Source: Nostoc sp. NMS9 (GTDB taxonomy: Bacteria > Cyanobacteriota > Cyanobacteriia > Cyanobacteriales > Nostocaceae). From it: a DNA stretch of 64,000 nt. The stretch lies in the NCBI RefSeq assembly GCF_017114995.1, contig NZ_JABXKL010000060.1:62001-126000 (forward strand). Reading direction: 5' to 3'. Below, one piece after another: positions 1 to 64,000 of the stretch. Each line of letters opens with the position of its first letter. Position 1 is the first letter of the stretch. A program made the position numbers and the translations under genes. The notes under the pieces are model-generated. The model did no database searches and had not been told where the DNA came from. It saw nothing but the letters and a program-made list of their open reading frames with translations.

Positions 1-686
1 TTAAGTTGGCTCTCAAAAAAGGCTTTGCATCGAGGACATTTCTTAGATAGTATTAGGGACTCTGGGATCTGCCACATATCCACAAATTTCTGATTCAAGC
101 TCAGAATATCTCCCTCAAAGTTAACTGCAACAATACCAATGGCAGTAGACTCAAGAGTAGAACGAAGTAAAGAAAGAGATGTTTCTAGTTCTACTTCTTT
201 TGCCTTTACTTGAGAAAATTCTTGTTGCAAATTATCTTTGGCATCTCTTAATTCATGAGTCCACTTTTGGACGCTTAATTCTACTATTTCATCAGTTTTC
301 TCACGAGCAAAGGCACAGCCAAATTCCATATCTTGATGTTTTACATAATTCATAGATATTTCTACCAGAAATATCCGACCTCTTTTTGTCCGATAGCGAG
401 ATTTAAAGGTAAAGGAACCCTGGGAGTTAATATCTGACCAATTGTGCAGAGAAAAATCTACATCTATATCATGCAGACTCATAGAAAGTAATTCCTCACG
501 GGAATACTCAGTCATCAGGCAAGTGGCATCGTTGACGTAAAGAAACTGCGCGTTTGCTCCTAAACAGAAGGCAGCATCTACAGCATGATTTATTAGGAAG
601 TGAGCAAACTTCATCTCTATTTCTGGTTGTAGTGCCCATTGATTATTTGATCTAGCTAGTGTATATTCGCCAGAATTCATATTCAT
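1..686 (-). CDS. PAS-domain sensor (probable histidine kinase), C-terminus cut by window edge
   Basis: About 228 codons are visible, read leftwards from ATG at 686 with a good ribosome binding site (AGGAGA) just upstream; the frame stays open to base 1. The visible protein has a PAS-like segment at roughly residues 25-125 (FLINHAVDAAFCLGANAQF, then YVND and YSREELL). A coiled-coil linker follows at about 135-170, and a second PAS starts near 170 (LRSTLESTAIGIVAVNFEG). No kinase core is in the window. The gene is divergent from scyA across 1.7 kb. In N. punctiforme this position is held by a PAS sensor kinase (Npun_F1277) followed by a response regulator (Npun_F1278) needed for scytonemin induction. 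Identity with that sensor is inferred from position and domain type. Confidence 0.85.
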   Translation of the reverse strand, partial: MNMNSGEYTLARSNNQWALQPEIEMKFAHFLINHAVDAAFCLGANAQFLYVNDATCLMTEYSREELLSMSLHDIDVDFSLHNWSDINSQGSFTFKSRYRTKRGRIFLVEISMNYVKHQDMEFGCAFAREKTDEIVELSVQKWTHELRDAKDNLQQEFSQVKAKEVELETSLSLLRSTLESTAIGIVAVNFEGDILSLNQKFVDMWQIPESLILSKKCPRCKAFFESQL

Positions 687-1091
687 ACTTTCTCCTGGTA
701 ATCAATCAGCACCATGCCCATTAATGAGTTAATAGTCATAACTTACTAAAATCTGTGGTGTACTGTTCGGCTGTTAAAAAATAAAATTAGTTAGTAAATT
801 AAAAAATATTACTACTTATCTTAACAAAACTTATCATATCACTAAAATGTGAATTATTGAACCAAATTTTTATAAAAAAAAACTAAATGTTTAAAAAAAT
901 TGACTATTGATTTAAACATTTTATAGCCACACAAAATTTAGACAAATCAAATCCAGATTAGTCAATAAACCTTATTAGACAAGAGTTAAAAACTCTTAAT
1001 CTATAAGTAGAAAAGATATTTTGAATTTAAATTAGCCCTGCATCAAAACTAACTAAATGGTTCACCAACCTAAAATTACTGGGTTTCTACT

Positions 1092-1139
1092 GGGAAAAGT
1101 TAAAGGATAAAAATCTTTCTTTATCCTTTAACTTTTCCC
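1092..1139. repeat. Perfect 20-bp inverted repeat with 8-nt loop
   Basis: The left arm (1092-1111, starting GGGAAAAGTTAAAGG) pairs with all 20 bases of the right arm (1120-1139) around the loop AATCTTTC. No T-run follows on either strand, so it is not a standard intrinsic terminator. It could be the end of a small RNA or a miniature element. Confidence 0.8.
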
Positions 1140-1743
1140 TCGTCAAGGAATTTAGCGAACTATTATAGTACATTGTGGCAGAAGTTTGCCTACCTTTAAC
1201 CAGTTGCTTGAGTAGAGACAATTCATGAATTGCCCTTATTTGTCTGGTTAATTGAGATGGTAGTTGGATTTACTGCGGTACTAGTGTAGAGTCGTTTGAT
1301 TTTCAACATAAACGCGATGTGCAGTGCTGGGTCTCGCTTAAATGAACAAATTTCACTCATCAACTTATTTGCTTAATTTCTCTTAACATTCTTTCTCATG
1401 TATCTAACTATAGCAGAATATGCTGAGTTATCTGTCGTAAGAAGTACAATTATATTGAAAAACTACGTATATTTTTACGTATAATATTGTGTTTGTTTTG
1501 TCATAAAAAACATTCTATTCTCATACTAAGTATTTACTGCTGGATTTTATGTCATAAAAAATATATTTTATAAAGTAATTACATAGCAAACGCTTTGTCA
1601 TCTCTCAAAGGAAATATAAAAAGTTAAAAAATAATGTCTTTCTCGTTACAAATAATTGACCCAAAAAGTTTTTGGTGGCAATATAAAGACCGCTAAATCG
1701 TCTCATGCTTTAATTCTGATAAAAAGTTGTATAAGTCTTAAAG

Positions 1744-1787
1744 CAAAAGAATTGACAACCAAATCAAAAGATTTTCTATTGCAAATT
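1744..1787. promoter_or_regulatory. Scytonemin leader motif, copy 1
   Basis: The copy reads AATTGACAACC, then ATCAAAAGATTTT, then TATTGCAAAT. It shares the TTGACA block and the ATCAAAA half-palindrome with the copies at 1869 and 2121. It is a candidate activator binding site. Confidence 0.55.
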
Positions 1788-1868
1788 TGATAATGTACCG
1801 CTTCTGCGATCGCAAAATATCAATCTTTCAGAACGACTAACTTGGAAATGTCGCAATCACCATCAAAA

Positions 1869-1912
1869 CGAAAGAATTGACACCTACATCAAAAGATTTT
1901 TCATTGCAAATT
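1869..1912. promoter_or_regulatory. Scytonemin leader motif, copy 2
   Basis: The copy reads CGAAAGAATTGACACC, then ATCAAAAGATTTTTCATTGC. The TTGAC block lies 125 bp downstream of copy 1. Copies 2 and 3 are also preceded by a TCACCAT sequence. Confidence 0.55.
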
Positions 1913-2120
1913 AGGTTTTCATCATAATAATCACCACAAGCTAAGAACCTCGCCAGGCGGTTTATTAAGTAGATCGGTACTATTAAACTTAGCTATATGA
2001 AGCTTTGTAAAGATTCTGAGACACCCTTAACTTCGGGTTAATTGCAAGTTTATACACTTTTGCACCATTTAGTTTTTCGCCGCTAATCTACTTAAAATAC
2101 TGTAGTCATCACCATAGAAG

Positions 2121-2160
2121 CGAAAAATTTGACACCCAAATCAAAAGATTTTTGATTGCA
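2121..2160. promoter_or_regulatory. Scytonemin leader motif, copy 3 (nearest to scyA)
   Basis: The copy reads CGAAAAATTTGACACCC, then ATCAAAAGATTTTTGAT. The last block is a perfect inverted repeat with 7-nt arms and a 3-nt spacer. It lies 252 bp after copy 2 and about 245 bp upstream of the scyA ATG. Confidence 0.55.
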
Positions 2161-2405
2161 CAACCGTCTTCGCCTCCTTTATTCTTGTCATAAGAAGCAC
2201 AGCCTCAACTGTTGTATGCTTTCGGTAAAAATTTTTTGGTACTGCGCATCATAAGCATCAATCAGCAGTGACCAATCATTTCTACTATTGACTAAGTTAG
2301 GTCATAGCTGTAAGAAACAACAGAGTTGTTTGTATTAAATATTTCTAGCGCTGTGATTGTAAACTAAAAAGCCTTTGTGTAACTTTCTGTAATTACGTGA
2401 AACCA

Positions 2406-4289
2406 ATGAGTCAAAATTATACTGGTTCCAACTCTCCTCCCATCACCACTGAGCCATACAAGGAACTTGCAGCAAACAGATATGTAGAATCTGTGTCTGA
2501 CTCCCTTCAGCTTGATGAATCGGAGAATAATGGGAAAATTCAGCCTTTTTTAAACGATGAAATAGCTCCAACACTGTCAGTTGCCGATGCGATCGCTCAG
2601 ATGTTGGAAAATTTGGGAGTAAGCTACGCTTTTGGTGTCGCAGGTGGTGCAATGGCCAGCCTTTGGGGTGCGCTATCCAATAGCAGTATAGAGGTATTGA
2701 ACTTCCGCCATGAAGCCGGAGCAGCATTTGCAGCCACTGAAGCTTACTTTGCCAATAATCGCCCTACTGTAGTTTTTACCACAGCAGGGCCGGGAATAAC
2801 CAACGCTATCACCGGATTATTTGCAGCTCGTGGGGAAGGTGCAAAGGTAATTTTACTATCAGCTTGCACCTCAGCACCGCAGCGTGGACGTTGGGCTATT
2901 CAAGAAACCAGCACTTATACATTGCCAAGTGGAGGGATTTTTACCACAGGAGCGCTATTCAACTATGCAATCACTATTGAATCTGCGGCTCAACTACCGC
3001 AGATTTTTCGTAAATTGGCTCTGGCTATGGCGCAACCAGGCGGATTTGTTGCCCATTTGAGTATTCCCACCGCTGTGCAGACAAGTTTAATTGAGGATAT
3101 AGCCTTACCTCAACTAGATATTTCTCCATTTCCGATGACTGCTTCAAAAGAAGCGATCGCTAAATCTGTAGAGTTGTTATCATCTGGCCCCTTTGCTATC
3201 TGGGTTGGTTTCGGTGCGCGTGACGCAGCAGAGGAAATCCTTGAACTCGCTGAAAAAACTGGAGCAGCCGTCATGTGCTCACCCCGTGGTAAAGGTATCT
3301 TCCCTGAAGATCATCCCCAATTTGTGGGTGTCACAGGTTTAGGCGGTCATGCTTCCGTCTTAACTTATATGGAACAGCAACCTCCACTACGCACACTCGT
3401 ATTAGGAACCCGCCTTGGCGAACCGACTTCTTTTTGGAGTTCGGCGCTAGTTCCAAAAGAAGGTTTTGTCCATGTCGATATTGACCCAGAAGTGCCAGGT
3501 GTAGCCTATCCCCACGTTGAAACTTTCGGAGTTCGGTCTGATATCAAAGCTTTTGTGGAAGAGTTATTGCAGCAATTACCAGATGCTCCTGATTCCACAG
3601 CTTTGCTGCTACCTCGTCCAGAACACAAAGCAATTGATCCTGCACCAGACGTAGATTATCCAGTGAGGCCAGAAGTATTGATGGCAGCAATTCAAAAAAT
3701 AATTGTTGAAGATAGCGATGCCATAGTCATGGCGGAGTGTGGTAACTCCTTTACTTGGTCAACTCATCTACTCCAATTTTCTGAAGCCAATCGTTACCGA
3801 GTCAGCACCGGAGTCGGCGCAATGGGTCACGCCGTCACCGGAGTGTTGGGTGCAGCACTGGCGAGCAAAAGCAAGGCTGTAGGTATTGTCGGTGATGGAG
3901 CAATGCTGATGAATAACGAAATCAGCACAGCCGTGAAATACAAAATTCCCGCAATCTGGATTGTACTCAACGATGCGCGTTACAACATGTGCCATCAAGG
4001 GATGAAAATCTTGGGATTAAAGGGTGCAGATGCAACACTTCCACCGACAAACTTTGCGATGATTGCTCGTGGGATGGGAGCAGAAGCGATCGTCGTCGTC
4101 AGAGAGTCGGATATTGAAGCCGCATTAGAACAAGCGATCGCATCAACTGTTCCCTTTCTCATTGATGTAGTGATTGACGCCGATCGCCCAGCACCCTCTG
4201 GTGGACGTAATAAGAGTTTGGCAGCACAAGGAATTAAATCAAGTGCCGCAAAAAATGCAGTCAAGCAAGTTTCATTTCCAATGATTTGA
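2406..4289 (+). CDS. scyA: ScyA, ThDP-dependent acyloin synthase of scytonemin biosynthesis
   Basis: This acetolactate-synthase-like enzyme couples indole-3-pyruvate with 4-hydroxyphenylpyruvate in the first committed C-C bond of scytonemin, as shown for the N. punctiforme enzyme. The protein has about 627 residues. An N-terminal extension of ~60 residues precedes the pyrimidine-binding domain, whose catalytic Glu sits in NFRHEAGAAFAATEAYF. A central domain follows, then the ThDP/Mg motif GDGAMLMNNE continuing to VLNDARYNM. GTG at 2397 could add three residues; I chose ATG 2406, although neither has a clear Shine-Dalgarno. It heads the cluster, and the next gene, scyB, makes its keto-acid substrate. 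The order scyA-B-C-D-E-F matches N. punctiforme. Confidence 0.95.
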   Translation: MSQNYTGSNSPPITTEPYKELAANRYVESVSDSLQLDESENNGKIQPFLNDEIAPTLSVADAIAQMLENLGVSYAFGVAGGAMASLWGALSNSSIEVLNFRHEAGAAFAATEAYFANNRPTVVFTTAGPGITNAITGLFAARGEGAKVILLSACTSAPQRGRWAIQETSTYTLPSGGIFTTGALFNYAITIESAAQLPQIFRKLALAMAQPGGFVAHLSIPTAVQTSLIEDIALPQLDISPFPMTASKEAIAKSVELLSSGPFAIWVGFGARDAAEEILELAEKTGAAVMCSPRGKGIFPEDHPQFVGVTGLGGHASVLTYMEQQPPLRTLVLGTRLGEPTSFWSSALVPKEGFVHVDIDPEVPGVAYPHVETFGVRSDIKAFVEELLQQLPDAPDSTALLLPRPEHKAIDPAPDVDYPVRPEVLMAAIQKIIVEDSDAIVMAECGNSFTWSTHLLQFSEANRYRVSTGVGAMGHAVTGVLGAALASKSKAVGIVGDGAMLMNNEISTAVKYKIPAIWIVLNDARYNMCHQGMKILGLKGADATLPPTNFAMIARGMGAEAIVVVRESDIEAALEQAIASTVPFLIDVVIDADRPAPSGGRNKSLAAQGIKSSAAKNAVKQVSFPMI

Positions 4290-4683
4290 TTTTACAAGCT
4301 GGGAATCTAATGAGATTTTTCTAGGCATTACTCTATTCCGGCTCGAAGATTTTTTTAACGAACCGCAATCGGGCAGCGTCTCGTAGAGAAGCACGCAAAG
4401 GAAGAGAGTAAAACACGAGAGCATCCCAATCTTTCAAAAATTCACGGTACTGATGCAAAAACACTCTAAAACTTTCTTAACTTTGCGCTCTCTGCGCCCT
4501 TTGTGTTTCATTTGTCCATTCTCTTATTCCAGCCAAAAACCACATTTTAGCAAACTGGAATTTTAAATTTTTTCTTACTTCATCCAATCTTAATCTTTCA
4601 GAAGGTTTTTGTGTCTATATCTTTACAGTTTGTAATGTTCATTACTTTATCTAAACAATTCCAACCAATATCGAGAGGTCAAG
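4290..4683. other. scyA-scyB spacer, no gene seen
   Basis: This 394 bp spacer holds fragments of dispersed Nostoc repeats (a GCGTCTCGTAGAGAAG block near 4376 and a CTCTGCGCCCTTTGTGTTTC block near 4490). I see no terminator and no ORF. A second promoter for scyB is possible but is not visible as a motif. Confidence 0.5.
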
Positions 4684-5745
4684 ATGCTGCTATTTGAAAC
4701 TGTTAGAGAAATGGGTCACGAACAAGTTCTGTTTTGTCATGGTAAAAATCCCGAAATTAAGGCAATTATTGCCATCCATGACACCAGCTTGGGCCCAGCG
4801 ATGGGAGCGACAAGACTTATGCCTTATATTAACGAAGAAGCGGCTTTAAAAGATGCACTTCGTCTGAGTCGGGGAATGACATATAAAGCTGCCTGTGCGA
4901 ACATTCCGGCTGGTGGAGGGAAAGCAGTAATTATTGCTAATCCTGAAAATAAGACAGATGATCTATTGAGAGCTTATGGACGTTTTGTTGATAGTTTGAA
5001 TGGGCGTTTTATTACCGGACAAGATGTCAATATTACTCCTGATGATGTGCGGACAATTAGCCAAGAAACGAAATATGTTGTTGGAGTATCCGAAAAATCT
5101 GGTGGGCCTGCTCCCATAACATCACTAGGAGTTTTTCTCGGAATTAAAGCTGCTGTACAATCTCGTTGGCAGAGCAAAAGACTTGATGGCATGAAAGTTG
5201 CGGTTCAAGGCTTAGGAAATGTCGGTAAAAATCTCTGTCGTCACTTACATGAGCATGATGTCCAGCTTTTTGTTAGCGATGTAGATCCAGTAAAAGCGGA
5301 AGAAGTAAAACGGCTTTTTGGCGCAACTGTTGTAGAACCAACCGAAATTTACTCACTTGATGTAGATATTTTCGCTCCTTGCGCTTTGGGAGGAATTCTT
5401 AATAGTCATACAATTCCTTTCTTACAAGCTTCGATTATTGCTGGTGCAGCTAACAATCAATTAGAAAATGAGCAACTACATAGTCAAATGCTTGCTAAAA
5501 AAGGGATTCTTTACAGCCCTGATTATGTAATTAATGCTGGAGGACTAATCAATGTTTACAACGAAATGATTGGTTATGACGAAGAAAAAGCTTTCAAGCA
5601 AGTGCATAACATTTATGACACGCTATTAGCAATTTTTGAGATTTCTCAAGAGCAAGGAGTTACTACTAACGATGCTGCTAGACGATTAGCAGAAGACCGG
5701 ATCAACAATAGTAGACGAACTAAGACTACAGCGATCGCAGCTTAA
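4684..5745 (+). CDS. scyB: ScyB, leucine-dehydrogenase-like tryptophan dehydrogenase
   Basis: This NAD-dependent oxidative deaminase of the Glu/Leu/Phe/Val dehydrogenase family converts L-tryptophan to indole-3-pyruvate for ScyA. Its 353 residues are the normal length for leucine dehydrogenases. The substrate domain has MGATRLM and the catalytic Lys in IPAGGGKAVI, followed by TGQDVN. The Rossmann domain has GLGNVGKNL near residue 178. The C-terminal part has YVINAGGLINVYNE. GAGG lies upstream of the ATG. scyC follows after 25 bp, so the two are probably co-transcribed. The function is well established for the homologue. Confidence 0.94.
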   Translation: MLLFETVREMGHEQVLFCHGKNPEIKAIIAIHDTSLGPAMGATRLMPYINEEAALKDALRLSRGMTYKAACANIPAGGGKAVIIANPENKTDDLLRAYGRFVDSLNGRFITGQDVNITPDDVRTISQETKYVVGVSEKSGGPAPITSLGVFLGIKAAVQSRWQSKRLDGMKVAVQGLGNVGKNLCRHLHEHDVQLFVSDVDPVKAEEVKRLFGATVVEPTEIYSLDVDIFAPCALGGILNSHTIPFLQASIIAGAANNQLENEQLHSQMLAKKGILYSPDYVINAGGLINVYNEMIGYDEEKAFKQVHNIYDTLLAIFEISQEQGVTTNDAARRLAEDRINNSRRTKTTAIAA

Positions 5746-5770
5746 TTATTATTATCTTAAAGAGTGAACA

Positions 5771-6739
5771 ATGGAAAAAAATACCTTTGCTACATCAGCA
5801 TATATTGCTACTTCACCAGAGAGCGCTTTTGAATACCTTTGCAGCTTAAAGAACTTGGATGAATGGACGCTTTATAGCCGGATGAAAGAGCAAATCGACG
5901 AAGATACCTGGCTTGGAACTGCATCCGGTTATCACAAAAATCTTTACTATCATGTTAAAAAACTAGAAAATCCACTTTTCTACGGCATTGAGTGGCACTG
6001 TGGATTAGAGTATCAGAAATATTTTCAGGTTTACCCTGTTTTGCTGTTTCCTACCGACTATATCGAGCCGGGAACAGATGAAAAAGGTGTGTACTTTCAC
6101 TGGTTGAGCTTTGTCGATCCCAAACGGCAGACTCAGATGATTATGCAGGGAATTCATACAGTACATACTTCTGAATGTCGTTCTCTCAAAGGTAACTTAG
6201 AACGCAAAGCTGGTCTGACCTCAGCAGCCAAAGGAAGCCACTTTATCGATACAGACACCATTTATGTTGATGCCCCAATTGAAATCGGCATTGAATACTT
6301 AAAAGACTTAAAAAATGTAGATGAGTGGGCACATTTGCTACGACCCAATGGTGATATCACTTCTGAATCAGGTGAATTCAAAGATGAATATGACCAAAAA
6401 GTGAAAGTTTCTGTGCGAGTTCATTCATTGAGTAAATATTACTTACTTGAACAAGAACATTTTTATCCAGATTACGAATATTATCAGCGTTCTGTAGCGT
6501 TATTGATCCCAACTGCATACTCTTTCGCTGACCCAGAAGCCTCTGGTTTTATCTTGCATCGAATTACATTTTGGAAAACAGATGGAACTGTCACCCACGG
6601 CAAACTTCAAATTGAAGACTATGGCGCTGAGAGCATGAACATCAAACGTTTACTCGAAGCCAAAGCTGGGAACCTCAAATCATTTGACCGAGGAATGAGC
6701 TATCTACCAAAAACTCCAGAATCACTAGTTACCAACTAA
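5771..6739 (+). CDS. scyC: ScyC, scytonemin tricyclic-ketone cyclase
   Basis: In N. punctiforme this protein cyclises and decarboxylates the ScyA acyloin product to the tricyclic ketone monomer. The 322-residue sequence has no signal peptide, so it should be cytoplasmic. It shows an internal duplication. SPESAFEYLCSLKNLDEW (near residue 18) matches APIEIGIEYLKDLKNVDEW (near 170). Later, a YPVLLFPTDY block matches a VALLIPTAY block, each followed by G, H and F at similar spacing. The opening of each half resembles SRPBCC/START-like helix-grip proteins, a fold that includes aromatic cyclases; the fold is my inference. GAGTGAAC precedes the ATG. Confidence 0.92.
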   Translation: MEKNTFATSAYIATSPESAFEYLCSLKNLDEWTLYSRMKEQIDEDTWLGTASGYHKNLYYHVKKLENPLFYGIEWHCGLEYQKYFQVYPVLLFPTDYIEPGTDEKGVYFHWLSFVDPKRQTQMIMQGIHTVHTSECRSLKGNLERKAGLTSAAKGSHFIDTDTIYVDAPIEIGIEYLKDLKNVDEWAHLLRPNGDITSESGEFKDEYDQKVKVSVRVHSLSKYYLLEQEHFYPDYEYYQRSVALLIPTAYSFADPEASGFILHRITFWKTDGTVTHGKLQIEDYGAESMNIKRLLEAKAGNLKSFDRGMSYLPKTPESLVTN

Positions 6740-6788
6740 AACCTCAGCGTTCCTCTGCGCTTCCCTCAGCGTTCCTCTGCGTTTAAAA
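6740..6788. repeat. Dispersed repeat in the scyC-scyD spacer
   Basis: Two imperfect copies of CAGCGTTCCTCTGCG form this element. Its reverse complement occurs at 15436-15485, where it forms the end of the aroB-like gene. It is probably a dispersed Nostoc repeat and not a regulatory site. Confidence 0.7.
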
Positions 6789-6813
6789 TTCCTACCTCAA
6801 TTCCCTGCAACAC

Positions 6814-8073
6814 ATGAAACTCAAGCCACTTACTATTACCTTTCTAACTTTTTGTGTTGCCGCTTTTTCTGGAATCAAAGCTGCCTCAGCTGCATCCTTT
6901 TCAGTAATCGCCGATGGTCTATATAATGCCGGAGGTCTGAGTTTTAGCCCTGATGGCGATCTCTATGTTACAGAGGCAGGAATCGGGGGAAGTGGGGCTT
7001 GTGTCCCACCAGCAAGCGGTCAAGGCGATTCTCTATGCTATGGCACAAGTGGTGCAGTTACCAAAATTGAGAAAGGTAAGACCGAGCGCATACTTACAGG
7101 ACTACCTTCCTTAGCATTACCAGATGGTACTGGAGCCGGTGGCCCTCGTGACATCAAATTTGATGCTACAGGTAAACCTTATGTTCTGATTGGGTATGGG
7201 GCGAATCCAGCCTTTCGCGATCGCAATTTAGGTAACACTGACCTCGGTAAAATCATTGCTCCCAACTTTAATACCAATTCCTGGACGAGTGTTGCAGATT
7301 TAGCTAACTATGAACTCGCCAATAATCCCGATGGTGGTGATGTCGGTAGCAATCCTTTGGGTTTCGTAATCGATGGCAATAAGTTAGTTGCAGCTGATGC
7401 AGGTGCAAACGACTTACTCAGTGTGAATACTGCTGGTAGTAACTTGCAAGCTATTACTACCTTCCCCGAAGACATCTTGACGAATCCAGTCTTTCCACCT
7501 TCTGATTCCCCATCCAATGAACCTGCACAGGTGCCATCTCAAGGGGAAGTGGTGCGATCGCAGTTTCCAACTCAACCAGTACCCTCAAGTGTGGCAAAAG
7601 GGCCTGATGGTGCTTATTACATCAGCCAATTTACTGGTTTTCCTTTCCCAGAAGGTGGAGCAAAAATCTATCGAGTCGGTGCTGATGGCAAGCCAACAGT
7701 CTTCGCCAATGGTTTTACCCAACTCACAGACTTGCAATTTGATTCTGCGGGCAATTTATATGCTTTGCAGTACGCCAATCAGTCAGCCTGGAAGGGTGAT
7801 TTTGATGGTTCTGTAATCAAAATAGCTCCCGATGGCACACGCACAACTCTTCTGAGTGGCAATGGATTAGAGTCGCCTAGCGCCTTAACTATTGGTTCTG
7901 ATGGTGCAGTATACGTCACCAACCGAGGCGATCGCCCTGGTCAAGGACAAGTTCTCAAAATTGAGAATACCAAGTCTATTCCTGAACCTGATTCTGCTTT
8001 AGGCGTATTAGCGATCGCTGCCTTGGGCGTTGGTTGGTTGCACAAGAAGAGAGAGCTACCAAACCTCCCATAA
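6814..8073 (+). CDS. scyD: ScyD, secreted NHL/beta-propeller protein with PEP-CTERM anchor
   Basis: This 419-residue protein has a signal peptide (positively charged start, hydrophobic core, cleavage probably after AASA). Repeated propeller strands of the type FDATGKPYVL, GPDGAYYIS and FDSAGNLYAL suggest an NHL/SMP-30-like beta-propeller acting outside the cytoplasmic membrane. The C-terminus has a PEP-CTERM signal: IPEPDSALG, a hydrophobic helix and then HKKRE. ScyD, ScyE and ScyF are thought to handle the late periplasmic steps, meaning monomer dimerisation or oxidation and export. The exact role of ScyD is unsettled. It is a paralogue of ScyE. Confidence 0.9.
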   Translation: MKLKPLTITFLTFCVAAFSGIKAASAASFSVIADGLYNAGGLSFSPDGDLYVTEAGIGGSGACVPPASGQGDSLCYGTSGAVTKIEKGKTERILTGLPSLALPDGTGAGGPRDIKFDATGKPYVLIGYGANPAFRDRNLGNTDLGKIIAPNFNTNSWTSVADLANYELANNPDGGDVGSNPLGFVIDGNKLVAADAGANDLLSVNTAGSNLQAITTFPEDILTNPVFPPSDSPSNEPAQVPSQGEVVRSQFPTQPVPSSVAKGPDGAYYISQFTGFPFPEGGAKIYRVGADGKPTVFANGFTQLTDLQFDSAGNLYALQYANQSAWKGDFDGSVIKIAPDGTRTTLLSGNGLESPSALTIGSDGAVYVTNRGDRPGQGQVLKIENTKSIPEPDSALGVLAIAALGVGWLHKKRELPNLP

Positions 8074-8151
8074 ATAGAGTCGTGGCGCTCAAATAAAGAG
8101 TTTCAAACCAATATCACTGCCTCTCAATAAAGGGATTATTTGCCCTGCGTT

Positions 8152-8182
8152 TTTTAAAGACTGCGATTCGTTGTCTTTAAAA
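8152..8182. terminator. Perfect hairpin in the scyD-scyE spacer
   Basis: The arms TTTTAAAGAC (8152-8161) and GTCTTTAAAA (8173-8182) pair perfectly. The stem is AT-rich and lacks a downstream T-run, so a processing or attenuation site is as likely as a terminator. Confidence 0.45.
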
Positions 8183-8231
8183 CCATAAAAGTTTCCACAA
8201 ACAAATTATTTAACTCTCAATCTCCAAAGGT

Positions 8232-9608
8232 ATGAAACTCAAGTCATTTGCTCTTAGGTCTGTTACATTTTGTTTTGCTGCTATTTGTGGAACAGCATCT
8301 GCACAAGCTGCAACATTAACAACTATTGTTGATGGAATTAGTAATGCACGGGGTTCTAGCTTTGGCCCTGACGGCAGTCTCTACGTAGCAGAGCCAGGTA
8401 TCGGCGGAAACGGAAATTGTCAACCATCTCCGAGTACCTTGTTTCAGCCTATCTGTGCTGGTAATAGCGGTTCACTGGTCAAAGTTTCACCAAACGGTAC
8501 CAAACAGCGTCTACTTAATAACTTTCAGTCTTTAGCAGAGCAACCCACTGGCAACCAAGGCGCTGGTATTCAAGACATACAATTCGACTCTAAAGGGAAT
8601 GCTTATCTGCTAACTGGGTTTGCTGGTTATCCAGGAAACCGCGATCTAGCAACACTTAACCTTGGTTCGCAATCCCCACTCCCACCACAGCAACTTGCGA
8701 CTTTCCCGCCATCAACACCCGATAAAGTTTTGAATACACCGCTTCTAGCACAACTGTCCAAAGTTGACTTGAACACGGGAGCTCTCACCAGTATTTTTGA
8801 CTTTGCCAAGAATGAAATCACCAAAAATCCAGACAAAGGGGATGTAGTTACCAACCCCTATGACCTTACTGTTAATGGTGATAATGCTTATGTCGTTGAC
8901 GGGGGCGGGAACACTGCTTACAAAATTAAACTTGACGGAAGTAAATCCCAGGCGATCGCAATTCCGAAAAACATCATTAGTAACTCCGACTTGCCACCAG
9001 GATTACAATTACCTCCTGGGCTATTAGAGCAGCTTCCAGGAGGAAAAACAGCAATTCAATCAGTACCCACAGGCGGCGCAATTGGCCCCGATGGAGCTTT
9101 ATACGTTGGTGAATATACAGGTTTTCCTTATCCAGAAGGTAAATCACGGATTTTCCGCATTGGCGACGATCTCAAACCAGAAGTTTTTCTGGATGGGTTT
9201 ACGCACATCACTGACCTAACCTTTGATGACAAAGGTGATTTGCTGGTTTTACAGTTCAGCGACAAGTCCCAGTTAGGCGGTGACATCACAAATCTACCTG
9301 GTTCTCTGATCCAAGTTGCTCCTAACGGCACTCGCACAACACTTGTTGCCGCAGGTCAAGGGCTAGATTCGGCTGATGGAATTGATATTGGCCCTGATGG
9401 CAAGATTTATATTACCAATCGCGGTGTTGGCCCAAGACTAGGAGAGGTTGTTCGGGTGGATGGTGTCGTTGTCGAAAAAGTCCCCGAACCTGGTTCAGTA
9501 TTCGGTTTACTAGCACTTGCTGGTGTAGGCGCAACTACTGCGATCGCCAAGCGCAAACGCCCAGAAAAGTTGGATGAAGAGTTGCTAACCAAAGCAGAGA
9601 CTGTCTAA
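8232..9608 (+). CDS. scyE: ScyE, secreted NHL/beta-propeller protein with PEP-CTERM anchor
   Basis: This 458-residue paralogue of ScyD has the same architecture. The signal peptide starts MKLKSFALRS and is cleaved near AQA. Propeller repeats such as FDSKGNAYLL, GPDGALYVGE, FDDKGDLLVL and GPDGKIYITN follow. The C-terminus is PEP-CTERM: VPEPGSVFG, a hydrophobic helix and then KRKRPEK. Two Pro-rich insertions (near residues 150 and 250) are absent from ScyD. Mutant work in N. punctiforme, as I recall it, implicates ScyE in turning the periplasmic monomer into scytonemin. AAAGG precedes the ATG. Confidence 0.9.
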   Translation: MKLKSFALRSVTFCFAAICGTASAQAATLTTIVDGISNARGSSFGPDGSLYVAEPGIGGNGNCQPSPSTLFQPICAGNSGSLVKVSPNGTKQRLLNNFQSLAEQPTGNQGAGIQDIQFDSKGNAYLLTGFAGYPGNRDLATLNLGSQSPLPPQQLATFPPSTPDKVLNTPLLAQLSKVDLNTGALTSIFDFAKNEITKNPDKGDVVTNPYDLTVNGDNAYVVDGGGNTAYKIKLDGSKSQAIAIPKNIISNSDLPPGLQLPPGLLEQLPGGKTAIQSVPTGGAIGPDGALYVGEYTGFPYPEGKSRIFRIGDDLKPEVFLDGFTHITDLTFDDKGDLLVLQFSDKSQLGGDITNLPGSLIQVAPNGTRTTLVAAGQGLDSADGIDIGPDGKIYITNRGVGPRLGEVVRVDGVVVEKVPEPGSVFGLLALAGVGATTAIAKRKRPEKLDEELLTKAETV

Positions 9609-9636
9609 TTCCTGATCTGGCAATGCTTACAGAATA

Positions 9637-9685
9637 GGCTGCTGCCTCATAGAGAAAGTTGCATTTTCAATCAGAGGCAGCAGCC
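9637..9685. terminator. Strong hairpin in the scyE-scyF spacer
   Basis: The arms GGCTGCTGCCTC (9637-9648) and GAGGCAGCAGCC (9674-9685) are perfectly complementary over 12 bp around a 25-nt loop. There is no U-tract after it. It may lower read-through into scyF or protect the upstream message. Confidence 0.5.
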
Positions 9686-9769
9686 CGAATTTCAAGGTTC
9701 CCAAACTAGGACGGGGAACGAAATTAGTCTAGGAACGAGTATACCTCATACAACCAGGACTTAAAACTC

Positions 9770-10966
9770 ATGGGATTAGTCAAAAATTTATCAATCGGCA
9801 TTCTCGGTACCGGATTCATGGTGTTGGCAACAGCAGCCCAAGCCAAGGCTGTAACATTAACTTACGACAGAAGTATCGGCAGTCCTGGCTTCGGCCCTGG
9901 GCAACTGTTTGTTCCCCAAGGCATAGCGGTGGATAACCAAGGAAATACCCTTATATCTAACGGACGCGGTGTTAACCCGGATGGTACTCCTAACTACAAC
10001 CTCGGTGACAAAATTGAAAAATTTAGTCCAAGCGGTCAGTATATTGGAGCAATTGGCTCCGGCGGCACAGGACCCGGACAGTTTGATGAGCCAACAACTG
10101 TAGACTTTAATCCCGTAACAGGGGATTTGTATGCAGGTGATGTTTACAACAATCGCATCAATCAATTCGATTCTCAGGGTAACTTTATTAGATCCTTTGC
10201 AAATGGAGAATTTACCCCTCTCATACCAGGTAGATTTTTCTTTGGGCCATCGGGTGTAACATTTGACAAAACTGGTAACGTTTACGTAGGTGATTTTAAC
10301 GGCGAAAGAATCCTTAAATTCACATCAGACGGAAAGCAAATTGGTGTCATTGGTGGCACCACTGGCACTGCACTTGGAGAATTCCAAGGTCTAGCAGGTA
10401 CAAGAATTTCCCCAGTTAGTGGAAATATCTTTGTAGCTGACCAGTATAACAACCGCGTTCAGGTACTCGATCCAAATGGTAAACCTCTGTACACATTTGG
10501 TTCAGCAGGTAGCGCACCTGGGCAGCTTCTTCAGCCAATTGGCATCGAAGTGGACGACCAAGAGAATGTTTATGTCGCTGATTCTATCAACAGCCGCGTT
10601 CAGGTATTTGATAAAAACGGTAACTTCTTGACTTCCTACGGTCAACCAGCCCTAGATGCATCAGGCAACCCAGTTCCACCTCCAGGATTAACTGACCCCC
10701 CATTTGGTAATCCCCTCGACCTCACACCAGGCAGATTTAACTGGACGGGTGGTACAAGCCTCAAAGATGGCAAGCTTTATGTGGGCGATTTCTTCCAAGG
10801 TCGCGTCCAAGTGTTAAACGTAGAAGGCACAAGGAAAGTACCTGAACCTAGTTCAGCATTGGGTTTAGCATTACTGGGACTTGGGGCTGCTACCGTTACA
10901 TTGCGGAAACGTGGGCAACAAAAGCCAGTCTTCAGTTTAGAGAAGGAACTGCAAAATAATTACTAA
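9770..10966 (+). CDS. scyF: ScyF, secreted NHL-repeat protein with PEP-CTERM anchor
   Basis: The 398 residues carry a signal peptide (cleavage near AKA) and at least five clear NHL repeats. Each has G-x-G-P-G-Q followed by P-x-G-I/V-x-x-D and an NNR or SR-VQVFD strand, for example FNPVTGDLYAGDVYNNRI and PISGNIFVADQYNNRVQVLD. These predict a six-bladed propeller. The C-terminus is PEP-CTERM (VPEPSSALG, helix, RKRGQQ). It is the last scy-named gene. AGGA lies about 9 bp before the ATG. The role is in late scytonemin steps and is not biochemically defined. Confidence 0.9.
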   Translation: MGLVKNLSIGILGTGFMVLATAAQAKAVTLTYDRSIGSPGFGPGQLFVPQGIAVDNQGNTLISNGRGVNPDGTPNYNLGDKIEKFSPSGQYIGAIGSGGTGPGQFDEPTTVDFNPVTGDLYAGDVYNNRINQFDSQGNFIRSFANGEFTPLIPGRFFFGPSGVTFDKTGNVYVGDFNGERILKFTSDGKQIGVIGGTTGTALGEFQGLAGTRISPVSGNIFVADQYNNRVQVLDPNGKPLYTFGSAGSAPGQLLQPIGIEVDDQENVYVADSINSRVQVFDKNGNFLTSYGQPALDASGNPVPPPGLTDPPFGNPLDLTPGRFNWTGGTSLKDGKLYVGDFFQGRVQVLNVEGTRKVPEPSSALGLALLGLGAATVTLRKRGQQKPVFSLEKELQNNY

Positions 10967-11014
10967 TTTGTAATAGGCTACGCTAACGTAATTCGTAATT
11001 AAAAAGTTTCGTCG

Positions 11015-11042
11015 GGTGCGTTATGCCCTTAGCTAACGCACC
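11015..11042. repeat. Hairpin repeat between scyF and the glycosyltransferase gene
   Basis: The arms GGTGCGTTA and TAACGCACC enclose a 10-nt loop. This sequence type is a common dispersed Nostoc palindrome. It sits in the only sizeable gap between scyF and the next gene and could weaken transcription there. Confidence 0.6.
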
Positions 11043-11198
11043 ATCTCAATAAATTTGGTGCCGTACTCTCGGCGGTAACACACCGTACAAAAGTTTCTAC
11101 GAAAATTTCAGGTTATTAAATCTGGAACAAGGGAGATAAAAGCTGGATAACACAATAAAGCCAACATTATCAACGTGCTTCCAGGAAATTAAGAGTTC

Positions 11199-12488
11199 AT
11201 GCAAATTCTGATTTATTCATACAATTATCATCCAGAGCCAATTGGTATTGCACCTTTGATGACTGAACTAGCAGAAGGGCTGGTAAAGCGAGGGCATCAA
11301 GTGCGGGTAATCACAGGTATGCCTAACTATCCTCAGCGTCAGATTTACGACGGGTATCGAGGGAAGTTATACGTTACTGAACAAAAAAATGGTGTCACCA
11401 TTGGGCGTAGTTACCTGCGGATTAAGTCTAAACCTAATCTTATAGACAGGCTACTGCTAGAGTTGAGCTTTGTTTTTACGAGTTTGCCACAAGCCCTCAA
11501 GGGCGAGCGACCTGATTTAATTCTCTTAACAGTGCCACCGTTACTAGTTTGCTTACCTGCAACCTTAATAAGTTGGCTATACAACTGCCCAGTTGTGCTG
11601 AATGTGCAAGATATCCTCCCGGAAGCTGCTGTGCGTATTGGGCTAATTAAAAATAAGTTGATGATTCTCGCTCTGGAAGCCCTAGAAAAATTTGCCTACC
11701 GAACTGCACATACCATTAGCGTGATTGCCGATGGCTTTGTAGATAATTTAATCAATAAAGGTGTACCTGTTAATAAAATTGCCTGCATTCCAAATTGGGT
11801 GAATCTAAATTTTATCCGCCCTCTACCGCAGGAGAATAACTCTTGGAGAGCTACCCATAAACTTGATGGTAAATTTGTAGTGCTTTATTCAGGTAATATT
11901 GCTCTCACCCAAGGTTTGGAGACAGTAATAGAAACAGCCGCTCGCTTGCGTCATCTTAATGATATTGTCTTTGTCGTAGCCGGAGAATCCCAAGCTCTCG
12001 AAAGGTTGCAAAAACATTGTCTTGCTTGTGAGGCAGATAACGTTTTGCTTTTACCATTGCAACCGCGAGAAAAACTACCCCAAATGTTGGCAGCCGCTGA
12101 TATCGGGTTGATTGTGCAAAAGCGCAATGTGATTTCCTTCAATATGCCTTCTAAAATACCACTACTGTTAGCTAGTGGTCGCCCAATTGTCGGTTCAGTT
12201 CCAGCCACTGGTACTGCTGCCAAAGCCATCCGAGAAAGTGGCGGCGGTATTATCGTTGAGCCGGAGTCAGCAGATGCTTTGGCCGTTGCGGTATTGGATT
12301 TATATAATCAGCCAGAATTAGCAGCGCAATTAGGGCACAAAGGGAGAGAGTTTGCTGTAGAAAACTATTCCTTTGAGCAAGCGCTAGATCGGTATGAAGA
12401 GTTATTTGCTGATGTAATTGCCAAAAGAGCAACAACTTTGGATATCTTGCCTGAAATGAGTTCTAAAGAATCACTTGTTGATATTTGA
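11199..12488 (+). CDS. GT4-family glycosyltransferase (WcaI-like)
   Basis: This 429-residue protein has the GT-B fold typical of the WcaI group. The N-terminal part (IYSYNYHPEPIGIAPLMTELA) is the usual GT4 opening with a Gly-Ile acceptor loop. The C-terminal donor domain has LYSGNIALTQGLETVIETA and then FNMPSKIPLLLASGRPIVG and E-rich nucleotide-sugar contacts. Its place inside the cluster matches the glycosyltransferase gene seen in N. punctiforme. It may glycosylate scytonemin or its matrix polysaccharide, but no function is proven and mature scytonemin is not a glycoside. It abuts tyrA: its stop is 12 bp before the tyrA ATG. Confidence 0.85.
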   Translation: MQILIYSYNYHPEPIGIAPLMTELAEGLVKRGHQVRVITGMPNYPQRQIYDGYRGKLYVTEQKNGVTIGRSYLRIKSKPNLIDRLLLELSFVFTSLPQALKGERPDLILLTVPPLLVCLPATLISWLYNCPVVLNVQDILPEAAVRIGLIKNKLMILALEALEKFAYRTAHTISVIADGFVDNLINKGVPVNKIACIPNWVNLNFIRPLPQENNSWRATHKLDGKFVVLYSGNIALTQGLETVIETAARLRHLNDIVFVVAGESQALERLQKHCLACEADNVLLLPLQPREKLPQMLAAADIGLIVQKRNVISFNMPSKIPLLLASGRPIVGSVPATGTAAKAIRESGGGIIVEPESADALAVAVLDLYNQPELAAQLGHKGREFAVENYSFEQALDRYEELFADVIAKRATTLDILPEMSSKESLVDI

Positions 12489-12499
12489 AAATAGGAAAA

Positions 12500-13591
12500 A
12501 TGCCTTTGAAATCCTCTTATTCAGATCAGCTTAAAAAAACTGACCAAAGTTTGATTGCCTTATTGAGCGATCGCATATCATTATTAGCAGCATCAGAACA
12601 ACCTTCTCTAGATGAACAACTGGCTGATGTCGCTCCCCTACTCGCTGAAGCTGGTATTCCTGAGTCTGTTTGGGCAGGTGTGCTAAATAGTTGTTATACT
12701 ACTCTGATTCCTAAATATGCCACAAATCATCTCACTCCCCGACAAATTACGATCATCGGTGGACGCGGCAGGATGGGAAAATTATTTAAAGAGCAGCTTT
12801 CACTAGTAGGTAATAATGTTAGCGTTCTCGAATCTGAAGATTGGGAATACGCAGATCAACTGTTAAGTCAGGCAGAATTAGTTTTAGTCAGCGTTCCTAT
12901 TGAACATACAGTTGATGTTATCAAGCGTGCAGCGAAATACCTGGCCCCAACTACTGCTTTGTGTGACATTACGAGTATTAAAACACAGCCAACTCAAGCA
13001 ATGCTCGAACACCATTCCGGCCCAGTCATGGGTTTACACCCAATGTTTGGGCCAAATGTAAAATCGTTTTTTGGACAAAAAGTGGTGGTGTGTCCAGGTC
13101 GAAACGATAATTCATTTGAATGGTTTTTAGACTTTATTAAAAGTCAGGGTGGAGAGTTAATTGTTTGTCCGCCTGAAGAACACGATCAAATGATGGTGAT
13201 TATTCAAGCAACGCAACATTTCTGTAGATTTAGTCTTGGCGTTTTCTTAGCACAAGAAAAAATCGATATAGAGCAGACTTTAACAATGTCAACTCCTAAC
13301 TACCGTCAAGAAATTGACATTGTTAAACGTTTGTTTTCTCAAAACCCTCACTTATGTGTGGATATTATGCTAGCTACAGAAGAAAGGTGTGATGCAATTA
13401 GCTTTTTAGCTGATACTTACAGCCGTTTGGCGAAACTAGTAGCAATGAAAGACAGAGACGCATTAATTCAAGAATTTGAAAAGGCTCAAAGTTTTTTTGA
13501 AGATAAAATCAACACTTTTATACAACCTTTAAATCCGATGGTTATCCAACGAGATTTTCAACCACAGATGCATACAAATATTAGCATTTAA
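12500..13591 (+). CDS. tyrA: TyrA, prephenate dehydrogenase with a vestigial chorismate-mutase-like N-terminus
   Basis: This enzyme supplies 4-hydroxyphenylpyruvate, one of the two ScyA substrates. The NAD motif is IIGGRGRMGKLF near residue 85, followed by VLVSVPIEHT, GLHPMFGPNV and IQATQHF, closely matching the dehydrogenase half of enteric T-protein. I chose ATG 12500 because ATAGGAAAA lies just upstream; an upstream TTG at 12485 would overlap the previous stop. The N-terminal ~80 residues (DQLKKTDQSLIALLSDR) align with the AroQ chorismate mutase domain, but the first catalytic Arg, the Lys and the Arg-Glu pair appear to be lost. This branch differs from the usual cyanobacterial arogenate dehydrogenases. 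Confidence 0.88.
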   Translation: MPLKSSYSDQLKKTDQSLIALLSDRISLLAASEQPSLDEQLADVAPLLAEAGIPESVWAGVLNSCYTTLIPKYATNHLTPRQITIIGGRGRMGKLFKEQLSLVGNNVSVLESEDWEYADQLLSQAELVLVSVPIEHTVDVIKRAAKYLAPTTALCDITSIKTQPTQAMLEHHSGPVMGLHPMFGPNVKSFFGQKVVVCPGRNDNSFEWFLDFIKSQGGELIVCPPEEHDQMMVIIQATQHFCRFSLGVFLAQEKIDIEQTLTMSTPNYRQEIDIVKRLFSQNPHLCVDIMLATEERCDAISFLADTYSRLAKLVAMKDRDALIQEFEKAQSFFEDKINTFIQPLNPMVIQRDFQPQMHTNISI

Positions 13592-13603
13592 ATAAATAAA
13601 AAT

Positions 13604-14248
13604 ATGCTGATAGACATCTTTCACGATACCGTTTGTCCTTGGTGCAGAATTGGGAAAAAACATCTGTTTGATGCACTGGCACAACAGCAAGAACAAGAAG
13701 TACATATCCGCTGGCATCCTTTCCTTTTGGACAATACTGTTCCTGCGGAGGGATACGAATTTCGCAGCTTTATGCAAAATAGAAAAGGTATGAAAGCGGA
13801 AGAAATACAACAGATATTTGATAGTACGCAACGTGCAGGTGAGGCGGCTGGAGTTAAACTAGATTTTGACAAAATCAGTTTGGCTGTCAATACTAAGCTT
13901 TCTCATCAACTGATTGCACTTGCACCTGCAAACGTAAAAAACGATGTCGTCGAAGCTATTTATAAAGCTTACTTTGAAGACGGTTTGAATATTGGAAATA
14001 TTGACGTTATTATTGCCATTGGTACAGCGTATCAGATGAATACTAGCGAATTAAAATTGCAATTAAACGATCGTGTGGTGAGTGATGCAGTTATTGCTGA
14101 ATCAACATTTGCTCGGTTAAATGGCATCAACAGCATACCGTTCTTCGTGATCAATGACAAAGTTAAGGTAAATGGTTCTCACTCGGTAGAGGTGTTCCTG
14201 GAAACTTTGAATAGTGCTGCACTTTTAGATATACCTGCAAAAATATGA
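13604..14248 (+). CDS. DsbA-family thioredoxin-fold oxidoreductase (FrnE-like)
   Basis: The 214 residues open directly with the active-site strand, IFHDTVCPWCRIGKKHL, and its CPWC redox motif. The helical insertion and the cis-Pro segment (NSIPFFVINDK) are present. There is no signal peptide, so unlike classical DsbA it should be cytoplasmic and closer to FrnE or 2-hydroxychromene-2-carboxylate isomerase-like proteins. It lies 12 bp after tyrA and overlaps the next gene by 4 bp (ATGA), so it is part of that transcript. In N. punctiforme the cluster member here is called dsbA. Its role in scytonemin synthesis is unknown. Confidence 0.85.
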   Translation: MLIDIFHDTVCPWCRIGKKHLFDALAQQQEQEVHIRWHPFLLDNTVPAEGYEFRSFMQNRKGMKAEEIQQIFDSTQRAGEAAGVKLDFDKISLAVNTKLSHQLIALAPANVKNDVVEAIYKAYFEDGLNIGNIDVIIAIGTAYQMNTSELKLQLNDRVVSDAVIAESTFARLNGINSIPFFVINDKVKVNGSHSVEVFLETLNSAALLDIPAKI

Positions 14249-15459
14249 TAGTTGACATCAAGCAAAAAAGTAGATTAATTCATCAACGTGTTTCGGTTAC
14301 TTTTAACTACGAAGTTTACTTCACCCAAAATTTATTTGAGTTGAAAAATCCCACCTTAGCCCAAGTGATTGGTGCGGATGAGGAGACAAAGCCGAAGAAA
14401 TTAGTTGCAGTGATAGACGCAGGAATATTAAAGTATCAACCTGAATTGGTGAAGCAATTAGTCGCGTATACCAAGTTTTATGCAGAGGTACTAGCGATCG
14501 CAGCTGAACCGATGATAATTTCGGGAGGAGAAGCTGCCAAAAACGATCACACTTTAGTAGAGCAAATCCAGCAACAGATTGAAGCCGCCGGATTATGTCG
14601 CCACTCTTACATATTAGCGATCGGGGGCGGGGCGGTGTTAGATTTGGTAGGATATGCAGCCGCAACTGCTCACCGGGGAATTCGTCTAATTCGGGTGCCA
14701 ACAACGGTGTTAGCGCAAAATGATTCTGGGGTTGGCGTCAAAAACGGCATCAATGCCTTTGGTAAAAAGAACTTTCTCGGCACATTTGCGCCACCTTATG
14801 CAGTTATAAATGACTCTGCGTTCTTGACAACTCTAGACGATCGCGATTGGCGTTCTGGGATCGCAGAAGCAGTCAAAGTGGCGCTGATTAAGGATGCTAG
14901 CTTTTTTGATTTTATCCACTCTCACACCGCAGCTTTGAGGCGGCGAGATATGGATACCATGCAACAGGTTATCTATCGTTGCGCCCAGTTGCATTTAGAA
15001 CATATTGCCAATGGCGGCGATCCTTTTGAAATGGGTTCGTCTCGTCCCCTAGATTTTGGACATTGGGCGGCTCATAAACTGGAGCATTTAACAAATTATC
15101 GGTTGCGTCATGGCGAAGCAGTTGCGATCGGTATCGCTTTGGATAGTACTTATTCCTATTTGCTAGGATTGCTGGATTGTTCGGAGTGGCAACGAATATT
15201 AAATACTTTATTGGCGTTGGGTTTCACGTTGTATGTGCCTGAACTGGCCCAGAATTTATCACAATTGGAAGATATTAATTGTTTGTTTCGGGGTTTGACT
15301 GAATTCCGCGAACATTTGGGGGGGGAGTTGACTTTGACGCTGTTAAAAGGGATTGGAAAAAGAGTTGAGGTTCATGAGGTGAATTTGGTGTTGTATAGGC
15401 AAGCAATATCGCTGTTGCGGGAGGTGAAAGGGGGATTTTTAAACGCAGAGGAGCGCTGA
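14245..15459 (+). CDS. aroB: AroB-like sugar phosphate cyclase (3-dehydroquinate synthase family)
   Basis: The 404 residues belong to the 3-dehydroquinate synthase fold: NAD-binding GGGAVLDLVGYAA, then RGIRLIRVPTTVLAQ, DSGVGVKNGIN, KKNFLGTF, GIAEAVKVALIKD and metal-site His in FGHWAAHKLEH and HGEAV. Several signature positions differ from canonical AroB: the usual SSVGGKTG is SGVGVKNG, and the usual LNLGHTFGHA is LDFGHWAAHK. This looks more like the EboD-type branch than housekeeping AroB, so the product may not be dehydroquinate. The last ~7 residues are encoded by a dispersed repeat. It overlaps the DsbA-like gene by 4 bp. Confidence 0.8.
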   Translation: MIVDIKQKSRLIHQRVSVTFNYEVYFTQNLFELKNPTLAQVIGADEETKPKKLVAVIDAGILKYQPELVKQLVAYTKFYAEVLAIAAEPMIISGGEAAKNDHTLVEQIQQQIEAAGLCRHSYILAIGGGAVLDLVGYAAATAHRGIRLIRVPTTVLAQNDSGVGVKNGINAFGKKNFLGTFAPPYAVINDSAFLTTLDDRDWRSGIAEAVKVALIKDASFFDFIHSHTAALRRRDMDTMQQVIYRCAQLHLEHIANGGDPFEMGSSRPLDFGHWAAHKLEHLTNYRLRHGEAVAIGIALDSTYSYLLGLLDCSEWQRILNTLLALGFTLYVPELAQNLSQLEDINCLFRGLTEFREHLGGELTLTLLKGIGKRVEVHEVNLVLYRQAISLLREVKGGFLNAEER

Positions 15460-15485
15460 GGGAAGTGCGGAGGAACGCAGAGGTT
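15436..15485. repeat. Dispersed repeat overlapping the 3' end of the aroB-like gene
   Basis: This is the reverse complement of the element at 6740-6788 with a few changes (AAACGCAGAGGAGCGCTGAG). The stop codon of the upstream gene lies inside it. Confidence 0.75.
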
Positions 15486-15800
15486 TGATGAGATTATTTA
15501 CTACTTTTGGGGGAGGCGGAGGTTTTTAAATGGGATTGTTGGTAAATGTACTAGAAAAGCAGTATAAAAAACGAATAAATTGACACTCAATCGAAAAATT
15601 ATTCAATGTATTGTTTGCTTGATATCTAGTATTCTTAAATAAGAAATGAAAAGTTTTTCATTACATCTTTTAAAAAGAATATGTTGAGTTAGATTGATAG
15701 AAAATTATCTAAGTCTGTTCTAAATTCAAAAATAACTACTAATAATGATTAATGGTTGTTGCTTAATGATTGACTAACAAATATTCTAGAGATAATACTC
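15460..15800 (+). promoter_or_regulatory. Leader of the trp block, with a motif like the scyA leader
   Basis: This 341 bp spacer has no ORF. At 15571-15607 it carries ACGAATAAATTGACACTC followed by AATCGAAAAATTATTCAATG, resembling the three scyA-leader motifs. It probably holds the promoter of trpE and the following genes. No tryptophan-rich leader peptide was seen. Confidence 0.5.
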
Positions 15801-18005
15801 ATGGTTTTTGATTCACGTTCCTATAAAACCCTTGGTGGTGTCAGTGTTTCTCGCTCCATCACCGAAGTTAAGATGGATACTGCCCTCGAAGATATTCTGT
15901 TCCATTTAAATTCTCAGCGTGGAGGCTTGTTAAGGAGTAGTTACGAATATCCAGGCAGATACAAAAGATGGGCGATCGGATTTGTCAATCCACCGTTAGA
16001 GTTGACTACACAGGAAAATTCTTTCACTTTGATAGCGTTGAATGAACGCGGTAAAGTACTTTTGCCATTCCTTTTAGAGAAACTCTCCCAGTCAGAACAA
16101 CTTGAGAACATCACCCAAGAAAATAACAATATTGTAGGCTTTATTAAAGCTACAAAAGAATTATTTCCTGAAGAGGAACGTAGTAAACAGCCTTCATCAT
16201 TTACAGTTGTCCGCGAAATTTTATATACTTTCTCTAGTCAAGAAGATGAGCATTTAGGTTTGTATGGTGCGTTTGGTTATGACTTAGTTTTTCAGTTTGA
16301 ACCAATTACCCAACATTTGGAGCGTCCTACAGATCAGCGCGATTTGGTGCTTTATCTGCCAGATGAATTGATTGTTGTTGACTACTATCAGCAACGTGCA
16401 TTTCGTCTACAATATGATTTTCAAACAGCGCACGGCAACACAAAGAATCTTCCTAGAACAGGTGAGTCTGTAGATTATCGCGGCAAACATATTCTACTAA
16501 ATAAAACTGCTGACCATAAAGTAGGTGAATATGCCAAAAAAGTTGAGCTTGCACTCGATTATTTCCGCAGAGGCGATTTATTTGAAGTTGTTCCTAGTCA
16601 AAACTTTTTTGAAAGCTATGAAGACGAACCCAGCAAACTATTTAATACCTTAAAGGAAATAAATCCCAGTCCTTATGGGTTTATTTTTAATTTAGGTGGC
16701 GAATATCTGATTGGTGCATCTCCAGAAATGTTTGTGCGGGTTGAAGGTAGGCGGGTAGAAACTTGTCCCATTAGTGGCACTATTAGCCGGGGACAAGATG
16801 CTCTTGACGATGCGGTGCAAATTCGTCAGTTACTCAACTCTCATAAAGATGAAGCTGAGTTGACCATGTGTACTGATGTCGATCGCAATGATAAATCCCG
16901 AATCTGCGAACCTGGTTCAGTACAAGTCATTGGTCGTCGCCAAATTGAATTATACAGCCACCTGATACATACAGTAGATCATGTTGAGGGTACTCTGCGA
17001 TCGCAATTTGATGCTTTAGATGCCTTTCTTTCCCATACATGGGCAGTTACAGTCACCGGCGCACCCAAAAGGGCAGCAATAGATTTTATTGAACGGCACG
17101 AAAAGAGCGCCCGACGTTGGTATGGTGGAGCAGTCGGCTATTTAAATTTCAACGGTAATTTAAATACTGGCTTAATTCTGCGGACAATTCGATTAAAAGA
17201 TTGCATCGCCGAAGTGCGAGTCGGGGCTACTGTCCTTTATGACTCCATACCCCAAGCAGAAGAACAAGAAACAATTACCAAAGGCGCTGCGTTATTTGAA
17301 ACGATTCGGCGTGTGAAGCAAACGAGTCAGAAAATTAATGAGTCCGGTTCTCTAAAATTAAGTAAACACGTCCCAGGTGTAAAATCTGGCAAACGCATCT
17401 TATTAATAGATTACGAAGACTCATTTGTTCATACCCTAGCCAATTACATTCGCCAAACTGGTGCAAGCGTCACCACACTCCGTCATGGCTTCTCGGAATC
17501 GCTATTCGATACAGAACGCCCTGACTTAGTTGTTTTATCTCCTGGCCCTGGTAGACCAAGTGATTTTGGGGTTTCCGAGACTGTCGGCGCCCTTCTGCAT
17601 CGCCAAATTCCTATTTTCGGAGTTTGTCTGGGATTGCAAGGCATCGTTGAAGCTTTTGATGGCGAATTGGGAGTTCTCAACTATCCTCAACATGGTAAAT
17701 CTTCACGGATTTTCGTCACCGATTCCGATTCTGTCACCTTCAAAAACTTACCCGAATCCTTTGCAGTCGGTAGATATCATTCATTGTTTGCCCTACCGCA
17801 ACGTTTGCCAAAAGAACTGAAAGTAACAGCGATTTCTGATGACGACGTAATTATGGGCATTGAACATCAGACACTTCCCATCGCCGCCGTTCAGTTTCAT
17901 CCAGAATCAATCATGACTTTAGGTGGAGAAGTCGGTTTGGAAATAATTAAAAATGTGGTGCGTGCATATACGCAGGTTGAAGAGTCATTGGTCATTAGTC
18001 ATTAG
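15801..18005 (+). CDS. trpE: TrpE-TrpG fusion, anthranilate synthase
   Basis: One 734-residue chain carries both subunits. The chorismate-converting domain (about 1-510) has NPSPYGFIFN, ETCPISGTISRG, DVDRNDKSRIC and TGAPKRAAIDF. The glutamine amidotransferase domain (about 530-734) has LSPGPGRPSDFG, the nucleophile Cys in GVCLGLQG and the His-Glu pair in QFHPES. Single-chain TrpEG is also known in rhizobia, Azospirillum and some cyanobacteria. The usual Trp-feedback LLES motif appears here as LLRSSYEYPG, so feedback control may differ. The last codons (LVISH) come from a heptanucleotide repeat that contains the stop. It starts the dedicated tryptophan block. Confidence 0.93.
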   Translation: MVFDSRSYKTLGGVSVSRSITEVKMDTALEDILFHLNSQRGGLLRSSYEYPGRYKRWAIGFVNPPLELTTQENSFTLIALNERGKVLLPFLLEKLSQSEQLENITQENNNIVGFIKATKELFPEEERSKQPSSFTVVREILYTFSSQEDEHLGLYGAFGYDLVFQFEPITQHLERPTDQRDLVLYLPDELIVVDYYQQRAFRLQYDFQTAHGNTKNLPRTGESVDYRGKHILLNKTADHKVGEYAKKVELALDYFRRGDLFEVVPSQNFFESYEDEPSKLFNTLKEINPSPYGFIFNLGGEYLIGASPEMFVRVEGRRVETCPISGTISRGQDALDDAVQIRQLLNSHKDEAELTMCTDVDRNDKSRICEPGSVQVIGRRQIELYSHLIHTVDHVEGTLRSQFDALDAFLSHTWAVTVTGAPKRAAIDFIERHEKSARRWYGGAVGYLNFNGNLNTGLILRTIRLKDCIAEVRVGATVLYDSIPQAEEQETITKGAALFETIRRVKQTSQKINESGSLKLSKHVPGVKSGKRILLIDYEDSFVHTLANYIRQTGASVTTLRHGFSESLFDTERPDLVVLSPGPGRPSDFGVSETVGALLHRQIPIFGVCLGLQGIVEAFDGELGVLNYPQHGKSSRIFVTDSDSVTFKNLPESFAVGRYHSLFALPQRLPKELKVTAISDDDVIMGIEHQTLPIAAVQFHPESIMTLGGEVGLEIIKNVVRAYTQVEESLVISH

Positions 18006-18018
18006 TCATTAGTCATTT
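17984..18018. repeat. Heptanucleotide STRR at the trpE 3' end
   Basis: Five heptamers of the GTCATTA type run in tandem (GTCATTG, three GTCATTA, GTCATTT). The trpE stop codon (18003-18005) lies inside the array. Confidence 0.9.
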
Positions 18019-18182
18019 GCCTCGTTCCCATGCTCTGCGTGGGAATGCCATCCTTGAGGCTCCGCCTCTCTCATACCGAGATTAAAAGTGTTTTTAGTCT
18101 TATCAGGCAGGCAGAGCCTGCACAGAATGCATTCCCAGATTCCATCTGGGAACGAGAATCTGTGGAATCTGGGAACGAGAAA
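18019..18182. repeat. Compound inverted repeat in the trpE-trpC spacer
   Basis: Several nested hairpins are built from CTCGTTCCCA and TGGGAACGAG blocks, with a GCATTCCCAGATTCCATCTG segment. This is a familiar dispersed Nostoc palindromic repeat. A short ORF here (18030-18212) is only repeat sequence. Confidence 0.75.
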
Positions 18183-18248
18183 CGAACGATAATAACAAGA
18201 ATGCGAGAATAATTAGTTATTTTCCCATTCCACTACCCTTAGCTGTTT

Positions 18249-19076
18249 ATGACTAACCAAGTTGCCCTTTCCCGCCATATTCTCGAAGATATTGTGTTGC
18301 ATAAAAGGCAAGAAGTTGCACAAATGCAGCAAGAATTGCCTTTAGCCTCCTTGCGACAACAGTTAAATACAGCCCCGACTGTGCGAAATTTCTTGACTGC
18401 TTTGCAGGAAAATTCCAACCAACCGAGTTTAATTGCCGAGGTAAAAAAAGCATCACCTAGCCGTGGGATTATCCGCGCAGATTTTGATCCAGTAGCGATC
18501 GCTCAAGCTTATGAACGAGGTGGTGCAGCTTGTTTATCAGTCCTGACTGATTATAAGTTCTTTCAAGGCGGTTTTGATAATCTGCGGAATATACGTCAAC
18601 AAGTAGCATTACCCTTACTGTGCAAGGAGTTCATCATTGACCGCTATCAAATTTATTTAGCACGGACAGCAGGCGCAGATGCAGTTTTGTTAATTGCGGC
18701 TATTCTATCAGATCGAGAACTCCAAGACTTTTTGCGAGTAATTCACGATTTGGGCATGATTGCACTGGTAGAAGTCCATACCTTATCTGAACTAGATCGA
18801 GTGCTAAAACTTGATAACCTAAGTTTAGTAGGAATCAATAATCGCAATTTAGAAGATTTTACTCTTGATTTAGGAACAACACAGCAACTTTTAGCAGAGC
18901 GTCAACAACAATTGCAAAGTTTGGATATCACGGTCGTCAGCGAGTCTGGATTGTATACACCTGCTGATTTATCTTTTGTTGCTGAGGCTGGTGCGCGTGC
19001 GGTTTTGATTGGAGAGTCTTTAGTTAAACAAAGCAATGTAGAACAAGCTGTGCGTAGTCTTTTGAGCCTTTCTTAA
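18249..19076 (+). CDS. trpC: TrpC, indole-3-glycerol-phosphate synthase
   Basis: This 275-residue TIM-barrel enzyme converts 1-(2-carboxyphenylamino)-1-deoxyribulose 5-phosphate to indole-3-glycerol phosphate. Visible motifs are the N-terminal helix region, [14 protein letters not shown] with the catalytic Lys, [26 protein letters not shown] with the second Lys, [16 protein letters not shown] and VVSESGL. Length and motifs are normal. It is part of the scytonemin-associated tryptophan block, which would duplicate a housekeeping copy if one exists elsewhere. Confidence 0.95.
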
Positions 19077-19592
19077 ACACTATTACCTAATTACTAAAAT
19101 CTGCAATCTAAAAAAATGAAGCTCTGATACTCGTTAATGGAGTTCAAAGACTCGTTAATGGAGATAAAAGTCTCATTCACGAGCATCAAAGACTCGTTAA
19201 CGGAGATAAAAGCCTCATTCACGAGTATCAAAGACTCGTTAACGGAGATAAAAGCCTCATTCACGAGTATCAAATACTCGTTAACGGAGCAAAAAGCCTC
19301 ATTCACGAGTATCAAATACTCGTTAACGGAGATAAAAGCCTCATTCACGAGCATCAAAGACTCATTAACAAAAAATTTAGCATCGGCATCGCTAATTGCT
19401 AATACCATTTCTTTGTGAGGCTGCGCCAAACCCTCTTAACTTCTTCTTTCTTTCTTTCTTTGTGTCCTTTGCGTCCTTTGCGGTTCGTTTTTCTTTCTTG
19501 TATTTAAGTATGGTTTAGCGCATCTTCATACAGAATTGGTACAAGTATTAATTATTTCAAAACTATTAACCAATCATTAACTATTTTTCAGT
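19077..19592. other. trpC-trpA spacer, filled by a repeat array
   Basis: About half of this 516 bp spacer is the 42-bp tandem array (19129-19369). The rest holds a TTCTTTCTTTC tract and a Nostoc repeat near 19460 (TTTGTGTCCTTTGCG). No conventional gene is supported. Confidence 0.6.
19129..19369. repeat. 42-bp tandem repeat array (about 5.7 units)
   Basis: The anchor ACTCGTTAA or its variant recurs at 19150, 19192, 19234, 19276, 19318 and 19360, an exact 42-bp period. Each unit is two diverged 21-bp halves (CTCGTTAACGGAGATAAAAG and CTCATTCACGAGTATCAAAG). Both strands stay open. The + frame gives a 14-residue repeat of the type SLTEIKASFTSIKD with coiled-coil spacing. No ribosome binding site is visible for either frame. 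Confidence 0.9.
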
Positions 19593-20426
19593 ATGACCTC
19601 TATCTCCGATTCCTTTCAAACTTTACGCGATCGCCAACAGTGTGCTTTAATCCCTTTTATCACAGCAGGCGATCCTAACTTAGAAACCACCGCCGAAGCC
19701 TTACATATCTTAGATCGCAACGGTGCTGACTTCATTGAGTTGGGCATTCCCTACTCCGATCCTCTCGCAGATGGGCCTGTGATTCAAGCAGCAGCAACCC
19801 GCGCTTTGCAAAAAGGCACGAAATTAGAACAAGTGCTAGAGATGTTACACATAGTGATTCCTAGCCTAAAAGCGCCGATAATTCTATTTACTTACTACAA
19901 TCCCATTTTGCACCGGGGTATTAAGTCGTTTTTGGCGCAAATTGCCGTTGCTGGGGTGCAGGGATTGGTAGTACCAGACTTACCCTTAGAAGAAGCAGAA
20001 GAATTAATCCAAACTGCTGCCTCTTTTGGAATTGAGGTAATTTTACTCGTAGCTCCTACCAGTTCTCAAGATAGAATTGAAGCGATCGCTCGTCAATCTC
20101 AGGGTTTTATCTATCTAGTTAGTGTTACAGGCGTTACAGGTATCCGCACTCAAATCCAAAACCGCGTAGAGCATTTAATTACCGAGTTGCGAAGCGTCAC
20201 CGATAAACCCATCGGCGTTGGTTTTGGCATTTCAGCACCAGAACAAGCACATCAAGTTATGGAATGGGGAGCAGACGCAGTGATTGTTGGTAGCGCCTTT
20301 GTAAAACGTTTAGCTGAAGGTAGCCCAACAGAAGGATTGCAAGCCGTGAAAGAATTTTGTCGAGAACTTAAAACAGCCATCACAGAAAGTCAGCGCGAAA
20401 GTCCATCTCTTCAAGAGGTGCGATAA
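19593..20426 (+). CDS. trpA: TrpA, tryptophan synthase alpha chain
   Basis: This 277-residue TIM-barrel subunit cleaves indole-3-glycerol phosphate to indole and glyceraldehyde 3-phosphate. The signature [21 protein letters not shown] carries the catalytic Glu and Asp. [32 protein letters not shown] and [10 protein letters not shown] are all normal. It works with TrpB, whose gene lies about 1.6 kb downstream beyond tyrosinase, so the usual adjacency of trpB and trpA is broken and reversed in this cluster. Confidence 0.95.
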
Positions 20427-20501
20427 ATTCACTTGCAAATTTAGGGAGTAGGGAATAGGCAATCAGTATCAATTATTTCTCTTTCTTCCCCCCGTCTCTC
20501 T

Positions 20502-20660
20502 GCTTTAGGGTGTATACGCAAGTCAAATTACCCCCCTTAATCCCCCCGATATTTTGGGGGGAAACAAGAAAATCCGGTTCCCTCCCCTTTATAAGGGGAG
20601 GGTTAGGGTGGGGTAAAACCAGGTGAGTAAACTATTTCAGACTTGTGTATACACCGTAGC
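20502..20660. mobile_element. MITE-like element upstream of tyrosinase
   Basis: GGTGTATACGCAAGTC near 20509 and GACTTGTGTATACACC (20640-20655) are inverted repeats with one mismatch. Between them is a C-rich/G-rich Nostoc repeat (CCCCCCTTAATCCCCCC and AAGGGGAGGGTTAGGGTGG). A related element with GTGTACAC ends lies at 56397-56563. It carries no gene. Confidence 0.65.
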
Positions 20661-20691
20661 GCCCCTCTGCCCCTCTGCTTCCATTAAGATA

Positions 20692-21921
20692 ATGAAATAC
20701 CTGCTTAAATCTTTCAAAATATTAATCTATAGCGTACTTCTAGTTAGTGCCTGTGCGCTTACAGTCTTTGCCCACGATCGCCTTGAGAATAGACAATACA
20801 AATACCATTGGAATTATAATTTTCCAGGAAAATACGCTCATCTAGCTGTAAGAAAGAACGTAACTGACCTGACACCAGCAGAGAAAACAGCCTTTGTCAA
20901 GGCTATCAAAACCTTAAAAACTGTCATACCCGCAGGTAGCAAGCTCAGTATTTACGACCAATTCGTTGCCATACATCTAGGGGCAACACGCTTGATTCAT
21001 AACCATAAAGGGCATTCCGATGGTTCCGCCCAAGAACTTGCTCATGAAAATGCCGCATTTTTCCCTTGGCATCGAGAATATATCCGCAGATTTGAACAAG
21101 CTTTGCAAGCAGTAGACCAAACTGTTACTCTCCCATACTGGGATTGGACTGACGCCAAAGCACTTGATGTAATTTTTAACGATGATTTTCTTGGTTCTAA
21201 CGGTCAAGGAGTAACCATCAAAATTCCAAATCAGGGGAATTTTACAGGTGGCGCTGTGCCTGGGGCTTTCTCTGCTGCAAATGGCTGGGTTATGAATCCA
21301 GCATTAAACATTGACACAGATACCGGAATATCTTTAGGTACATCACTTGTACGCTTTCTGAGACTACCTCCTGCCAGTGATTACCCAGTGCCCAAAAAAG
21401 ATATTCAGCGTGTCCTTGCTCTTAATGACTATTCTCTATTTCGCGCTGCTTTGGAAGGATTTATCTCTATAGATGAGCAGGGTAAAGTCACCCCCGGAGG
21501 ATTCATCCACAACTACATTCATGGTTTAGTCGGTGGCGTACAGATAGACGCAAGTACGACACCCATAAAGTTTAAGGGTCTGGGTACGATGAGCAACATA
21601 CCAAGTTCGCCTTATGACCCAGTGTTTTGGTTGCATCATGCAAACGCAGACCGCCTCTGGGCTGAATGGCAAGACAACGGTCATAAAGGTAGCGATTTTT
21701 ATCCTCCCGATGGTCATAGTCAGCCTTACGGACACAATCTGAAAGACCTAATGTGGCCTTGGGACGGCGGTATGTCTACCCCCAAAGCTACGGCGTTAGG
21801 AGATTTACTATCCCTATTACCAAATTTTAACTCTAGCGATTTGGTGCGCCCCATAGACGTTTTGAATCACAGGGAACTGGGCTATACCTACGAAACCTGG
21901 GAAAGGAAAACGCAAAGATAA
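20692..21921 (+). CDS. tyrP: Tyrosinase (type-3 copper oxidase), exported
   Basis: This binuclear copper enzyme could oxidise phenols in the periplasm; the gene sits in the scytonemin clusters of N. punctiforme and relatives. CuA ligands lie in FVAIHLGA, LAHENAAFFPWHREYIRRFE; CuB ligands in GGFIHNYIHG and DPVFWLHHANADRLW. The N-terminus has a signal peptide with a possible lipobox, LVSAC (Cys about residue 21), or a signal-peptidase-I site at VFA. I chose ATG 20692 because an upstream GTG at 20623 lies inside a MITE-like repeat. The length is about 409 residues. An oxidative dimerisation role is attractive but unproven. Confidence 0.88.
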   Translation: MKYLLKSFKILIYSVLLVSACALTVFAHDRLENRQYKYHWNYNFPGKYAHLAVRKNVTDLTPAEKTAFVKAIKTLKTVIPAGSKLSIYDQFVAIHLGATRLIHNHKGHSDGSAQELAHENAAFFPWHREYIRRFEQALQAVDQTVTLPYWDWTDAKALDVIFNDDFLGSNGQGVTIKIPNQGNFTGGAVPGAFSAANGWVMNPALNIDTDTGISLGTSLVRFLRLPPASDYPVPKKDIQRVLALNDYSLFRAALEGFISIDEQGKVTPGGFIHNYIHGLVGGVQIDASTTPIKFKGLGTMSNIPSSPYDPVFWLHHANADRLWAEWQDNGHKGSDFYPPDGHSQPYGHNLKDLMWPWDGGMSTPKATALGDLLSLLPNFNSSDLVRPIDVLNHRELGYTYETWERKTQR

Positions 21922-21994
21922 TTCAGCTGTGGCATAAGTTCTAAAAAGTTAGAACGAGAGTAAAAAATACTTGAATATAAAAGGATTTTAACCA

Positions 21995-23224
21995 GTGGTA
22001 AGCATACAAGACATCAAGACTGCAACTCAACAACCAGATTCTTTGGGCAGGTTTGGCAAGTTCGGCGGTAAATACGTCCCAGAAACCTTAATGCCTGCAT
22101 TAAGTGAATTAGAAGCAGCATTTCACCAATATCGCGACGAGCCGAGTTTCCAAGCAGAACTGCAAAACTTACTGCGAGATTATGTAGGACGACCCAGCCC
22201 ATTATATTTTGCTGAACGCTTGACAACAAACTACGCTAGACCAGATGGCACCGGGCCACAAATTTATTTAAAGCGCGAAGATTTAAATCATACAGGCGCT
22301 CACAAAATTAATAATGCTTTGGCTCAGGTGTTACTCGCTAAACGCATGGGTAAGCAAAGGGTGATTGCAGAGACAGGTGCAGGACAACATGGCGTAGCGA
22401 CTGCAACTGTATGTGCGCGATTTGGTTTGAAATGTGTGATTTACATGGGTGTCCAGGATATGGAACGCCAAGCCCTGAATGTGTTCCGCATGAAATTAAT
22501 GGGTGCAGAAGTTAGTCCAGTAGAAGCAGGTACAGGAACTCTCAAAGATGCAACTTCTGAAGCAATTCGAGATTGGGTGACGAATGTGGAAACAACTCAT
22601 TACATCCTGGGTTCTGTTGCCGGGCCTCATCCCTACCCGATGATTGTCCGTGACTTCCATGCTGTAATTGGTGTAGAAACTCGCGCTCAAGCCCAGGAGA
22701 AATGGGGAGGATTACCAGATATTCTACTGGCTTGCGTGGGTGGAGGTTCCAACGCGATCGGCTTATTCAATGAATTTGTGCATGAACCTTCGGTGCGTTT
22801 CATTGGAGTGGAAGCCGCGGGTGAAGGTGTAGATACAGAAAAACACGCTGCTACCTTGACAAAAGGGAAAATAGGTGTATTGCACGGTGCAATGAGCTAT
22901 TTACTGCAAGATGATGATGGTCAAATCATCGAAGCCCATTCAATTAGTGCAGGACTTGATTATCCTGGCGTTGGTCCTGAGCATAGTTATTTAAAGGATC
23001 TTGGTCGCGCCGAATATTACAGTGTTACCGATAAGCAGGCTTTAGATGCATTTCAAAGACTTTCGCAACTAGAAGGGATTATCCCAGCTTTAGAAACTGC
23101 TCATGCGATCGCATATTTAGAAACCCTTTGTCCTCAATTAAAAGGCAGTCCCCGCATCGTCATCAATTGTTCCGGCAGAGGTGATAAAGATGTACAAACC
23201 GTCGCCAAAGTCCTAATTCCTTAA
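21995..23224 (+). CDS. trpB: TrpB, tryptophan synthase beta chain
   Basis: This PLP enzyme condenses indole with serine. The 409 residues show the normal motifs: [19 protein letters not shown], the PLP Lys in [29 protein letters not shown], the phosphate loop [10 protein letters not shown] and the C-terminal NCSGRGDKD. The start is GTG at 21995, with AAGGA upstream. It lies 73 bp after tyrosinase and 30-80 bp before trpD, so it is probably co-transcribed with them. Confidence 0.95.
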
Positions 23225-23253
23225 TTTTTTGTTCAGGGCATAAGGGAGACAAC

Positions 23254-23297
23254 CATGCCCAATGCCCCATGCCCCATGCCCAATGCCCAATGCCCAA
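23254..23297. repeat. Heptanucleotide STRR ahead of trpD
   Basis: About six tandem heptamers of the GCCCAAT/GCCCCAT type occur here. They contain an in-frame ATG (23255) that would add 16 repeat-encoded residues to TrpD. The same heptamer recurs near 54107. Confidence 0.9.
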
Positions 23298-23302
23298 TAA
23301 AT

Positions 23303-24412
23303 ATGATCGCTGTAACTCAAACTCCACCTGAGAACATCTCCATCCCTCCTGAGTTCTACAACTGGCCAGCTTTATTACAACAGTTGCTAAATCGGCAATC
23401 GTTGACGGTTTCCCAAGCTGCGGATTTGATGCAAGGCTGGCTCACAGATGCCATTCCCCATGTTCTATCAGGAGCGATTTTAGCGGCAATTCAAGCCAAA
23501 GGTGTCTCCGCCGAAGAATTAGTCGGCATGGCCACCGTCTTACAATCCCAAAGTTCTCAGACGCGATTAATCGCGTCTCTACATACTCCCTTAATTGACA
23601 CCTGTGGAACTGGTGGAGATGGTGCTTCAACCTTTAATATTTCCACTGCTGTTGCCTTTGTCGTCGCTGCTGCTGGGGTAAAGGTTGCCAAACATGGCAA
23701 TCGTTCGGCATCCAGCAAGACTGGTTCCGCTGATGTGTTGGAAGCTTTGGGTATAAATCTCAACGCCACTCCTGAAAAAGTACAAGCCGCAGTTGGCGAA
23801 GTTGGAATCACCTTTTTGTTTGCTCCTGGCTGGCATCCTGCACTAAAAGCGATCGCTACTTTGCGAAAAACTTTGAAGGTGCGGACTGTTTTTAACTTGC
23901 TCGGCCCGCTAGTAAATCCCATGCGACCGACAGGGCAAATTATTGGTGTGAATGACCCGCTTTTACTAGAAGAGATTGCTCAAGCCTTATCCCAACTGGG
24001 ATGTCAGCAAGCGATCGCACTTCACGGACGGGAGCGTTTAGATGAAGCTGGTTTAGCAGATGTCACTGACTTAGCTGTACTCCAAGATAAAAAAGTGCGT
24101 TCCCTAACCCTCAACCCTCAAGAACTGGGTTTGAGTTTTGCACCCACTGCGGCGTTGTCCGGTGGAGATGTCCAAGAAAATGCCGAAATCTTGAAGGCAG
24201 TTTTGCAAGGTAAAGGCACTCAAGCGCAGCAGGATGTAGTCGCTTTAAATACAGCCTTAGCCCTGCAAGTTGGTGAAGCCATTCATGGGGAAACTGATAT
24301 TTTAGCAGGTTGTGTCAAAGGTATTGCCCTTGCCAAGGAAATTCTGCAAAGCGGCGCTGCTTGGACCAAACTAGAACAACTTGCGGAATTTTTGCACGAT
24401 TCGCCAAGGTAG
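23303..24412 (+). CDS. trpD: TrpD, anthranilate phosphoribosyltransferase
   Basis: This enzyme transfers phosphoribose from PRPP to anthranilate. The PRPP loop [38 protein letters not shown] and [16 protein letters not shown] are intact. I placed the start at ATG 23303, after the STRR, where similarity begins (369 residues). Just before the PRPP loop, codons 86-97 ([10 protein letters not shown]) are encoded by an 18-bp perfect palindrome that is dispersed elsewhere, so the gene tolerates a repeat insertion. It completes the dedicated tryptophan set with trpE-G, C, A and B; no trpF is present in the window. Confidence 0.93.
23560..23577. repeat. Dispersed palindrome inside trpD
   Basis: GACGCGATTAATCGCGTC is a perfect 18-bp palindrome. 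Variants occur at 25824-25842, 46883-46900 and 46922-46939. Confidence 0.85.
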
Positions 24413-24426
24413 TTTTGAGGGTTCCT

Positions 24427-24448
24427 AGTAAGCACTTTAGTGCTTACT
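24427..24448. repeat. Hairpin after trpD
   Basis: The arms AGTAAGCAC and GTGCTTACT pair perfectly around TTTA. It lies just after the trpD stop with no T-run. A related half-site (ACTAAAGTCCTTACTACGAAC) follows the MITE at about 24600. Confidence 0.6.
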
Positions 24449-24456
24449 AAATAAGT

Positions 24457-24591
24457 AGAACTTACGCAAAAACTCTCTGAAACTCTTCTTCCTTTGTGTC
24501 CTTTGCAACGGCAGTCGCTCATGGGGGATACCCCCAAGACCGCGCTGCCTCCCCTTTGCGGTTCGTTTTTTCATGATTTTGTGTAAGTTCT
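24457..24591. mobile_element. 135-bp MITE-like element between trpD and the DAHP synthase gene
   Basis: The ends AGAACTTACGCAAAA and TTTTGTGTAAGTTCT are inverted repeats with one mismatch. They resemble the ends of the decayed IS at 36620-37089. Inside, a TTTGTGTCCTTTGC repeat is split by a GC-rich insert (about 24508-24552) containing ATGGGGGATACCCCCAAGAC. Confidence 0.65.
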
Positions 24592-24670
24592 GATAAAGAC
24601 TAAAGTCCTTACTACGAACTTGCTTACTCTGCTGTTACTACACCCAAGAACTATACAAAAGGAAAAACAG

Positions 24671-25771
24671 ATGATTATCATACTTAAAAGCGGTACGCCT
24701 GTTGAGGAAATTACTCGTATTAGCCAAGAACTGAGTGACACTTGGGGAGTCACGGTAGAAAAAAGTGTTGGCACTCATAAAGTTGTGCTGGGGCTAATTG
24801 GTGATACCACTAGCATCGATAAATTACAGGTTCAGGAATTCAGCCCTTGGATTGAGCAAGTATTACGAGTGCAACAACCTTTCAAGCGGGTAAGTCGAGA
24901 ATTCCGACATGGAGAAGCTAGCGAGGTTGTTGTTCCTACACCTAACGGTCGTGTCTATTTTGGCGAACATCATCCGATTGTGGTGGTAGCCGGGCCTTGT
25001 TCTGTTGAAAATGAAGCGATGATTGTCGAAACAGCAAAGCGGGTGAAGGCAGCTGGGGCACAGTTTCTGCGTGGCGGAGCCTACAAACCTCGTACTTCAC
25101 CCTATGCCTTTCAAGGTTATGGTGAAAGTGCTTTAGATTTGTTAGCAGCAGCGCGGGAAGCTACTGGTTTGGGTATCGTCACAGAACTAATGGATGCTGC
25201 CGATTTATCAGCAGTGGCGAGAGTCGCTGACATCATCCAAATCGGAGCGCGAAATATGCACAACTTTTCGTTGCTGAAAAAGGTAGGTGCTCAAGATAAA
25301 CCAGTGCTGTTGAAGCGGGGAATGTCTGCAACAATTGACGAGTGGCTGATGGCGGCAGAATATATTTTGGCATCTGGAAATCCCAATGTGATTCTTTGTG
25401 AGCGAGGAATTAGAACCTTTGATGGTAAATATGCCCGCAATACTTTAGATTTATCAGTGCTTCCGGTATTGCGATCGCTTACCCATTTACCAATTATGAT
25501 TGATCCCAGTCATGGTACGGGTAGGTCTGAATATGTTCCATCGATGGCAATGGCTGCGATCGCCGCTGGTACAGATGCCTTAATGATTGAAGTTCACCCC
25601 AATCCTGCAAAAGCTTTATCCGATGGCCCCCAATCTCTCACCCCTGATAAATTTGACCGCTTAGTTCAAGAAATGTCAATTCTGGGAAAAGTAGTTGATC
25701 GCTGGCCTACACCTGCATTTGATCGCATTGGTGAAAGCCAAATTCTCCTCACACCAGAACTCTCAAAGTAG
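24671..25771 (+). CDS. aroG: DAHP synthase (3-deoxy-7-phosphoheptulonate synthase)
   Basis: This is the first enzyme of the shikimate pathway, joining PEP and erythrose 4-phosphate. The protein has a ferredoxin-like N-terminal regulatory domain (about 1-90, LKSGTPVEEITRI) and the catalytic barrel: VVVAGPCSVENEAM, LRGGAYKPRTSPYAFQG, LKRGMSATIDEW, LCERGIRTF and MIDPSHGTGRSEYV. That makes it a Bacillus/Thermotoga-type enzyme of about 366 residues, although the cluster gene is usually named aroG. I chose ATG 24671, preceded by AAAAGGAAAAACAG, over an upstream TTG at 24620. It is the last gene of the scytonemin cluster. Confidence 0.93.
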   Translation: MIIILKSGTPVEEITRISQELSDTWGVTVEKSVGTHKVVLGLIGDTTSIDKLQVQEFSPWIEQVLRVQQPFKRVSREFRHGEASEVVVPTPNGRVYFGEHHPIVVVAGPCSVENEAMIVETAKRVKAAGAQFLRGGAYKPRTSPYAFQGYGESALDLLAAAREATGLGIVTELMDAADLSAVARVADIIQIGARNMHNFSLLKKVGAQDKPVLLKRGMSATIDEWLMAAEYILASGNPNVILCERGIRTFDGKYARNTLDLSVLPVLRSLTHLPIMIDPSHGTGRSEYVPSMAMAAIAAGTDALMIEVHPNPAKALSDGPQSLTPDKFDRLVQEMSILGKVVDRWPTPAFDRIGESQILLTPELSK

Positions 25772-25823
25772 ATAGACTATAAACCAATACAGTTCAGAAT
25801 GAGCAACAAAACCCTGATGTAGA

Positions 25824-25842
25824 GACGCGATTTATCGCCTCT
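25824..25842. repeat. Degenerate copy of the GACGCGAT palindrome
   Basis: GACGCGATTTATCGCCTC is a diverged version of the palindrome found in trpD. Confidence 0.6.
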
Positions 25843-25920
25843 TAAAAGACCAATTATCTACACCAATAACCCTTAACCCAAGCGTATTGGATTATAAACC
25901 GATTTTTTGCAAATGGCTAA

Positions 25921-25965
25921 ACCCGATCAACAGATTCTTTCATTTGAAAAATCCGTTGATCGGGT
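25921..25965. terminator. Strong hairpin between convergent aroG and the SDR gene
   Basis: ACCCGATCAAC and GTTGATCGGGT form a perfect 11-bp stem around a 23-nt loop. It lies between genes that face each other and probably terminates transcription from both sides, marking the end of the scytonemin cluster. Confidence 0.7.
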
Positions 25966-25993
25966 CTTCTTGAAAAGAGTATAGGATATCGAA

Positions 25994-26806
25994 CTACCTA
26001 TTTTTTTTAAGTTCGTGCATACTTCTAACAACCTTTGTGACTAAATTTCTGGGCGTAAATCTGACGCTTTCACTCAATATCTTATTTCTCATCCCAGGAA
26101 CAACAACAGTTTTGTTTTTCATTAAGCTCCGATAACCAATCCTTGCGACGGTTTCCGTATCCATCATTCTGTTAACGCTAGCAATCTTTGAATCTTCCAT
26201 TGCAGCATTTTGTTGGAATTCCGATGCTGTTGGCCCTGGACAAAGAACAGTCACATTGACACCTGTACCCTCTAATTCATTCGCGATCGCTTCTGAAAAT
26301 GATAATACATAGGCTTTAGTAGCAAAATAAACTGCCATTAGAGGCCCTGGTTGAAAAGCAGCTGCTGAGGCCACATTTAATATTTTTCCATAATTTTGCT
26401 CGACCATATCTTTGAGGAACAACTTAGTTAAATGAGTCAAGCTGACCATATTTACCTGTAGCATTTTCAGTTCAATGCTGAGGTCTGTTTCGCTAAATGC
26501 TCCATAAGTACCAAAGCCAGCATTGTTAACTAGCACATCAATCTTGATGGATGCTTGCTGTAATTCTGTGAAAATTTCTTCTGGAGATGTGGGGATAGAT
26601 AAATCCTTAACAAAAATTTTGACGGAAATGCCAAATTTTTGGGGAAATTCATCTATAATTTTACTAAGTTTTTGTTCATTCTTATCTACTAATACAAGAT
26701 TATAACTATGACGGGCAAAAATCTGGGTTAATTGATAGCCTATGCCACTAGCCGCTCCTGTAATTAGAGCAGTTTTTTTTTGCCGACTTTCGGATGTTTG
26801 ATTCAT
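25994..26806 (-). CDS. Short-chain dehydrogenase/reductase
   Basis: This 270-residue classical SDR has the cofactor motif TGAASGIGYQL at residues ~16-26, NNAGFGTYGAF, a Ser in the NVASAAAF strand and the catalytic YFATK (Y-x-x-x-K). LCPGPTASEF follows. It is convergent with aroG. The substrate cannot be told from sequence; similar proteins are often annotated as DltE-like or general ketoreductases. I see no link to scytonemin beyond proximity. Confidence 0.85.
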   Translation of the reverse strand: MNQTSESRQKKTALITGAASGIGYQLTQIFARHSYNLVLVDKNEQKLSKIIDEFPQKFGISVKIFVKDLSIPTSPEEIFTELQQASIKIDVLVNNAGFGTYGAFSETDLSIELKMLQVNMVSLTHLTKLFLKDMVEQNYGKILNVASAAAFQPGPLMAVYFATKAYVLSFSEAIANELEGTGVNVTVLCPGPTASEFQQNAAMEDSKIASVNRMMDTETVARIGYRSLMKNKTVVVPGMRNKILSESVRFTPRNLVTKVVRSMHELKKNR

Positions 26807-27264
26807 GTTAAAAAATGGCGAATTTGAGTTAATTAATTTAACAAAAAGAATTCAGGAGTCAGGAGACAAAATTCAGAATTTAATTTAAATGGATTTAAAT
26901 CCCCCGCTAATTTATTCTGACTTCTATTAGCGCAACGGGGCGTAGCCCATTCTGACTTCTGGATTCTTATTTAACTTTTATAAATTTAGCTACAGCAATA
27001 TATAATGTTTGCCGTAGCTATTTTTATAGTGAAAAAATGATGCTATCCACCTGAAATGAGTATGCTTCAATCCAGGATATTAAACGCAAATATAAAAATC
27101 TGTATCTATATAAACAAGAGCAAGAATATTTAATCTCATCGTCAGAATTCAGCACCCAAGAGTCAGAATTTAGAAAGAATCTAGTATACTTAGTATATTT
27201 GTTGTCAAATATTCTGCTGATTTTTTAACTATTTTTATTCCTGAATTCTTACATATCGTTATCA
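26807..27264. other. Intergenic region with degenerate repeats
   Basis: This 458 bp gap between divergent genes holds scattered ATTCTGA-type heptamer remnants (about 26850-26965 and 27145-27175) and a GCGCAACGGGGCGTAGCCC repeat near 26930. No gene is visible. Confidence 0.5.
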
Positions 27265-28242
27265 ATGATACAACCTAATTCCGTTGCTATAAGTGACGTG
27301 CAAGCAGCACAAAAGCGAATTTTAGGGATTGCCCACCGCACGCCTGTACTAACATCTAGAATCGTTAACGATCGCACCAATAGCCAAGTATTCTTTAAGT
27401 GCGAAAACTTTCAACGCACAGGGGCATTTAAATTTAGAGGTGCGTACAATGCCCTAGCCCAACTATCGGTAGCAGAAAAACAAACAGGCGTTCTCACCTA
27501 TTCATCAGGAAATCATGCCCAAGCGATCGCTTTAGCTGGACAATTACTAAATATTCCCACCACCATTGTCATGCCTGATGATGCTCCCGCTGTCAAACAA
27601 ACTGCTACTCGTGGTTATGGTGCAGAGATAATTTTCTACAATCGCCAAGAAACAAACCGAGAAGAATTAGCCCAAAAATTAGCAGATGAGCGCTCTTTGA
27701 CACTCATTCCTCCTTACGATCATCCCCATGTAGTCGCTGGACAGGGGACAACTGCTTTAGAACTGATCCAAGAAGTTGGTGAATTGGACTTACTATTAGT
27801 TTGTTGTGGCGGTGGCGGATTACTTTCAGGGTGTGCGATCGCAGCCAAAGCACTTTTACCCAATTGTAAAGTAATCGGGGTAGAACCAGCACTTGCCAAC
27901 GATGCTACCCGCTCTTTCCAAACCAAAACCTTACAAACAGTCAAAAATCCTAATACCATCGCTGATGGCGCGCGGACTCCTAGCCTTGGTCAAATTACTT
28001 TCCCCTTAGTGCTGCATTACGTCGATGATATGGTGACGGTATCGGAAGAGGCGATTCTTCGCACCATGTTTTTCTTGTGGGAACGTCTGAAAATTGTAGT
28101 TGAACCCACTGGGGTATTAGCTGCTGCTGCTTTACTCGAAGGTGTGGTGACAGCACCGGAGGCGAGGGTTGGTGTCATCATCAGCGGTGGAAATGTAGAT
28201 TTGGCGCAAGTTGGTAAATTGTTTTCTGTGGGATTGGATTAA
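27265..28242 (+). CDS. Threonine dehydratase / serine racemase-like PLP enzyme
   Basis: This 325-residue fold-type II PLP enzyme has the Schiff-base Lys in QRTGAFKFRGAYNAL, the SSGNHAQAIAL motif and the phosphate-binding CCGGGGLLSGCA. It lacks the C-terminal ACT regulatory domain of biosynthetic IlvA, so it is a catabolic threonine deaminase or a serine racemase-like protein. The C-terminal SGGNVDL is typical. It starts 458 bp from the divergent SDR gene. Confidence 0.88.
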   Translation: MIQPNSVAISDVQAAQKRILGIAHRTPVLTSRIVNDRTNSQVFFKCENFQRTGAFKFRGAYNALAQLSVAEKQTGVLTYSSGNHAQAIALAGQLLNIPTTIVMPDDAPAVKQTATRGYGAEIIFYNRQETNREELAQKLADERSLTLIPPYDHPHVVAGQGTTALELIQEVGELDLLLVCCGGGGLLSGCAIAAKALLPNCKVIGVEPALANDATRSFQTKTLQTVKNPNTIADGARTPSLGQITFPLVLHYVDDMVTVSEEAILRTMFFLWERLKIVVEPTGVLAAAALLEGVVTAPEARVGVIISGGNVDLAQVGKLFSVGLD

Positions 28243-28349
28243 AAAGTTAAATTCCCAATTGACAAACTGCGATACCTACACACCTTAATGATGGGGGCTG
28301 ATGTGGGCGATCGCCTCCGGTTAGTGTTTACATAATCGCCCTACAAGCT

Positions 28350-28568
28350 CTATTCTGTCAGAGCATCAAGTTTAGCCAGTATTCTTAAGCCTTCTTCTGG
28401 GTTGCCAGTTGCAGCCATTGCTTTAAACCTTGTATGGGCGCCAAATTCTGCTAAAGCTATGGTAGAAAGTTCTTCAATCAATTTATTGACACTGATGCCT
28501 TTGGCTTGAGCAAGTTCTTTCAATCTATTATGCTTATCGTCTGGTAAACGAATAGTTAAAGTTGCCAT
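28350..28568 (-). CDS. Ribbon-helix-helix antitoxin, orphan
   Basis: The 72 residues open with an RHH DNA-binding strand (ATLTIRLPDDKHNRLKELA) and an amphipathic C-terminus (GNPEEGLRILAKLDAL). In Nostocales, near-identical proteins are encoded directly after PIN-domain toxins. Here the toxin immediately upstream is only a fragment (28575-28700), so the antitoxin appears orphaned. The intact frame suggests it is still under selection or was only recently released. Confidence 0.8.
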   Translation of the reverse strand: MATLTIRLPDDKHNRLKELAQAKGISVNKLIEELSTIALAEFGAHTRFKAMAATGNPEEGLRILAKLDALTE

Positions 28569-28574
28569 TTTTGT

Positions 28575-28700
28575 TTAACTCCTAATAATTTTTTCAGGTT
28601 TTAATATTGAGAAGTTAGGAAATAACAATTCAGCATTTTGGAAATCTTTGACATTGTGAGTGGCAATGATTTGAGCGTTTCCGGCAACTGCACCTTGTCG
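28575..28700 (-). pseudogene. C-terminal remnant of a PIN-domain toxin
   Basis: The frame ending at TAA (28577-28575) encodes GAVAGNAQIIATHNVKDF and then ELLFPNFSILKPEKII, the typical end of PIN/VapC-family toxins. The N-terminal two-thirds is missing and an in-frame stop lies just upstream. The break coincides with a dispersed repeat (GCGTCTCGTAGAGAAG, about 28710-28725). Seven bases separate its stop from the antitoxin start, as expected for a former toxin-antitoxin operon. Confidence 0.75.
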
Positions 28701-28752
28701 TTAGCACAGCGTCTCGTAGAGAAGTGCGGGCTATGCCTATCCAAGTCAAATA

Positions 28753-29058
28753 TCAATCGAACTGAGAAATCACAACCTCTTGATCGGGAAAACGCGCTAT
28801 GATTGTCAGACTTCCGCCAAGAGATTTAATGTATCGAGAGAGCGTAGATATTTGAATATCTTCCTGATGCTCAATTTTTGAAAGCGCCGATTGTACCACT
28901 CCCATATTCTTTGCGACATCGCTTTGTGTATGTCCAAGGGATTCTCGAAGTTCAGAAAGTGTCAATTTGAGCAATGCAAGGTTTGCTTGCATCTCGCTTT
29001 CTGCCTGTTGTTCAGGAGTCATTTTTTTACGAAGTTCTTTAAATGGCTTCGTCTTCAT
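28753..29058 (-). CDS. HigA-like XRE-family antitoxin
   Basis: This 101-residue protein has a helix-turn-helix core (LRESLGHTQSDVAKNMGVVQSALSKIE, split over about residues 37-63) and the C-terminal segment TLSRYIKSLGGSLTIIARF usual for HigA-type partners. Its start overlaps the end of the upstream toxin gene by 4 bp, the toxin-first order of higBA modules. It should bind the toxin and repress the pair's own promoter. Confidence 0.85.
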   Translation of the reverse strand: MKTKPFKELRKKMTPEQQAESEMQANLALLKLTLSELRESLGHTQSDVAKNMGVVQSALSKIEHQEDIQISTLSRYIKSLGGSLTIIARFPDQEVVISQFD

Positions 29059-29432
29059 AGGAACCCTTCTGTTTTTAATTCTTCTAAATGTTCGTCATAC
29101 AATGTATCCGCTTTTGGCACATTCTCCTCATACCAGCGATCGTCTCCTCCCTTGTTTGCTCCAAAAAGAAGAATGGCGACTCTCCTTGGATCAAATGCAT
29201 AGAGTATTCGGTACGGTTCTCCTCTGTGCTGCACCCTCAACTCTCTCATATGGGAATGACGTGAGCCGTTTATTTTTGAACTGTAGGGAAAAGGAAGTTC
29301 TGGCCCCCGTGCCTCAAGTAGTCGCACTACTGTATCGATCGCAACTTGGGTGCTGTCGTCTAGCTCAACCCACCATATTTCAAACTCGTTTGTGAATTCT
29401 ACCTCTTCTTCTGTTGTAAGGACAATGTTCAC
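29055..29432 (-). CDS. HigB/RelE-family toxin (Gp49-like)
   Basis: This 125-residue protein has the Gp49/HigB pattern: EFEIWWVELDD, the LLEARGPELPFPYSSKI segment, MRELRVQHRGEPYRILYAFD and the basic/aromatic core R-R-VAILLFGANKGGDDRWYE. Such proteins are ribosome-dependent mRNA interferases. It forms a compact two-gene unit with the XRE antitoxin. It reads away from the permease gene, with a 187-bp gap. Confidence 0.85.
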   Translation of the reverse strand: MNIVLTTEEEVEFTNEFEIWWVELDDSTQVAIDTVVRLLEARGPELPFPYSSKINGSRHSHMRELRVQHRGEPYRILYAFDPRRVAILLFGANKGGDDRWYEENVPKADTLYDEHLEELKTEGFL

Positions 29433-29619
29433 TACTACGTGGTCTATTTAATTAATAAAGTGCTACAAGTGACATTTATACTCCAAAATTTGTGTTGATA
29501 ATCAAGTAGCGATCGCTTATTTACCAAAAAAATCTGCTTGAAAAACCAAGAACATCAAGGCTTTTACGAAGAATATTTACATATGTTAATATTGTTTAGT
29601 TTAAGTACGGATATTCAGT

Positions 29620-30936
29620 ATGGTTCCTATAAAGACCGTTCTAAAAAATTCAGAGCAAGTTACTCGGTTGTTTTCTCATCTCGAATTTGATGGAAACAAA
29701 CTCAATCATCAACCAGGTAGTGTATTGGGGAGTACTGCATTGATTGCAGGAACCACTGTTGGGGCTGGGATTCTTGCTCTACCAGCCGTTACCCTGCCAT
29801 CTGGTATTGTGCCATCCACATCTGGACTAATTGCTGTTTGGCTCTACGCTTTAGTGTCAGGGTTATTGGTTGCAGAAGTTACCTTAAATACGATGCGAAC
29901 AGAAGGGCATCCGAGTATAGGTTTTTTGGGAGTTGTTGAGAAAATCCTTGGTAAGTTGGGAGCGCGAATTGCTGGCGGTGCATATTTATTCTTGCACTAT
30001 GCTCTGTTGGTGGCATACATCACCGAAGGCGGAGAGATTTTAGGAGCGGCGGTGGCAAAAGTCTGGGGTATGCAGATATTGCCTACGTGGGTGGGCACAA
30101 CGACTTTCACGCTCTTATTTGGTGGCATTATGTATCTTGGGCGAGAAAAGTTTATTGAGAAATTAAACAGCGCCTTTGTCGGAATTGTCATCGTTTCCTT
30201 CTTAGGACTATTATTTCTGGGAGGAAGACATATTCAGAGTGCCCAACTATTATTTCAAAACTGGAGTGCCCTCGGCAGTGCCATTTCAGTAATGTCTGTG
30301 GCGCTATTTTTCCAAAACGTTGTGCCATTGGTTGTGACGCAACTTGAAGGGGATGCCTGCAAAATTCGTCAGTCTATCTTTATTGGTTCTGTAATTCCTC
30401 TAATTATGTTCTTGGCGTGGAATGCCGTAATTTTAGGAAGCGTCAGTCCCGATATGCTACATAGCACTTCTGATGGTACAAGTGTTTTTGATCCACTACA
30501 AATTCTCCGAGGAGGTAGTGCGGGGCAATGCTTAGGAGTGCTAGTATCCATTTTTTCAGAGTTTGCGATCGTCACATCATTCATTGGATTTGTGTACGGA
30601 TTACTGGATTTGTTCAAAGATATTTTCCTACCTGCACAGTGGCAACTTTCTAGCCGCTTACCCCTCTATTCGCTGGTTCTTTTCCCCCCGATGACTCTCG
30701 GAACACTTAACCCCAGCATCTTTTTTACTGCCCTAGATTACACTGGAACATTTAGTATTTCAGTTCTAGGTGGAATTATTCCGGCGTTAATGAGTTGGAA
30801 ACAACGTCAAGAACAAGAAAACTCAGATAGCACAAATCAATCACTCGTTCCTGGCGGGAAGCTGACACTCATTGCGATCATTGGAGTGGCATTAGCTATG
30901 ATGGGAAGACAAATTCTGTCAATTTACACAAAATAA
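29620..30936 (+). CDS. Aromatic amino acid permease (TyrP/Mtr, HAAAP family)
   Basis: This 438-residue integral membrane protein has about 11 predicted membrane helices. The first helix signature, ALIAGTTVGAGILALPAVT, is diagnostic of the hydroxy/aromatic amino acid permeases. E. coli relatives import tyrosine or tryptophan by proton symport. Lying a few kilobases beyond a cluster that consumes both amino acids, it could supply or recover scytonemin precursors, but this link is inferred from position only. It is a single-gene unit. Confidence 0.85.
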   Translation: MVPIKTVLKNSEQVTRLFSHLEFDGNKLNHQPGSVLGSTALIAGTTVGAGILALPAVTLPSGIVPSTSGLIAVWLYALVSGLLVAEVTLNTMRTEGHPSIGFLGVVEKILGKLGARIAGGAYLFLHYALLVAYITEGGEILGAAVAKVWGMQILPTWVGTTTFTLLFGGIMYLGREKFIEKLNSAFVGIVIVSFLGLLFLGGRHIQSAQLLFQNWSALGSAISVMSVALFFQNVVPLVVTQLEGDACKIRQSIFIGSVIPLIMFLAWNAVILGSVSPDMLHSTSDGTSVFDPLQILRGGSAGQCLGVLVSIFSEFAIVTSFIGFVYGLLDLFKDIFLPAQWQLSSRLPLYSLVLFPPMTLGTLNPSIFFTALDYTGTFSISVLGGIIPALMSWKQRQEQENSDSTNQSLVPGGKLTLIAIIGVALAMMGRQILSIYTK

Positions 30937-31004
30937 AACCATCAATAAAAATTATATGCTACAAAAAACTATAATTGTAGTATAAATATGCTAACCACAA
31001 TCAA

Positions 31005-31550
31005 ATGAGTGATTCTCGACTCGTCCAAATCAGCAAATATCTCAGCAAATATCTGCGACATACACCAGATGCCATTGGAATTAAACTTGCTCCTGGTGGT
31101 TGGGTTGCTGTTGATGACTTACTTACTGCTTGTGCTCAAAACAAGTTTCCGATTAGCCGCCAGGAATTACAAGTGGTAGTTGAATTCAACGAGAAACAAC
31201 GCTTTTCTTTTGATTCTACAGGTACTCTGATTCGTGCGAACCAAGGACATAGTGTAAAAGTCGATTTACAATTAGAAGCTGTTGTTCCTCCAGATCAGCT
31301 TTATCATGGCACGGGACGCAAATCTGTAGAGTTAATTCTGCAAACAGGACTTTGCAAAATGTCCCGACATCATGTCCATTTATCAAAGGATATAGAAACA
31401 GCACAAACTGTTGGTGCAAGGCATGGAAAACCAGTGGTTTTTGCTGTAAATACTGCGGCAATGCATCAGGCAGGTTATATCTTCTATTGTTCTGCTAATG
31501 GTGTTTGGTTAGTCGATCGTGTGCCACCTGAGTATCTACAAAAAATTTGA
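31005..31550 (+). CDS. kptA: RNA 2'-phosphotransferase (KptA/Tpt1)
   Basis: The 181 residues match the Tpt1/KptA family: LSKYLSKYLRHTPDAIGIKL, GGWVAVDDLL, the second-domain YHGTGRKSVELIL, MSRHHVHLS and FYCSANGVWLVDRVP. In eukaryotes the enzyme moves the splice-junction 2'-phosphate of tRNA to NAD. Bacteria lack that splicing route, so the bacterial substrate is uncertain (possibly 2'-phosphate ends after RNA repair or ADP-ribose chemistry). It follows the permease after 68 bp. Confidence 0.92.
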   Translation: MSDSRLVQISKYLSKYLRHTPDAIGIKLAPGGWVAVDDLLTACAQNKFPISRQELQVVVEFNEKQRFSFDSTGTLIRANQGHSVKVDLQLEAVVPPDQLYHGTGRKSVELILQTGLCKMSRHHVHLSKDIETAQTVGARHGKPVVFAVNTAAMHQAGYIFYCSANGVWLVDRVPPEYLQKI

Positions 31551-31866
31551 ATTTTAACAAAACAGAATATTGAAACGATATTTGCAAAGAAGTTGCAACA
31601 ATTACTGCATATTGGAATTGAACTCAGATTGATATACCCATAGCGCTTGTACTCCTAATACTGTATTCTCTGATAGATTAGCGTTTGCAAAAACAGGGAT
31701 TAGCAGTAATTCCATTTCGGTTTGCACCTGAAAAAGTAACTTTGTAGATTTGTCTATAAAATTACAAACTCTAAGAGTAAAAATACTATCAATCTTTTAG
31801 CCTACTCACCCAATGTAGGTTAAAAATCTCACCAAACAAGCATTTTAGACCTATCCAAACCCCAAG
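31551..31866. other. Intergenic, nothing recognised
   Basis: This 316 bp AT-rich gap holds no ORF, hairpin terminator or known repeat that I can recognise. Confidence 0.4.
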
Positions 31867-33084
31867 ATGCCTTCTAAGCGAATCTTGTTTATCAGTAACG
31901 GCCACGGAGAGGACAACCACACCTCTCATGTTATTCAGACCCTGCGCCAATTGTGTCCTTCTCTTGAGATGGCGGCAATGCCGATTGTGGGAGAAGGAAA
32001 AGCTTACCGTAGCTTGGACATTCCCATTATTGGACCCACACAAACAATGCCCTCCGGGGGATTCTTTTACATGAAGCGCCTCTATTTGCTCAAAGATTTT
32101 CAATCAGGATTGATTGGGTTAACGTGGCAACAATTACAAGCGGTGTTGCAGTATGCTCCTAACTGCGATTTAATTATGTCTACTGGGGATTTTGTCTCCC
32201 AGACATTTGCTTACTTAACAAAGCGTCCCTTCGTTTCGTTTATCTCTTGTCTTTCTGCCCTCTATGAAGGGCGATTGCGTCTCAATCCGCTGCTGTGGCA
32301 CGACCTTAATTCTTCTCGATGTCTGACAGTTTTCACCAGAGATTCCTATACGGCTTCCGATCTCCAACGGCAAGGTATAGCTAAGGCTCAGTTTGGTGGG
32401 ATTCCGGCTTTAGATCGCGTTGTCCCCACTGGCAAAGACTTGTACCTGAAACCAGACGTTCCTGCGATCGCAATCTTACCAGGATCGCGGATGCCGGAAG
32501 CCGCGCGAAATTTCAGTTTGCAGTTGCAACTGGTGATAGAAATCGCCAAAGTGATGCCTGAGTCAGGATTCCAGTTTCGCGCCGCCTTGGTACCAAATTT
32601 GATGGAGCAATTAGACGAAATTGCTAAAAGTCAAGGTTGGCAACTGAATCAAGGCATACTCACCTATTTTCCTCCAGGAAGTTCTGCTGAGGAATCACCG
32701 CTTGTAGAAGTGAGATGTTACTCAGATGCCTTCAGTGATATCTTGTATTACTCTACCCTCGTCATTGGCATGGCAGGGTTGGCAGTGGATTTAGCTGTAG
32801 CGATGGGGAAACCTATCATCCAGATTCCCGGAGAGGGTCCTCAATTTACCTATCAATTTGCAGAAGCGCAAACGCGGCTGTCGGGCATTTCGGCTCAAAC
32901 CATCGGCACTAAGCCAGCAACCCCTGAGATTCTCAAGCAAGCAGCTAAACGAGTAGTCGAAACTTTAGAAGATTCAGACTACCTCGCTAAGTGCAAAGTA
33001 AATGGCCCTGAGCGATTTGGCCCACCCGGCGCATCTGAGAGAATTGCCCGCTTTCTACTAAATTCTTTAGGAGAAACTGAGTAG
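31867..33084 (+). CDS. LpxB-like glycosyltransferase (lipid-A-disaccharide-synthase-related)
   Basis: This 405-residue protein is of the cyanobacterial LpxB-related group. It starts with a nucleotide-sugar-binding opening (LFISNGHGEDNHTSHVI), has SCLSALYEGRLRLNPLLW, the central ILPGSRMPEAARNFSLQ motif and a late donor-site segment, GMAGLAVDLAVAMGKP with IPGEGPQFTYQFAEAQ. True LpxB joins UDP-diacylglucosamine and lipid X. This paralogous family is of unknown acceptor, probably a lipid or polysaccharide. The ABC exporter just downstream could move its product. Confidence 0.8.
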   Translation: MPSKRILFISNGHGEDNHTSHVIQTLRQLCPSLEMAAMPIVGEGKAYRSLDIPIIGPTQTMPSGGFFYMKRLYLLKDFQSGLIGLTWQQLQAVLQYAPNCDLIMSTGDFVSQTFAYLTKRPFVSFISCLSALYEGRLRLNPLLWHDLNSSRCLTVFTRDSYTASDLQRQGIAKAQFGGIPALDRVVPTGKDLYLKPDVPAIAILPGSRMPEAARNFSLQLQLVIEIAKVMPESGFQFRAALVPNLMEQLDEIAKSQGWQLNQGILTYFPPGSSAEESPLVEVRCYSDAFSDILYYSTLVIGMAGLAVDLAVAMGKPIIQIPGEGPQFTYQFAEAQTRLSGISAQTIGTKPATPEILKQAAKRVVETLEDSDYLAKCKVNGPERFGPPGASERIARFLLNSLGETE

Positions 33085-33157
33085 AAATTACGTCAGAATT
33101 TAGGAGTCAGCACGGTTGGGTAACATGGTGTGGTAGGCTAACGCCTTAATGCACCTC

Positions 33158-33228
33158 AATTCTGACTTCCTGAATTCTGAATTCTGAATTCTGACTCCTG
33201 ACTCCTAACTCCTAACTCCTGAATTCTT
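33158..33228. repeat. Heptanucleotide STRR ahead of the ABC exporter gene
   Basis: About ten tandem heptamers occur (AATTCTG several times, then ACTCCTG/ACTCCTA), ending 8 bp before the ABC start codon. Confidence 0.85.
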
Positions 33229-33236
33229 ACTTACCT

Positions 33237-34973
33237 ATGAAAGTCCGCTCTAGTTACTGGCAGCTGTTGCCTTATCTCTGGCCCCAATGGCCGCTGTTAA
33301 TTCGGGGATTGGCTTGTATTCTAGGATTTGTGTTATTCACCCTAGCAGTGCCCTATTTAGCAGGTCAGGTCTCTTTTTATCTTGGCCAGGGAAATGTTAA
33401 CCAGATTGCCTACTGGCTCGGACTAGCCACTTTAGTATTTTTGGTTCGAGGGCTTTGTCAATACGGGCAGAATGTCTTTATGATCGCTGCTGCTCTGAAC
33501 ATGGTTTTAAACTTGCGTAAGCGCGTTTATGCTCACCTGCACAAACTTGGATTAGATTACTTTGAAACCACACAGACGGGAGACCTGACTTATCGTCTGA
33601 CTGAAGATATTGATCGCGTCGGCGAGATTGTGGACAAGTTATCCCATCAGTTTCTTTCCAATTTGTTGCAGTTAATTGCGATTCCCATTTACATGCTCTA
33701 CCTGAATTGGCCGCTCACTCTTGCAGGTTTGATTTTGGCTCCTTTAATGGCTTGGTTGATCGGGCAATTTGGTCAGCGATTACTCGTGCTATCTCGCCAG
33801 AGCCAAAATCAGGTTTCCAATTTGTCGGCGATGCTAACTGAAGTATTTAGCGGGATTCGTGTCGTTCAGGCTTTTGCAGCCCAAGAATATGAAGTGAAGC
33901 GATTCAATAAAGAAGCAGAAATCAATCGCCAAGCTAAGTATCGCGCTCTACAACTTAAATCCATTCAGTTTCCCGTTGTCGGTTTTTTGGAAGCAGTTAG
34001 TATTATACTGCTGTTTTTATTAGGAGGATGGCAGATTTCTCAGAATCAGCTGACAGCTCAAGGGTTTATCAGTTTCTTAGCTGCTGTGGCTATACTGATT
34101 CAGCCAATCGACATGATGATTAGCAATTACAACGAGTACAAACAGACCGAAGCTTCTGTTGAACGCATCTTTGAACTGATGGCGAAGGAACCTAGTATCA
34201 GCGAAAAATCGAATGCTCAGGCAATGCCACGAGTTATGGGCAAGGTAGAGTATCGTCATGTTGATTTCGCCTACAATCCCGACCAGCCAGTTCTTAAGGA
34301 TCTCTGCCTAGACGCTTCTCCTGGTGATGTCATTGCCTTGGTTGGTTCTTCTGGAGCAGGCAAATCGACGTTAATTAATCTTTTACTTCGCTTTTATGAC
34401 CCTCAGAGGGGTCAAATTCTGGTTGATAATATTGATATTCGTGATGTCACGCTTACCAGCTTGCGCCATCAAATTGGCATTGTTCCCCAAGATGTTACTC
34501 TTTTTTCGGGAACGATCGCTGAAAATATCGGTTACGGTCAAGAAGAATTAGATTTAGCAGCGATTCAGGAAGCAGCCAAGATTGCCAACGCTCACTCCTT
34601 TATCACCCAGTTTTCCCAAGGTTATCATACCTGGGTGGGAGAGCGTGGAGTTAACCTATCAGGAGGACAACGCCAAAGATTAGCGATCGCCAGAGCAGTT
34701 GCCAACGATCCTCGAATTCTCATCCTGGATGAGGCCACCTCTGCCCTCGATTCTGAATCAGAAGCACTAGTTCAAGAAGCACTAGAACGAGTGATGCAAA
34801 ACCGTACCGTGTTTATTATCGCCCATCGCTTGAGCAGCGTTCGTCGGGCTGACTGCATTCTGGTAATCGAACAAGGACAGGTGGTTGAAGCTGGTACTCA
34901 CACCTCCCTCCTGTCTCAAGAAGGACGGTATGCCCGTTTTTACGCCCAACAGTTCTACTCTACAGATGAGTAA
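33237..34973 (+). CDS. ABC exporter, fused permease and ATPase (MsbA-like half transporter)
   Basis: The 578 residues form a half transporter that should work as a homodimer. Six membrane helices lie in residues ~15-310 (with YFETTQTGDLTYRLTEDIDRVGE as a coupling region). The ATPase follows: Walker A GSSGAGKST, Q-loop IVPQDVTLF, signature NLSGGQRQRLAIARA, Walker B ILILDEATSALDSES and H-loop IIAHRLSSV. The substrate cannot be read from sequence; a lipid or glycolipid is plausible given the LpxB-like neighbour. The stop codon is shared with the first base of a 123-bp MITE. Confidence 0.9.
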   Translation: MKVRSSYWQLLPYLWPQWPLLIRGLACILGFVLFTLAVPYLAGQVSFYLGQGNVNQIAYWLGLATLVFLVRGLCQYGQNVFMIAAALNMVLNLRKRVYAHLHKLGLDYFETTQTGDLTYRLTEDIDRVGEIVDKLSHQFLSNLLQLIAIPIYMLYLNWPLTLAGLILAPLMAWLIGQFGQRLLVLSRQSQNQVSNLSAMLTEVFSGIRVVQAFAAQEYEVKRFNKEAEINRQAKYRALQLKSIQFPVVGFLEAVSIILLFLLGGWQISQNQLTAQGFISFLAAVAILIQPIDMMISNYNEYKQTEASVERIFELMAKEPSISEKSNAQAMPRVMGKVEYRHVDFAYNPDQPVLKDLCLDASPGDVIALVGSSGAGKSTLINLLLRFYDPQRGQILVDNIDIRDVTLTSLRHQIGIVPQDVTLFSGTIAENIGYGQEELDLAAIQEAAKIANAHSFITQFSQGYHTWVGERGVNLSGGQRQRLAIARAVANDPRILILDEATSALDSESEALVQEALERVMQNRTVFIIAHRLSSVRRADCILVIEQGQVVEAGTHTSLLSQEGRYARFYAQQFYSTDE

Positions 34974-35095
34974 TATCATGTCCGGCTAATTAGTTATAAT
35001 TCCCTTTCTCTATGCAGAAAGCCCAAAAACCCATCCCCTCTGCACCTCTGCCCCTGGAGCGGTCTTAATGATAAGTCTTTAACCGGACATGATAT
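34973..35095. mobile_element. 123-bp MITE, forward copy
   Basis: The 13-bp terminal inverted repeats are ATATCATGTCCGG and CCGGACATGATAT. The full element is identical, in reverse orientation, to 56242-56364. It carries no ORF. Confidence 0.9.
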
Positions 35096-35152
35096 AAGGG
35101 ATTGTCAAACTGTCGGTTCGCTCATTTGATAAAATCTATTTTAAAGAATTAT

Positions 35153-36361
35153 TCAAATCAATATCCCAGCAATACAAGCGGTGATAAAACCCGCTAACAA
35201 TCCGCCAATCATTGACCTTACACCCATACGAGCTAAGTCATGCTGGCGATTAGGTGCTATCCCCGCAATGCCGCCAATGGTAATACCAATTGAACCTATA
35301 TTTGCAAAATTACATAATGCGTAAGTTGTAATAATTACTGCGCGTTGAGAGATTTTTCCACTTTCAATTAGTGCCTTCAAATCCAAAAAAGCAATAAACT
35401 CATTGAGAATTGTTTTTGTACCCAATAAAGCCCCAACTTGCCGACAATCAGCCCAAGGTACGCCCATTAGCCATGCTACGGGAGCCATGAGAAAAGACAA
35501 AATCCACTGCAATGAGAGTTGCTGTAAGCCTACAAATGCCCCTAACCATCCTAAAAGTGCATTCAGGGCAGCCAATAATCCCAAAAAGGCGATAATTATC
35601 ACCCCCACGTTAACTGCTAGCTTCACGCCGTCAATTGCTCCGGTAGTAGCAGCATCAATTACATTTACATAATTGGTTTCTACATACGCTTTTGCCTTAC
35701 CAGCCGTCTCTGATACTTCTGTTTCGGGGTAAAGTAATTTTGATACTACTAACGATGTAGGAGCAGTCATAAAGAAAGCAGCAATTAGGTGTTCTGTTGG
35801 TAGCCCAAAGGAAAGATATGCCCCTAGTACTCCACCGGCTATTGTGGCAAAACCACTCGTCATCACGGCATGGAGTTCCGATTGCGTCATATTCGCTATA
35901 TAAGGTTTAACCATCAGGGCCGACTCTGTTGGCCCCAAAAAGATGTTACCTGCACAGGATAAAGATTCAGAACCTGATGTTTTCATCGTCTTCATCATTA
36001 CCCACGCCATCACGTTTACGACTCGCTGTAAAATACCGTAGTAATACAAGACGCTGATGAAGGCAGAGAAAAAGATAATTGTCGGCAGCACTTGGAAAGC
36101 AAAGAAATGATCCTTAAAATTTTCTCCAAAGACAAATTTGGCACCAACATCAGAAAATGCTAAAAATTGGCTGACAATATCTCCCAGAGATTTAAACACA
36201 GTCAAACCCCAAGGAGTTTTAAGAATCAATAGTGCAAACACAAATTCCAATCCCAAACCCCACGTCACTATTCGCCAACGCACCGCACGACGATTAATAG
36301 AAAAGGCGTAGGATATACTGATAAAAACTAAAATTCCCAACGCAGAAATGATGCGTTCCAT
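35153..36361 (-). CDS. NupC-type concentrative nucleoside transporter
   Basis: This 402-residue membrane protein of the CNT family should import nucleosides by proton or sodium symport. Signature regions are VLPTIIFFSAFISVLYYYG, GNIFLGPTESALMVKPYI, the GFATIAGGVLGAY loop and the core ICNFANIGSIGI-like segment ALCNFANIGSIGITIGGIAGIAPNR (read in two parts). The length is normal. No operon partner is seen; it is convergent with the ABC exporter and separated from it by the MITE. Confidence 0.9.
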   Translation of the reverse strand: MERIISALGILVFISISYAFSINRRAVRWRIVTWGLGLEFVFALLILKTPWGLTVFKSLGDIVSQFLAFSDVGAKFVFGENFKDHFFAFQVLPTIIFFSAFISVLYYYGILQRVVNVMAWVMMKTMKTSGSESLSCAGNIFLGPTESALMVKPYIANMTQSELHAVMTSGFATIAGGVLGAYLSFGLPTEHLIAAFFMTAPTSLVVSKLLYPETEVSETAGKAKAYVETNYVNVIDAATTGAIDGVKLAVNVGVIIIAFLGLLAALNALLGWLGAFVGLQQLSLQWILSFLMAPVAWLMGVPWADCRQVGALLGTKTILNEFIAFLDLKALIESGKISQRAVIITTYALCNFANIGSIGITIGGIAGIAPNRQHDLARMGVRSMIGGLLAGFITACIAGILI

Positions 36362-36619
36362 GATTACTCCCGGAAATGTATCGCTAAGGCACTTGGTCTC
36401 AAAGCATACACAAAAATTCGCCTTTTTTGTGATTTTGTAGTCAATTACTAGAGTTTTGATGCTGTAAATAAGAATTTAGCGATCGCACATTTATATCTTG
36501 TTACAAAATTCTCTTCCCAAACGTTCAGCACATTTGTATTAATGGGAACAATCAATGTGAACAGGAAAAAATTAATCTTGTAGAAAAAAACTATGGTGGC
36601 ACTAACCGGTTATCAAATA
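36362..36619. other. Intergenic upstream of nupC
   Basis: No gene is visible. This should contain the nupC promoter on the minus strand. One HIP1-like site (GCGATCGC) lies near 36480. Confidence 0.4.
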
Positions 36620-37089
36620 CAGGACTTACGCAACTTTCACAAGCAATGGCGCGGTGTAACCGCGCCGCGCGTCAAGCAACTACGCGATAAACATAGGAAC
36701 AGCCGGACGTTTTAGTTGCTGAACTAAATAATTTGATAACAATCCATGCTTAATTTGATAGATTGTTTGACCAGTTTTATAAGCTAAATCTTTGAGCCTA
36801 AGCCAGACTAAAATAGTGCGAGGCTTTCATGATTTCTTTGAATACGAGCCTTACGGCATTGAATCATGTCAATGCCAGTCAATTGCTTTAATTCAAAGGT
36901 GTTACTCCTCAACTTGCAATCGTTCCTTACACACTTTTTGTACAACGTCCGTTTTTCTCATAATTTGAAGAATACTGACACAGCCGATTATTGTTACTAA
37001 TTTCAGCAATTACCTGTGGTACCCCATTTTCATATAGTACATAAATACTATAAAATAGCGATCGCACTGTGCCAGTTGCGTAAGTCCTG
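36620..37089 (-). mobile_element. Decayed insertion sequence with intact 16-bp ends
   Basis: CAGGACTTACGCAACT (36620-36635) and AGTTGCGTAAGTCCTG (37074-37089) are perfect terminal inverted repeats. Between them, minus-strand frames encode pieces of a DDE transposase C-terminus: LTGIDMIQCRKARIQRNH in one frame, then, after a frameshift, KDLAYKTGQTIYQIKHGLL and VQQLKRPAVPM ending near 36680. The wording resembles cyanobacterial IS4/IS701-type transposases. Most of the gene is missing, so the element cannot move itself. Confidence 0.8.
36680..36930 (-). pseudogene. Transposase C-terminal fragment, frameshifted
   Basis: This is the coding remnant inside the decayed IS. Two reading frames must be joined to follow the protein, and the catalytic N-terminal part is absent. 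Confidence 0.75.
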
Positions 37090-37227
37090 TGAAGTTGGAA
37101 GCCCCGCCTTCAAGCGTTCGCGCCAGCGTGCCGTAGGCAAGCCTTGGCGGGGTAGTTCACAATTACCTCTCTTGGCGTGGGTAGCCAAAGCTAAGATGGC
37201 GGCTCTTTGACTCTATATTCTCTACCT

Positions 37228-40200
37228 TCACCAAGGATTACCAACCATTGTAAATCCAGCCCAATAATAAGGATGTATAAGTGATTCATCAGCACTGTCA
37301 GCAGGTAAAGGCAAATTCCCAACTATTCCTAAACCTTGCACTTGTCCATCCTTTACATAAATTTGCCCTTTGACCATAGCTACCTGAGCCTGTCTGAGAG
37401 CTTCTGCTTTAATTGGCGCTGTCTTTAAGTTCTCATAAAATTTTGTCATCAACGCTGCTGTGCCAGCATCATTAACCGACCAAAGACTAGCAACACTAGT
37501 TTTCACACCTGCCAGCACTGCTAAACCCGCAAATCCCAGTTCGGATTCTTCATCCCCTAAAGCTGTTCTACAAGCACTCAGCACCAGCATTTCAACTTCA
37601 GGTTCATTCAAGCGCAACTGTCGTAATTGGTTCAAGCGTAACTTGTCTTCCCACAGTTGAATATAGGAATTACTTAAAGCACCAGTAGCAAAATCGGCAT
37701 GGGTTGCCATGTGAATAATTCCAAAAGGTTGTTGGCGGCGGATTGTTTTGAGATTTTCTAAGGTGGCTTGCTTGTCTAACAATAATTTGCCCTGCCAGAG
37801 TTTAGATACTAGTGTTGATAACTCAAGGGGGACTGCTGGTAAAGGCTCTTGTCCCTGAGTACTCTGAGAAACCCCCAGCGCTAAAATTTGAGATTTTTTT
37901 ATGTCTTTATAGAGGGTATTAGTCAAACTAAGACTAGGCATTAAGCCAATGCTGTATTTTTCTACTAGAAATCCCTTACCATCGTGAAGTGCTGCCATTG
38001 GGGTTGAACGTAACCCAATGTCTGGTAAAAAGACCAGATTGTTGATTCCTCTCGCCTGTAAATCTGCCTCTAGTGGTGCAATAATCCAGCGATAAAGTTG
38101 TTGAGATGAACGCAAATAACCGGTGCGACGACGGTTTTGTGGACTAACGATTTGGTCACGAAATTCTTGAGCTACTTGGAGAACTTTGGCTTTAGTTGTT
38201 TCTGGGATGCGCTTGCGGATAGGATCGCCTTTTCCGGTTACTACTACTATTTCTAGTTGGTCACTATCCTTTTCTCCTATGGTATTTAACTGTTTCGTAA
38301 ATTTTTTAGCTTTGCCTAAATTTACCTCTGGTAGAATTTCCACAGGGACAAAACTGATGTAGATAAATGCAGGTTTTACACCAGTAGCTTCTTCAATTTT
38401 GCGAGCAATTTCTTTGGCATCATCTAGGGTTTTGATTCTAGGGCTGGGTATGCCTAAATGGTCGGCAAAATCATCTGTGAAATTGTCTTCGGGAGTGGGG
38501 TCGGTATTAAGAACGGGGTTATCAATCTTAGGATTATTGGGGACAGGGTTATTTGGTTTATCTGGTAGATTGCATTGGAATGTGCAGGGGTCAGGATTCG
38601 GAGTATCAGGATTCGGAGTAAAAGTCGGGGTAGGAATTGGGGTAGGAATTGGGGTAGGAGTCTGACTGACGTTGATTCCTATCTGTACAGGTGCAGAAGA
38701 GGAAACGCCGTCATTTGCACTAATTACAAAGGCATTTAGTGACCCATTCGTATCTGCTAGAGGTGTGTATACCAAAGTATCGCCGCTAGATAAGGTAGTA
38801 ATACCAGGGATGACAGGAAGTCCATTCACAGTCAGATTTCCCGTATTCACCAGATCAACCTTGATGGAGGTGATGTCATTATTAGCATCGCTGATCAGTG
38901 GAGCCAAACTAGAGAACGTCAAGGTCACTGGTTGATTAGTCTGGGTATCGGGTAGCGATGAGTTTGCCGTTAATGTTGGCGGGGTGTTAACGGAAGTAAT
39001 GGTGATGCCGGTTGGTGTGCCGCTAGCATCTCCACCATTAGGCAAGACTGGAAAGTTCCCAGAAGGAATGATTGAACTCCCTCCTGCATTAATTGTTGCG
39101 GCTATGCCATTGACACTCGTTGCATCACCTACGACAAATGGGACATTATCTGCGCCACCATCATGTCGAATTGTGACAGTACCTCCTACAGGAGGCGCAA
39201 AGCTATTAACAATCACGAAAGGTTCAACGATCGCAGCAATACCAACTTCTCCCCCCTCATCAGGATTGTCAATAACATCAGGATTGTCAATAAAAACTCC
39301 TCCGGTAGCGATCGTCTCACCTGTAGAAGTTATCCCTGTCCCTTGAACCAAACCGTTTGTTAACACTTGCACATTGCCACCTTTGACAATGTTTGCATCA
39401 CCAATATTTGTTGCGCCCCTAGTGTCAATGCTGCTAAAACGAATTGTGCTGCCAGCAGTATTCGTAGTTTGTAGAGTAACGTTGCCACCTGTAGCGCTTG
39501 CATCACCATCCACTCCAGTCGCACTTGCTGAGGCATCAATAGCCCCATTAACGGTGATATTATCTCTGGCAGTTAAACTAATCGCGCCAGCAGTGCCGAT
39601 AAAATCGCCACCTCCTTCCTTGACTACAGATGAGTTAATTGCTCCTGTGGTAATACTGCCGCCTGTGGTTGTTGCGACTACATCGCCAGCCCTACCTGAG
39701 CCATTAGCATCATTTGAAGAAGAGTTAATAGTACCTGTGAAGATGTTGCCTGCGGCAGTCAAACTTACTGTTCCCGCATCTGTAATAATAATGCCACCAT
39801 ATCCAAATCCAGAAAACCCTTGAATATTGTTAGTGTTTAGGTTATTTAGGGTAATTGCACCATTTGTGCTTTGGACTGTAATATTACCCGCAGAGTAGCC
39901 CTGACTACTGGCAATAATGTTGCCCGCAATGATATCACCACTCGCAAACAAGGTTATATTGCCACTATTCCCACTTACATCACCATCCACTCCAGTAGCG
40001 CTTGCTGAGGCATCAATAGCCCCATTAACGGTGATATTATCTCTGGCAGTTAAGCTGACCGCGCCAGCTGCGCCGATAAAATCGCCACCTCCTTCCTTAA
40101 CTACAGATGAGTTAATTGCTCCTGTGGTAATACTGCCGCCTGTGGTTGTTGCGACTACATCGCCAGCCCTACCTGAGCCATTAGCATCATTTGAAGAAGA

Positions 40201-42885
40201 GTTAATAGTACCTGTGAAGATGTTGCCTGCGGCAGTCAAACTTACTGTTCCCGCATCTGTAATAATAATGCCACCATATCCAAATCCAGAAAACCCTTGA
40301 ATATTGTTAGTGTTTAGGTTATTTAGGGTAATTGCACCATTTGTGCTTTGGACTGTAATATTACCCGCAGAGTAGCCCTGACCACTGGCAATAATGTTGC
40401 CCGCAGTGATATTGCTAGTTGCAAACAAGGTTACATTGCCACTATTCCCACTAGTTCTACTTGTATTTAAATTTCCCAGCGATAAGCTAGCTCCTGAAAT
40501 GTTAATCGCTCCTCCAGTTGTCTGGATTGTGTTGGTGGGATTGACAAAGTTTACAGAACCAGTTTGTGAGGACAGGTTAAAGCTTCCACCACCCAAGTTT
40601 AATGTAGCGATACCAGGAGTAGTCACTAAGGGCGTATCCCCGGTGATGTCATTGATGGTAATGTTGCCTGTGGCTTGTAAGTTGATATTTGTACCTGAAG
40701 CTGCGATCGCACCCCAAGAAACAGTATTAGCCCCAATATCTGCATTGTTAAAGGCAATATTGCCTGCTGTGGCATCAAATGTCCCTGTCCCACCATCGAT
40801 AATGGTCAATGTGCTGGGGTCTAGCAATAAAGTGCCAAAGTTGCCATTAACGGCTGAAGTATCTACCAAACCGTTGAAGGTCAAGAAATTTTTGCCTGAT
40901 ACTTCTACAAAACCACCATTGCCAGCATTTGCTCCTCCACGAGCCGAAATGTTACCAAAAAACTTGGTTGTGTCGTTACCCCAAACAATTACCCGTCCGC
41001 CATTTCCATTCAAATTGCTATTAGCATTAATGACGGATTTTGAGTCTACATAAGTCCGATCTGCATTGGGTAAAGTCCCCTTACCTTGATAATCTCCACC
41101 AATTAGCACAGTACCGCCGCCATTGTTTCCAGAGGCGTTAATATTGGCATCAATCACCGCGACTTTTTTACCCAAAGCAGTTACAGTACCGCCTGTTTGA
41201 CTCGCTGCATTCACTGTCCCAGAAACAATCGTTGTACCTGGAGTTGTGGGAATTATTACATTAGAGCCTGTTAATTTTACCGTTCCATCAGGATTGGCAG
41301 TTAACCCTGTGTTACCAACTGTCAGCAGTTCTGGTAAAGAGGCGATGGGAATTGTCCAGTTATTGGGTTGGTTGCTACTAGAGGCGAGGGGCTGAATTTC
41401 TAGACTTAAAAGATTTCCTGGCTGACTAAGACGCACCCAATTTTGTCCTGGTACTGATGTAACGGCAATCTGCCCTCCAGGTGCTGAAAGTTGCCCGGTG
41501 TTGATTACATTTCCAGCTAATAAATTCAAATTTTGCCCAGTACCTACTGCCAAATTTCCAGCATTTGCGATCGCTCCTGGCTGGTTTGTACTAAAGGCAA
41601 ATCCGTTGGGGTTTCCCACTAAAGCATTGTAGTCATTCACACCAATGGCGTTAAACCAACTGCTGCCGAAGCCAATGCCGTTAGCTGTTGTCACCGTAAA
41701 AGTACCAGGCACATTTAAACTAGCGTTTGCTCCAAAAATAAATCCGGCTGGATTCATCAAGAAAAGGTTAGCATTGCCACCTGTCACTTGAATTAAACCA
41801 TTGATAACCGAGGCATTCCCGCCTGTAATTCGACCAAGAATATTTTGCAGCGCCGGACTAGCTTGAAAGTTGGCGATTTGTTCTGGTGAAATCCCAAATT
41901 GTTGAAAGCTGTGAAAGAGGTTTGCACCATCTTTAGAAGTTGTGCCGCCAGTGATATCAAGTCGATTGCCGTTTGGTGTAACAATTGTGTTTGTGCCATC
42001 GGCAGCAGGAACTATTTGTTGTGCTTGGGCTAATCTGGGACTTACCAGCGAGGCAATAACTAGGACTGAAGCGGCGATATTAGACAATAAAGATTTTTTG
42101 CGCCGCAATATAAAGCGACCTGTGGGCAATTCTACATCGATTTGTAACTTATCTGCTAATCCGCGTCGCCAAAGTGCTTGAGCGATCGCTCGCTTAGACC
42201 AGAGGATTTGTTCTGTTCTTTTGGTGACAGAGATGCTTTGAGAATGATTCCGGTAGAGGTAGAGTGGCTCTGGAACTCGGCGCACTTGGGCTACTTCTGA
42301 AAGTCGCAGACATAGGTCATAGTCTTGGGCACAGAGGAACGACTTGTTAACACCTCCCACCCGGTCGTAAACCCACCGTCGAATCAAGCGGAAGTGAAAC
42401 GTCATGAAGTTTACTAAAAGACCTTCTGGGGAATAGGGAATGGCACAGCGATGACCGTAACCGATCACTTTGCTGTCTCGATCAATATTTAAGTAATCGG
42501 TGTAAACAAATCCTGTATCTGGATGGCTGTTGAGGACTTTAGCAGTTTGGGCAAGGGCAGTGGGGGCTAGGATATCATCACTGTCTACCAGACCGATGTA
42601 AGTGCCATTAGTTAGGTTGATTGCTGCTTTAAGTGCCGCCGTATATCCTTGATTGTGTGCTTGGACTAGCCGCACTCGCCCATCTTGTTGAGCATAATTG
42701 TTTGCGATCGTCACCGATCTGTCTGTAGAGCCATCATCCCAAATTAGTAGCTCAAAGTCTTGCCATGTCTGCGCTAAGACGCTAGCGATCGCTTCTTCAA
42801 GGTAAGACTCCCGGTTGTAATTGACGATGACAATGGAAATCAGTGGTGACATCGAAGTTTTCCCAAGTTTTCTACCTGTTACCAC
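37228..42885 (-). CDS. TpsA-like exoprotein fusion: GT2 glycosyltransferase, FHA secretion domain, beta-helix, CHAT protease
   Basis: This single 1885-residue frame has four parts. Residues ~12-255 are a GT2 glycosyltransferase (ISIVIVNYNRESYLEEAI, WDDGSTDRS, LVDSDD). At ~260-291 an RRKK start, hydrophobic core and AQAQQ form a typical signal peptide. Residues ~292-420 are a haemagglutination-type TPS secretion domain with LFLMNPAGFIFGA. A repeat-rich beta-helix (with a 159-residue tandem duplication), an Ig/cadherin-like segment and a Pro/Thr linker follow. The C-terminal ~330 residues are a caspase-like CHAT domain with His in IIHMATHADF and Cys in LVLSACRTAL. TTG at 42108 would start translation exactly at the signal peptide. 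The divergent neighbour is the matching TpsB pore. Confidence 0.88.
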   Translation of the reverse strand: MVTGRKLGKTSMSPLISIVIVNYNRESYLEEAIASVLAQTWQDFELLIWDDGSTDRSVTIANNYAQQDGRVRLVQAHNQGYTAALKAAINLTNGTYIGLVDSDDILAPTALAQTAKVLNSHPDTGFVYTDYLNIDRDSKVIGYGHRCAIPYSPEGLLVNFMTFHFRLIRRWVYDRVGGVNKSFLCAQDYDLCLRLSEVAQVRRVPEPLYLYRNHSQSISVTKRTEQILWSKRAIAQALWRRGLADKLQIDVELPTGRFILRRKKSLLSNIAASVLVIASLVSPRLAQAQQIVPAADGTNTIVTPNGNRLDITGGTTSKDGANLFHSFQQFGISPEQIANFQASPALQNILGRITGGNASVINGLIQVTGGNANLFLMNPAGFIFGANASLNVPGTFTVTTANGIGFGSSWFNAIGVNDYNALVGNPNGFAFSTNQPGAIANAGNLAVGTGQNLNLLAGNVINTGQLSAPGGQIAVTSVPGQNWVRLSQPGNLLSLEIQPLASSSNQPNNWTIPIASLPELLTVGNTGLTANPDGTVKLTGSNVIIPTTPGTTIVSGTVNAASQTGGTVTALGKKVAVIDANINASGNNGGGTVLIGGDYQGKGTLPNADRTYVDSKSVINANSNLNGNGGRVIVWGNDTTKFFGNISARGGANAGNGGFVEVSGKNFLTFNGLVDTSAVNGNFGTLLLDPSTLTIIDGGTGTFDATAGNIAFNNADIGANTVSWGAIAASGTNINLQATGNITINDITGDTPLVTTPGIATLNLGGGSFNLSSQTGSVNFVNPTNTIQTTGGAINISGASLSLGNLNTSRTSGNSGNVTLFATSNITAGNIIASGQGYSAGNITVQSTNGAITLNNLNTNNIQGFSGFGYGGIIITDAGTVSLTAAGNIFTGTINSSSNDANGSGRAGDVVATTTGGSITTGAINSSVVKEGGGDFIGAAGAVSLTARDNITVNGAIDASASATGVDGDVSGNSGNITLFASGDIIAGNIIASSQGYSAGNITVQSTNGAITLNNLNTNNIQGFSGFGYGGIIITDAGTVSLTAAGNIFTGTINSSSNDANGSGRAGDVVATTTGGSITTGAINSSVVKEGGGDFIGTAGAISLTARDNITVNGAIDASASATGVDGDASATGGNVTLQTTNTAGSTIRFSSIDTRGATNIGDANIVKGGNVQVLTNGLVQGTGITSTGETIATGGVFIDNPDVIDNPDEGGEVGIAAIVEPFVIVNSFAPPVGGTVTIRHDGGADNVPFVVGDATSVNGIAATINAGGSSIIPSGNFPVLPNGGDASGTPTGITITSVNTPPTLTANSSLPDTQTNQPVTLTFSSLAPLISDANNDITSIKVDLVNTGNLTVNGLPVIPGITTLSSGDTLVYTPLADTNGSLNAFVISANDGVSSSAPVQIGINVSQTPTPIPTPIPTPTFTPNPDTPNPDPCTFQCNLPDKPNNPVPNNPKIDNPVLNTDPTPEDNFTDDFADHLGIPSPRIKTLDDAKEIARKIEEATGVKPAFIYISFVPVEILPEVNLGKAKKFTKQLNTIGEKDSDQLEIVVVTGKGDPIRKRIPETTKAKVLQVAQEFRDQIVSPQNRRRTGYLRSSQQLYRWIIAPLEADLQARGINNLVFLPDIGLRSTPMAALHDGKGFLVEKYSIGLMPSLSLTNTLYKDIKKSQILALGVSQSTQGQEPLPAVPLELSTLVSKLWQGKLLLDKQATLENLKTIRRQQPFGIIHMATHADFATGALSNSYIQLWEDKLRLNQLRQLRLNEPEVEMLVLSACRTALGDEESELGFAGLAVLAGVKTSVASLWSVNDAGTAALMTKFYENLKTAPIKAEALRQAQVAMVKGQIYVKDGQVQGLGIVGNLPLPADSADESLIHPYYWAGFTMVGNPW
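39501..40454. repeat. Tandem 477-bp duplication inside tpsA
   Basis: CATCACCATCCACTCCAGT begins at 39501 and again at 39978, and the two 477-bp units are nearly identical over their full length. Each encodes 159 residues of beta-helix, so the frame is kept. The near-identity implies a recent duplication or ongoing gene conversion. Confidence 0.9.
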
Positions 42886-42999
42886 AATATAATGCTAGGG
42901 ACTATTACTTAGAAAAAATCGCTGTTAATTATAGTTGTAGTTACAAATCTTTTGAAATCTGAATGTCAAAAATATGATATTGAAATATTCAGAAGAGAA

Positions 43000-43030
43000 G
43001 GCAGGAGGCAGAGGGCAGGAGGCAGCAGGA
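43000..43030. repeat. STRR-like GGCAGGA repeat (inverted partner)
   Basis: Imperfect GGCAGGA heptamers complementary to the array at 43162-43203. Together they could pair into a long hairpin between tpsA and tpsB. Confidence 0.7.
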
Positions 43031-43161
43031 AAGAAGTATGATTGATTATTTTATTTCTGGGTATAAAACCTAGTTTCAAAACAAGAATTGTATTGAAACG
43101 CTAGCAAAAGAGACAAAGCCTTCACAGCCTAAGTCCCACATTTTAAACATAGGTTACTCTA

Positions 43162-43203
43162 CCTCCTGCCTCCTGCCTCCTGCCTCCTGCCTCCTGCCTC
43201 CTG
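43162..43203. repeat. Heptanucleotide STRR, six CCTCCTG units
   Basis: Six exact tandem copies of CCTCCTG lie 64 bp before the tpsB start codon, in the 381-bp tpsA-tpsB spacer, which holds no gene. Confidence 0.95.
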
Positions 43204-43266
43204 CCATAGCATACTCAAAAATCAAAATCAGCCCAGTCGTTATATAAGGCACTCCACTGAAGAGAA

Positions 43267-45087
43267 ATGAGAAAAGAAACAGAAACTGGTGTTCAGCCTA
43301 GAGCAACGACTCAGCAAAGAAGTGTCTATTTCTCTCATCAGTTAGACACCTGGCAGAGTTTGGCAACTACTAAATGCAGTAAGCACAGTTTCAGTTTTTG
43401 GTGCGGCTTGCTAATTCTGCCTGCGGTCTGGATTGTAACTGCAAATGGACTTAGAGCTACAGCTAATATTTTTACACCAGACTCGATTCAAAATAGCAGT
43501 CAGTCAGAGTTACAAATAGTACAGGAAACACAACCTGTCCCGGCAACTAACCCGAACCCACAACCAGAAACACCACAACGCATTCGGGTTCGGAAAATTC
43601 AGGTTGTAGGTAGCACAGTTTTTAAGGAAAATGACTTTAATCCAGTAGTGAAACCGTTTGAAGAACGGGACTTAACTTTAGAAGAAATTAGACAAGCCGC
43701 AGATGCCGTTACTCAGCTTTACCTAAATAAAGGCTATATAAATTCCAGAGCAATTCCAGACACTCAACAATCAAGTACCGCAGATGGTGTTGTGGTAATT
43801 CAGGTGTTGGAAGGACGTTTGACAGAGATTGATATCGAAGGGACGCGGCGATTAAACCCATCTTATATTCGTAGTCGCATTCAGCTAGGTGCTGGTATTC
43901 CTCTGAATACTGGTAAGCTCGAAGAACAGTTGAAATTATTGCGACTCGATCCCTTATTTACCAATGTGGAAGCGAGTTTGCGTCCAACGGGTCAGGTTGG
44001 TCAAAGTATTCTCGTTGTCAGAGTTGAAGAGGCAAAAACTTTAATTGGTAGTTTGGGTGTAGATAATTATTCGCCTCCCAGTATTGGGGCGGAAAGATTG
44101 GGTGTTGAATTGCGATCGCGCAATTTAACTGGTATGGGAGATGAGTTAGCAGGCTCTTATTACCATACACTCTCTGGTGGTTCTGATGTCTTTGATTTTA
44201 GTTATCAGGTTCCCGTGAACGCCATGAACGGCAAAGTGCAGATTCGAGCCGCATTTAATCGCAACGAAATTACTGAGCCACCCTTTGATGCCTTTGAAAT
44301 TCGGGCAAACCAGGATCTTTATGAAATCAATTATCGTCAACCATTGATGCGATCGCCCAAAGAAGAATTTGCCCTATCTTTAGGATTTACCTATCAAGAT
44401 GGTCAAACCTTCCTTTTTGATAACCTCGCAACCCCCTTTGGCATTGGGCCTGATGCCAATGGCGTTAGCCGCACCAGTGTAATTAAATTTGGTCAAGATT
44501 ATATCAGGCGCGAACCTCAAGGAGCTTGGTTTTTGCGATCACAATTTAATTTTGGCATTGATATATTAGATGCAACTATCAATAATGATCCCATACCCGA
44601 TGGTCGCTTTTTCAGTTGGCTAGGTCAAATACAGCGCGTGCAGCAACTGAGTAACGATCATTTATTGCTCATCCAAGCAGACTTACAGCTTACACCAGAT
44701 AGCCTTTTACCTTCCCAGCAATTTGTCATTGGCGGTGGACAATCGGTAAGGGGATATCGCCAAAATATCCGTTCCGGGGATAATGGATTTCGGGTAGCGA
44801 TCGAAGATCGGTTTACAGTGCAGCGCAATGAATCTGGATTCTCTACAATTCAACTTGCGCCATTTCTAGACATGGGAGCCGTCTGGAATCAGTCTGATAA
44901 TCCCAATCCGCTACCCAATCAAACTTTTTTGGTGGGCGCAGGCTTAGGATTATTGTGGAATCAGGCAATGGGAATTGATAATCTCTTTTTGCGGCTCGAT
45001 TATGGATTTCCATTTATCGATCTGAGCGATCGCGGTAATAACGCTCAGGATGATGGCTTTTACTTTAGCCTTCGCTATCAACCTTAG
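43267..45087 (+). CDS. TpsB, two-partner secretion pore (FhaC/ShlB/HecB family)
   Basis: This 606-residue outer-membrane Omp85-superfamily transporter should export the TpsA-like neighbour. After an N-terminal leader with a hydrophobic segment (~residues 45-60), a Pro-rich stretch is followed by two POTRA domains (RVRKIQVVGSTVF and then LTEIDIEGTRRLNPSYI). The C-terminal beta-barrel contains the conserved loop-6 motif SVRGYRQN. The last residue region (FYFSLRYQP) is a typical barrel-closing strand. It is divergent from tpsA across 381 bp, so the pair is probably co-regulated. Confidence 0.92.
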   Translation: MRKETETGVQPRATTQQRSVYFSHQLDTWQSLATTKCSKHSFSFWCGLLILPAVWIVTANGLRATANIFTPDSIQNSSQSELQIVQETQPVPATNPNPQPETPQRIRVRKIQVVGSTVFKENDFNPVVKPFEERDLTLEEIRQAADAVTQLYLNKGYINSRAIPDTQQSSTADGVVVIQVLEGRLTEIDIEGTRRLNPSYIRSRIQLGAGIPLNTGKLEEQLKLLRLDPLFTNVEASLRPTGQVGQSILVVRVEEAKTLIGSLGVDNYSPPSIGAERLGVELRSRNLTGMGDELAGSYYHTLSGGSDVFDFSYQVPVNAMNGKVQIRAAFNRNEITEPPFDAFEIRANQDLYEINYRQPLMRSPKEEFALSLGFTYQDGQTFLFDNLATPFGIGPDANGVSRTSVIKFGQDYIRREPQGAWFLRSQFNFGIDILDATINNDPIPDGRFFSWLGQIQRVQQLSNDHLLLIQADLQLTPDSLLPSQQFVIGGGQSVRGYRQNIRSGDNGFRVAIEDRFTVQRNESGFSTIQLAPFLDMGAVWNQSDNPNPLPNQTFLVGAGLGLLWNQAMGIDNLFLRLDYGFPFIDLSDRGNNAQDDGFYFSLRYQP

Positions 45088-45097
45088 CTAAAGACTA

Positions 45098-45131
45098 TGG
45101 TAATCATAACTAATTATGCAGGCATGATATT
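45098..45131. repeat. Degenerate end of the ATATCATG MITE family
   Basis: GTAATCATAACTAATTATGC followed by AGGCATGATATT resembles one end of the 123-bp MITE, with mutations. No second end is visible nearby. Confidence 0.45.
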
Positions 45132-45375
45132 ATTTGAGCCGGATTTTATCAAGTCGAGTTTAATCAGCAATATGCTATTTCACTTACTCCTTTTGGTAGA
45201 TGACGCACTTATTTCAGTATTTTCCACAGTTAATTACCTTTCCTTCTGCCTTATCCTAATATTGAACTAAAAAATTAACTTCTTTCTTCAGGAATTTGAA
45301 TTTTATTCTGTGTATATACACAAAGAGAGAAATTATAGTTTATAAATTTAAGAAAGAATTACAGAGATAAAATTT

Positions 45376-45630
45376 ATGACACAACCTAACTCGCAAGACA
45401 AAAACAGCTTTCTTTACCCTCGTAGCCGATATTATGGAAAATTTCAGCCAGAGAACTTGGTGTTTAATGCCAACCTCCAAGAATTCTCTCAAAAAATTAG
45501 TTACATCACTTGCCTAGAAACTGGCGGTAAATTGTCTCAGGAAGAGGCTTACCAGCAAATTAAGTCACTTTGGAAAGAGTTGAAACATAGCAAAAAACAA
45601 CTGTCTATTGGCGGAAATAAAGAAATTTAA
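45376..45630 (+). CDS. Small conserved cyanobacterial protein
   Basis: This 84-residue protein has no membrane segment or signal peptide. It opens FLYPRSRYYGKFQPENLVFN and ends in a predicted helical, lysine-rich tail (QIKSLWKELKHSKKQL). Similar short proteins occur widely in cyanobacteria and I believe they form a DUF family (DUF7219-like), without known function. An independent transcript is likely because a strong terminator follows. Confidence 0.7.
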   Translation: MTQPNSQDKNSFLYPRSRYYGKFQPENLVFNANLQEFSQKISYITCLETGGKLSQEEAYQQIKSLWKELKHSKKQLSIGGNKEI

Positions 45631-45684
45631 ACTAATGGGAAGGAGGTATTGGGAATTTTTATTAAATCTATTGCAAAAATACTT

Positions 45685-45719
45685 GAACCGCCCGAAAATC
45701 AATTTCTGGGCGGTTTTTT
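45685..45719 (+). terminator. Intrinsic terminator after the small conserved gene
   Basis: The stem CCGCCC/GGGCGG is extended by GAAA/TTTC and followed directly by TTTTTT (45714-45719). This is the clearest Rho-independent terminator in the window. Confidence 0.9.
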
Positions 45720-45829
45720 GGCTTTTGCAAGAAGTCTTCTTTTTCGCTATGTTAATTCTAGTAGTTACAAGTAACAAATAATAGACGCGAAATTCCGCCT
45801 ATCTACATTCTTTTTGGTCAGAGGTTTAG

Positions 45830-46861
45830 TTAATTACCTTCTAGCAAAGTCCAGAAATAGCCATCTGGTGCGATAAAGGAGAAACTTGTCTCGCCAAATT
45901 CATTACTAATAATGTCTGTAACTTTTTGTGCAGTACTCGCCTTGATGCGATCGCAATATTCCTGTATTCCCTTAACGCGATAGGTATATAAAGACATACC
46001 CAAGCTACCTGGTTGGGCCGCCTCAAAACGCGATTCTAAATTAAGAGATTCTGGGAATCGAATCACATAAAGTCTACCACTACGCGTAGCCATCAGGTCA
46101 GACTTAGAAGAACGGGGATCGTCAAAGGTAGTGACAATAAACTTTTCACCAGGATTCAGGTCAAAAATATCTCGACCTGCTGGCGATGATTCATAGCTAG
46201 TTTCGACACCATCACGCACACGCAGCAAACCTAAAACTTCTTCATAAAACTTCAGAGTTTCTTTGCTATCATCCTGAACGATAATCCCTATATGGGTAAA
46301 CTGACTAGTCTTGAGAGGCCCATTCTGGTTAACTTGTCCGTAATGCGGTAGCGTATAGCCAAATCGTTGAAACAAAACCTGTCTAGCTAAGGGTTGTAGT
46401 AGCAGCATTTCTCGCACGCCAACTGCTGGCTCAAGAAAAGGACGGCTTTTTCTATCTTTGTTGTAGATGACTTCCCAATAAGGGCTAGAGTATCTAATAG
46501 GGAAACCTGATGCTTTTGCATCCTCTATATGATTTAAAATACTCAAGACATCCGCAGTTAAACTTGTTGCCCAGCGATTTCCCTTAATTTTCATTGACGC
46601 TATTCCCAAACCTTCATTGGTGGGATTTTGCCAAACCATCAGCCTAATTAAACCATGATCTGCATTTTGGTGGTAGAGGCGGATTGAGCGTAAAGACGAA
46701 TTCACTCCATATAATTGATGGGCTACATCTGCGGTTAATTCACCCACTTCACCAATGCGATAGCCAAATTGCTCCCAATAGTGAATTGCAGAAATTGGCT
46801 CTGGAATGCCGATGCAGACTTCATAGATACCTGCAATTGTAGTTTGTTGTTCTTGAGTCAT
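45830..46861 (-). CDS. VOC/glyoxalase-family protein, two domains
   Basis: The 343-residue protein has two vicinal-oxygen-chelate-like halves: IYEVCIGIPEPISAIHYWEQFGY near the start and FTHIGIIVQDDSKETLKFYEE near residue 205, each opening a beta-alpha-beta-beta-beta module. It ends FSFIAPDGYFWTLLE. I placed the start at ATG 46861. Upstream in-frame codons to 46933 are encoded by dispersed GACGCGAT palindromes and are unlikely to be real. The substrate is unknown; the fold covers glyoxalases, dioxygenases and resistance proteins. Confidence 0.75.
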   Translation of the reverse strand: MTQEQQTTIAGIYEVCIGIPEPISAIHYWEQFGYRIGEVGELTADVAHQLYGVNSSLRSIRLYHQNADHGLIRLMVWQNPTNEGLGIASMKIKGNRWATSLTADVLSILNHIEDAKASGFPIRYSSPYWEVIYNKDRKSRPFLEPAVGVREMLLLQPLARQVLFQRFGYTLPHYGQVNQNGPLKTSQFTHIGIIVQDDSKETLKFYEEVLGLLRVRDGVETSYESSPAGRDIFDLNPGEKFIVTTFDDPRSSKSDLMATRSGRLYVIRFPESLNLESRFEAAQPGSLGMSLYTYRVKGIQEYCDRIKASTAQKVTDIISNEFGETSFSFIAPDGYFWTLLEGN

Positions 46862-46880
46862 AATCAGTGCTGAGTTGGGA

Positions 46881-46940
46881 GAGACGCGATTCATCGCGTC
46901 TGTACAAGAGTGAGAAGTAGAGAAGCGATTCATCGCGTCT
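46881..46940. repeat. Two tandem copies of the dispersed GACGCGAT palindrome
   Basis: GACGCGATTCATCGCGTC (46883-46900) is followed by GAAGCGATTCATCGCGTC (46922-46939). They match the palindrome inside trpD. Confidence 0.85.
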
Positions 46941-47061
46941 GTGTTTACAAAAGTATCTCTTAAAGAATCCGAAAAGCAACAACTTTATTTTGTAGCTTAT
47001 GATGTACCTACAAAAGTGAGATTTAGCGATCGCAATCAAATTTTTCAACAGGAGTTAAGCT

Positions 47062-47685
47062 ATGACGCAGCGACTGACTCAAGAACAATTATCACAAATA
47101 GTTACAGAAGTAGAAGGTCTGCAATTGCGTCGGGAAGCAGAACTAGACCAACAGCAGCTGAGAGAAATTTTACAGGAGTTGAATTTACCGCCAGAGTTAC
47201 TAGATGAAGCGCTGATTCAGTTAAATCGCCGCCAAGCACTGGAAGTACAACAACGCCGCAATCGATGGATTACCTCTGGAGTCGTGGTAGTTATAGTGGT
47301 TGTCATTGCATCTACAATATTTTTCATGCAGCAGCAAAGTTCAAGACTTTCCCGTGTTTATGCTCAACAAGACCGCATCACTTTGACACAAGATAATGGC
47401 GGCGACTTAAAGACAATTTCCCGCCAAACCAATCCAGAAGTGTTGTATCGTGTCACCTTAAAGGATGCACCTTTGGGTAAAAAGCTGGCTCTCTCTTGTA
47501 ATTGGATTGACCCAAGTGGTCAAATTGTCAAGCAAAACAATTATCAAACCCGTGAGATTAATACGTCTGTCTGGGATACCCAGTGTCGCTACACTATTAA
47601 CCCGGCTGCAACTGTTGGCAATTGGCAGGTGCAGATGTTCCTAGAAAGTCGGCAGATTAGCGATGCAACCTTTGAAGTTAAATAG
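47062..47685 (+). CDS. Single-pass membrane protein of unknown function
   Basis: The 207 residues have three parts: a charged helical N-terminus (TQEQLSQIVTEVEGLQLRREAEL, read in parts), one strong membrane helix at about 70-90 (VVVVIVVVIASTIFF), and a beta-rich C-terminal domain (RVTLKDAPLGKKLALSCNW to WQVQMFLESRQISDATFEV) resembling DUF3859-type domains. AGGAG lies upstream of the ATG. The stop is only 5 bp before the next gene, so it is the first gene of a four-gene run that includes an asparagine-synthetase homologue and a decarboxylase homologue. Confidence 0.75.
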   Translation: MTQRLTQEQLSQIVTEVEGLQLRREAELDQQQLREILQELNLPPELLDEALIQLNRRQALEVQQRRNRWITSGVVVVIVVVIASTIFFMQQQSSRLSRVYAQQDRITLTQDNGGDLKTISRQTNPEVLYRVTLKDAPLGKKLALSCNWIDPSGQIVKQNNYQTREINTSVWDTQCRYTINPAATVGNWQVQMFLESRQISDATFEVK

Positions 47686-47690
47686 TCCAG

Positions 47691-49463
47691 ATGGGTATCC
47701 CGCATCACTTTCTTGGCTATTGGGGTTACGGCACTCAACAGGAGTTGGAAACGCTGTTAACTAGTGTTGTGGAAAACCTTTCTTTTAGAAGGCGAGAGGC
47801 TTTGAAGTTTTCTGCACAGAAAAATAATCTTGTTCCCATCTGGAATGTTGTTTACATAGGACTCGATGGCAATTCCCCGCCGCAACAAAATCAAATTGCT
47901 GCCATCTTTGCATCAGGATTATTTACTTCACCTGATGCTTGGGTAAATCTCCAGGAAAATAACTGCCTAATTTTGGGAAGAGAACCTTTCGGAAAAGTGC
48001 CTTTGTATTGGACTCAGCAAGGACAAATAATCTGGTTTGCATCCCAACTGCAACTACTTTTACCGATTTTGCAACAGTCAGAAGTTAGCATTCCTGGGTT
48101 ATATGGTTATAGCTGTTTTTCTTACGTTCCCACACCCTTAACTCCTATTAATGAAGTGTTTGCAGTGACGGCGGGAACTGAATTAGTTTGGCAGAGCGAT
48201 CGCCAATCAGGTATTCTGAAAACACCTGAATCTAAAAAAATCCACTCGTGGCGGGAAGCGCCAGAACAGTTAACAGATGAAGCTACAGCAATTACCGAAT
48301 TGCAAACTCTCCTTAAAAACTCCATTGAGCGACAAATTGCCGATTTAAAAGATGAGCCTGTCGGGGTGTTTCTCTCTGGCGGACTCGATTCTTCAGTGGT
48401 GGCGGCGCTGCTGGTACAAGCAGGGGTGAAAGTCCGCGCCTACACTTTAGATTTTGGTGATGCAGGTATTCCAGAATATCTCTATGCGGAACAAGTCGCC
48501 GAGTTTATCAAAATTCCGCTAATTAAAGTTGCAGTAACCCCCAGTTCAATCGAGAATGCGCTAATTCCGACTGTGCAAGCATTGGATTTGCCCTTTGGAG
48601 ATGGCGTGTGTATTCCGTTGTATCTTCTATCTCAGAGGGCGAGTCAGGAAACTCAGGTAATTTTTAACGGTGAAGGTGGAGATCAATTATTTGCCGGTTG
48701 GACGAACAAACCTTTAATTGCCGCAAGTGTTTATCAAGCAGAAAATCCCGCTGGACAAGAAACTTTTATCCAGCAATATCTCCGCACCTTTCACCGTCTT
48801 GGGGGATACGAATCTCAAGTTTATCAGCCGGAGGTTTATGTACAGATCCAAAATTTGCATCCTGAAGATTGGTTATTGGCGGCTTTAGATCGCAATGAGT
48901 GTCCATCTTTGCTGCATCGCCTCCGCCGTGCTAGTTTGATGCTCAAAGGAGGACAGAATATCCATCCCCGTGCGACTGCATTGGGGTTTGCTCATGGGTT
49001 GTGGGTGCGATCGCCTTTTTGTGACTTACCTTTAGCTGAGTGGACATTCCGCCTCTCTGGAGAACTCTGTTTGCAGGGTGCTTGTGAAAAATATATCCTC
49101 AAACGGGCTGTAGAAAATTGGCTTCCACCCGAAATTGTCTGGCGACAAAAACGTGGTATGGGGGTTCCTTTAACTTCTTGGTGTTTAAATGATTTTTGGC
49201 ATCAACTCGGCATTTGGCTCAATCCAGAAATACTTCGCGCCAACAATCACTTTTATCCTCACATCGCGGCACAAATCGTTGAAGGCAAACTGGGAGCAGC
49301 TATTCAAGGCCGTCGAATTGGTGAAACACTCTGGTTATTAATTATGTGGCAACTTTGGCGATCGCACGTTTTAAATGAAAAACAAAGTAAACAATCTTGG
49401 GATCATCCCTTTTGGTTACATCGTTGGCTATGGAGAAATTTCAAAATAATTCGTAATTCGTAA
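47691..49463 (+). CDS. Asparagine-synthetase-like ATP-dependent amidotransferase without the glutaminase Cys
   Basis: The 590 residues keep the synthetase half: the PP-loop GVFLSGGLDSSVVAALL at ~225, NGEGGDQLFAGW, and the C-terminal helical domain with RQKRGMGVPLTSW. The N-terminal glutaminase-like domain survives in outline (LGREPFGKVPLYW), but the protein begins MGIPHHFLG. It therefore lacks the Cys-2 nucleophile needed to release ammonia from glutamine. In known relatives, loss of this Cys marks enzymes that adenylate a carboxylate and use another nucleophile, such as beta-lactam and carbapenam synthetases. It is 10 bp from the next gene, so the substrate may come from that partner. Confidence 0.82.
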   Translation: MGIPHHFLGYWGYGTQQELETLLTSVVENLSFRRREALKFSAQKNNLVPIWNVVYIGLDGNSPPQQNQIAAIFASGLFTSPDAWVNLQENNCLILGREPFGKVPLYWTQQGQIIWFASQLQLLLPILQQSEVSIPGLYGYSCFSYVPTPLTPINEVFAVTAGTELVWQSDRQSGILKTPESKKIHSWREAPEQLTDEATAITELQTLLKNSIERQIADLKDEPVGVFLSGGLDSSVVAALLVQAGVKVRAYTLDFGDAGIPEYLYAEQVAEFIKIPLIKVAVTPSSIENALIPTVQALDLPFGDGVCIPLYLLSQRASQETQVIFNGEGGDQLFAGWTNKPLIAASVYQAENPAGQETFIQQYLRTFHRLGGYESQVYQPEVYVQIQNLHPEDWLLAALDRNECPSLLHRLRRASLMLKGGQNIHPRATALGFAHGLWVRSPFCDLPLAEWTFRLSGELCLQGACEKYILKRAVENWLPPEIVWRQKRGMGVPLTSWCLNDFWHQLGIWLNPEILRANNHFYPHIAAQIVEGKLGAAIQGRRIGETLWLLIMWQLWRSHVLNEKQSKQSWDHPFWLHRWLWRNFKIIRNS

Positions 49464-49473
49464 TTTTTGGTAA

Positions 49474-50691
49474 ATGGTATCAAATAATTTAACTCAAAAT
49501 CGCCTTAATCCCCCATTCTCCAGGGAACTTGCTCAGGAGTTACTGAATAACTACGGTTCTCCGCTTTACGTTTATAATGGCGATCGCTTGCACGAAACTA
49601 TTGAGCGGATTAGCAAAGCAGTCGGTTATCCGCGCACGCAATTTCGGTTTGCAAGCGTTACTAATGGCAACATTGCGCTGTTAAAAATTTTTCGTTCATT
49701 TGGGTGGGGACTTCACGCTAATACGCCAGGAGATATTTATTTAGGATTGCAAGCTGGTTTCGATCCGAGTGAGATTGTTTATAGCGGCAGTAATTTGAAT
49801 CAAGCTGAGATGCTACAAGTCCTGAATTGGGGAGTTACAACTCTCAATCTCGATAGCCTCGCTCAGTTGCAGTTGTGCTGCAAAGTTTTACCCAAACACA
49901 AAGAAAAATCTATTCGGCTAGGTTTACGCCTCAATTTGCCAGAAATTACTGGAGATAGCCGCATTGGTGTACGCCCAGAGGAATTTGGTGATGCGATCGC
50001 TTTAACTGGTGAGGCTGGATTAAAGCTGAATGGTTTACACTTCTATCGAGGTACGGGAACTAACGCCACAGCCGCTTTTACCCAAGCGATCAATACAGTG
50101 ATTTCCACAGCACAAAAGTTACCAGATTGGGAATATTTAGATTTTGGTGGTGGTTTTGGCTATCCTTATCACCACAACAAAACAGCCTTTGACTGGGAAA
50201 TATTTGGGGCTGAGTTAACCGAGAGAATTACTCGTTTAGGGCGGGAAATTGATTTGGTAATTGAACCGGGACGAAGTGCGATCGCTGGATGTGCAACTTT
50301 GCTGGCTCAAGTTGTTTCGGTGAAATGGCAAGGAGAAAAACAGATTGTTGGAGTTGATACCACCGTTGCTAATCTTTCAGTACCCTCAGTACACGGCGGC
50401 TACCGAGAAATTATCACCTGGAAGCAAACAGACAATCCATTCACAACTGATATTTGTGGTAATACCACATATTCACGAGATTATCTGGGGAAAAATTGCC
50501 AACTCCCAGTTTTAGAAATTGGCGATATTGTTGCCATTCTAGATGTCGGTGCTTATGGTTATGCAATGTCGTCTCACTTTTTACATCGCCCCAAACCTGC
50601 GGAAGTATTGCTAGAAAATGGCACGCATCGCTTGATTCGTCGGCGGGAAGATTACAGTGTTTTATTAACAAATCAGGTGTTAGATAACTAA
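49474..50691 (+). CDS. DAP/ornithine-decarboxylase-like fold III protein lacking the PLP lysine
   Basis: This 405-residue protein follows the LysA-type barrel plus C-terminal domain: LYVYNGDRLHETIERI, GLHANTPGDIYLGLQAGF, FGGGFGYPYH, the phosphate site VIEPGRSAIAG, a Cys region (DICGNTTYSRDYLG) and GAYGYAMSSHF. At the usual PLP-Lys site (Y-A-x-K-A-N) it reads FASVTNGN, so the Lys aligns with Val-62. All other landmarks are kept, which argues against simple decay. It could bind a ligand without decarboxylating it, or use PLP differently. The genes on both sides are 10 and 15 bp away. Confidence 0.8.
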   Translation: MVSNNLTQNRLNPPFSRELAQELLNNYGSPLYVYNGDRLHETIERISKAVGYPRTQFRFASVTNGNIALLKIFRSFGWGLHANTPGDIYLGLQAGFDPSEIVYSGSNLNQAEMLQVLNWGVTTLNLDSLAQLQLCCKVLPKHKEKSIRLGLRLNLPEITGDSRIGVRPEEFGDAIALTGEAGLKLNGLHFYRGTGTNATAAFTQAINTVISTAQKLPDWEYLDFGGGFGYPYHHNKTAFDWEIFGAELTERITRLGREIDLVIEPGRSAIAGCATLLAQVVSVKWQGEKQIVGVDTTVANLSVPSVHGGYREIITWKQTDNPFTTDICGNTTYSRDYLGKNCQLPVLEIGDIVAILDVGAYGYAMSSHFLHRPKPAEVLLENGTHRLIRRREDYSVLLTNQVLDN

Positions 50692-50706
50692 CATCAAATA
50701 ACCATT

Positions 50707-51972
50707 ATGAAGTGTATTAACTGCGGGACTGACAATAAACTGAAAGACCGGATAGCTAATCAAGGTCGGTGTTTAAAATGCAATCATCTCTTTGCCTTTG
50801 AGCCGACTAGTATGAGTAATGTTCAAATTACTGATCCTTTTTTTGCAAAGGCGATCGCTGACATTTCTGCAAATAATACCTTATTTTTTACACCTAAGCA
50901 ACTACTTTATTTTCTAGATAATCGTCTAAGAAAAAACTCAAAGTCAATTTCGCAATTGGGCTGGTTTTTTTTCTATGTATTTTTTAATTTCTTTACATTT
51001 GCTGTTATTATTGGGCCACTGATAGTCAATCTTGTGTTTATTTGGATATTCTTTAATCGGAGTAGCTCAAGCAAGCTCAATAATACAAGTCGCAAAGCAA
51101 GCGCTAAAAATTTACAAATTATAGGAGGAATTGTTCTAGTTGTAGGAATTTTAATAAGTCTTGCATCCAAGTCATTTAGCCTCTTTGTCACTATTGTGAT
51201 TATGGGAATGCTGTCTATATATTTAGGAACTCGACAACTAGGACGAATTGGATTCTTAACACAAGAATTTTTACTTTCACAATCTCAGGTTAAAGATTGG
51301 CTAGATCGTTGGCAACAAATTAATGGTTCAATTCTCAAAATTCTTCCTTCTCCAAAGCAGGAAAATACACCAGCCACGATTAATCCTGACGTAACAGCTT
51401 ACAGTTTTGATAGATTAGTCGTTTGTGATACTGCTAGTATTGCTCAACTATTAATTGCTAATAATTTTCACTTTGAAAACAACTGTGCAATTCTCAGCAT
51501 TACTGGATATCCCCAAAGTATTTTTGACACTACAATGCAAATGCTGCGCCGCAATCCCGATTTGAAAGTCTATGCAATACATGATTGCAATCCACGAGGA
51601 ATTGGTTTAGTTCATAATTTGAGAACCAATGCTAATTGGTTTCTCAATAGTGAGATTGTGATTATTGATATTGGACTAACGCCACGTCAAATTATCGCTA
51701 CTAAGCGCGGAATGTTCATTCAATCCTCTCCAGAGTCGGCGCAAGCAGCTAAACAATTGCCTGAAGAAATACGTCAAAATTTATCTGCTGAAGAATTAAC
51801 ATGGTTAGAATCTGGAAAGTTTGTGGAATTAGAATCTTTCACTCCTCAAAGAATAATTAAAGTCCTGCAAAAGGGTATTGCTGGCAGCCAAACTTTAGAA
51901 AGTGATGACAGTAGCTTGCTTTTAGTAGGCGATACAGGAAATGATATGTACGTTGTTCAAAGTTTTGGTTAG
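50707..51972 (+). CDS. Zinc-ribbon membrane protein with a Toprim-like C-terminal segment
   Basis: This 421-residue protein is of unknown function. It opens with a zinc ribbon (MKCINCGTDN and then GRCLKCNHLF). Two to four membrane helices follow at about 88-175 (FFYVFFNFFTFAVIIGPLIV; IIGGIVLVVGILISLA). The soluble C-terminal half has DRLVVCDTASIAQLLI, ILSITGYPQ, a VYAIHDCNPRGIG motif and VIIDIGLTPRQI. The D-x-N-P-x-G pattern resembles the Toprim site of topoisomerase VI-like and DUF2399-type proteins. It is 15 bp after the decarboxylase homologue and is probably the last gene of the run. Confidence 0.7.
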   Translation: MKCINCGTDNKLKDRIANQGRCLKCNHLFAFEPTSMSNVQITDPFFAKAIADISANNTLFFTPKQLLYFLDNRLRKNSKSISQLGWFFFYVFFNFFTFAVIIGPLIVNLVFIWIFFNRSSSSKLNNTSRKASAKNLQIIGGIVLVVGILISLASKSFSLFVTIVIMGMLSIYLGTRQLGRIGFLTQEFLLSQSQVKDWLDRWQQINGSILKILPSPKQENTPATINPDVTAYSFDRLVVCDTASIAQLLIANNFHFENNCAILSITGYPQSIFDTTMQMLRRNPDLKVYAIHDCNPRGIGLVHNLRTNANWFLNSEIVIIDIGLTPRQIIATKRGMFIQSSPESAQAAKQLPEEIRQNLSAEELTWLESGKFVELESFTPQRIIKVLQKGIAGSQTLESDDSSLLLVGDTGNDMYVVQSFG

Positions 51973-51997
51973 TATTCTCATTTCAATTGTAGGGGTA

Positions 51998-52143
51998 ATA
52001 TCATGTCCGTATAATTAGCTATGATTTCCACAGTCATTGCACCCCACCCCCAGCCCCTCCCCGCAGGCGGGAGGGGAGACAAAGCGTAGCTTTAGCGGGG
52101 TGGGGTTCTTCGGGTTTAATAAGTAATCTAGCGGACATGATAT
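51998..52143. mobile_element. 146-bp MITE of the ATATCATG family, different interior
   Basis: The ends ATATCATGTCCG and CGGACATGATAT match the 123-bp MITE, and the left subterminal TATAATTAGCTATGATTTCC is related. The interior is instead a C-rich/G-rich Nostoc repeat (CCCCACCCCCAGCCCCTCCC). Confidence 0.8.
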
Positions 52144-52217
52144 GATTCATGACTTGCTCCTACATGAATAAAGTGCAGTCTCACATAAAATTTGTTTAAT
52201 TAATTTACAGATTAGAT

Positions 52218-53087
52218 TTATTCAATTTGTTGGTTTAACCAAGCTTCTAAATCAGAAATAGCTGAGAAGTCTAACAAAGCCTCTCCTAAGTCCTCCAATT
52301 GTTCAATAGATAATCCTTGAACTCGCTCAATAGTAGATGAATCAATCTCACCAAAACGGCGATTCAATTGACGTACAATTAAACGTTGTTCGCCTTGTTG
52401 TACAGCTTGTTTCCGGTCTTGTTGATAAAGTGGTTTTAATCGCATAATTAACTCCCGATCATCTTCTTCTGAATTTTGATTAACTTGCAAGTTTTGCCGC
52501 AAGTTATAAAGTAATTCTAGCGTTGCTCTGCGAAATGGATGATTTGATGATAGTGCTTCTAATTCATCTATTGCTTGTTTTTGTACTGTTCCTCGACCGA
52601 GAATTCTTAACCACAGAGTTTCTTCGGTGCGCGGTAACTGGTGAATTGCAACGATCGCAGTCCGCAAATACTCTGCAATAAAATGTACTCCAGGTAGCCA
52701 ATCTACCTTTTGAGTAGCACCGAATCCTAACAGCAGTGCTGTAGACGCGGTTGGAGTGAGTATCCATAATTTGGGAAGTTCTAATTCTGGAATGGAAGTT
52801 TTATTTCGATTTGCTTGACGTTGTAATCCACCCCTTACTTCTAATAATTTTAACAGACAATCACAAATTTCTTCTTTTGATGCAGCGTTGCGGAATGGTT
52901 CAAAAATGGCTGCTGTAGCAGCAAATCTTCCTAATAATCCTAGTGTTTCTAAATTCGTGCTTTGTTTTGTTAAAGGAGAAAATAAAACATCGATTTCTCG
53001 AACTTCTCCCGCCACACGACTAGAACCTTGCACTTCTCCATAAGGTTTTAGTAATTCTTCCAAATAGTATGAGAGCAAATTGATCAT
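52218..53087 (-). CDS. Rpn/YhgA-type nuclease-like protein with DUF4351 tail
   Basis: This 289-residue protein is of the cyanobacterial family related to recombination-promoting (PD-(D/E)xK) nucleases. The N-terminus has EVREIDVLFSP, a possible nuclease-core strand. The C-terminal ~60 residues (RLIVRQLNRRFGEIDSSTIE, then LSIEQLEDLGEALLDF and LEAWL) match the DUF4351 helical tail. These genes are multicopy in Nostoc. No partner is evident. Activity is not assured because the usual N-terminal catalytic Glu/Lys motifs are not clear. Confidence 0.7.
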   Translation of the reverse strand: MINLLSYYLEELLKPYGEVQGSSRVAGEVREIDVLFSPLTKQSTNLETLGLLGRFAATAAIFEPFRNAASKEEICDCLLKLLEVRGGLQRQANRNKTSIPELELPKLWILTPTASTALLLGFGATQKVDWLPGVHFIAEYLRTAIVAIHQLPRTEETLWLRILGRGTVQKQAIDELEALSSNHPFRRATLELLYNLRQNLQVNQNSEEDDRELIMRLKPLYQQDRKQAVQQGEQRLIVRQLNRRFGEIDSSTIERVQGLSIEQLEDLGEALLDFSAISDLEAWLNQQIE

Positions 53088-53178
53088 GGATAAATCTAGT
53101 CATTCAACCAAAAAAGTTTATTTAGCTAACGAATTGGCGATCACCCCAGTAACTTTTACCAGATGTATAATTTGTAAT

Positions 53179-53754
53179 TTATCTGAAACCTCTTTCCATA
53201 AGCATTTGAGGTTCGACATTCTCAACGTTAGCGATCGCTTCTAACTGATAAATCCCAGCGATCGCATCAACAATATTACCTGATTGGGCACGTAACCAAG
53301 CGGTATGAGGCGCATAAGAAAGGCTTTGTGCAACTTTGTAACCCGCTCGATTAATTGCCTCGTGCTGCGACTCTACATCAACGCCTTCAGCAAAGCGGAT
53401 AAAAACCAGTCCAGTTGGTACTGCTATAGAACCATTGGATTCTAGTGTATAAACCGGACTCAATATACCCTGTTCTGATTGATTGGGTTCGCCTGAAAAA
53501 ACTGCGATTGCACCGTCATTAAGTCGTAAAATTGCTCCTGTTGCCACAGTGCCGGGTTGATTGTAATGTACTGCATAGTACCCAGGTTTACGAGTGTAGG
53601 ATAGAGCAGTGCGTAGGCGTAGCGCGTCGTAGGCATTGCTACCAACGCGAATTTGTTCAGGATACTCAGAAAAGTAGTCTTTTTGAAATCTCACTTCACC
53701 AATCAGGGGTAGAGAGTACACCTGTAGAAAATACTCAACCGGAAAATAAAACAT
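53179..53754 (-). CDS. Stand-alone subtilase propeptide-like protein
   Basis: The 191 residues align with the N-terminal pro-region of the divergent subtilase. LVFIRFAEGVDVESQHEAI here parallels LFVKFDSEEESRVCQEVL there, followed in both by a tyrosine-containing hairpin and an ELxxxENVEP-like end. It stops where the catalytic domain would begin. It could be a trans-acting inhibitor or folding helper of the protease, or a truncated paralogue. Codons for NAYDALRLRTAL come from an inserted dispersed repeat (53605-53640). The gap to the subtilase start is 428 bp. Confidence 0.65.
   Translation of the reverse strand: MFYFPVEYFLQVYSLPLIGEVRFQKDYFSEYPEQIRVGSNAYDALRLRTALSYTRKPGYYAVHYNQPGTVATGAILRLNDGAIAVFSGEPNQSEQGILSPVYTLESNGSIAVPTGLVFIRFAEGVDVESQHEAINRAGYKVAQSLSYAPHTAWLRAQSGNIVDAIAGIYQLEAIANVENVEPQMLMERGFR
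53605..53640. repeat. Dispersed repeat inserted within the propeptide-like gene
   Basis: GCAGTGCGTAGGCGTAGCG with a CGTAGGCATTGC end is a common Nostoc repeat type. It keeps the frame. Confidence 0.65.
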
Positions 53755-54182
53755 CTTTCTTAAGTTCTAATGATGTTATAGCGTTTTTCAGTGGTATGGA
53801 ATACATTCTTTTCATCGTGATTCACAGTTATACGCCCCTACTGATAGTGAAGATTCTTAAAACAACCTGATTTTGAATCCTCTCTTTTCTGGAAAGACTA
53901 ATCGAAGGTTTGTATGAACTTAGATAGATTAAATTCTGTATCGTAATACACATATAACACATGAAATCAGAAGCATCCATAAAGTAAACGTAAGCCTACA
54001 ATGCGTGCAGCAAGCTTTAAAAATAAGGCATAATACGGTTTCCCAATCCTCTTATGAGTGCTGAGTGGGGAATCCTAACTTCTTTACTCAGGACTGGGAA
54101 CTATTATGCCCAATGCCCAATTCCCCATGCCCCATCCTCAATGCCCCATACCCAATTTTCAAAACATTTAGGAGATTAAACA
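53755..54182. promoter_or_regulatory. Divergent promoter region of the protease pair
   Basis: These 428 bp carry no gene. An STRR-like array of CCCAATG/CCCCATG heptamers lies at 54107-54156, and AGGAG precedes the subtilase ATG. It should hold promoters for both genes. Confidence 0.5.
54107..54156. repeat. Heptanucleotide STRR-like array
   Basis: Imperfect GCCCAAT/GCCCCAT/TCCTCAAT units, the same family as at 23254-23297. Confidence 0.8.
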
Positions 54183-56171
54183 ATGGTTCAGGTTCGCTAT
54201 GGTGGACAGAACGGCCAACAGTATGAATTTGCTATCAGTAACGAACACGTTGTAGTGCGTACTGAAAGCCGTAGCACTCTTGTTGGTGCGAGATCGTTTG
54301 AAGTCGCACCTGTATCACCCATAGCTCGTAGTATCCTCAATCAATTTGAGTTAACAACACGGTTTCGGCAAGCGGGTGTAGAAATTTTGCAAGCGAAAGT
54401 TCCGAATCAGGGTGTTGCTTTGCGCGATCGCGCTCGTGAAATTCTCAACAATGAGTCTGAAGTCCAATTTGCCGGACGTGTCCTCATCGATCCAGTATCC
54501 CAACAACCTGTGGTCTACACTGAAAACCTTTTTGTTAAATTTGATAGCGAAGAAGAGTCAAGGGTCTGCCAAGAAGTTTTAAAACGTTACAACTTAACAA
54601 TTAAACGCCAACTTGAATACGCACGAAATGCTTATTTTGTCAGTGCGCCTACAAATACTGGTATAGCCGTCTTTGACATCGCCGAGAGACTTCTAAATGA
54701 GGAATCAGTTGAACTGTGCCATCCTGAATTAGCGCGTGAGTCACGCCAACGTCAGGTTTTCCCGCAGCAGTGGCACTTAAAGCAAACAACAATTAACGGT
54801 AAAATAATTAATGCCCATGCCAACGTTGAAGCAGCTTGGAAGTTGAGCAATGGCACAGGGATGATTATTGCAATTATCGACGATGGTGTGGATCTGGATC
54901 ATGAAGAGTTCCGTTCCTCTGGCAAGATTGTTGCTCCGCGTGATGTCACACGTAAAACGAACAATCCCAGACCGGGAAATGATAATAACCACGGTACATC
55001 TTGTGCAGGAGTAGCTTGTGCAAACGGTAACTTTGGGGCATCTGGTGTAGCACCGGGTGCAAAACTCATGCCGATTCGTTTAGCTTCAGCGTTGGGGTCG
55101 CAGGATGAAGCAGATGCTTTTATTTGGGCGGCTCAAAATGGTGCTGATGTCATTTCTTGCAGCTGGGGCCCAGCCGACGGTACTTGGTTTGAGCCAGACG
55201 ATCCCGCACACAAGCAAAAAGTACCTTTGCCTGATTCCACACGACTTGCTATAGATTTTGCAATCAATAAAGGACGAAATGGCAAGGGCTGTGTAATTTT
55301 ATTTGCAGCTGGCAATGGTAACGAAAGCGTCGATAATGACGGCTACGCTAGCTATCAAAAGGTGATTGCAGTGGCAGCTTGTAACGACTACGGCACGAGA
55401 AGCGCTTACAGTGACTTTGGTCAAGCGGTCTGGTGTGCCTTCCCCAGCAACAATGGTGACAATTCTCAAACCACTGGAATTTGGACAACCGATCGCTCTG
55501 GTGTACTTGGTTATAATTCGGGTAATCGAAATCTGGGTGAGGCTTTAGGCAACTATACGAACGAATTTGGCGGAACTTCTAGTTCCTGTCCAGGTGCAGC
55601 AGGTGTCGCAGCCTTGATTCTTGCCAGAAACCCAAATCTGCGTTGGGATGAAGTGCGAGACATTATTAAACGCTCCTGTGATCGCATTGATTCATCTGGA
55701 GGTAAATATGATGCCAATGGTCGCAGCCCCTTTTACGGTTACGGTCGAATCAATGCTCTCAAAGCCGTAGAATTGGCCAAGCCTGCTCAAACATCGCCCA
55801 TTAGTATTTTTCAGGCAGTGCAAGATATCCCAATTAACGACTTGCAAACATCAACATTGTCGTTGGCGATCGCTAATACCACCCTCCTAAAATCCATCAA
55901 AGTTAATGTAGATATCGAGCATACTTATATTGGGGATCTTGTCGTTACTCTCCTTCCCCCGGTGCAAATAGGCATACTTCCCATAAATCTGCACGATCGC
56001 CAGGGTGGAGCTACAGATAATATTAAAACAACTTATGACGAGGTAAACACCCCTCAACTTGCTGCCTTTAAAGGTAAAAGTCCCCAAGGAACTTGGACTC
56101 TGGAAGTTGCAGATAAAGCTAACGGAGATACAGGAAAGATTCGCAGCTTGACCATTGAAATCGGATTTTAA
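54183..56171 (+). CDS. Subtilisin-like serine protease with P domain (PrcA-like)
   Basis: The 662 residues hold an N-terminal pro-region (1-195), an S8 catalytic domain (about 205-530) and a C-terminal proprotein-convertase P domain (about 540-662). The triad is visible: Asp in IIAIIDDGVDLDHEEF, His in NNHGTSCAGVA and Ser in GGTSSSCPGAAG. The oxyanion Asn is in LFAAGNGNES. It resembles the calcium-dependent PrcA protease of Anabaena. No classical signal peptide is present. The divergent gene encodes a pro-region-like protein. AGGAG lies 9 bp before the ATG. Confidence 0.9.
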   Translation: MVQVRYGGQNGQQYEFAISNEHVVVRTESRSTLVGARSFEVAPVSPIARSILNQFELTTRFRQAGVEILQAKVPNQGVALRDRAREILNNESEVQFAGRVLIDPVSQQPVVYTENLFVKFDSEEESRVCQEVLKRYNLTIKRQLEYARNAYFVSAPTNTGIAVFDIAERLLNEESVELCHPELARESRQRQVFPQQWHLKQTTINGKIINAHANVEAAWKLSNGTGMIIAIIDDGVDLDHEEFRSSGKIVAPRDVTRKTNNPRPGNDNNHGTSCAGVACANGNFGASGVAPGAKLMPIRLASALGSQDEADAFIWAAQNGADVISCSWGPADGTWFEPDDPAHKQKVPLPDSTRLAIDFAINKGRNGKGCVILFAAGNGNESVDNDGYASYQKVIAVAACNDYGTRSAYSDFGQAVWCAFPSNNGDNSQTTGIWTTDRSGVLGYNSGNRNLGEALGNYTNEFGGTSSSCPGAAGVAALILARNPNLRWDEVRDIIKRSCDRIDSSGGKYDANGRSPFYGYGRINALKAVELAKPAQTSPISIFQAVQDIPINDLQTSTLSLAIANTTLLKSIKVNVDIEHTYIGDLVVTLLPPVQIGILPINLHDRQGGATDNIKTTYDEVNTPQLAAFKGKSPQGTWTLEVADKANGDTGKIRSLTIEIGF

Positions 56172-56241
56172 ACAGGAGGGAAGGGTTTTTGGGTTTCTGC
56201 ATAGATTCGGGAATCATAACTAATTAGCCAGACTTGATCTT

Positions 56242-56364
56242 ATATCATGTCCGGTTAAAGACTTATCATTAAGACCGCTCCAGGGGCAGAGGTGCAGAGG
56301 GGATGGGTTTTTGGGCTTTCTGCATAGAGAAAGGGAATTATAACTAATTAGCCGGACATGATAT
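56242..56364. mobile_element. 123-bp MITE, reverse copy
   Basis: It is base-for-base the reverse complement of 34973-35095, with 13-bp terminal inverted repeats ATATCATGTCCGG and CCGGACATGATAT. A degenerate partial copy lies directly to its left. Confidence 0.9.
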
Positions 56365-56396
56365 TATCCCCCTTAATCCCCCCTTATAAAGGAAAG

Positions 56397-56563
56397 GCTA
56401 CGGTGTACACACAAGTCTTGAAATCCCACTTAAAACTTGGTTTCGTTGCCCTAGCCCTAAAATAAGGGGGAGAAATTGAGTTTCCAGTTGCCCAAAAGTG
56501 GGGTATTTATGGGGCTAAAAGGCTTGAAACCCTTGCGGACTATACTTCTGTGTACACCGTAGC
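56397..56563. mobile_element. 167-bp MITE with GTGTACAC ends, nested in another repeat
   Basis: GCTACGGTGTACACACAAG and CTTCTGTGTACACCGTAGC are inverted repeats with one mismatch. TTATAAAGG flanks both sides (56384-56392 and 56564-56572), which fits a target-site duplication. Confidence 0.7.
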
Positions 56564-56699
56564 TTATAAAGGGGGGAAACAAGAAATTTAGTTCCCTCGC
56601 CGTATGTATTGGGGAGGGCTAGGGTGGGGTATTTTTAATGCTCTGTTAAATAACCACATATTACTGAGCAAAAATCAAAATATTCTTCCCTGTAGGAAC

Positions 56700-56923
56700 T
56701 TCCGTCTTCACGTTTCCGTGTTCCGCGCAGTCTGTAGCAGCTTCCGCCTTGACGTTTCCGTGTTCCGCGCAGCCTGTAGCAGCTTCCGCCTTGACGTTTC
56801 CGTGTTCCGCGCAGTCTGTAGCAGCTTCCGCCTTGACGTTTCCGTGTTCCGCGCAGTCTGTAGCAGCTTCCGCCTTGACGTTTCCGTGTTCCGCGCAGCC
56901 TGTAGCAGCTTCCGCCTTGACGT
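56700..56923. repeat. 42-bp tandem repeat array (five units plus a partial)
   Basis: TTCCGCCTTGACGTTTCCG starts at about 56700 (variant), 56742, 56784, 56826, 56868 and 56910, an exact 42-bp period. Units alternate CAGTCTG and CAGCCTG. Both strands stay open through the array; the minus frame reads a 14-residue SRRKLLQAARNTET repeat. There are no unique spacers, so it is not CRISPR. Confidence 0.92.
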
Positions 56924-57208
56924 TATCAGAAACAGACTTGTGTTACAGCATCTTCCCTTAAATAGAACAGGCTTTTGAGGTACAGCACTGCTGTGCCTCG
57001 ACAATAAATATGGTTTCAATTGGCAAAAAATGTTGTAGGGGATTTAAATTTAAAGTGCATCGCAAAACCTAACCTTATATTTTAAGAAAAGCAAAACCAT
57101 TTTGTCTCATTCCCAGTCTGAGAATGGGAATGAGGTTTTAAAAGAGTTTTAACTTATAGTTGATACCAATTACAGCAGTTTTTTGACTTTTGCAAGAGGT
57201 CTAGTCTA

Positions 57209-58680
<1,472 letters not shown>

Positions 58681-58832
58681 TGGATGTAGTGTAGCACCTT
58701 GGGTATATCTGGGAGCAAAGGTGTTAAAAATTTATGAGGTGAGGGTGATGTTAAGCGGTTTTTTGGAGTCTGGCGATCGCTAAGATTTATGGCTATTGGC
58801 GTGCAAACATCTTGTGGTTTACTGCTAAAGCT

Positions 58833-59825
58833 TTAGGCGCGAATTTCATTTGCACAAGGACGACCCTGTTCAATATCGGTAATATTAGCAAAAGTGGTTT
58901 CTGCAATATTGTAGAGAGCTTCTGCTGTAAAAAAGGCTTGATGTCCGGTAATGAGTACATTGGGGAACGTTGTCAGACGCTGGAAAATATCATCTTGAAT
59001 AATTTCGCCAGACAAATCCTCAAAAAACAATTCTGATTCTTGTTCGTAGACATCTACACCAAGATAGCCAATTTTACCAGACTTCAATCCCTCAATTACA
59101 GCTTGGGTATCAATCAGCGCTCCTCGGCTAGTATTAATTAGCATCACACCTGGCTTAATCTTTTCTATAGCCTCAGTGTTAATTAAGTGATGTGTTTCGA
59201 GAGTCAGGGGGCAATGCAGGGAGATAATATCGGAGTTGGCAAATAGCTCAGGTAGTTCTACATACTTTCCACCTAGCGCCTCCAATTCGGGATTGCGATA
59301 AACGTCATAGGCGAGTAAGTGACAGCCAAACCCCTTCATAATTTGTCCTAAAATCAGACCGATTTTGCCGGTACCGACAATCCCCACTGTGCGCTCATGC
59401 AAATTAAATCCCAACAGTCCATCTAAAGAAAAATTGCCTTCTCGGACACGGTTATAGGCACGATGAATTTTGCGATTTAAGCTCAAAATCAATCCTACGG
59501 CATGTTCTGCTACCCCATAAGGTGAATAGGCGGGAACACGCACAACGGTAATTCCTAAGTCTGCTGCGGCTTGTAAGTCTACATTGTTAAACCCTGCACA
59601 GCGAAGGACAACCAGACGAGTTCCCCCTGAGGCGAGAATCTCTAAAGTTTGGGCATCAACCTGGTCATGCACAAATACGCAAACCGCCGGAAATTCGGCA
59701 GCAAGGATAGCCGTATCCCGATTTAAACGGGGTTCAAAAAACACTAATTCGTGTTGAATGGGAGAATTTGCAGCTGACAAAAACTGCCGATCGTAGGCTT
59801 TTGTACTGAAAACTGCTACTTTCAT
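58833..59825 (-). CDS. ldhA: D-lactate dehydrogenase (2-hydroxyacid dehydrogenase family)
   Basis: This 330-residue NAD enzyme reduces pyruvate to D-lactate. The Rossmann motif is [15 protein letters not shown] near residue 147. Substrate and catalytic residues lie in [12 protein letters not shown] (Arg region), the [14 protein letters not shown] strand and the [11 protein letters not shown]is. The VYEQES and FFED segments are typical of the LdhA branch and differ from phosphoglycerate dehydrogenases. It is a single-gene unit upstream of thiC on the same strand, 250 bp away. Confidence 0.9.
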
Positions 59826-60002
59826 GCAAAACCTCAGACTTTATGTATGCTGCACGGTGTTCGAGTAGATAATACCTTGACGTTTAGAAAAGCGATGTCT
59901 ACAACGAGCGTAGCTGCGGCATTTTTGAATATTTTTTAATTGGTACTCTGGCAATGGCACTTAAATAAGCGATCGCACTCCAGCAATCTCCATAAAAAGC
60001 TT

Positions 60003-60875
60003 TTAACGACCAGGTATGATGGGGCGATCGCCTTTCTGAAACCTGACCCATGATTGTTGTAAAGCAGCAGGAGCAGGATTCTTAGCATCATAAACAACAA
60101 TCACATTAGTTAGTGGGCGTCCGGCGGGGACTAAAATTTTACCATTAGCAGCAAAGGCTTTCGATGCACCACCATCTAAATTCATTGCTTCGTGACAGCC
60201 AATTGCTTTCATTGCTTGCGCTTCTTGCTGTAAAGTTAATCCACTATCGAAATTAATCAAAAATAGCTTTTTACCATCAGCAGGAAATCCGATCGCAGTT
60301 CGTGCGCCAGTACCTAAAACACCAGGATCTTTAAATCCTTCAACATCCGGCTTCAGCCAAATTTGTCCCTGTCTCAATAATCGAGGCCCGCAGGTGATAG
60401 ACAACCAATGTTGATTCCATTCCGGTTTACCATCAACCCGTGCTGTCATCATTTCCGGTTTATTGCCAGCTCGCAACCCCAAAGTAGTGCCAAAATTTTC
60501 CCACTGGCTGTATTTGATAAATCTTCCTGCCGCTACCATGTTACCCATCACTGTTTTCTGGCTATTCTTGGCAAAAAAAGTACCATTAGCAACGACAGCG
60601 GCGCGATGACGAGCCACTAGGTTATTAAATTCTTCATCACCACTAGTTTTTTGATTAGTATTAGCCAAAGTTGCATTATTTGCTAAACCAATAGTAATGA
60701 AGGTGTTGGGGTCAGTGAGGTCAATAATAGTTTGATAAAAAGAGAAACCATTTACCTTACCCCTTTTCACTTGTACAGTTTGAGCGGTTGCGGGGAGTGC
60801 CAATGTTAATCCTTGTGCCAAGACAGCACCTCCTAAAAACAAGAAAGACCGTCGGCAGATTTTAGAACTTGGCAT
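60003..60875 (-). CDS. Exported phosphodiester glycosidase-family protein (NAGPA domain)
   Basis: The ~290 residues start with a probable Tat signal peptide ([16 protein letters not shown]), cleaved near ATAQT. The body is a NAGPA-type domain with [35 protein letters not shown] and the signature [13 protein letters not shown]. In the human enzyme this fold uncovers mannose-6-phosphate; in bacteria the substrate is usually unknown, probably envelope glycan. I chose ATG 60875 over TTG 60881. It is divergent from the pseudouridine synthase gene, with 39 bp between the starts. Confidence 0.85.
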
Positions 60876-60914
60876 AATCAACTCTTGACTATATTGTTTT
60901 TATTAGGATGCCCA

Positions 60915-61523
60915 ATGCCCAATCGTTATCGATATATTATTTTTTACAAACCCTATGGCGTTCTTAGCCAGTTTACAAAAGATGCCCCCACACATAGCAC
61001 CCTAAAAGATTATATTGATGTGTCTGATGTGTATCCTGTGGGACGCTTAGACTGGGATAGTGAAGGATTGCTGCTGTTAACGAACGATGGACAATTGCAA
61101 CATCGCCTCGCCCATCCGCGTTTTGGTCATAAACGTACTTACTGGGTACAGGTAGAGCGAATTCCAGATGCAGAAGCTATCAAAAGGTTGCAAACAGGTG
61201 TAGAAATTCAAGATTACCGCACTCAACCAGCAGAAGTTAAGGTATTACCAGAAGAACCACAGTTACCTGAACGCACCCCACCGATTAGATTTCGCAAAAA
61301 TGTACCGACAGCTTGGCTGGAAATGACTTTGACAGAGGGAAAAAACCGCCAAGTACGGCGCATGACTGCGGCTGTCGGGTTTCCGACTTTGCGACTGGTC
61401 AGAGTCAGCATAGCTCATCTACAATTAGATGACTTACAATTGGGTCAATGGCGCGACCTTACCGCTTCTGAACTCCATAATTTTAGTAAATTGAAAAGTT
61501 TTCCGCCAAAAGCCGCCCCATAA
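60915..61523 (+). CDS. rRNA pseudouridine synthase (RsuA/RluE family)
   Basis: The ~202 residues make a short RsuA-family enzyme without an S4 domain, closest to RluE, which modifies 23S rRNA. The catalytic Asp lies in [20 protein letters not shown]. The family motifs [11 protein letters not shown], the KTYWVQVE-like [10 protein letters not shown] and [13 protein letters not shown] are intact. I chose ATG 60915, with AGGA upstream, over TTG 60885. GCCCAAT-type heptamers overlap the start region. Confidence 0.9.
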
Positions 61524-61585
61524 TAGGAAGTTGACTTGTCATAAAATAGTCAAGCGATCACTAATAATTCCAAAGACTCAATACG

Positions 61586-63187
61586 CTAGGGATTTCCAAA
61601 ACTACTGAATTTCTTTATACTGCGAATTACCAGCCAAGCTCCTCCAGAAGATATCAATAATAAGGGTGTTAACCAATCACCCCAACGCACATATAAAGTC
61701 TGTGTCTGTCGCCGATAAATTGTTTCAGCATGAGTTTCGTAGGTATTATATCCAGACATCCATAAGGTTCTGCCATGAGGATCTACAAAGGCTGAATATC
61801 CGGTATTAGTTGCCCGTGCTGACCAGCGATCGGTTTCAATAGCCCTCATGATATCTTGTGCATGATGCTGGAATGGCATGGATGCAGTGTAATGGGCATC
61901 GTTAGAAGAACTGAGAATAAATTGCCCACCCGCCGCGGCTTGACGGCGAAATTGTTCAGGAAAAGCAGATTCATAACATATACTAGCGATCGCCCGACCA
62001 AAAGGAGTGTCAAATAGCTGATTTGCTGAACCAGCAACCTGGTGTGCATCCAAAGGCGACAAGCGCTGAACTATTTTCCCTAAAATTCCTTCAAAGGGAA
62101 TATATTCTCCCAAAGGTACTAGTTTGGACTTATCGTAGCGGCTGACAATTTCACCTTTATTGTTGAAAGTAAACAAGCTAATTGTATAACTATCTCCCCG
62201 TTCGCCAAAAGCCCCAATCCAAGCAACTACGCCTTTTTCCTTCACGGCTGCGACTAAGGCCGTTTCCAGCAAATTACGCTGGAAAATAGGTAAGGCTCCT
62301 TCTGGGGTCAGGACTGCATCTACACCTTGGTCTGCTAAAGTTAGATATCCATTGGTGTAATTTTCTTGAGCGCGACGAAACCCTTCGGAACTTCGTAAAA
62401 GTCGGTTCGGGATATTACCCTGAACAATCCCCACTTTTAAAGCCGCTTCTGGGGGTTGAGCAATGGGACGGCTATATAAGATAAAACCAATAAGGTGTAG
62501 GGTAATTAATAGTCCTGTAGCGGTAGCTAAGTATTTATTAACGAACCGCAGAGGCACAGAGGACATCTTGATATCTTGTCGCTTTATATACGCTTCAGCA
62601 ATTAACCCATTAATAGCAACGATCGCTGCTGTCACAGTATTAGGCCCAGACAGTTGACCCAGATGTACAATTACAAGATTATGCGGACTTTGTGTGTAAG
62701 CAAGGGAACTCCACCACAAAGGCCCAGCACTCCACAAACTTTCTAAACCGCACCAAACGGCTGTACCAATTAGTATACGTAGCCACGGTTTTTGTCCGGC
62801 TAGGCGAACCATAACAGCCGCCCAAATAGCAAGAAATACCCCTCCTAAGATGCTGATAAATCCCCAACAAAAAAGGGTGATTGCCAAACTTGGCAACCAC
62901 GGAACGCCTAACCAAGTCATGGGATGAATTCCCGTAATCCAAGATAGGGCGACACCGTGATAACCGATACCCCAGAGGAAAGCAGGGAGAAATTCGTTTT
63001 TGCCTTTGGCTGAGGTGACAATTAGCACCCATAAGGGGACTATGGCAATCCAAGCCAATAACCATGCACCTACAGGGGCAACGGTTAGCCCCATTAAAGT
63101 GCCGCTAGCGAATGCAATTAAATAAGGGAGTAAGGCGGTTAACCTCTCCCTCTGCTTTTTATTCTGCTTCTTCTGCATCGCCAGCAT
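61586..63187 (-). CDS. lnt: Apolipoprotein N-acyltransferase
   Basis: This 533-residue inner-membrane enzyme adds the third acyl chain to lipoproteins. Six or seven membrane helices lie in about residues 20-225, then a nitrilase-fold domain (about 245-490) with the Glu in VLTPEGALPIF, a Lys in YDKSKLVPLGEYIPFE and the Cys in AIASICYESAFPE. A last helix closes the protein. The start overlaps the end of gyrA by about 29 bp (or 20 if ATG 63178 is used), so the two are translationally linked. Confidence 0.92.
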   Translation of the reverse strand: MLAMQKKQNKKQRERLTALLPYLIAFASGTLMGLTVAPVGAWLLAWIAIVPLWVLIVTSAKGKNEFLPAFLWGIGYHGVALSWITGIHPMTWLGVPWLPSLAITLFCWGFISILGGVFLAIWAAVMVRLAGQKPWLRILIGTAVWCGLESLWSAGPLWWSSLAYTQSPHNLVIVHLGQLSGPNTVTAAIVAINGLIAEAYIKRQDIKMSSVPLRFVNKYLATATGLLITLHLIGFILYSRPIAQPPEAALKVGIVQGNIPNRLLRSSEGFRRAQENYTNGYLTLADQGVDAVLTPEGALPIFQRNLLETALVAAVKEKGVVAWIGAFGERGDSYTISLFTFNNKGEIVSRYDKSKLVPLGEYIPFEGILGKIVQRLSPLDAHQVAGSANQLFDTPFGRAIASICYESAFPEQFRRQAAAGGQFILSSSNDAHYTASMPFQHHAQDIMRAIETDRWSARATNTGYSAFVDPHGRTLWMSGYNTYETHAETIYRRQTQTLYVRWGDWLTPLLLISSGGAWLVIRSIKKFSSFGNP

Positions 63188-64000
63188 CAGGTGGAACTAT
63201 TGCCACTCCGGTAATGGCGTCGTCTTCATCTAAACGCTGCACTCTGACTCCAGTTGCCGATCGCGATTGGATAGAAATCGCATTCACTGCTTGACGGATG
63301 ATAATACCGCGATTTGTCACCATCATGATTTCATCATCATCGTTGTTCACAATGCGTAGGGTTGCCAACTTGTCTTTAGTTTTGCGGTTTTTGAACTTGG
63401 TTGCCATTAAACCCTGACCAGCACGATTTTGCAGCCGGAATTGAGCAACTGGTACGCGCTTACCATATCCACCCATTGTAATTACCAACACCCAAGGGCC
63501 AACAATGCCACTGCTAGGCACTTCTGCGGACTCTTCAGTAATTTCGGTAATTTCGATATCTTCTGTTTCAATTGCTTCGATTGTTTCGGTTGTTTCGATT
63601 GTTTCAATTGTTTCGATATCTTCAGTTTCTGCTTCTGTAACATCCAAAGTTTCCAGAATTGCTGCGGGCAGAATATCCATACCCACGAGTTCATCTTTAT
63701 TTTTGAGTTTCATGGCTTTCACCCCACGAGTCGCCCTACTTAAAGGACGCAGTTGTTCGTGGTTGCACCGGAAGTTAATCGCCATCCCGTTACGAGAACC
63801 AATGATTACGCTGTCCTCTACTCTAGCGCGTCGCACCCAGCGCAGTTGGTCGCCTTCTTCTAAGGAAATGGCAATCAAACCATTGGCGCGAATGTGACTA
63901 AAGGCTGCCAATTCGGTTTTCTTGATATTCCCGCCCTTAGTGAGCATGACCAGATATTCTTCGTTGCTAAATTCGTCAACAGGTACAATCGAAGTGATTT
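63159..64000 (-). CDS. gyrA: DNA gyrase/topoisomerase subunit A, C-terminal part (5' end beyond window)
   Basis: The frame is open to base 64000 and covers the last ~280 residues. It is the GyrA beta-pinwheel: EEYLVMLTKGGNIKKTEL, GLIAISLEEGDQLRWV, RPLSRATRGVKAMKL, MATKFKNRKTKDKLATLRIV, IMMVTNRGIIIRQAV and SRSATGVRVQRL. An acidic, low-complexity insert rich in Glu, Thr and Ile (IETIETTETIEAIETEDIE, plus 63530-63660) interrupts one blade. The C-terminus is acidic (DAGDAEEAE). Whether it is GyrA or a ParC-like paralogue needs the missing 5' part. Confidence 0.88.
   Translation of the reverse strand, partial: ITSIVPVDEFSNEEYLVMLTKGGNIKKTELAAFSHIRANGLIAISLEEGDQLRWVRRARVEDSVIIGSRNGMAINFRCNHEQLRPLSRATRGVKAMKLKNKDELVGMDILPAAILETLDVTEAETEDIETIETIETTETIEAIETEDIEITEITEESAEVPSSGIVGPWVLVITMGGYGKRVPVAQFRLQNRAGQGLMATKFKNRKTKDKLATLRIVNNDDDEIMMVTNRGIIIRQAVNAISIQSRSATGVRVQRLDEDDAITGVAIVPPDAGDAEEAE

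Follow-up and report, generated by a model that had tools for sequence, protein, structure and literature searches.

A stretch of 64,000 nucleotides from Nostoc sp. NMS9 (contig NZ_JABXKL010000060.1, positions 62,001 to 126,000; henceforth the window) contains four genes, g1 to g4, which together with a fifth, g5, make up a set suggestive of an undescribed mechanism for joining a group to a protein terminus. Two textbook enzyme folds, those of asparagine synthetase B (AsnB) and diaminopimelate decarboxylase (LysA), occur here without their defining catalytic residues, yet selection maintains them alongside g4, a Spo11-like Toprim protein with an unchanging C-terminal end. Our best guess, which we hold tentatively, is that the AsnB-like ligases (g2 and g5) activate the C-terminal Gly of the g4 tail and that the LysA-like protein (g3) handles the attached group. 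The features of the window on which the argument draws are as follows.

47062..47685, + strand: g1, ORF of 207 aa with a helical N-terminal part, a hydrophobic segment and a beta-rich C-terminal part
47266..47328, + strand: hydrophobic segment of g1, residues 69-89
47691..49463, + strand: g2, ORF of 590 aa, AsnB-like ligase without the glutaminase Cys
48375..48395, + strand: PP-loop of g2, SGGLDSS (ATP site), kept
48669..48701, + strand: GEGGDQLFAGW of g2, in which motif spacing puts Gln and Trp where the Glu-Tyr dyad would be
49474..50691, + strand: g3, ORF of 405 aa, LysA-fold protein without the PLP Lys
49648..49671, + strand: FASVTNGN of g3, where Val62 (49657-49659) replaces the PLP Lys (YAxKANxN in LysA)
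50038..50058, + strand: HFYRGTG of g3, where Tyr191 replaces the His of HIGSQ (Tyr in 31/31 clade rows, His in 11/11 LysA rows)
50461..50481, + strand: NTTYSRD of g3, where Thr332 replaces the catalytic Cys of CESGD (Thr in 31/31 clade rows, Cys in 11/11 LysA rows)
50707..51972, + strand: g4, ORF of 421 aa with a zinc ribbon, hydrophobic helices, a Topo VI-A/Spo11-like Toprim domain and a disordered acidic tail
50713..50781, + strand: zinc ribbon of g4 (C3, C6, C22 and C25; the four Cys are invariant in 53 aligned copies and zinc binding is predicted)
51346..51897, + strand: Toprim region of g4, residues 214-397
51898..51969, + strand: acidic tail of g4, residues 398-421, ending QSFG

The four ORFs share the + strand and are separated by gaps of 5 bp (g1-g2), 10 bp (g2-g3) and 15 bp (g3-g4), just as the original prediction had described, and the coordinates support its view that they probably form one operon. 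As an account of the whole unit that prediction was right about the four tightly packed genes but missed the C-terminal tail of g4 and the fifth gene, g5, which encodes a second Cys-less AsnB homologue, lies near g1-g4 in 53 of 80 named loci and is unlinked to them in Nostoc sp. NMS9, the genome of the window. When 386 genomes were searched, matches were obtained for g3 in 35, g2 in 33, g4 in 38, g1 in 31 and g5 in 40, and the complete five-gene set, whose distribution is patchy, was present in 30. Because 33 of the 35 genomes with g3 also have g2, the linkage of this pair exceeds chance (by co-occurrence statistics that ignore shared ancestry), and the pair is thus conserved elsewhere, as the original prediction needed it to be; similarly, 30 of the 31 genomes with g1 also have g3. 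The most widely kept members are g4 and g5, which lie adjacent without a g3 match in three genomes (G004, G018 and G038). Copies of g5 without a g4 match occur in two genomes (G087 and G116), in addition to an IS-interrupted copy in G011, and no FG-ended partner of a known kind was found near g5 in these three. The whole set was found on one conjugative plasmid. In Calothrix sp. PCC 7103 a single locus contains all five genes, and Cylindrospermum stagnale PCC 7417 possesses g2 and g3. Clustering by similarity of the neighbours in 20 loci revealed no further biosynthetic gene common to them, and the families outside the set that recurred in at least three loci were each found in three only. No description of the set was found in the open-access literature, to which the search was largely confined (subscription journals lay mostly outside its scope), in agreement with the earlier statement that no pathway with these genes has been described.

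Both ligases have lost the residue that defines a glutaminase. g2 contains an Asn_synthase domain (PF00733, E = 8.1e-58), and its N-terminus, MGIPHHFLGYWGYG, is without MCG; this start is absent from 91/91 g2 relatives and from 77/77 g5 frames (longer than 480 aa, in the collected loci), which confirms the earlier claim that the first enzyme of the run lacks the glutaminase nucleophile. Against TIGR01536 (asparagine synthetase B) g2 and g5 score 182.4 and 216.6 bits, respectively, and both fail the cut-off of 267.1. With a score below this cut-off and the nucleophile absent, g2 does not appear from its sequence to be an ordinary asparagine synthetase, the case that the original prediction had named against itself. 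Of the 77 g5 frames, 76 keep the PP-loop pattern; for g2 it is present in the twelve most frequent variants, which account for 90/91 frames. A Glu-Tyr dyad is present in five AsnB-like enzymes, and its Tyr is essential in PesC, according to the parts of a bioRxiv preprint used here (PMC13060819); when mapped by spacing, the dyad places are occupied by Gln and Trp in g2 and by Pro and Pro in g5. The g5 of Nostoc sp. NMS9 carries an in-frame insertion near the catalytic Lys motif. A third AsnB-family match in this genome (C27) spans 59 of 354 model positions.

g3 keeps the LysA fold (both the fold-III barrel and the C-terminal beta domain are present) as well as the GGG, EPGR and GAY motifs, and matches TIGR01048 (diaminopimelate decarboxylase) with an E value of 6.6e-74, but its 248.9 bits fall below the cut-off of 297.9. 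In the alignment the PLP Lys position holds Val in 30 and Met in one of 31 clade rows, compared with Lys in 11/11 LysA rows, so the earlier observation that the second enzyme has lost this Lys and kept other landmarks stands. The 31 rows, with Lys, His and Cys replaced in each, extend to other phyla; relatives with the motif HYAIVCNKN belong to Hyalangium, Blastocatellia, Armatimonadota and Acidimicrobiales. Because the three replacements hold in all 31 rows (with Met for Val once) and the dN/dS of g3, 0.10-0.13, indicates purifying selection, g3 is, judged by its sequence, not decaying; intact LysA is also present in 10/10 genomes checked. In a contig scan for g3 relatives the best 80 of 423 places were all cyanobacterial, and none was found in viral contigs. 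Among plasmid records, a distant g3 query at 1e-40 recovered Gloeothece and two Mesorhizobium records, and the g3 of the window at 1e-35 recovered seven records, the four additional ones among them at 26.5-29.1% identity; the Mesorhizobium match sits among radical-SAM, DegT and sulfatase genes, outside the five-gene set. Phage records gave 13 g3 matches below 60% identity; among the ten listed, identities were 23.7-32.5% and the named ones were LysA.

g1 gave no match above the cut-off against Pfam, and its hydrophobic stretch, like those of g4, is read as a putative membrane helix. These stretches fit the original prediction of membrane proteins flanking the enzyme pair, but g4, with its invariant FG end, is more than a flanking membrane protein. 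The g4 tail has a pLDDT below 50 at residues 400-421 of the predicted structure, and FG forms the C-terminus of 69/69 non-redundant full-length copies and of 115/124 profile matches (the remaining nine are either short fragments or reach a run of Ns). The ends of the other members, used as controls, are variable, the commonest last residue pair being found in 32/54 copies for g1, 8/49 for g2, 8/78 for g3 and 6/55 for g5. In as many as 33/115 copies SFG is preceded by Gln, and an acidic side chain at this place is therefore not the attachment site. A Streptomyces plasmid relative, which has no g3 match, carries the tail on a separate 179-aa protein that ends SDDDFG, also has a hydrophobic segment and lies just before a g5 homologue, and one Desmonostoc has a 106-aa g4 copy that comprises the zinc ribbon and the tail. 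Across 2.2 Mb of loci, the frames ending [DEQN][STN]FG that the g4 profile did not match number six, one of them a g4 remnant (in locus L071); the eight control motifs gave between 0 and 13. A second g4 N-terminus was sought in Nostoc sp. NMS9, with matches only at E 0.116 or worse. Re-examination of the g4 structure, which took in residues 83-183 and 214-406, showed that the Toprim fold of the Topo VI-A/Spo11/JetD family is present. Its DxD motif is degenerate: the window has HDCNPRG, and the 15 other aligned rows have HD or HN followed by Ala or Cys and then Ser, Asn or Thr, with DxD in none, while two Streptomyces relatives retain HDAD. Y68, at what we take to be the place of the Spo11 motif Tyr, is kept in at least 90% of 53 copies and would lie in a candidate winged-helix part.

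From these observations we infer the following chemistry, with the g4 tail as substrate. The system would be organised round membrane-anchored g4, the exposed end of which (...[DEQ]-S-F-G) would be the site of chemical attachment. As the glutaminase-dead core ligase, g5 would bind ATP at its PP-loop, adenylate the tail at the carboxylate of its C-terminal Gly and transfer the activated Gly to an amine that is not ammonia released from glutamine, and g2 would make a further amide bond. Unable to form a Lys-PLP aldimine, g3 would not decarboxylate free diaminopimelate and may instead bind, or act on, whichever amino acid or amine has been attached; in the cyanobacterial version of the system g1 would be an accessory membrane protein. 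Attachment is supported by the co-occurrence of the five genes, by the fixed FG end set against the variable control ends, by a tail that is able to stand alone and by two ligases that lack MCG but in almost every copy retain the PP-loop. Precedents, in the portions of the two sources drawn on, are AsnB-like enzymes that act on peptide C-termini (PMC13060819) and LysW, a zinc-ribbon, tailed amino-acid carrier (PMC10433800). Attachment is weakened by the seeming absence of the Glu-Tyr dyad from both g2 and g5, by the unlinked, insertion-bearing g5 of Nostoc sp. NMS9 and the g5 copies without a g4 match, by the Streptomyces variant without a g3 match, and by the fact that an exact C-terminal motif would fit a docking site equally well. 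In a more specific and rather improbable form, AsnB homologues would join the Phe-Gly of g4 to an amine (an amino acid, a polyamine or a lipid head group) that the Lys-less LysA-fold protein presents or reshapes, amounting to ubiquitin- or Atg8-like conjugation on a different ligase. Atg8/LC3 likewise ends in Phe-Gly after processing, and conjugation of g4, if true, would thus be a convergent solution.

The main rival to attachment, possible though doubtful, is that the FG tail serves for docking: it would bring the ligases or g3 to g4 at the membrane, and the enzymes themselves would act on a small molecule. SSB has a docking peptide of this sort in its acidic C-terminal tip, and such a role is favoured by the combination of a disordered acidic linker and a short, conserved end, by the hydrophobic segment of the separate Streptomyces tail protein and by the seeming absence of the known carboxylate dyad from g2 and g5. 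Docking tips often tolerate related residues; F and G of g4 are both kept at the very end in all 69 full-length copies, which argues against docking. The amide- or lactam-forming pathway guessed at in the original prediction keeps a place among the candidate readings, now as one of several, and we consider it unlikely. In such a small-molecule pathway g2 and g5 would join carboxylates and amines, g3 would supply or bind an amino acid, and g1 and g4 would serve as membrane holders. Cys-less AsnB homologues do make beta-lactams and lasso rings, as the consulted parts of PMC13060819 describe, and the solved relatives of g5 include the 7ylz hydroxyamidotransferase, CarA and beta-lactam synthetase, but a pathway of this kind leaves the FG end unexplained and finds no further biosynthetic gene common to the 20 neighbourhoods.

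Very unlikely, in our estimate, is a role in signalling, regulation or defence, with the Toprim domain of g4 as effector and the enzymes producing or detecting a signal. The Topo VI-A/Spo11/JetD-like character of this domain, the retention of Y68, the patchy distribution and the carriage on a conjugative plasmid are consistent with it, but DxD is degenerate in the aligned cyanobacterial copies (though not in the two Streptomyces relatives with HDAD), and PADLOC (2023) gives only a QueC-fold match (g2 5.1e-6, g5 0.0097) and none for g1, g3 or g4, and a known anti-phage system was rejected. The automatic names, asparagine synthetase B family and diaminopimelate decarboxylase family protein, would suit an ordinary asparagine synthetase beside a decaying LysA copy. 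This we reject as highly improbable, given the absence of MCG from all 91 g2 copies, the three replacements shared by every clade row and by none of the 11 intact LysA rows, the low dN/dS of g3 and the co-occurrence of the genes.

If the FG end is an attachment site, the set represents a new activation of a protein C-terminus by the asparagine-synthetase fold; were it to serve for docking, a new chemistry would still be required of the enzymes. In both cases the name diaminopimelate decarboxylase, given to the Lys-less LysA clade in records from several phyla, is probably wrong, which is directly testable.

Among known systems, the exosortase-A-associated amidotransferase and decarboxylase are paired in one locus and likewise bring an AsnB-like protein (TIGR03108) and a fold-III decarboxylase-like protein (TIGR03099) into one system; this pair was rejected on scores of 161 (g2) and 226 (g5) against 816.9 bits and of 111.7 (g3) against 478.45 bits. 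Compared with LysA (and BtrK), g3 differs by its replaced PLP Lys, His and Cys and its score below the LysA cut-off, and g4 differs from Topo VI-A, Spo11 and JetD by the hydrophobic helices before the Toprim domain, the zinc ribbon, the degenerate DxD and the FG tail. The LysW/ArgW system, so far as the sections used of PMC10433800 describe it, resembles the five-gene set in its zinc-ribbon protein, which has a conserved motif at the C-terminus, in its dedicated ligase and in its paralogue of an amino-acid enzyme, and the N-terminal zinc-binding Cys of LysW have a counterpart in C3, C6, C22 and C25 of g4, where zinc binding is predicted. However, g4 has 421 aa, hydrophobic helices and a Toprim domain, LysW ends EDWGE (with a terminal Glu) whereas g4 ends FG, and the ligase of LysW is LysX whereas g2 and g5 are AsnB-like. 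A lasso peptide cyclase was rejected for both ligases (NF033535; g2 46.2 and g5 154.7 bits, far below the cut-off of 525). PesC, in the available part of PMC13060819, takes nitrogen from glutamine, whereas g2 and g5 are without the glutaminase Cys and have the dyad seemingly replaced. Nevertheless, PesC, TsrC, ScdTA and the lasso cyclases, as presented there, resemble g2 and g5 in combining the AsnB fold and PP-loop beside a protein with a fixed end, and their proposed substrate is a peptide carboxylate, as it would be if the g4 tail is the site of attachment.

The original prediction had singled out a probable operon joining an asparagine synthetase (AsnB) homologue without the glutaminase Cys to a decarboxylase homologue without the PLP Lys; this four-gene observation stands, and is extended here by a fifth gene, g5, which encodes a second Cys-less AsnB homologue. 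The four genes, separated by gaps of 5, 10 and 15 bp, are:

47062-47685, + strand: g1, ORF
47691-49463, + strand: g2, ORF, asparagine-synthetase domain
49474-50691, + strand: g3, ORF, both domains of the ornithine/DAP/arginine decarboxylase fold
50707-51972, + strand: g4, ORF, weak Topo VI-A/Spo11 Toprim match

The scores of g2 and g3 fell below the curated AsnB (182.4 against 267.1) and LysA (248.9 against 297.9) cut-offs, respectively, the Toprim match of g4 was barely above its own (25.2 against 24.1 bits), and a family search with g1 returned nothing above cut-off. On Mesorhizobium huakuii plasmid NZ_CP050298.1 (L157), a gene named alanine racemase encodes a LysA-like protein with Met at the Lys position; its neighbours are radical-SAM, DegT aminotransferase, TldD-related and sulfatase genes.

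Elsewhere in the window, three domains are combined in a 1885-aa frame (37228-42885, - strand), namely GT2 glycosyltransferase, TPS secretion and, at the C-terminus, CHAT, and a ShlB/FhaC-type transporter gene lies nearby on the opposite strand (43267-45087, +). At 56690-56924 there is a tandem repeat (42-bp unit, 5.6 copies, 96% matches) lying inside frames that are open on both strands.

The g5 product is ~27-31% identical to that of g2, and its gene often lies near g4 in relatives' neighbourhoods; in the window's genome it is unlinked to g1-g4 (G000:C95:39661-41499). An AsnB family search of this genome returned g2, g5 (two pieces) and one more match covering 59 of 354 model positions. This g5 copy (also L144:8659-10500) is 21 residues longer than its G125 orthologue, owing to extra sequence inserted in frame between KAVLKQAI and RPKSGM.

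Among 386 genomes of the phylum, matches were found in 31 (g1, threshold 1e-10), 33 (g2, 1e-60), 35 (g3, 1e-60), 38 (g4, 1e-20) and 40 (g5, 1e-50), with all five genes present in 30. The genomes with g3 also held g4 (35), g5 (34), g2 (33) and g1 (30), and g2 never occurred without g3 (33/33). Fisher p, which ignores shared ancestry, was <1e-37 in each of six gene pairs tested. The most widely kept pair was g4 and g5 (37 genomes), which adjoin in three genomes without g3 (G004, G018, G038). Matches were missing for g2 in G360 and G010, for g1 in G278 and G044, and for g1 and g5 in G123, where pieces of g2 and g3 share one 620-aa frame. Three genomes have g5 alone (G087, G116 and G011, the last broken by transposase-like frames), G174 has the set scattered over three places, and decayed copies occur in G385 (stop codons inside all five genes) and G149 (of g1-g4, just g1 remnants). 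In Gloeothece verrucosa PCC 7822 a conjugative plasmid, Cy782202, carries the whole set. Within the stretch available for each of 80 named loci found via g3, some of which stop early, g4 was seen in 78, g2 in 73, g1 in 69 and g5 in 53, and 32 had the order g1 g2 g3 g4 followed by convergent g5. Three of 20 loci (L042, L048, L052) have a ~490-590-aa family with a Cys-rich start near the set (MEVYCTRPGCPRPQNYF in L042).

The unannotated plasmid record NZ_CP108509.1 (Streptomyces sp. NBC_01237) encodes three tandem g4-like proteins (N-terminal zinc ribbon visible in 2/3, FG end in 0/3), then a protein of 179 aa that is rich in Gly, Asp and Ser at its end (...AWSDDDFG), then a g5 homologue 41% identical to g5 of the window's genome; no g3 match at 1e-3 was found in the surrounding 35 kb, and plasmid records searched with the 179-aa protein and one g4-like protein gave no match beyond this plasmid. 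One Desmonostoc has a 106-aa zinc-ribbon-plus-tail copy (L077 and L182, identical and counted as one case). Together, the 179-aa and 106-aa proteins suggest that the tail is a module able to exist apart from the rest of g4. An additional g4-like frame with a zinc ribbon, truncated at some of the loci, was seen at L087, L097, L102, L106, L121, L131, L132, L133 and L183.

Among frames >480 aa, the MCG start was absent from 91/91 g2 and 77/77 g5, and the PP-loop was intact in nearly all; GEG[GS]DQLF fitted 79 of the 91 g2 frames (12 did not fit) and GEGGDP all 77 of g5. PMC13060819 describes a Glu-Tyr dyad conserved across five enzymes of the AsnB-like type, E. coli AsnB among them, and complete loss of PesC activity when its Tyr is changed to Phe. 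By spacing, the dyad would fall on Glu and Tyr of GEGSDEVFGGY, equivalent to Gln and Trp in g2 and Pro and Pro in g5, a mapping that argues against the ligases simply reusing the carboxylate site already described.

Since a glutaminase-dead AsnB-like enzyme stands beside a protein whose C-terminal Gly does not vary, we suggest that g5 would adenylate the C-terminal Gly carboxylate of g4 and pass it to an amine; g2, occurring only with g3, would form a second layer. We infer every chemical step, and the proposed function is a guess; that the FG tail serves docking is almost as good a reading. For adenylation and transfer by g5, the literature offers parallels in AsnB-like enzymes working on peptide C-termini (PMC13060819) and in LysW, an amino-acid-carrying zinc-ribbon protein that has a fixed motif at its C-terminus (PMC10433800). 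We found no description of the gene set in one open-access library; the five-gene system has the defining features of none of the families tested, and we regard it as new in its assembly of parts.
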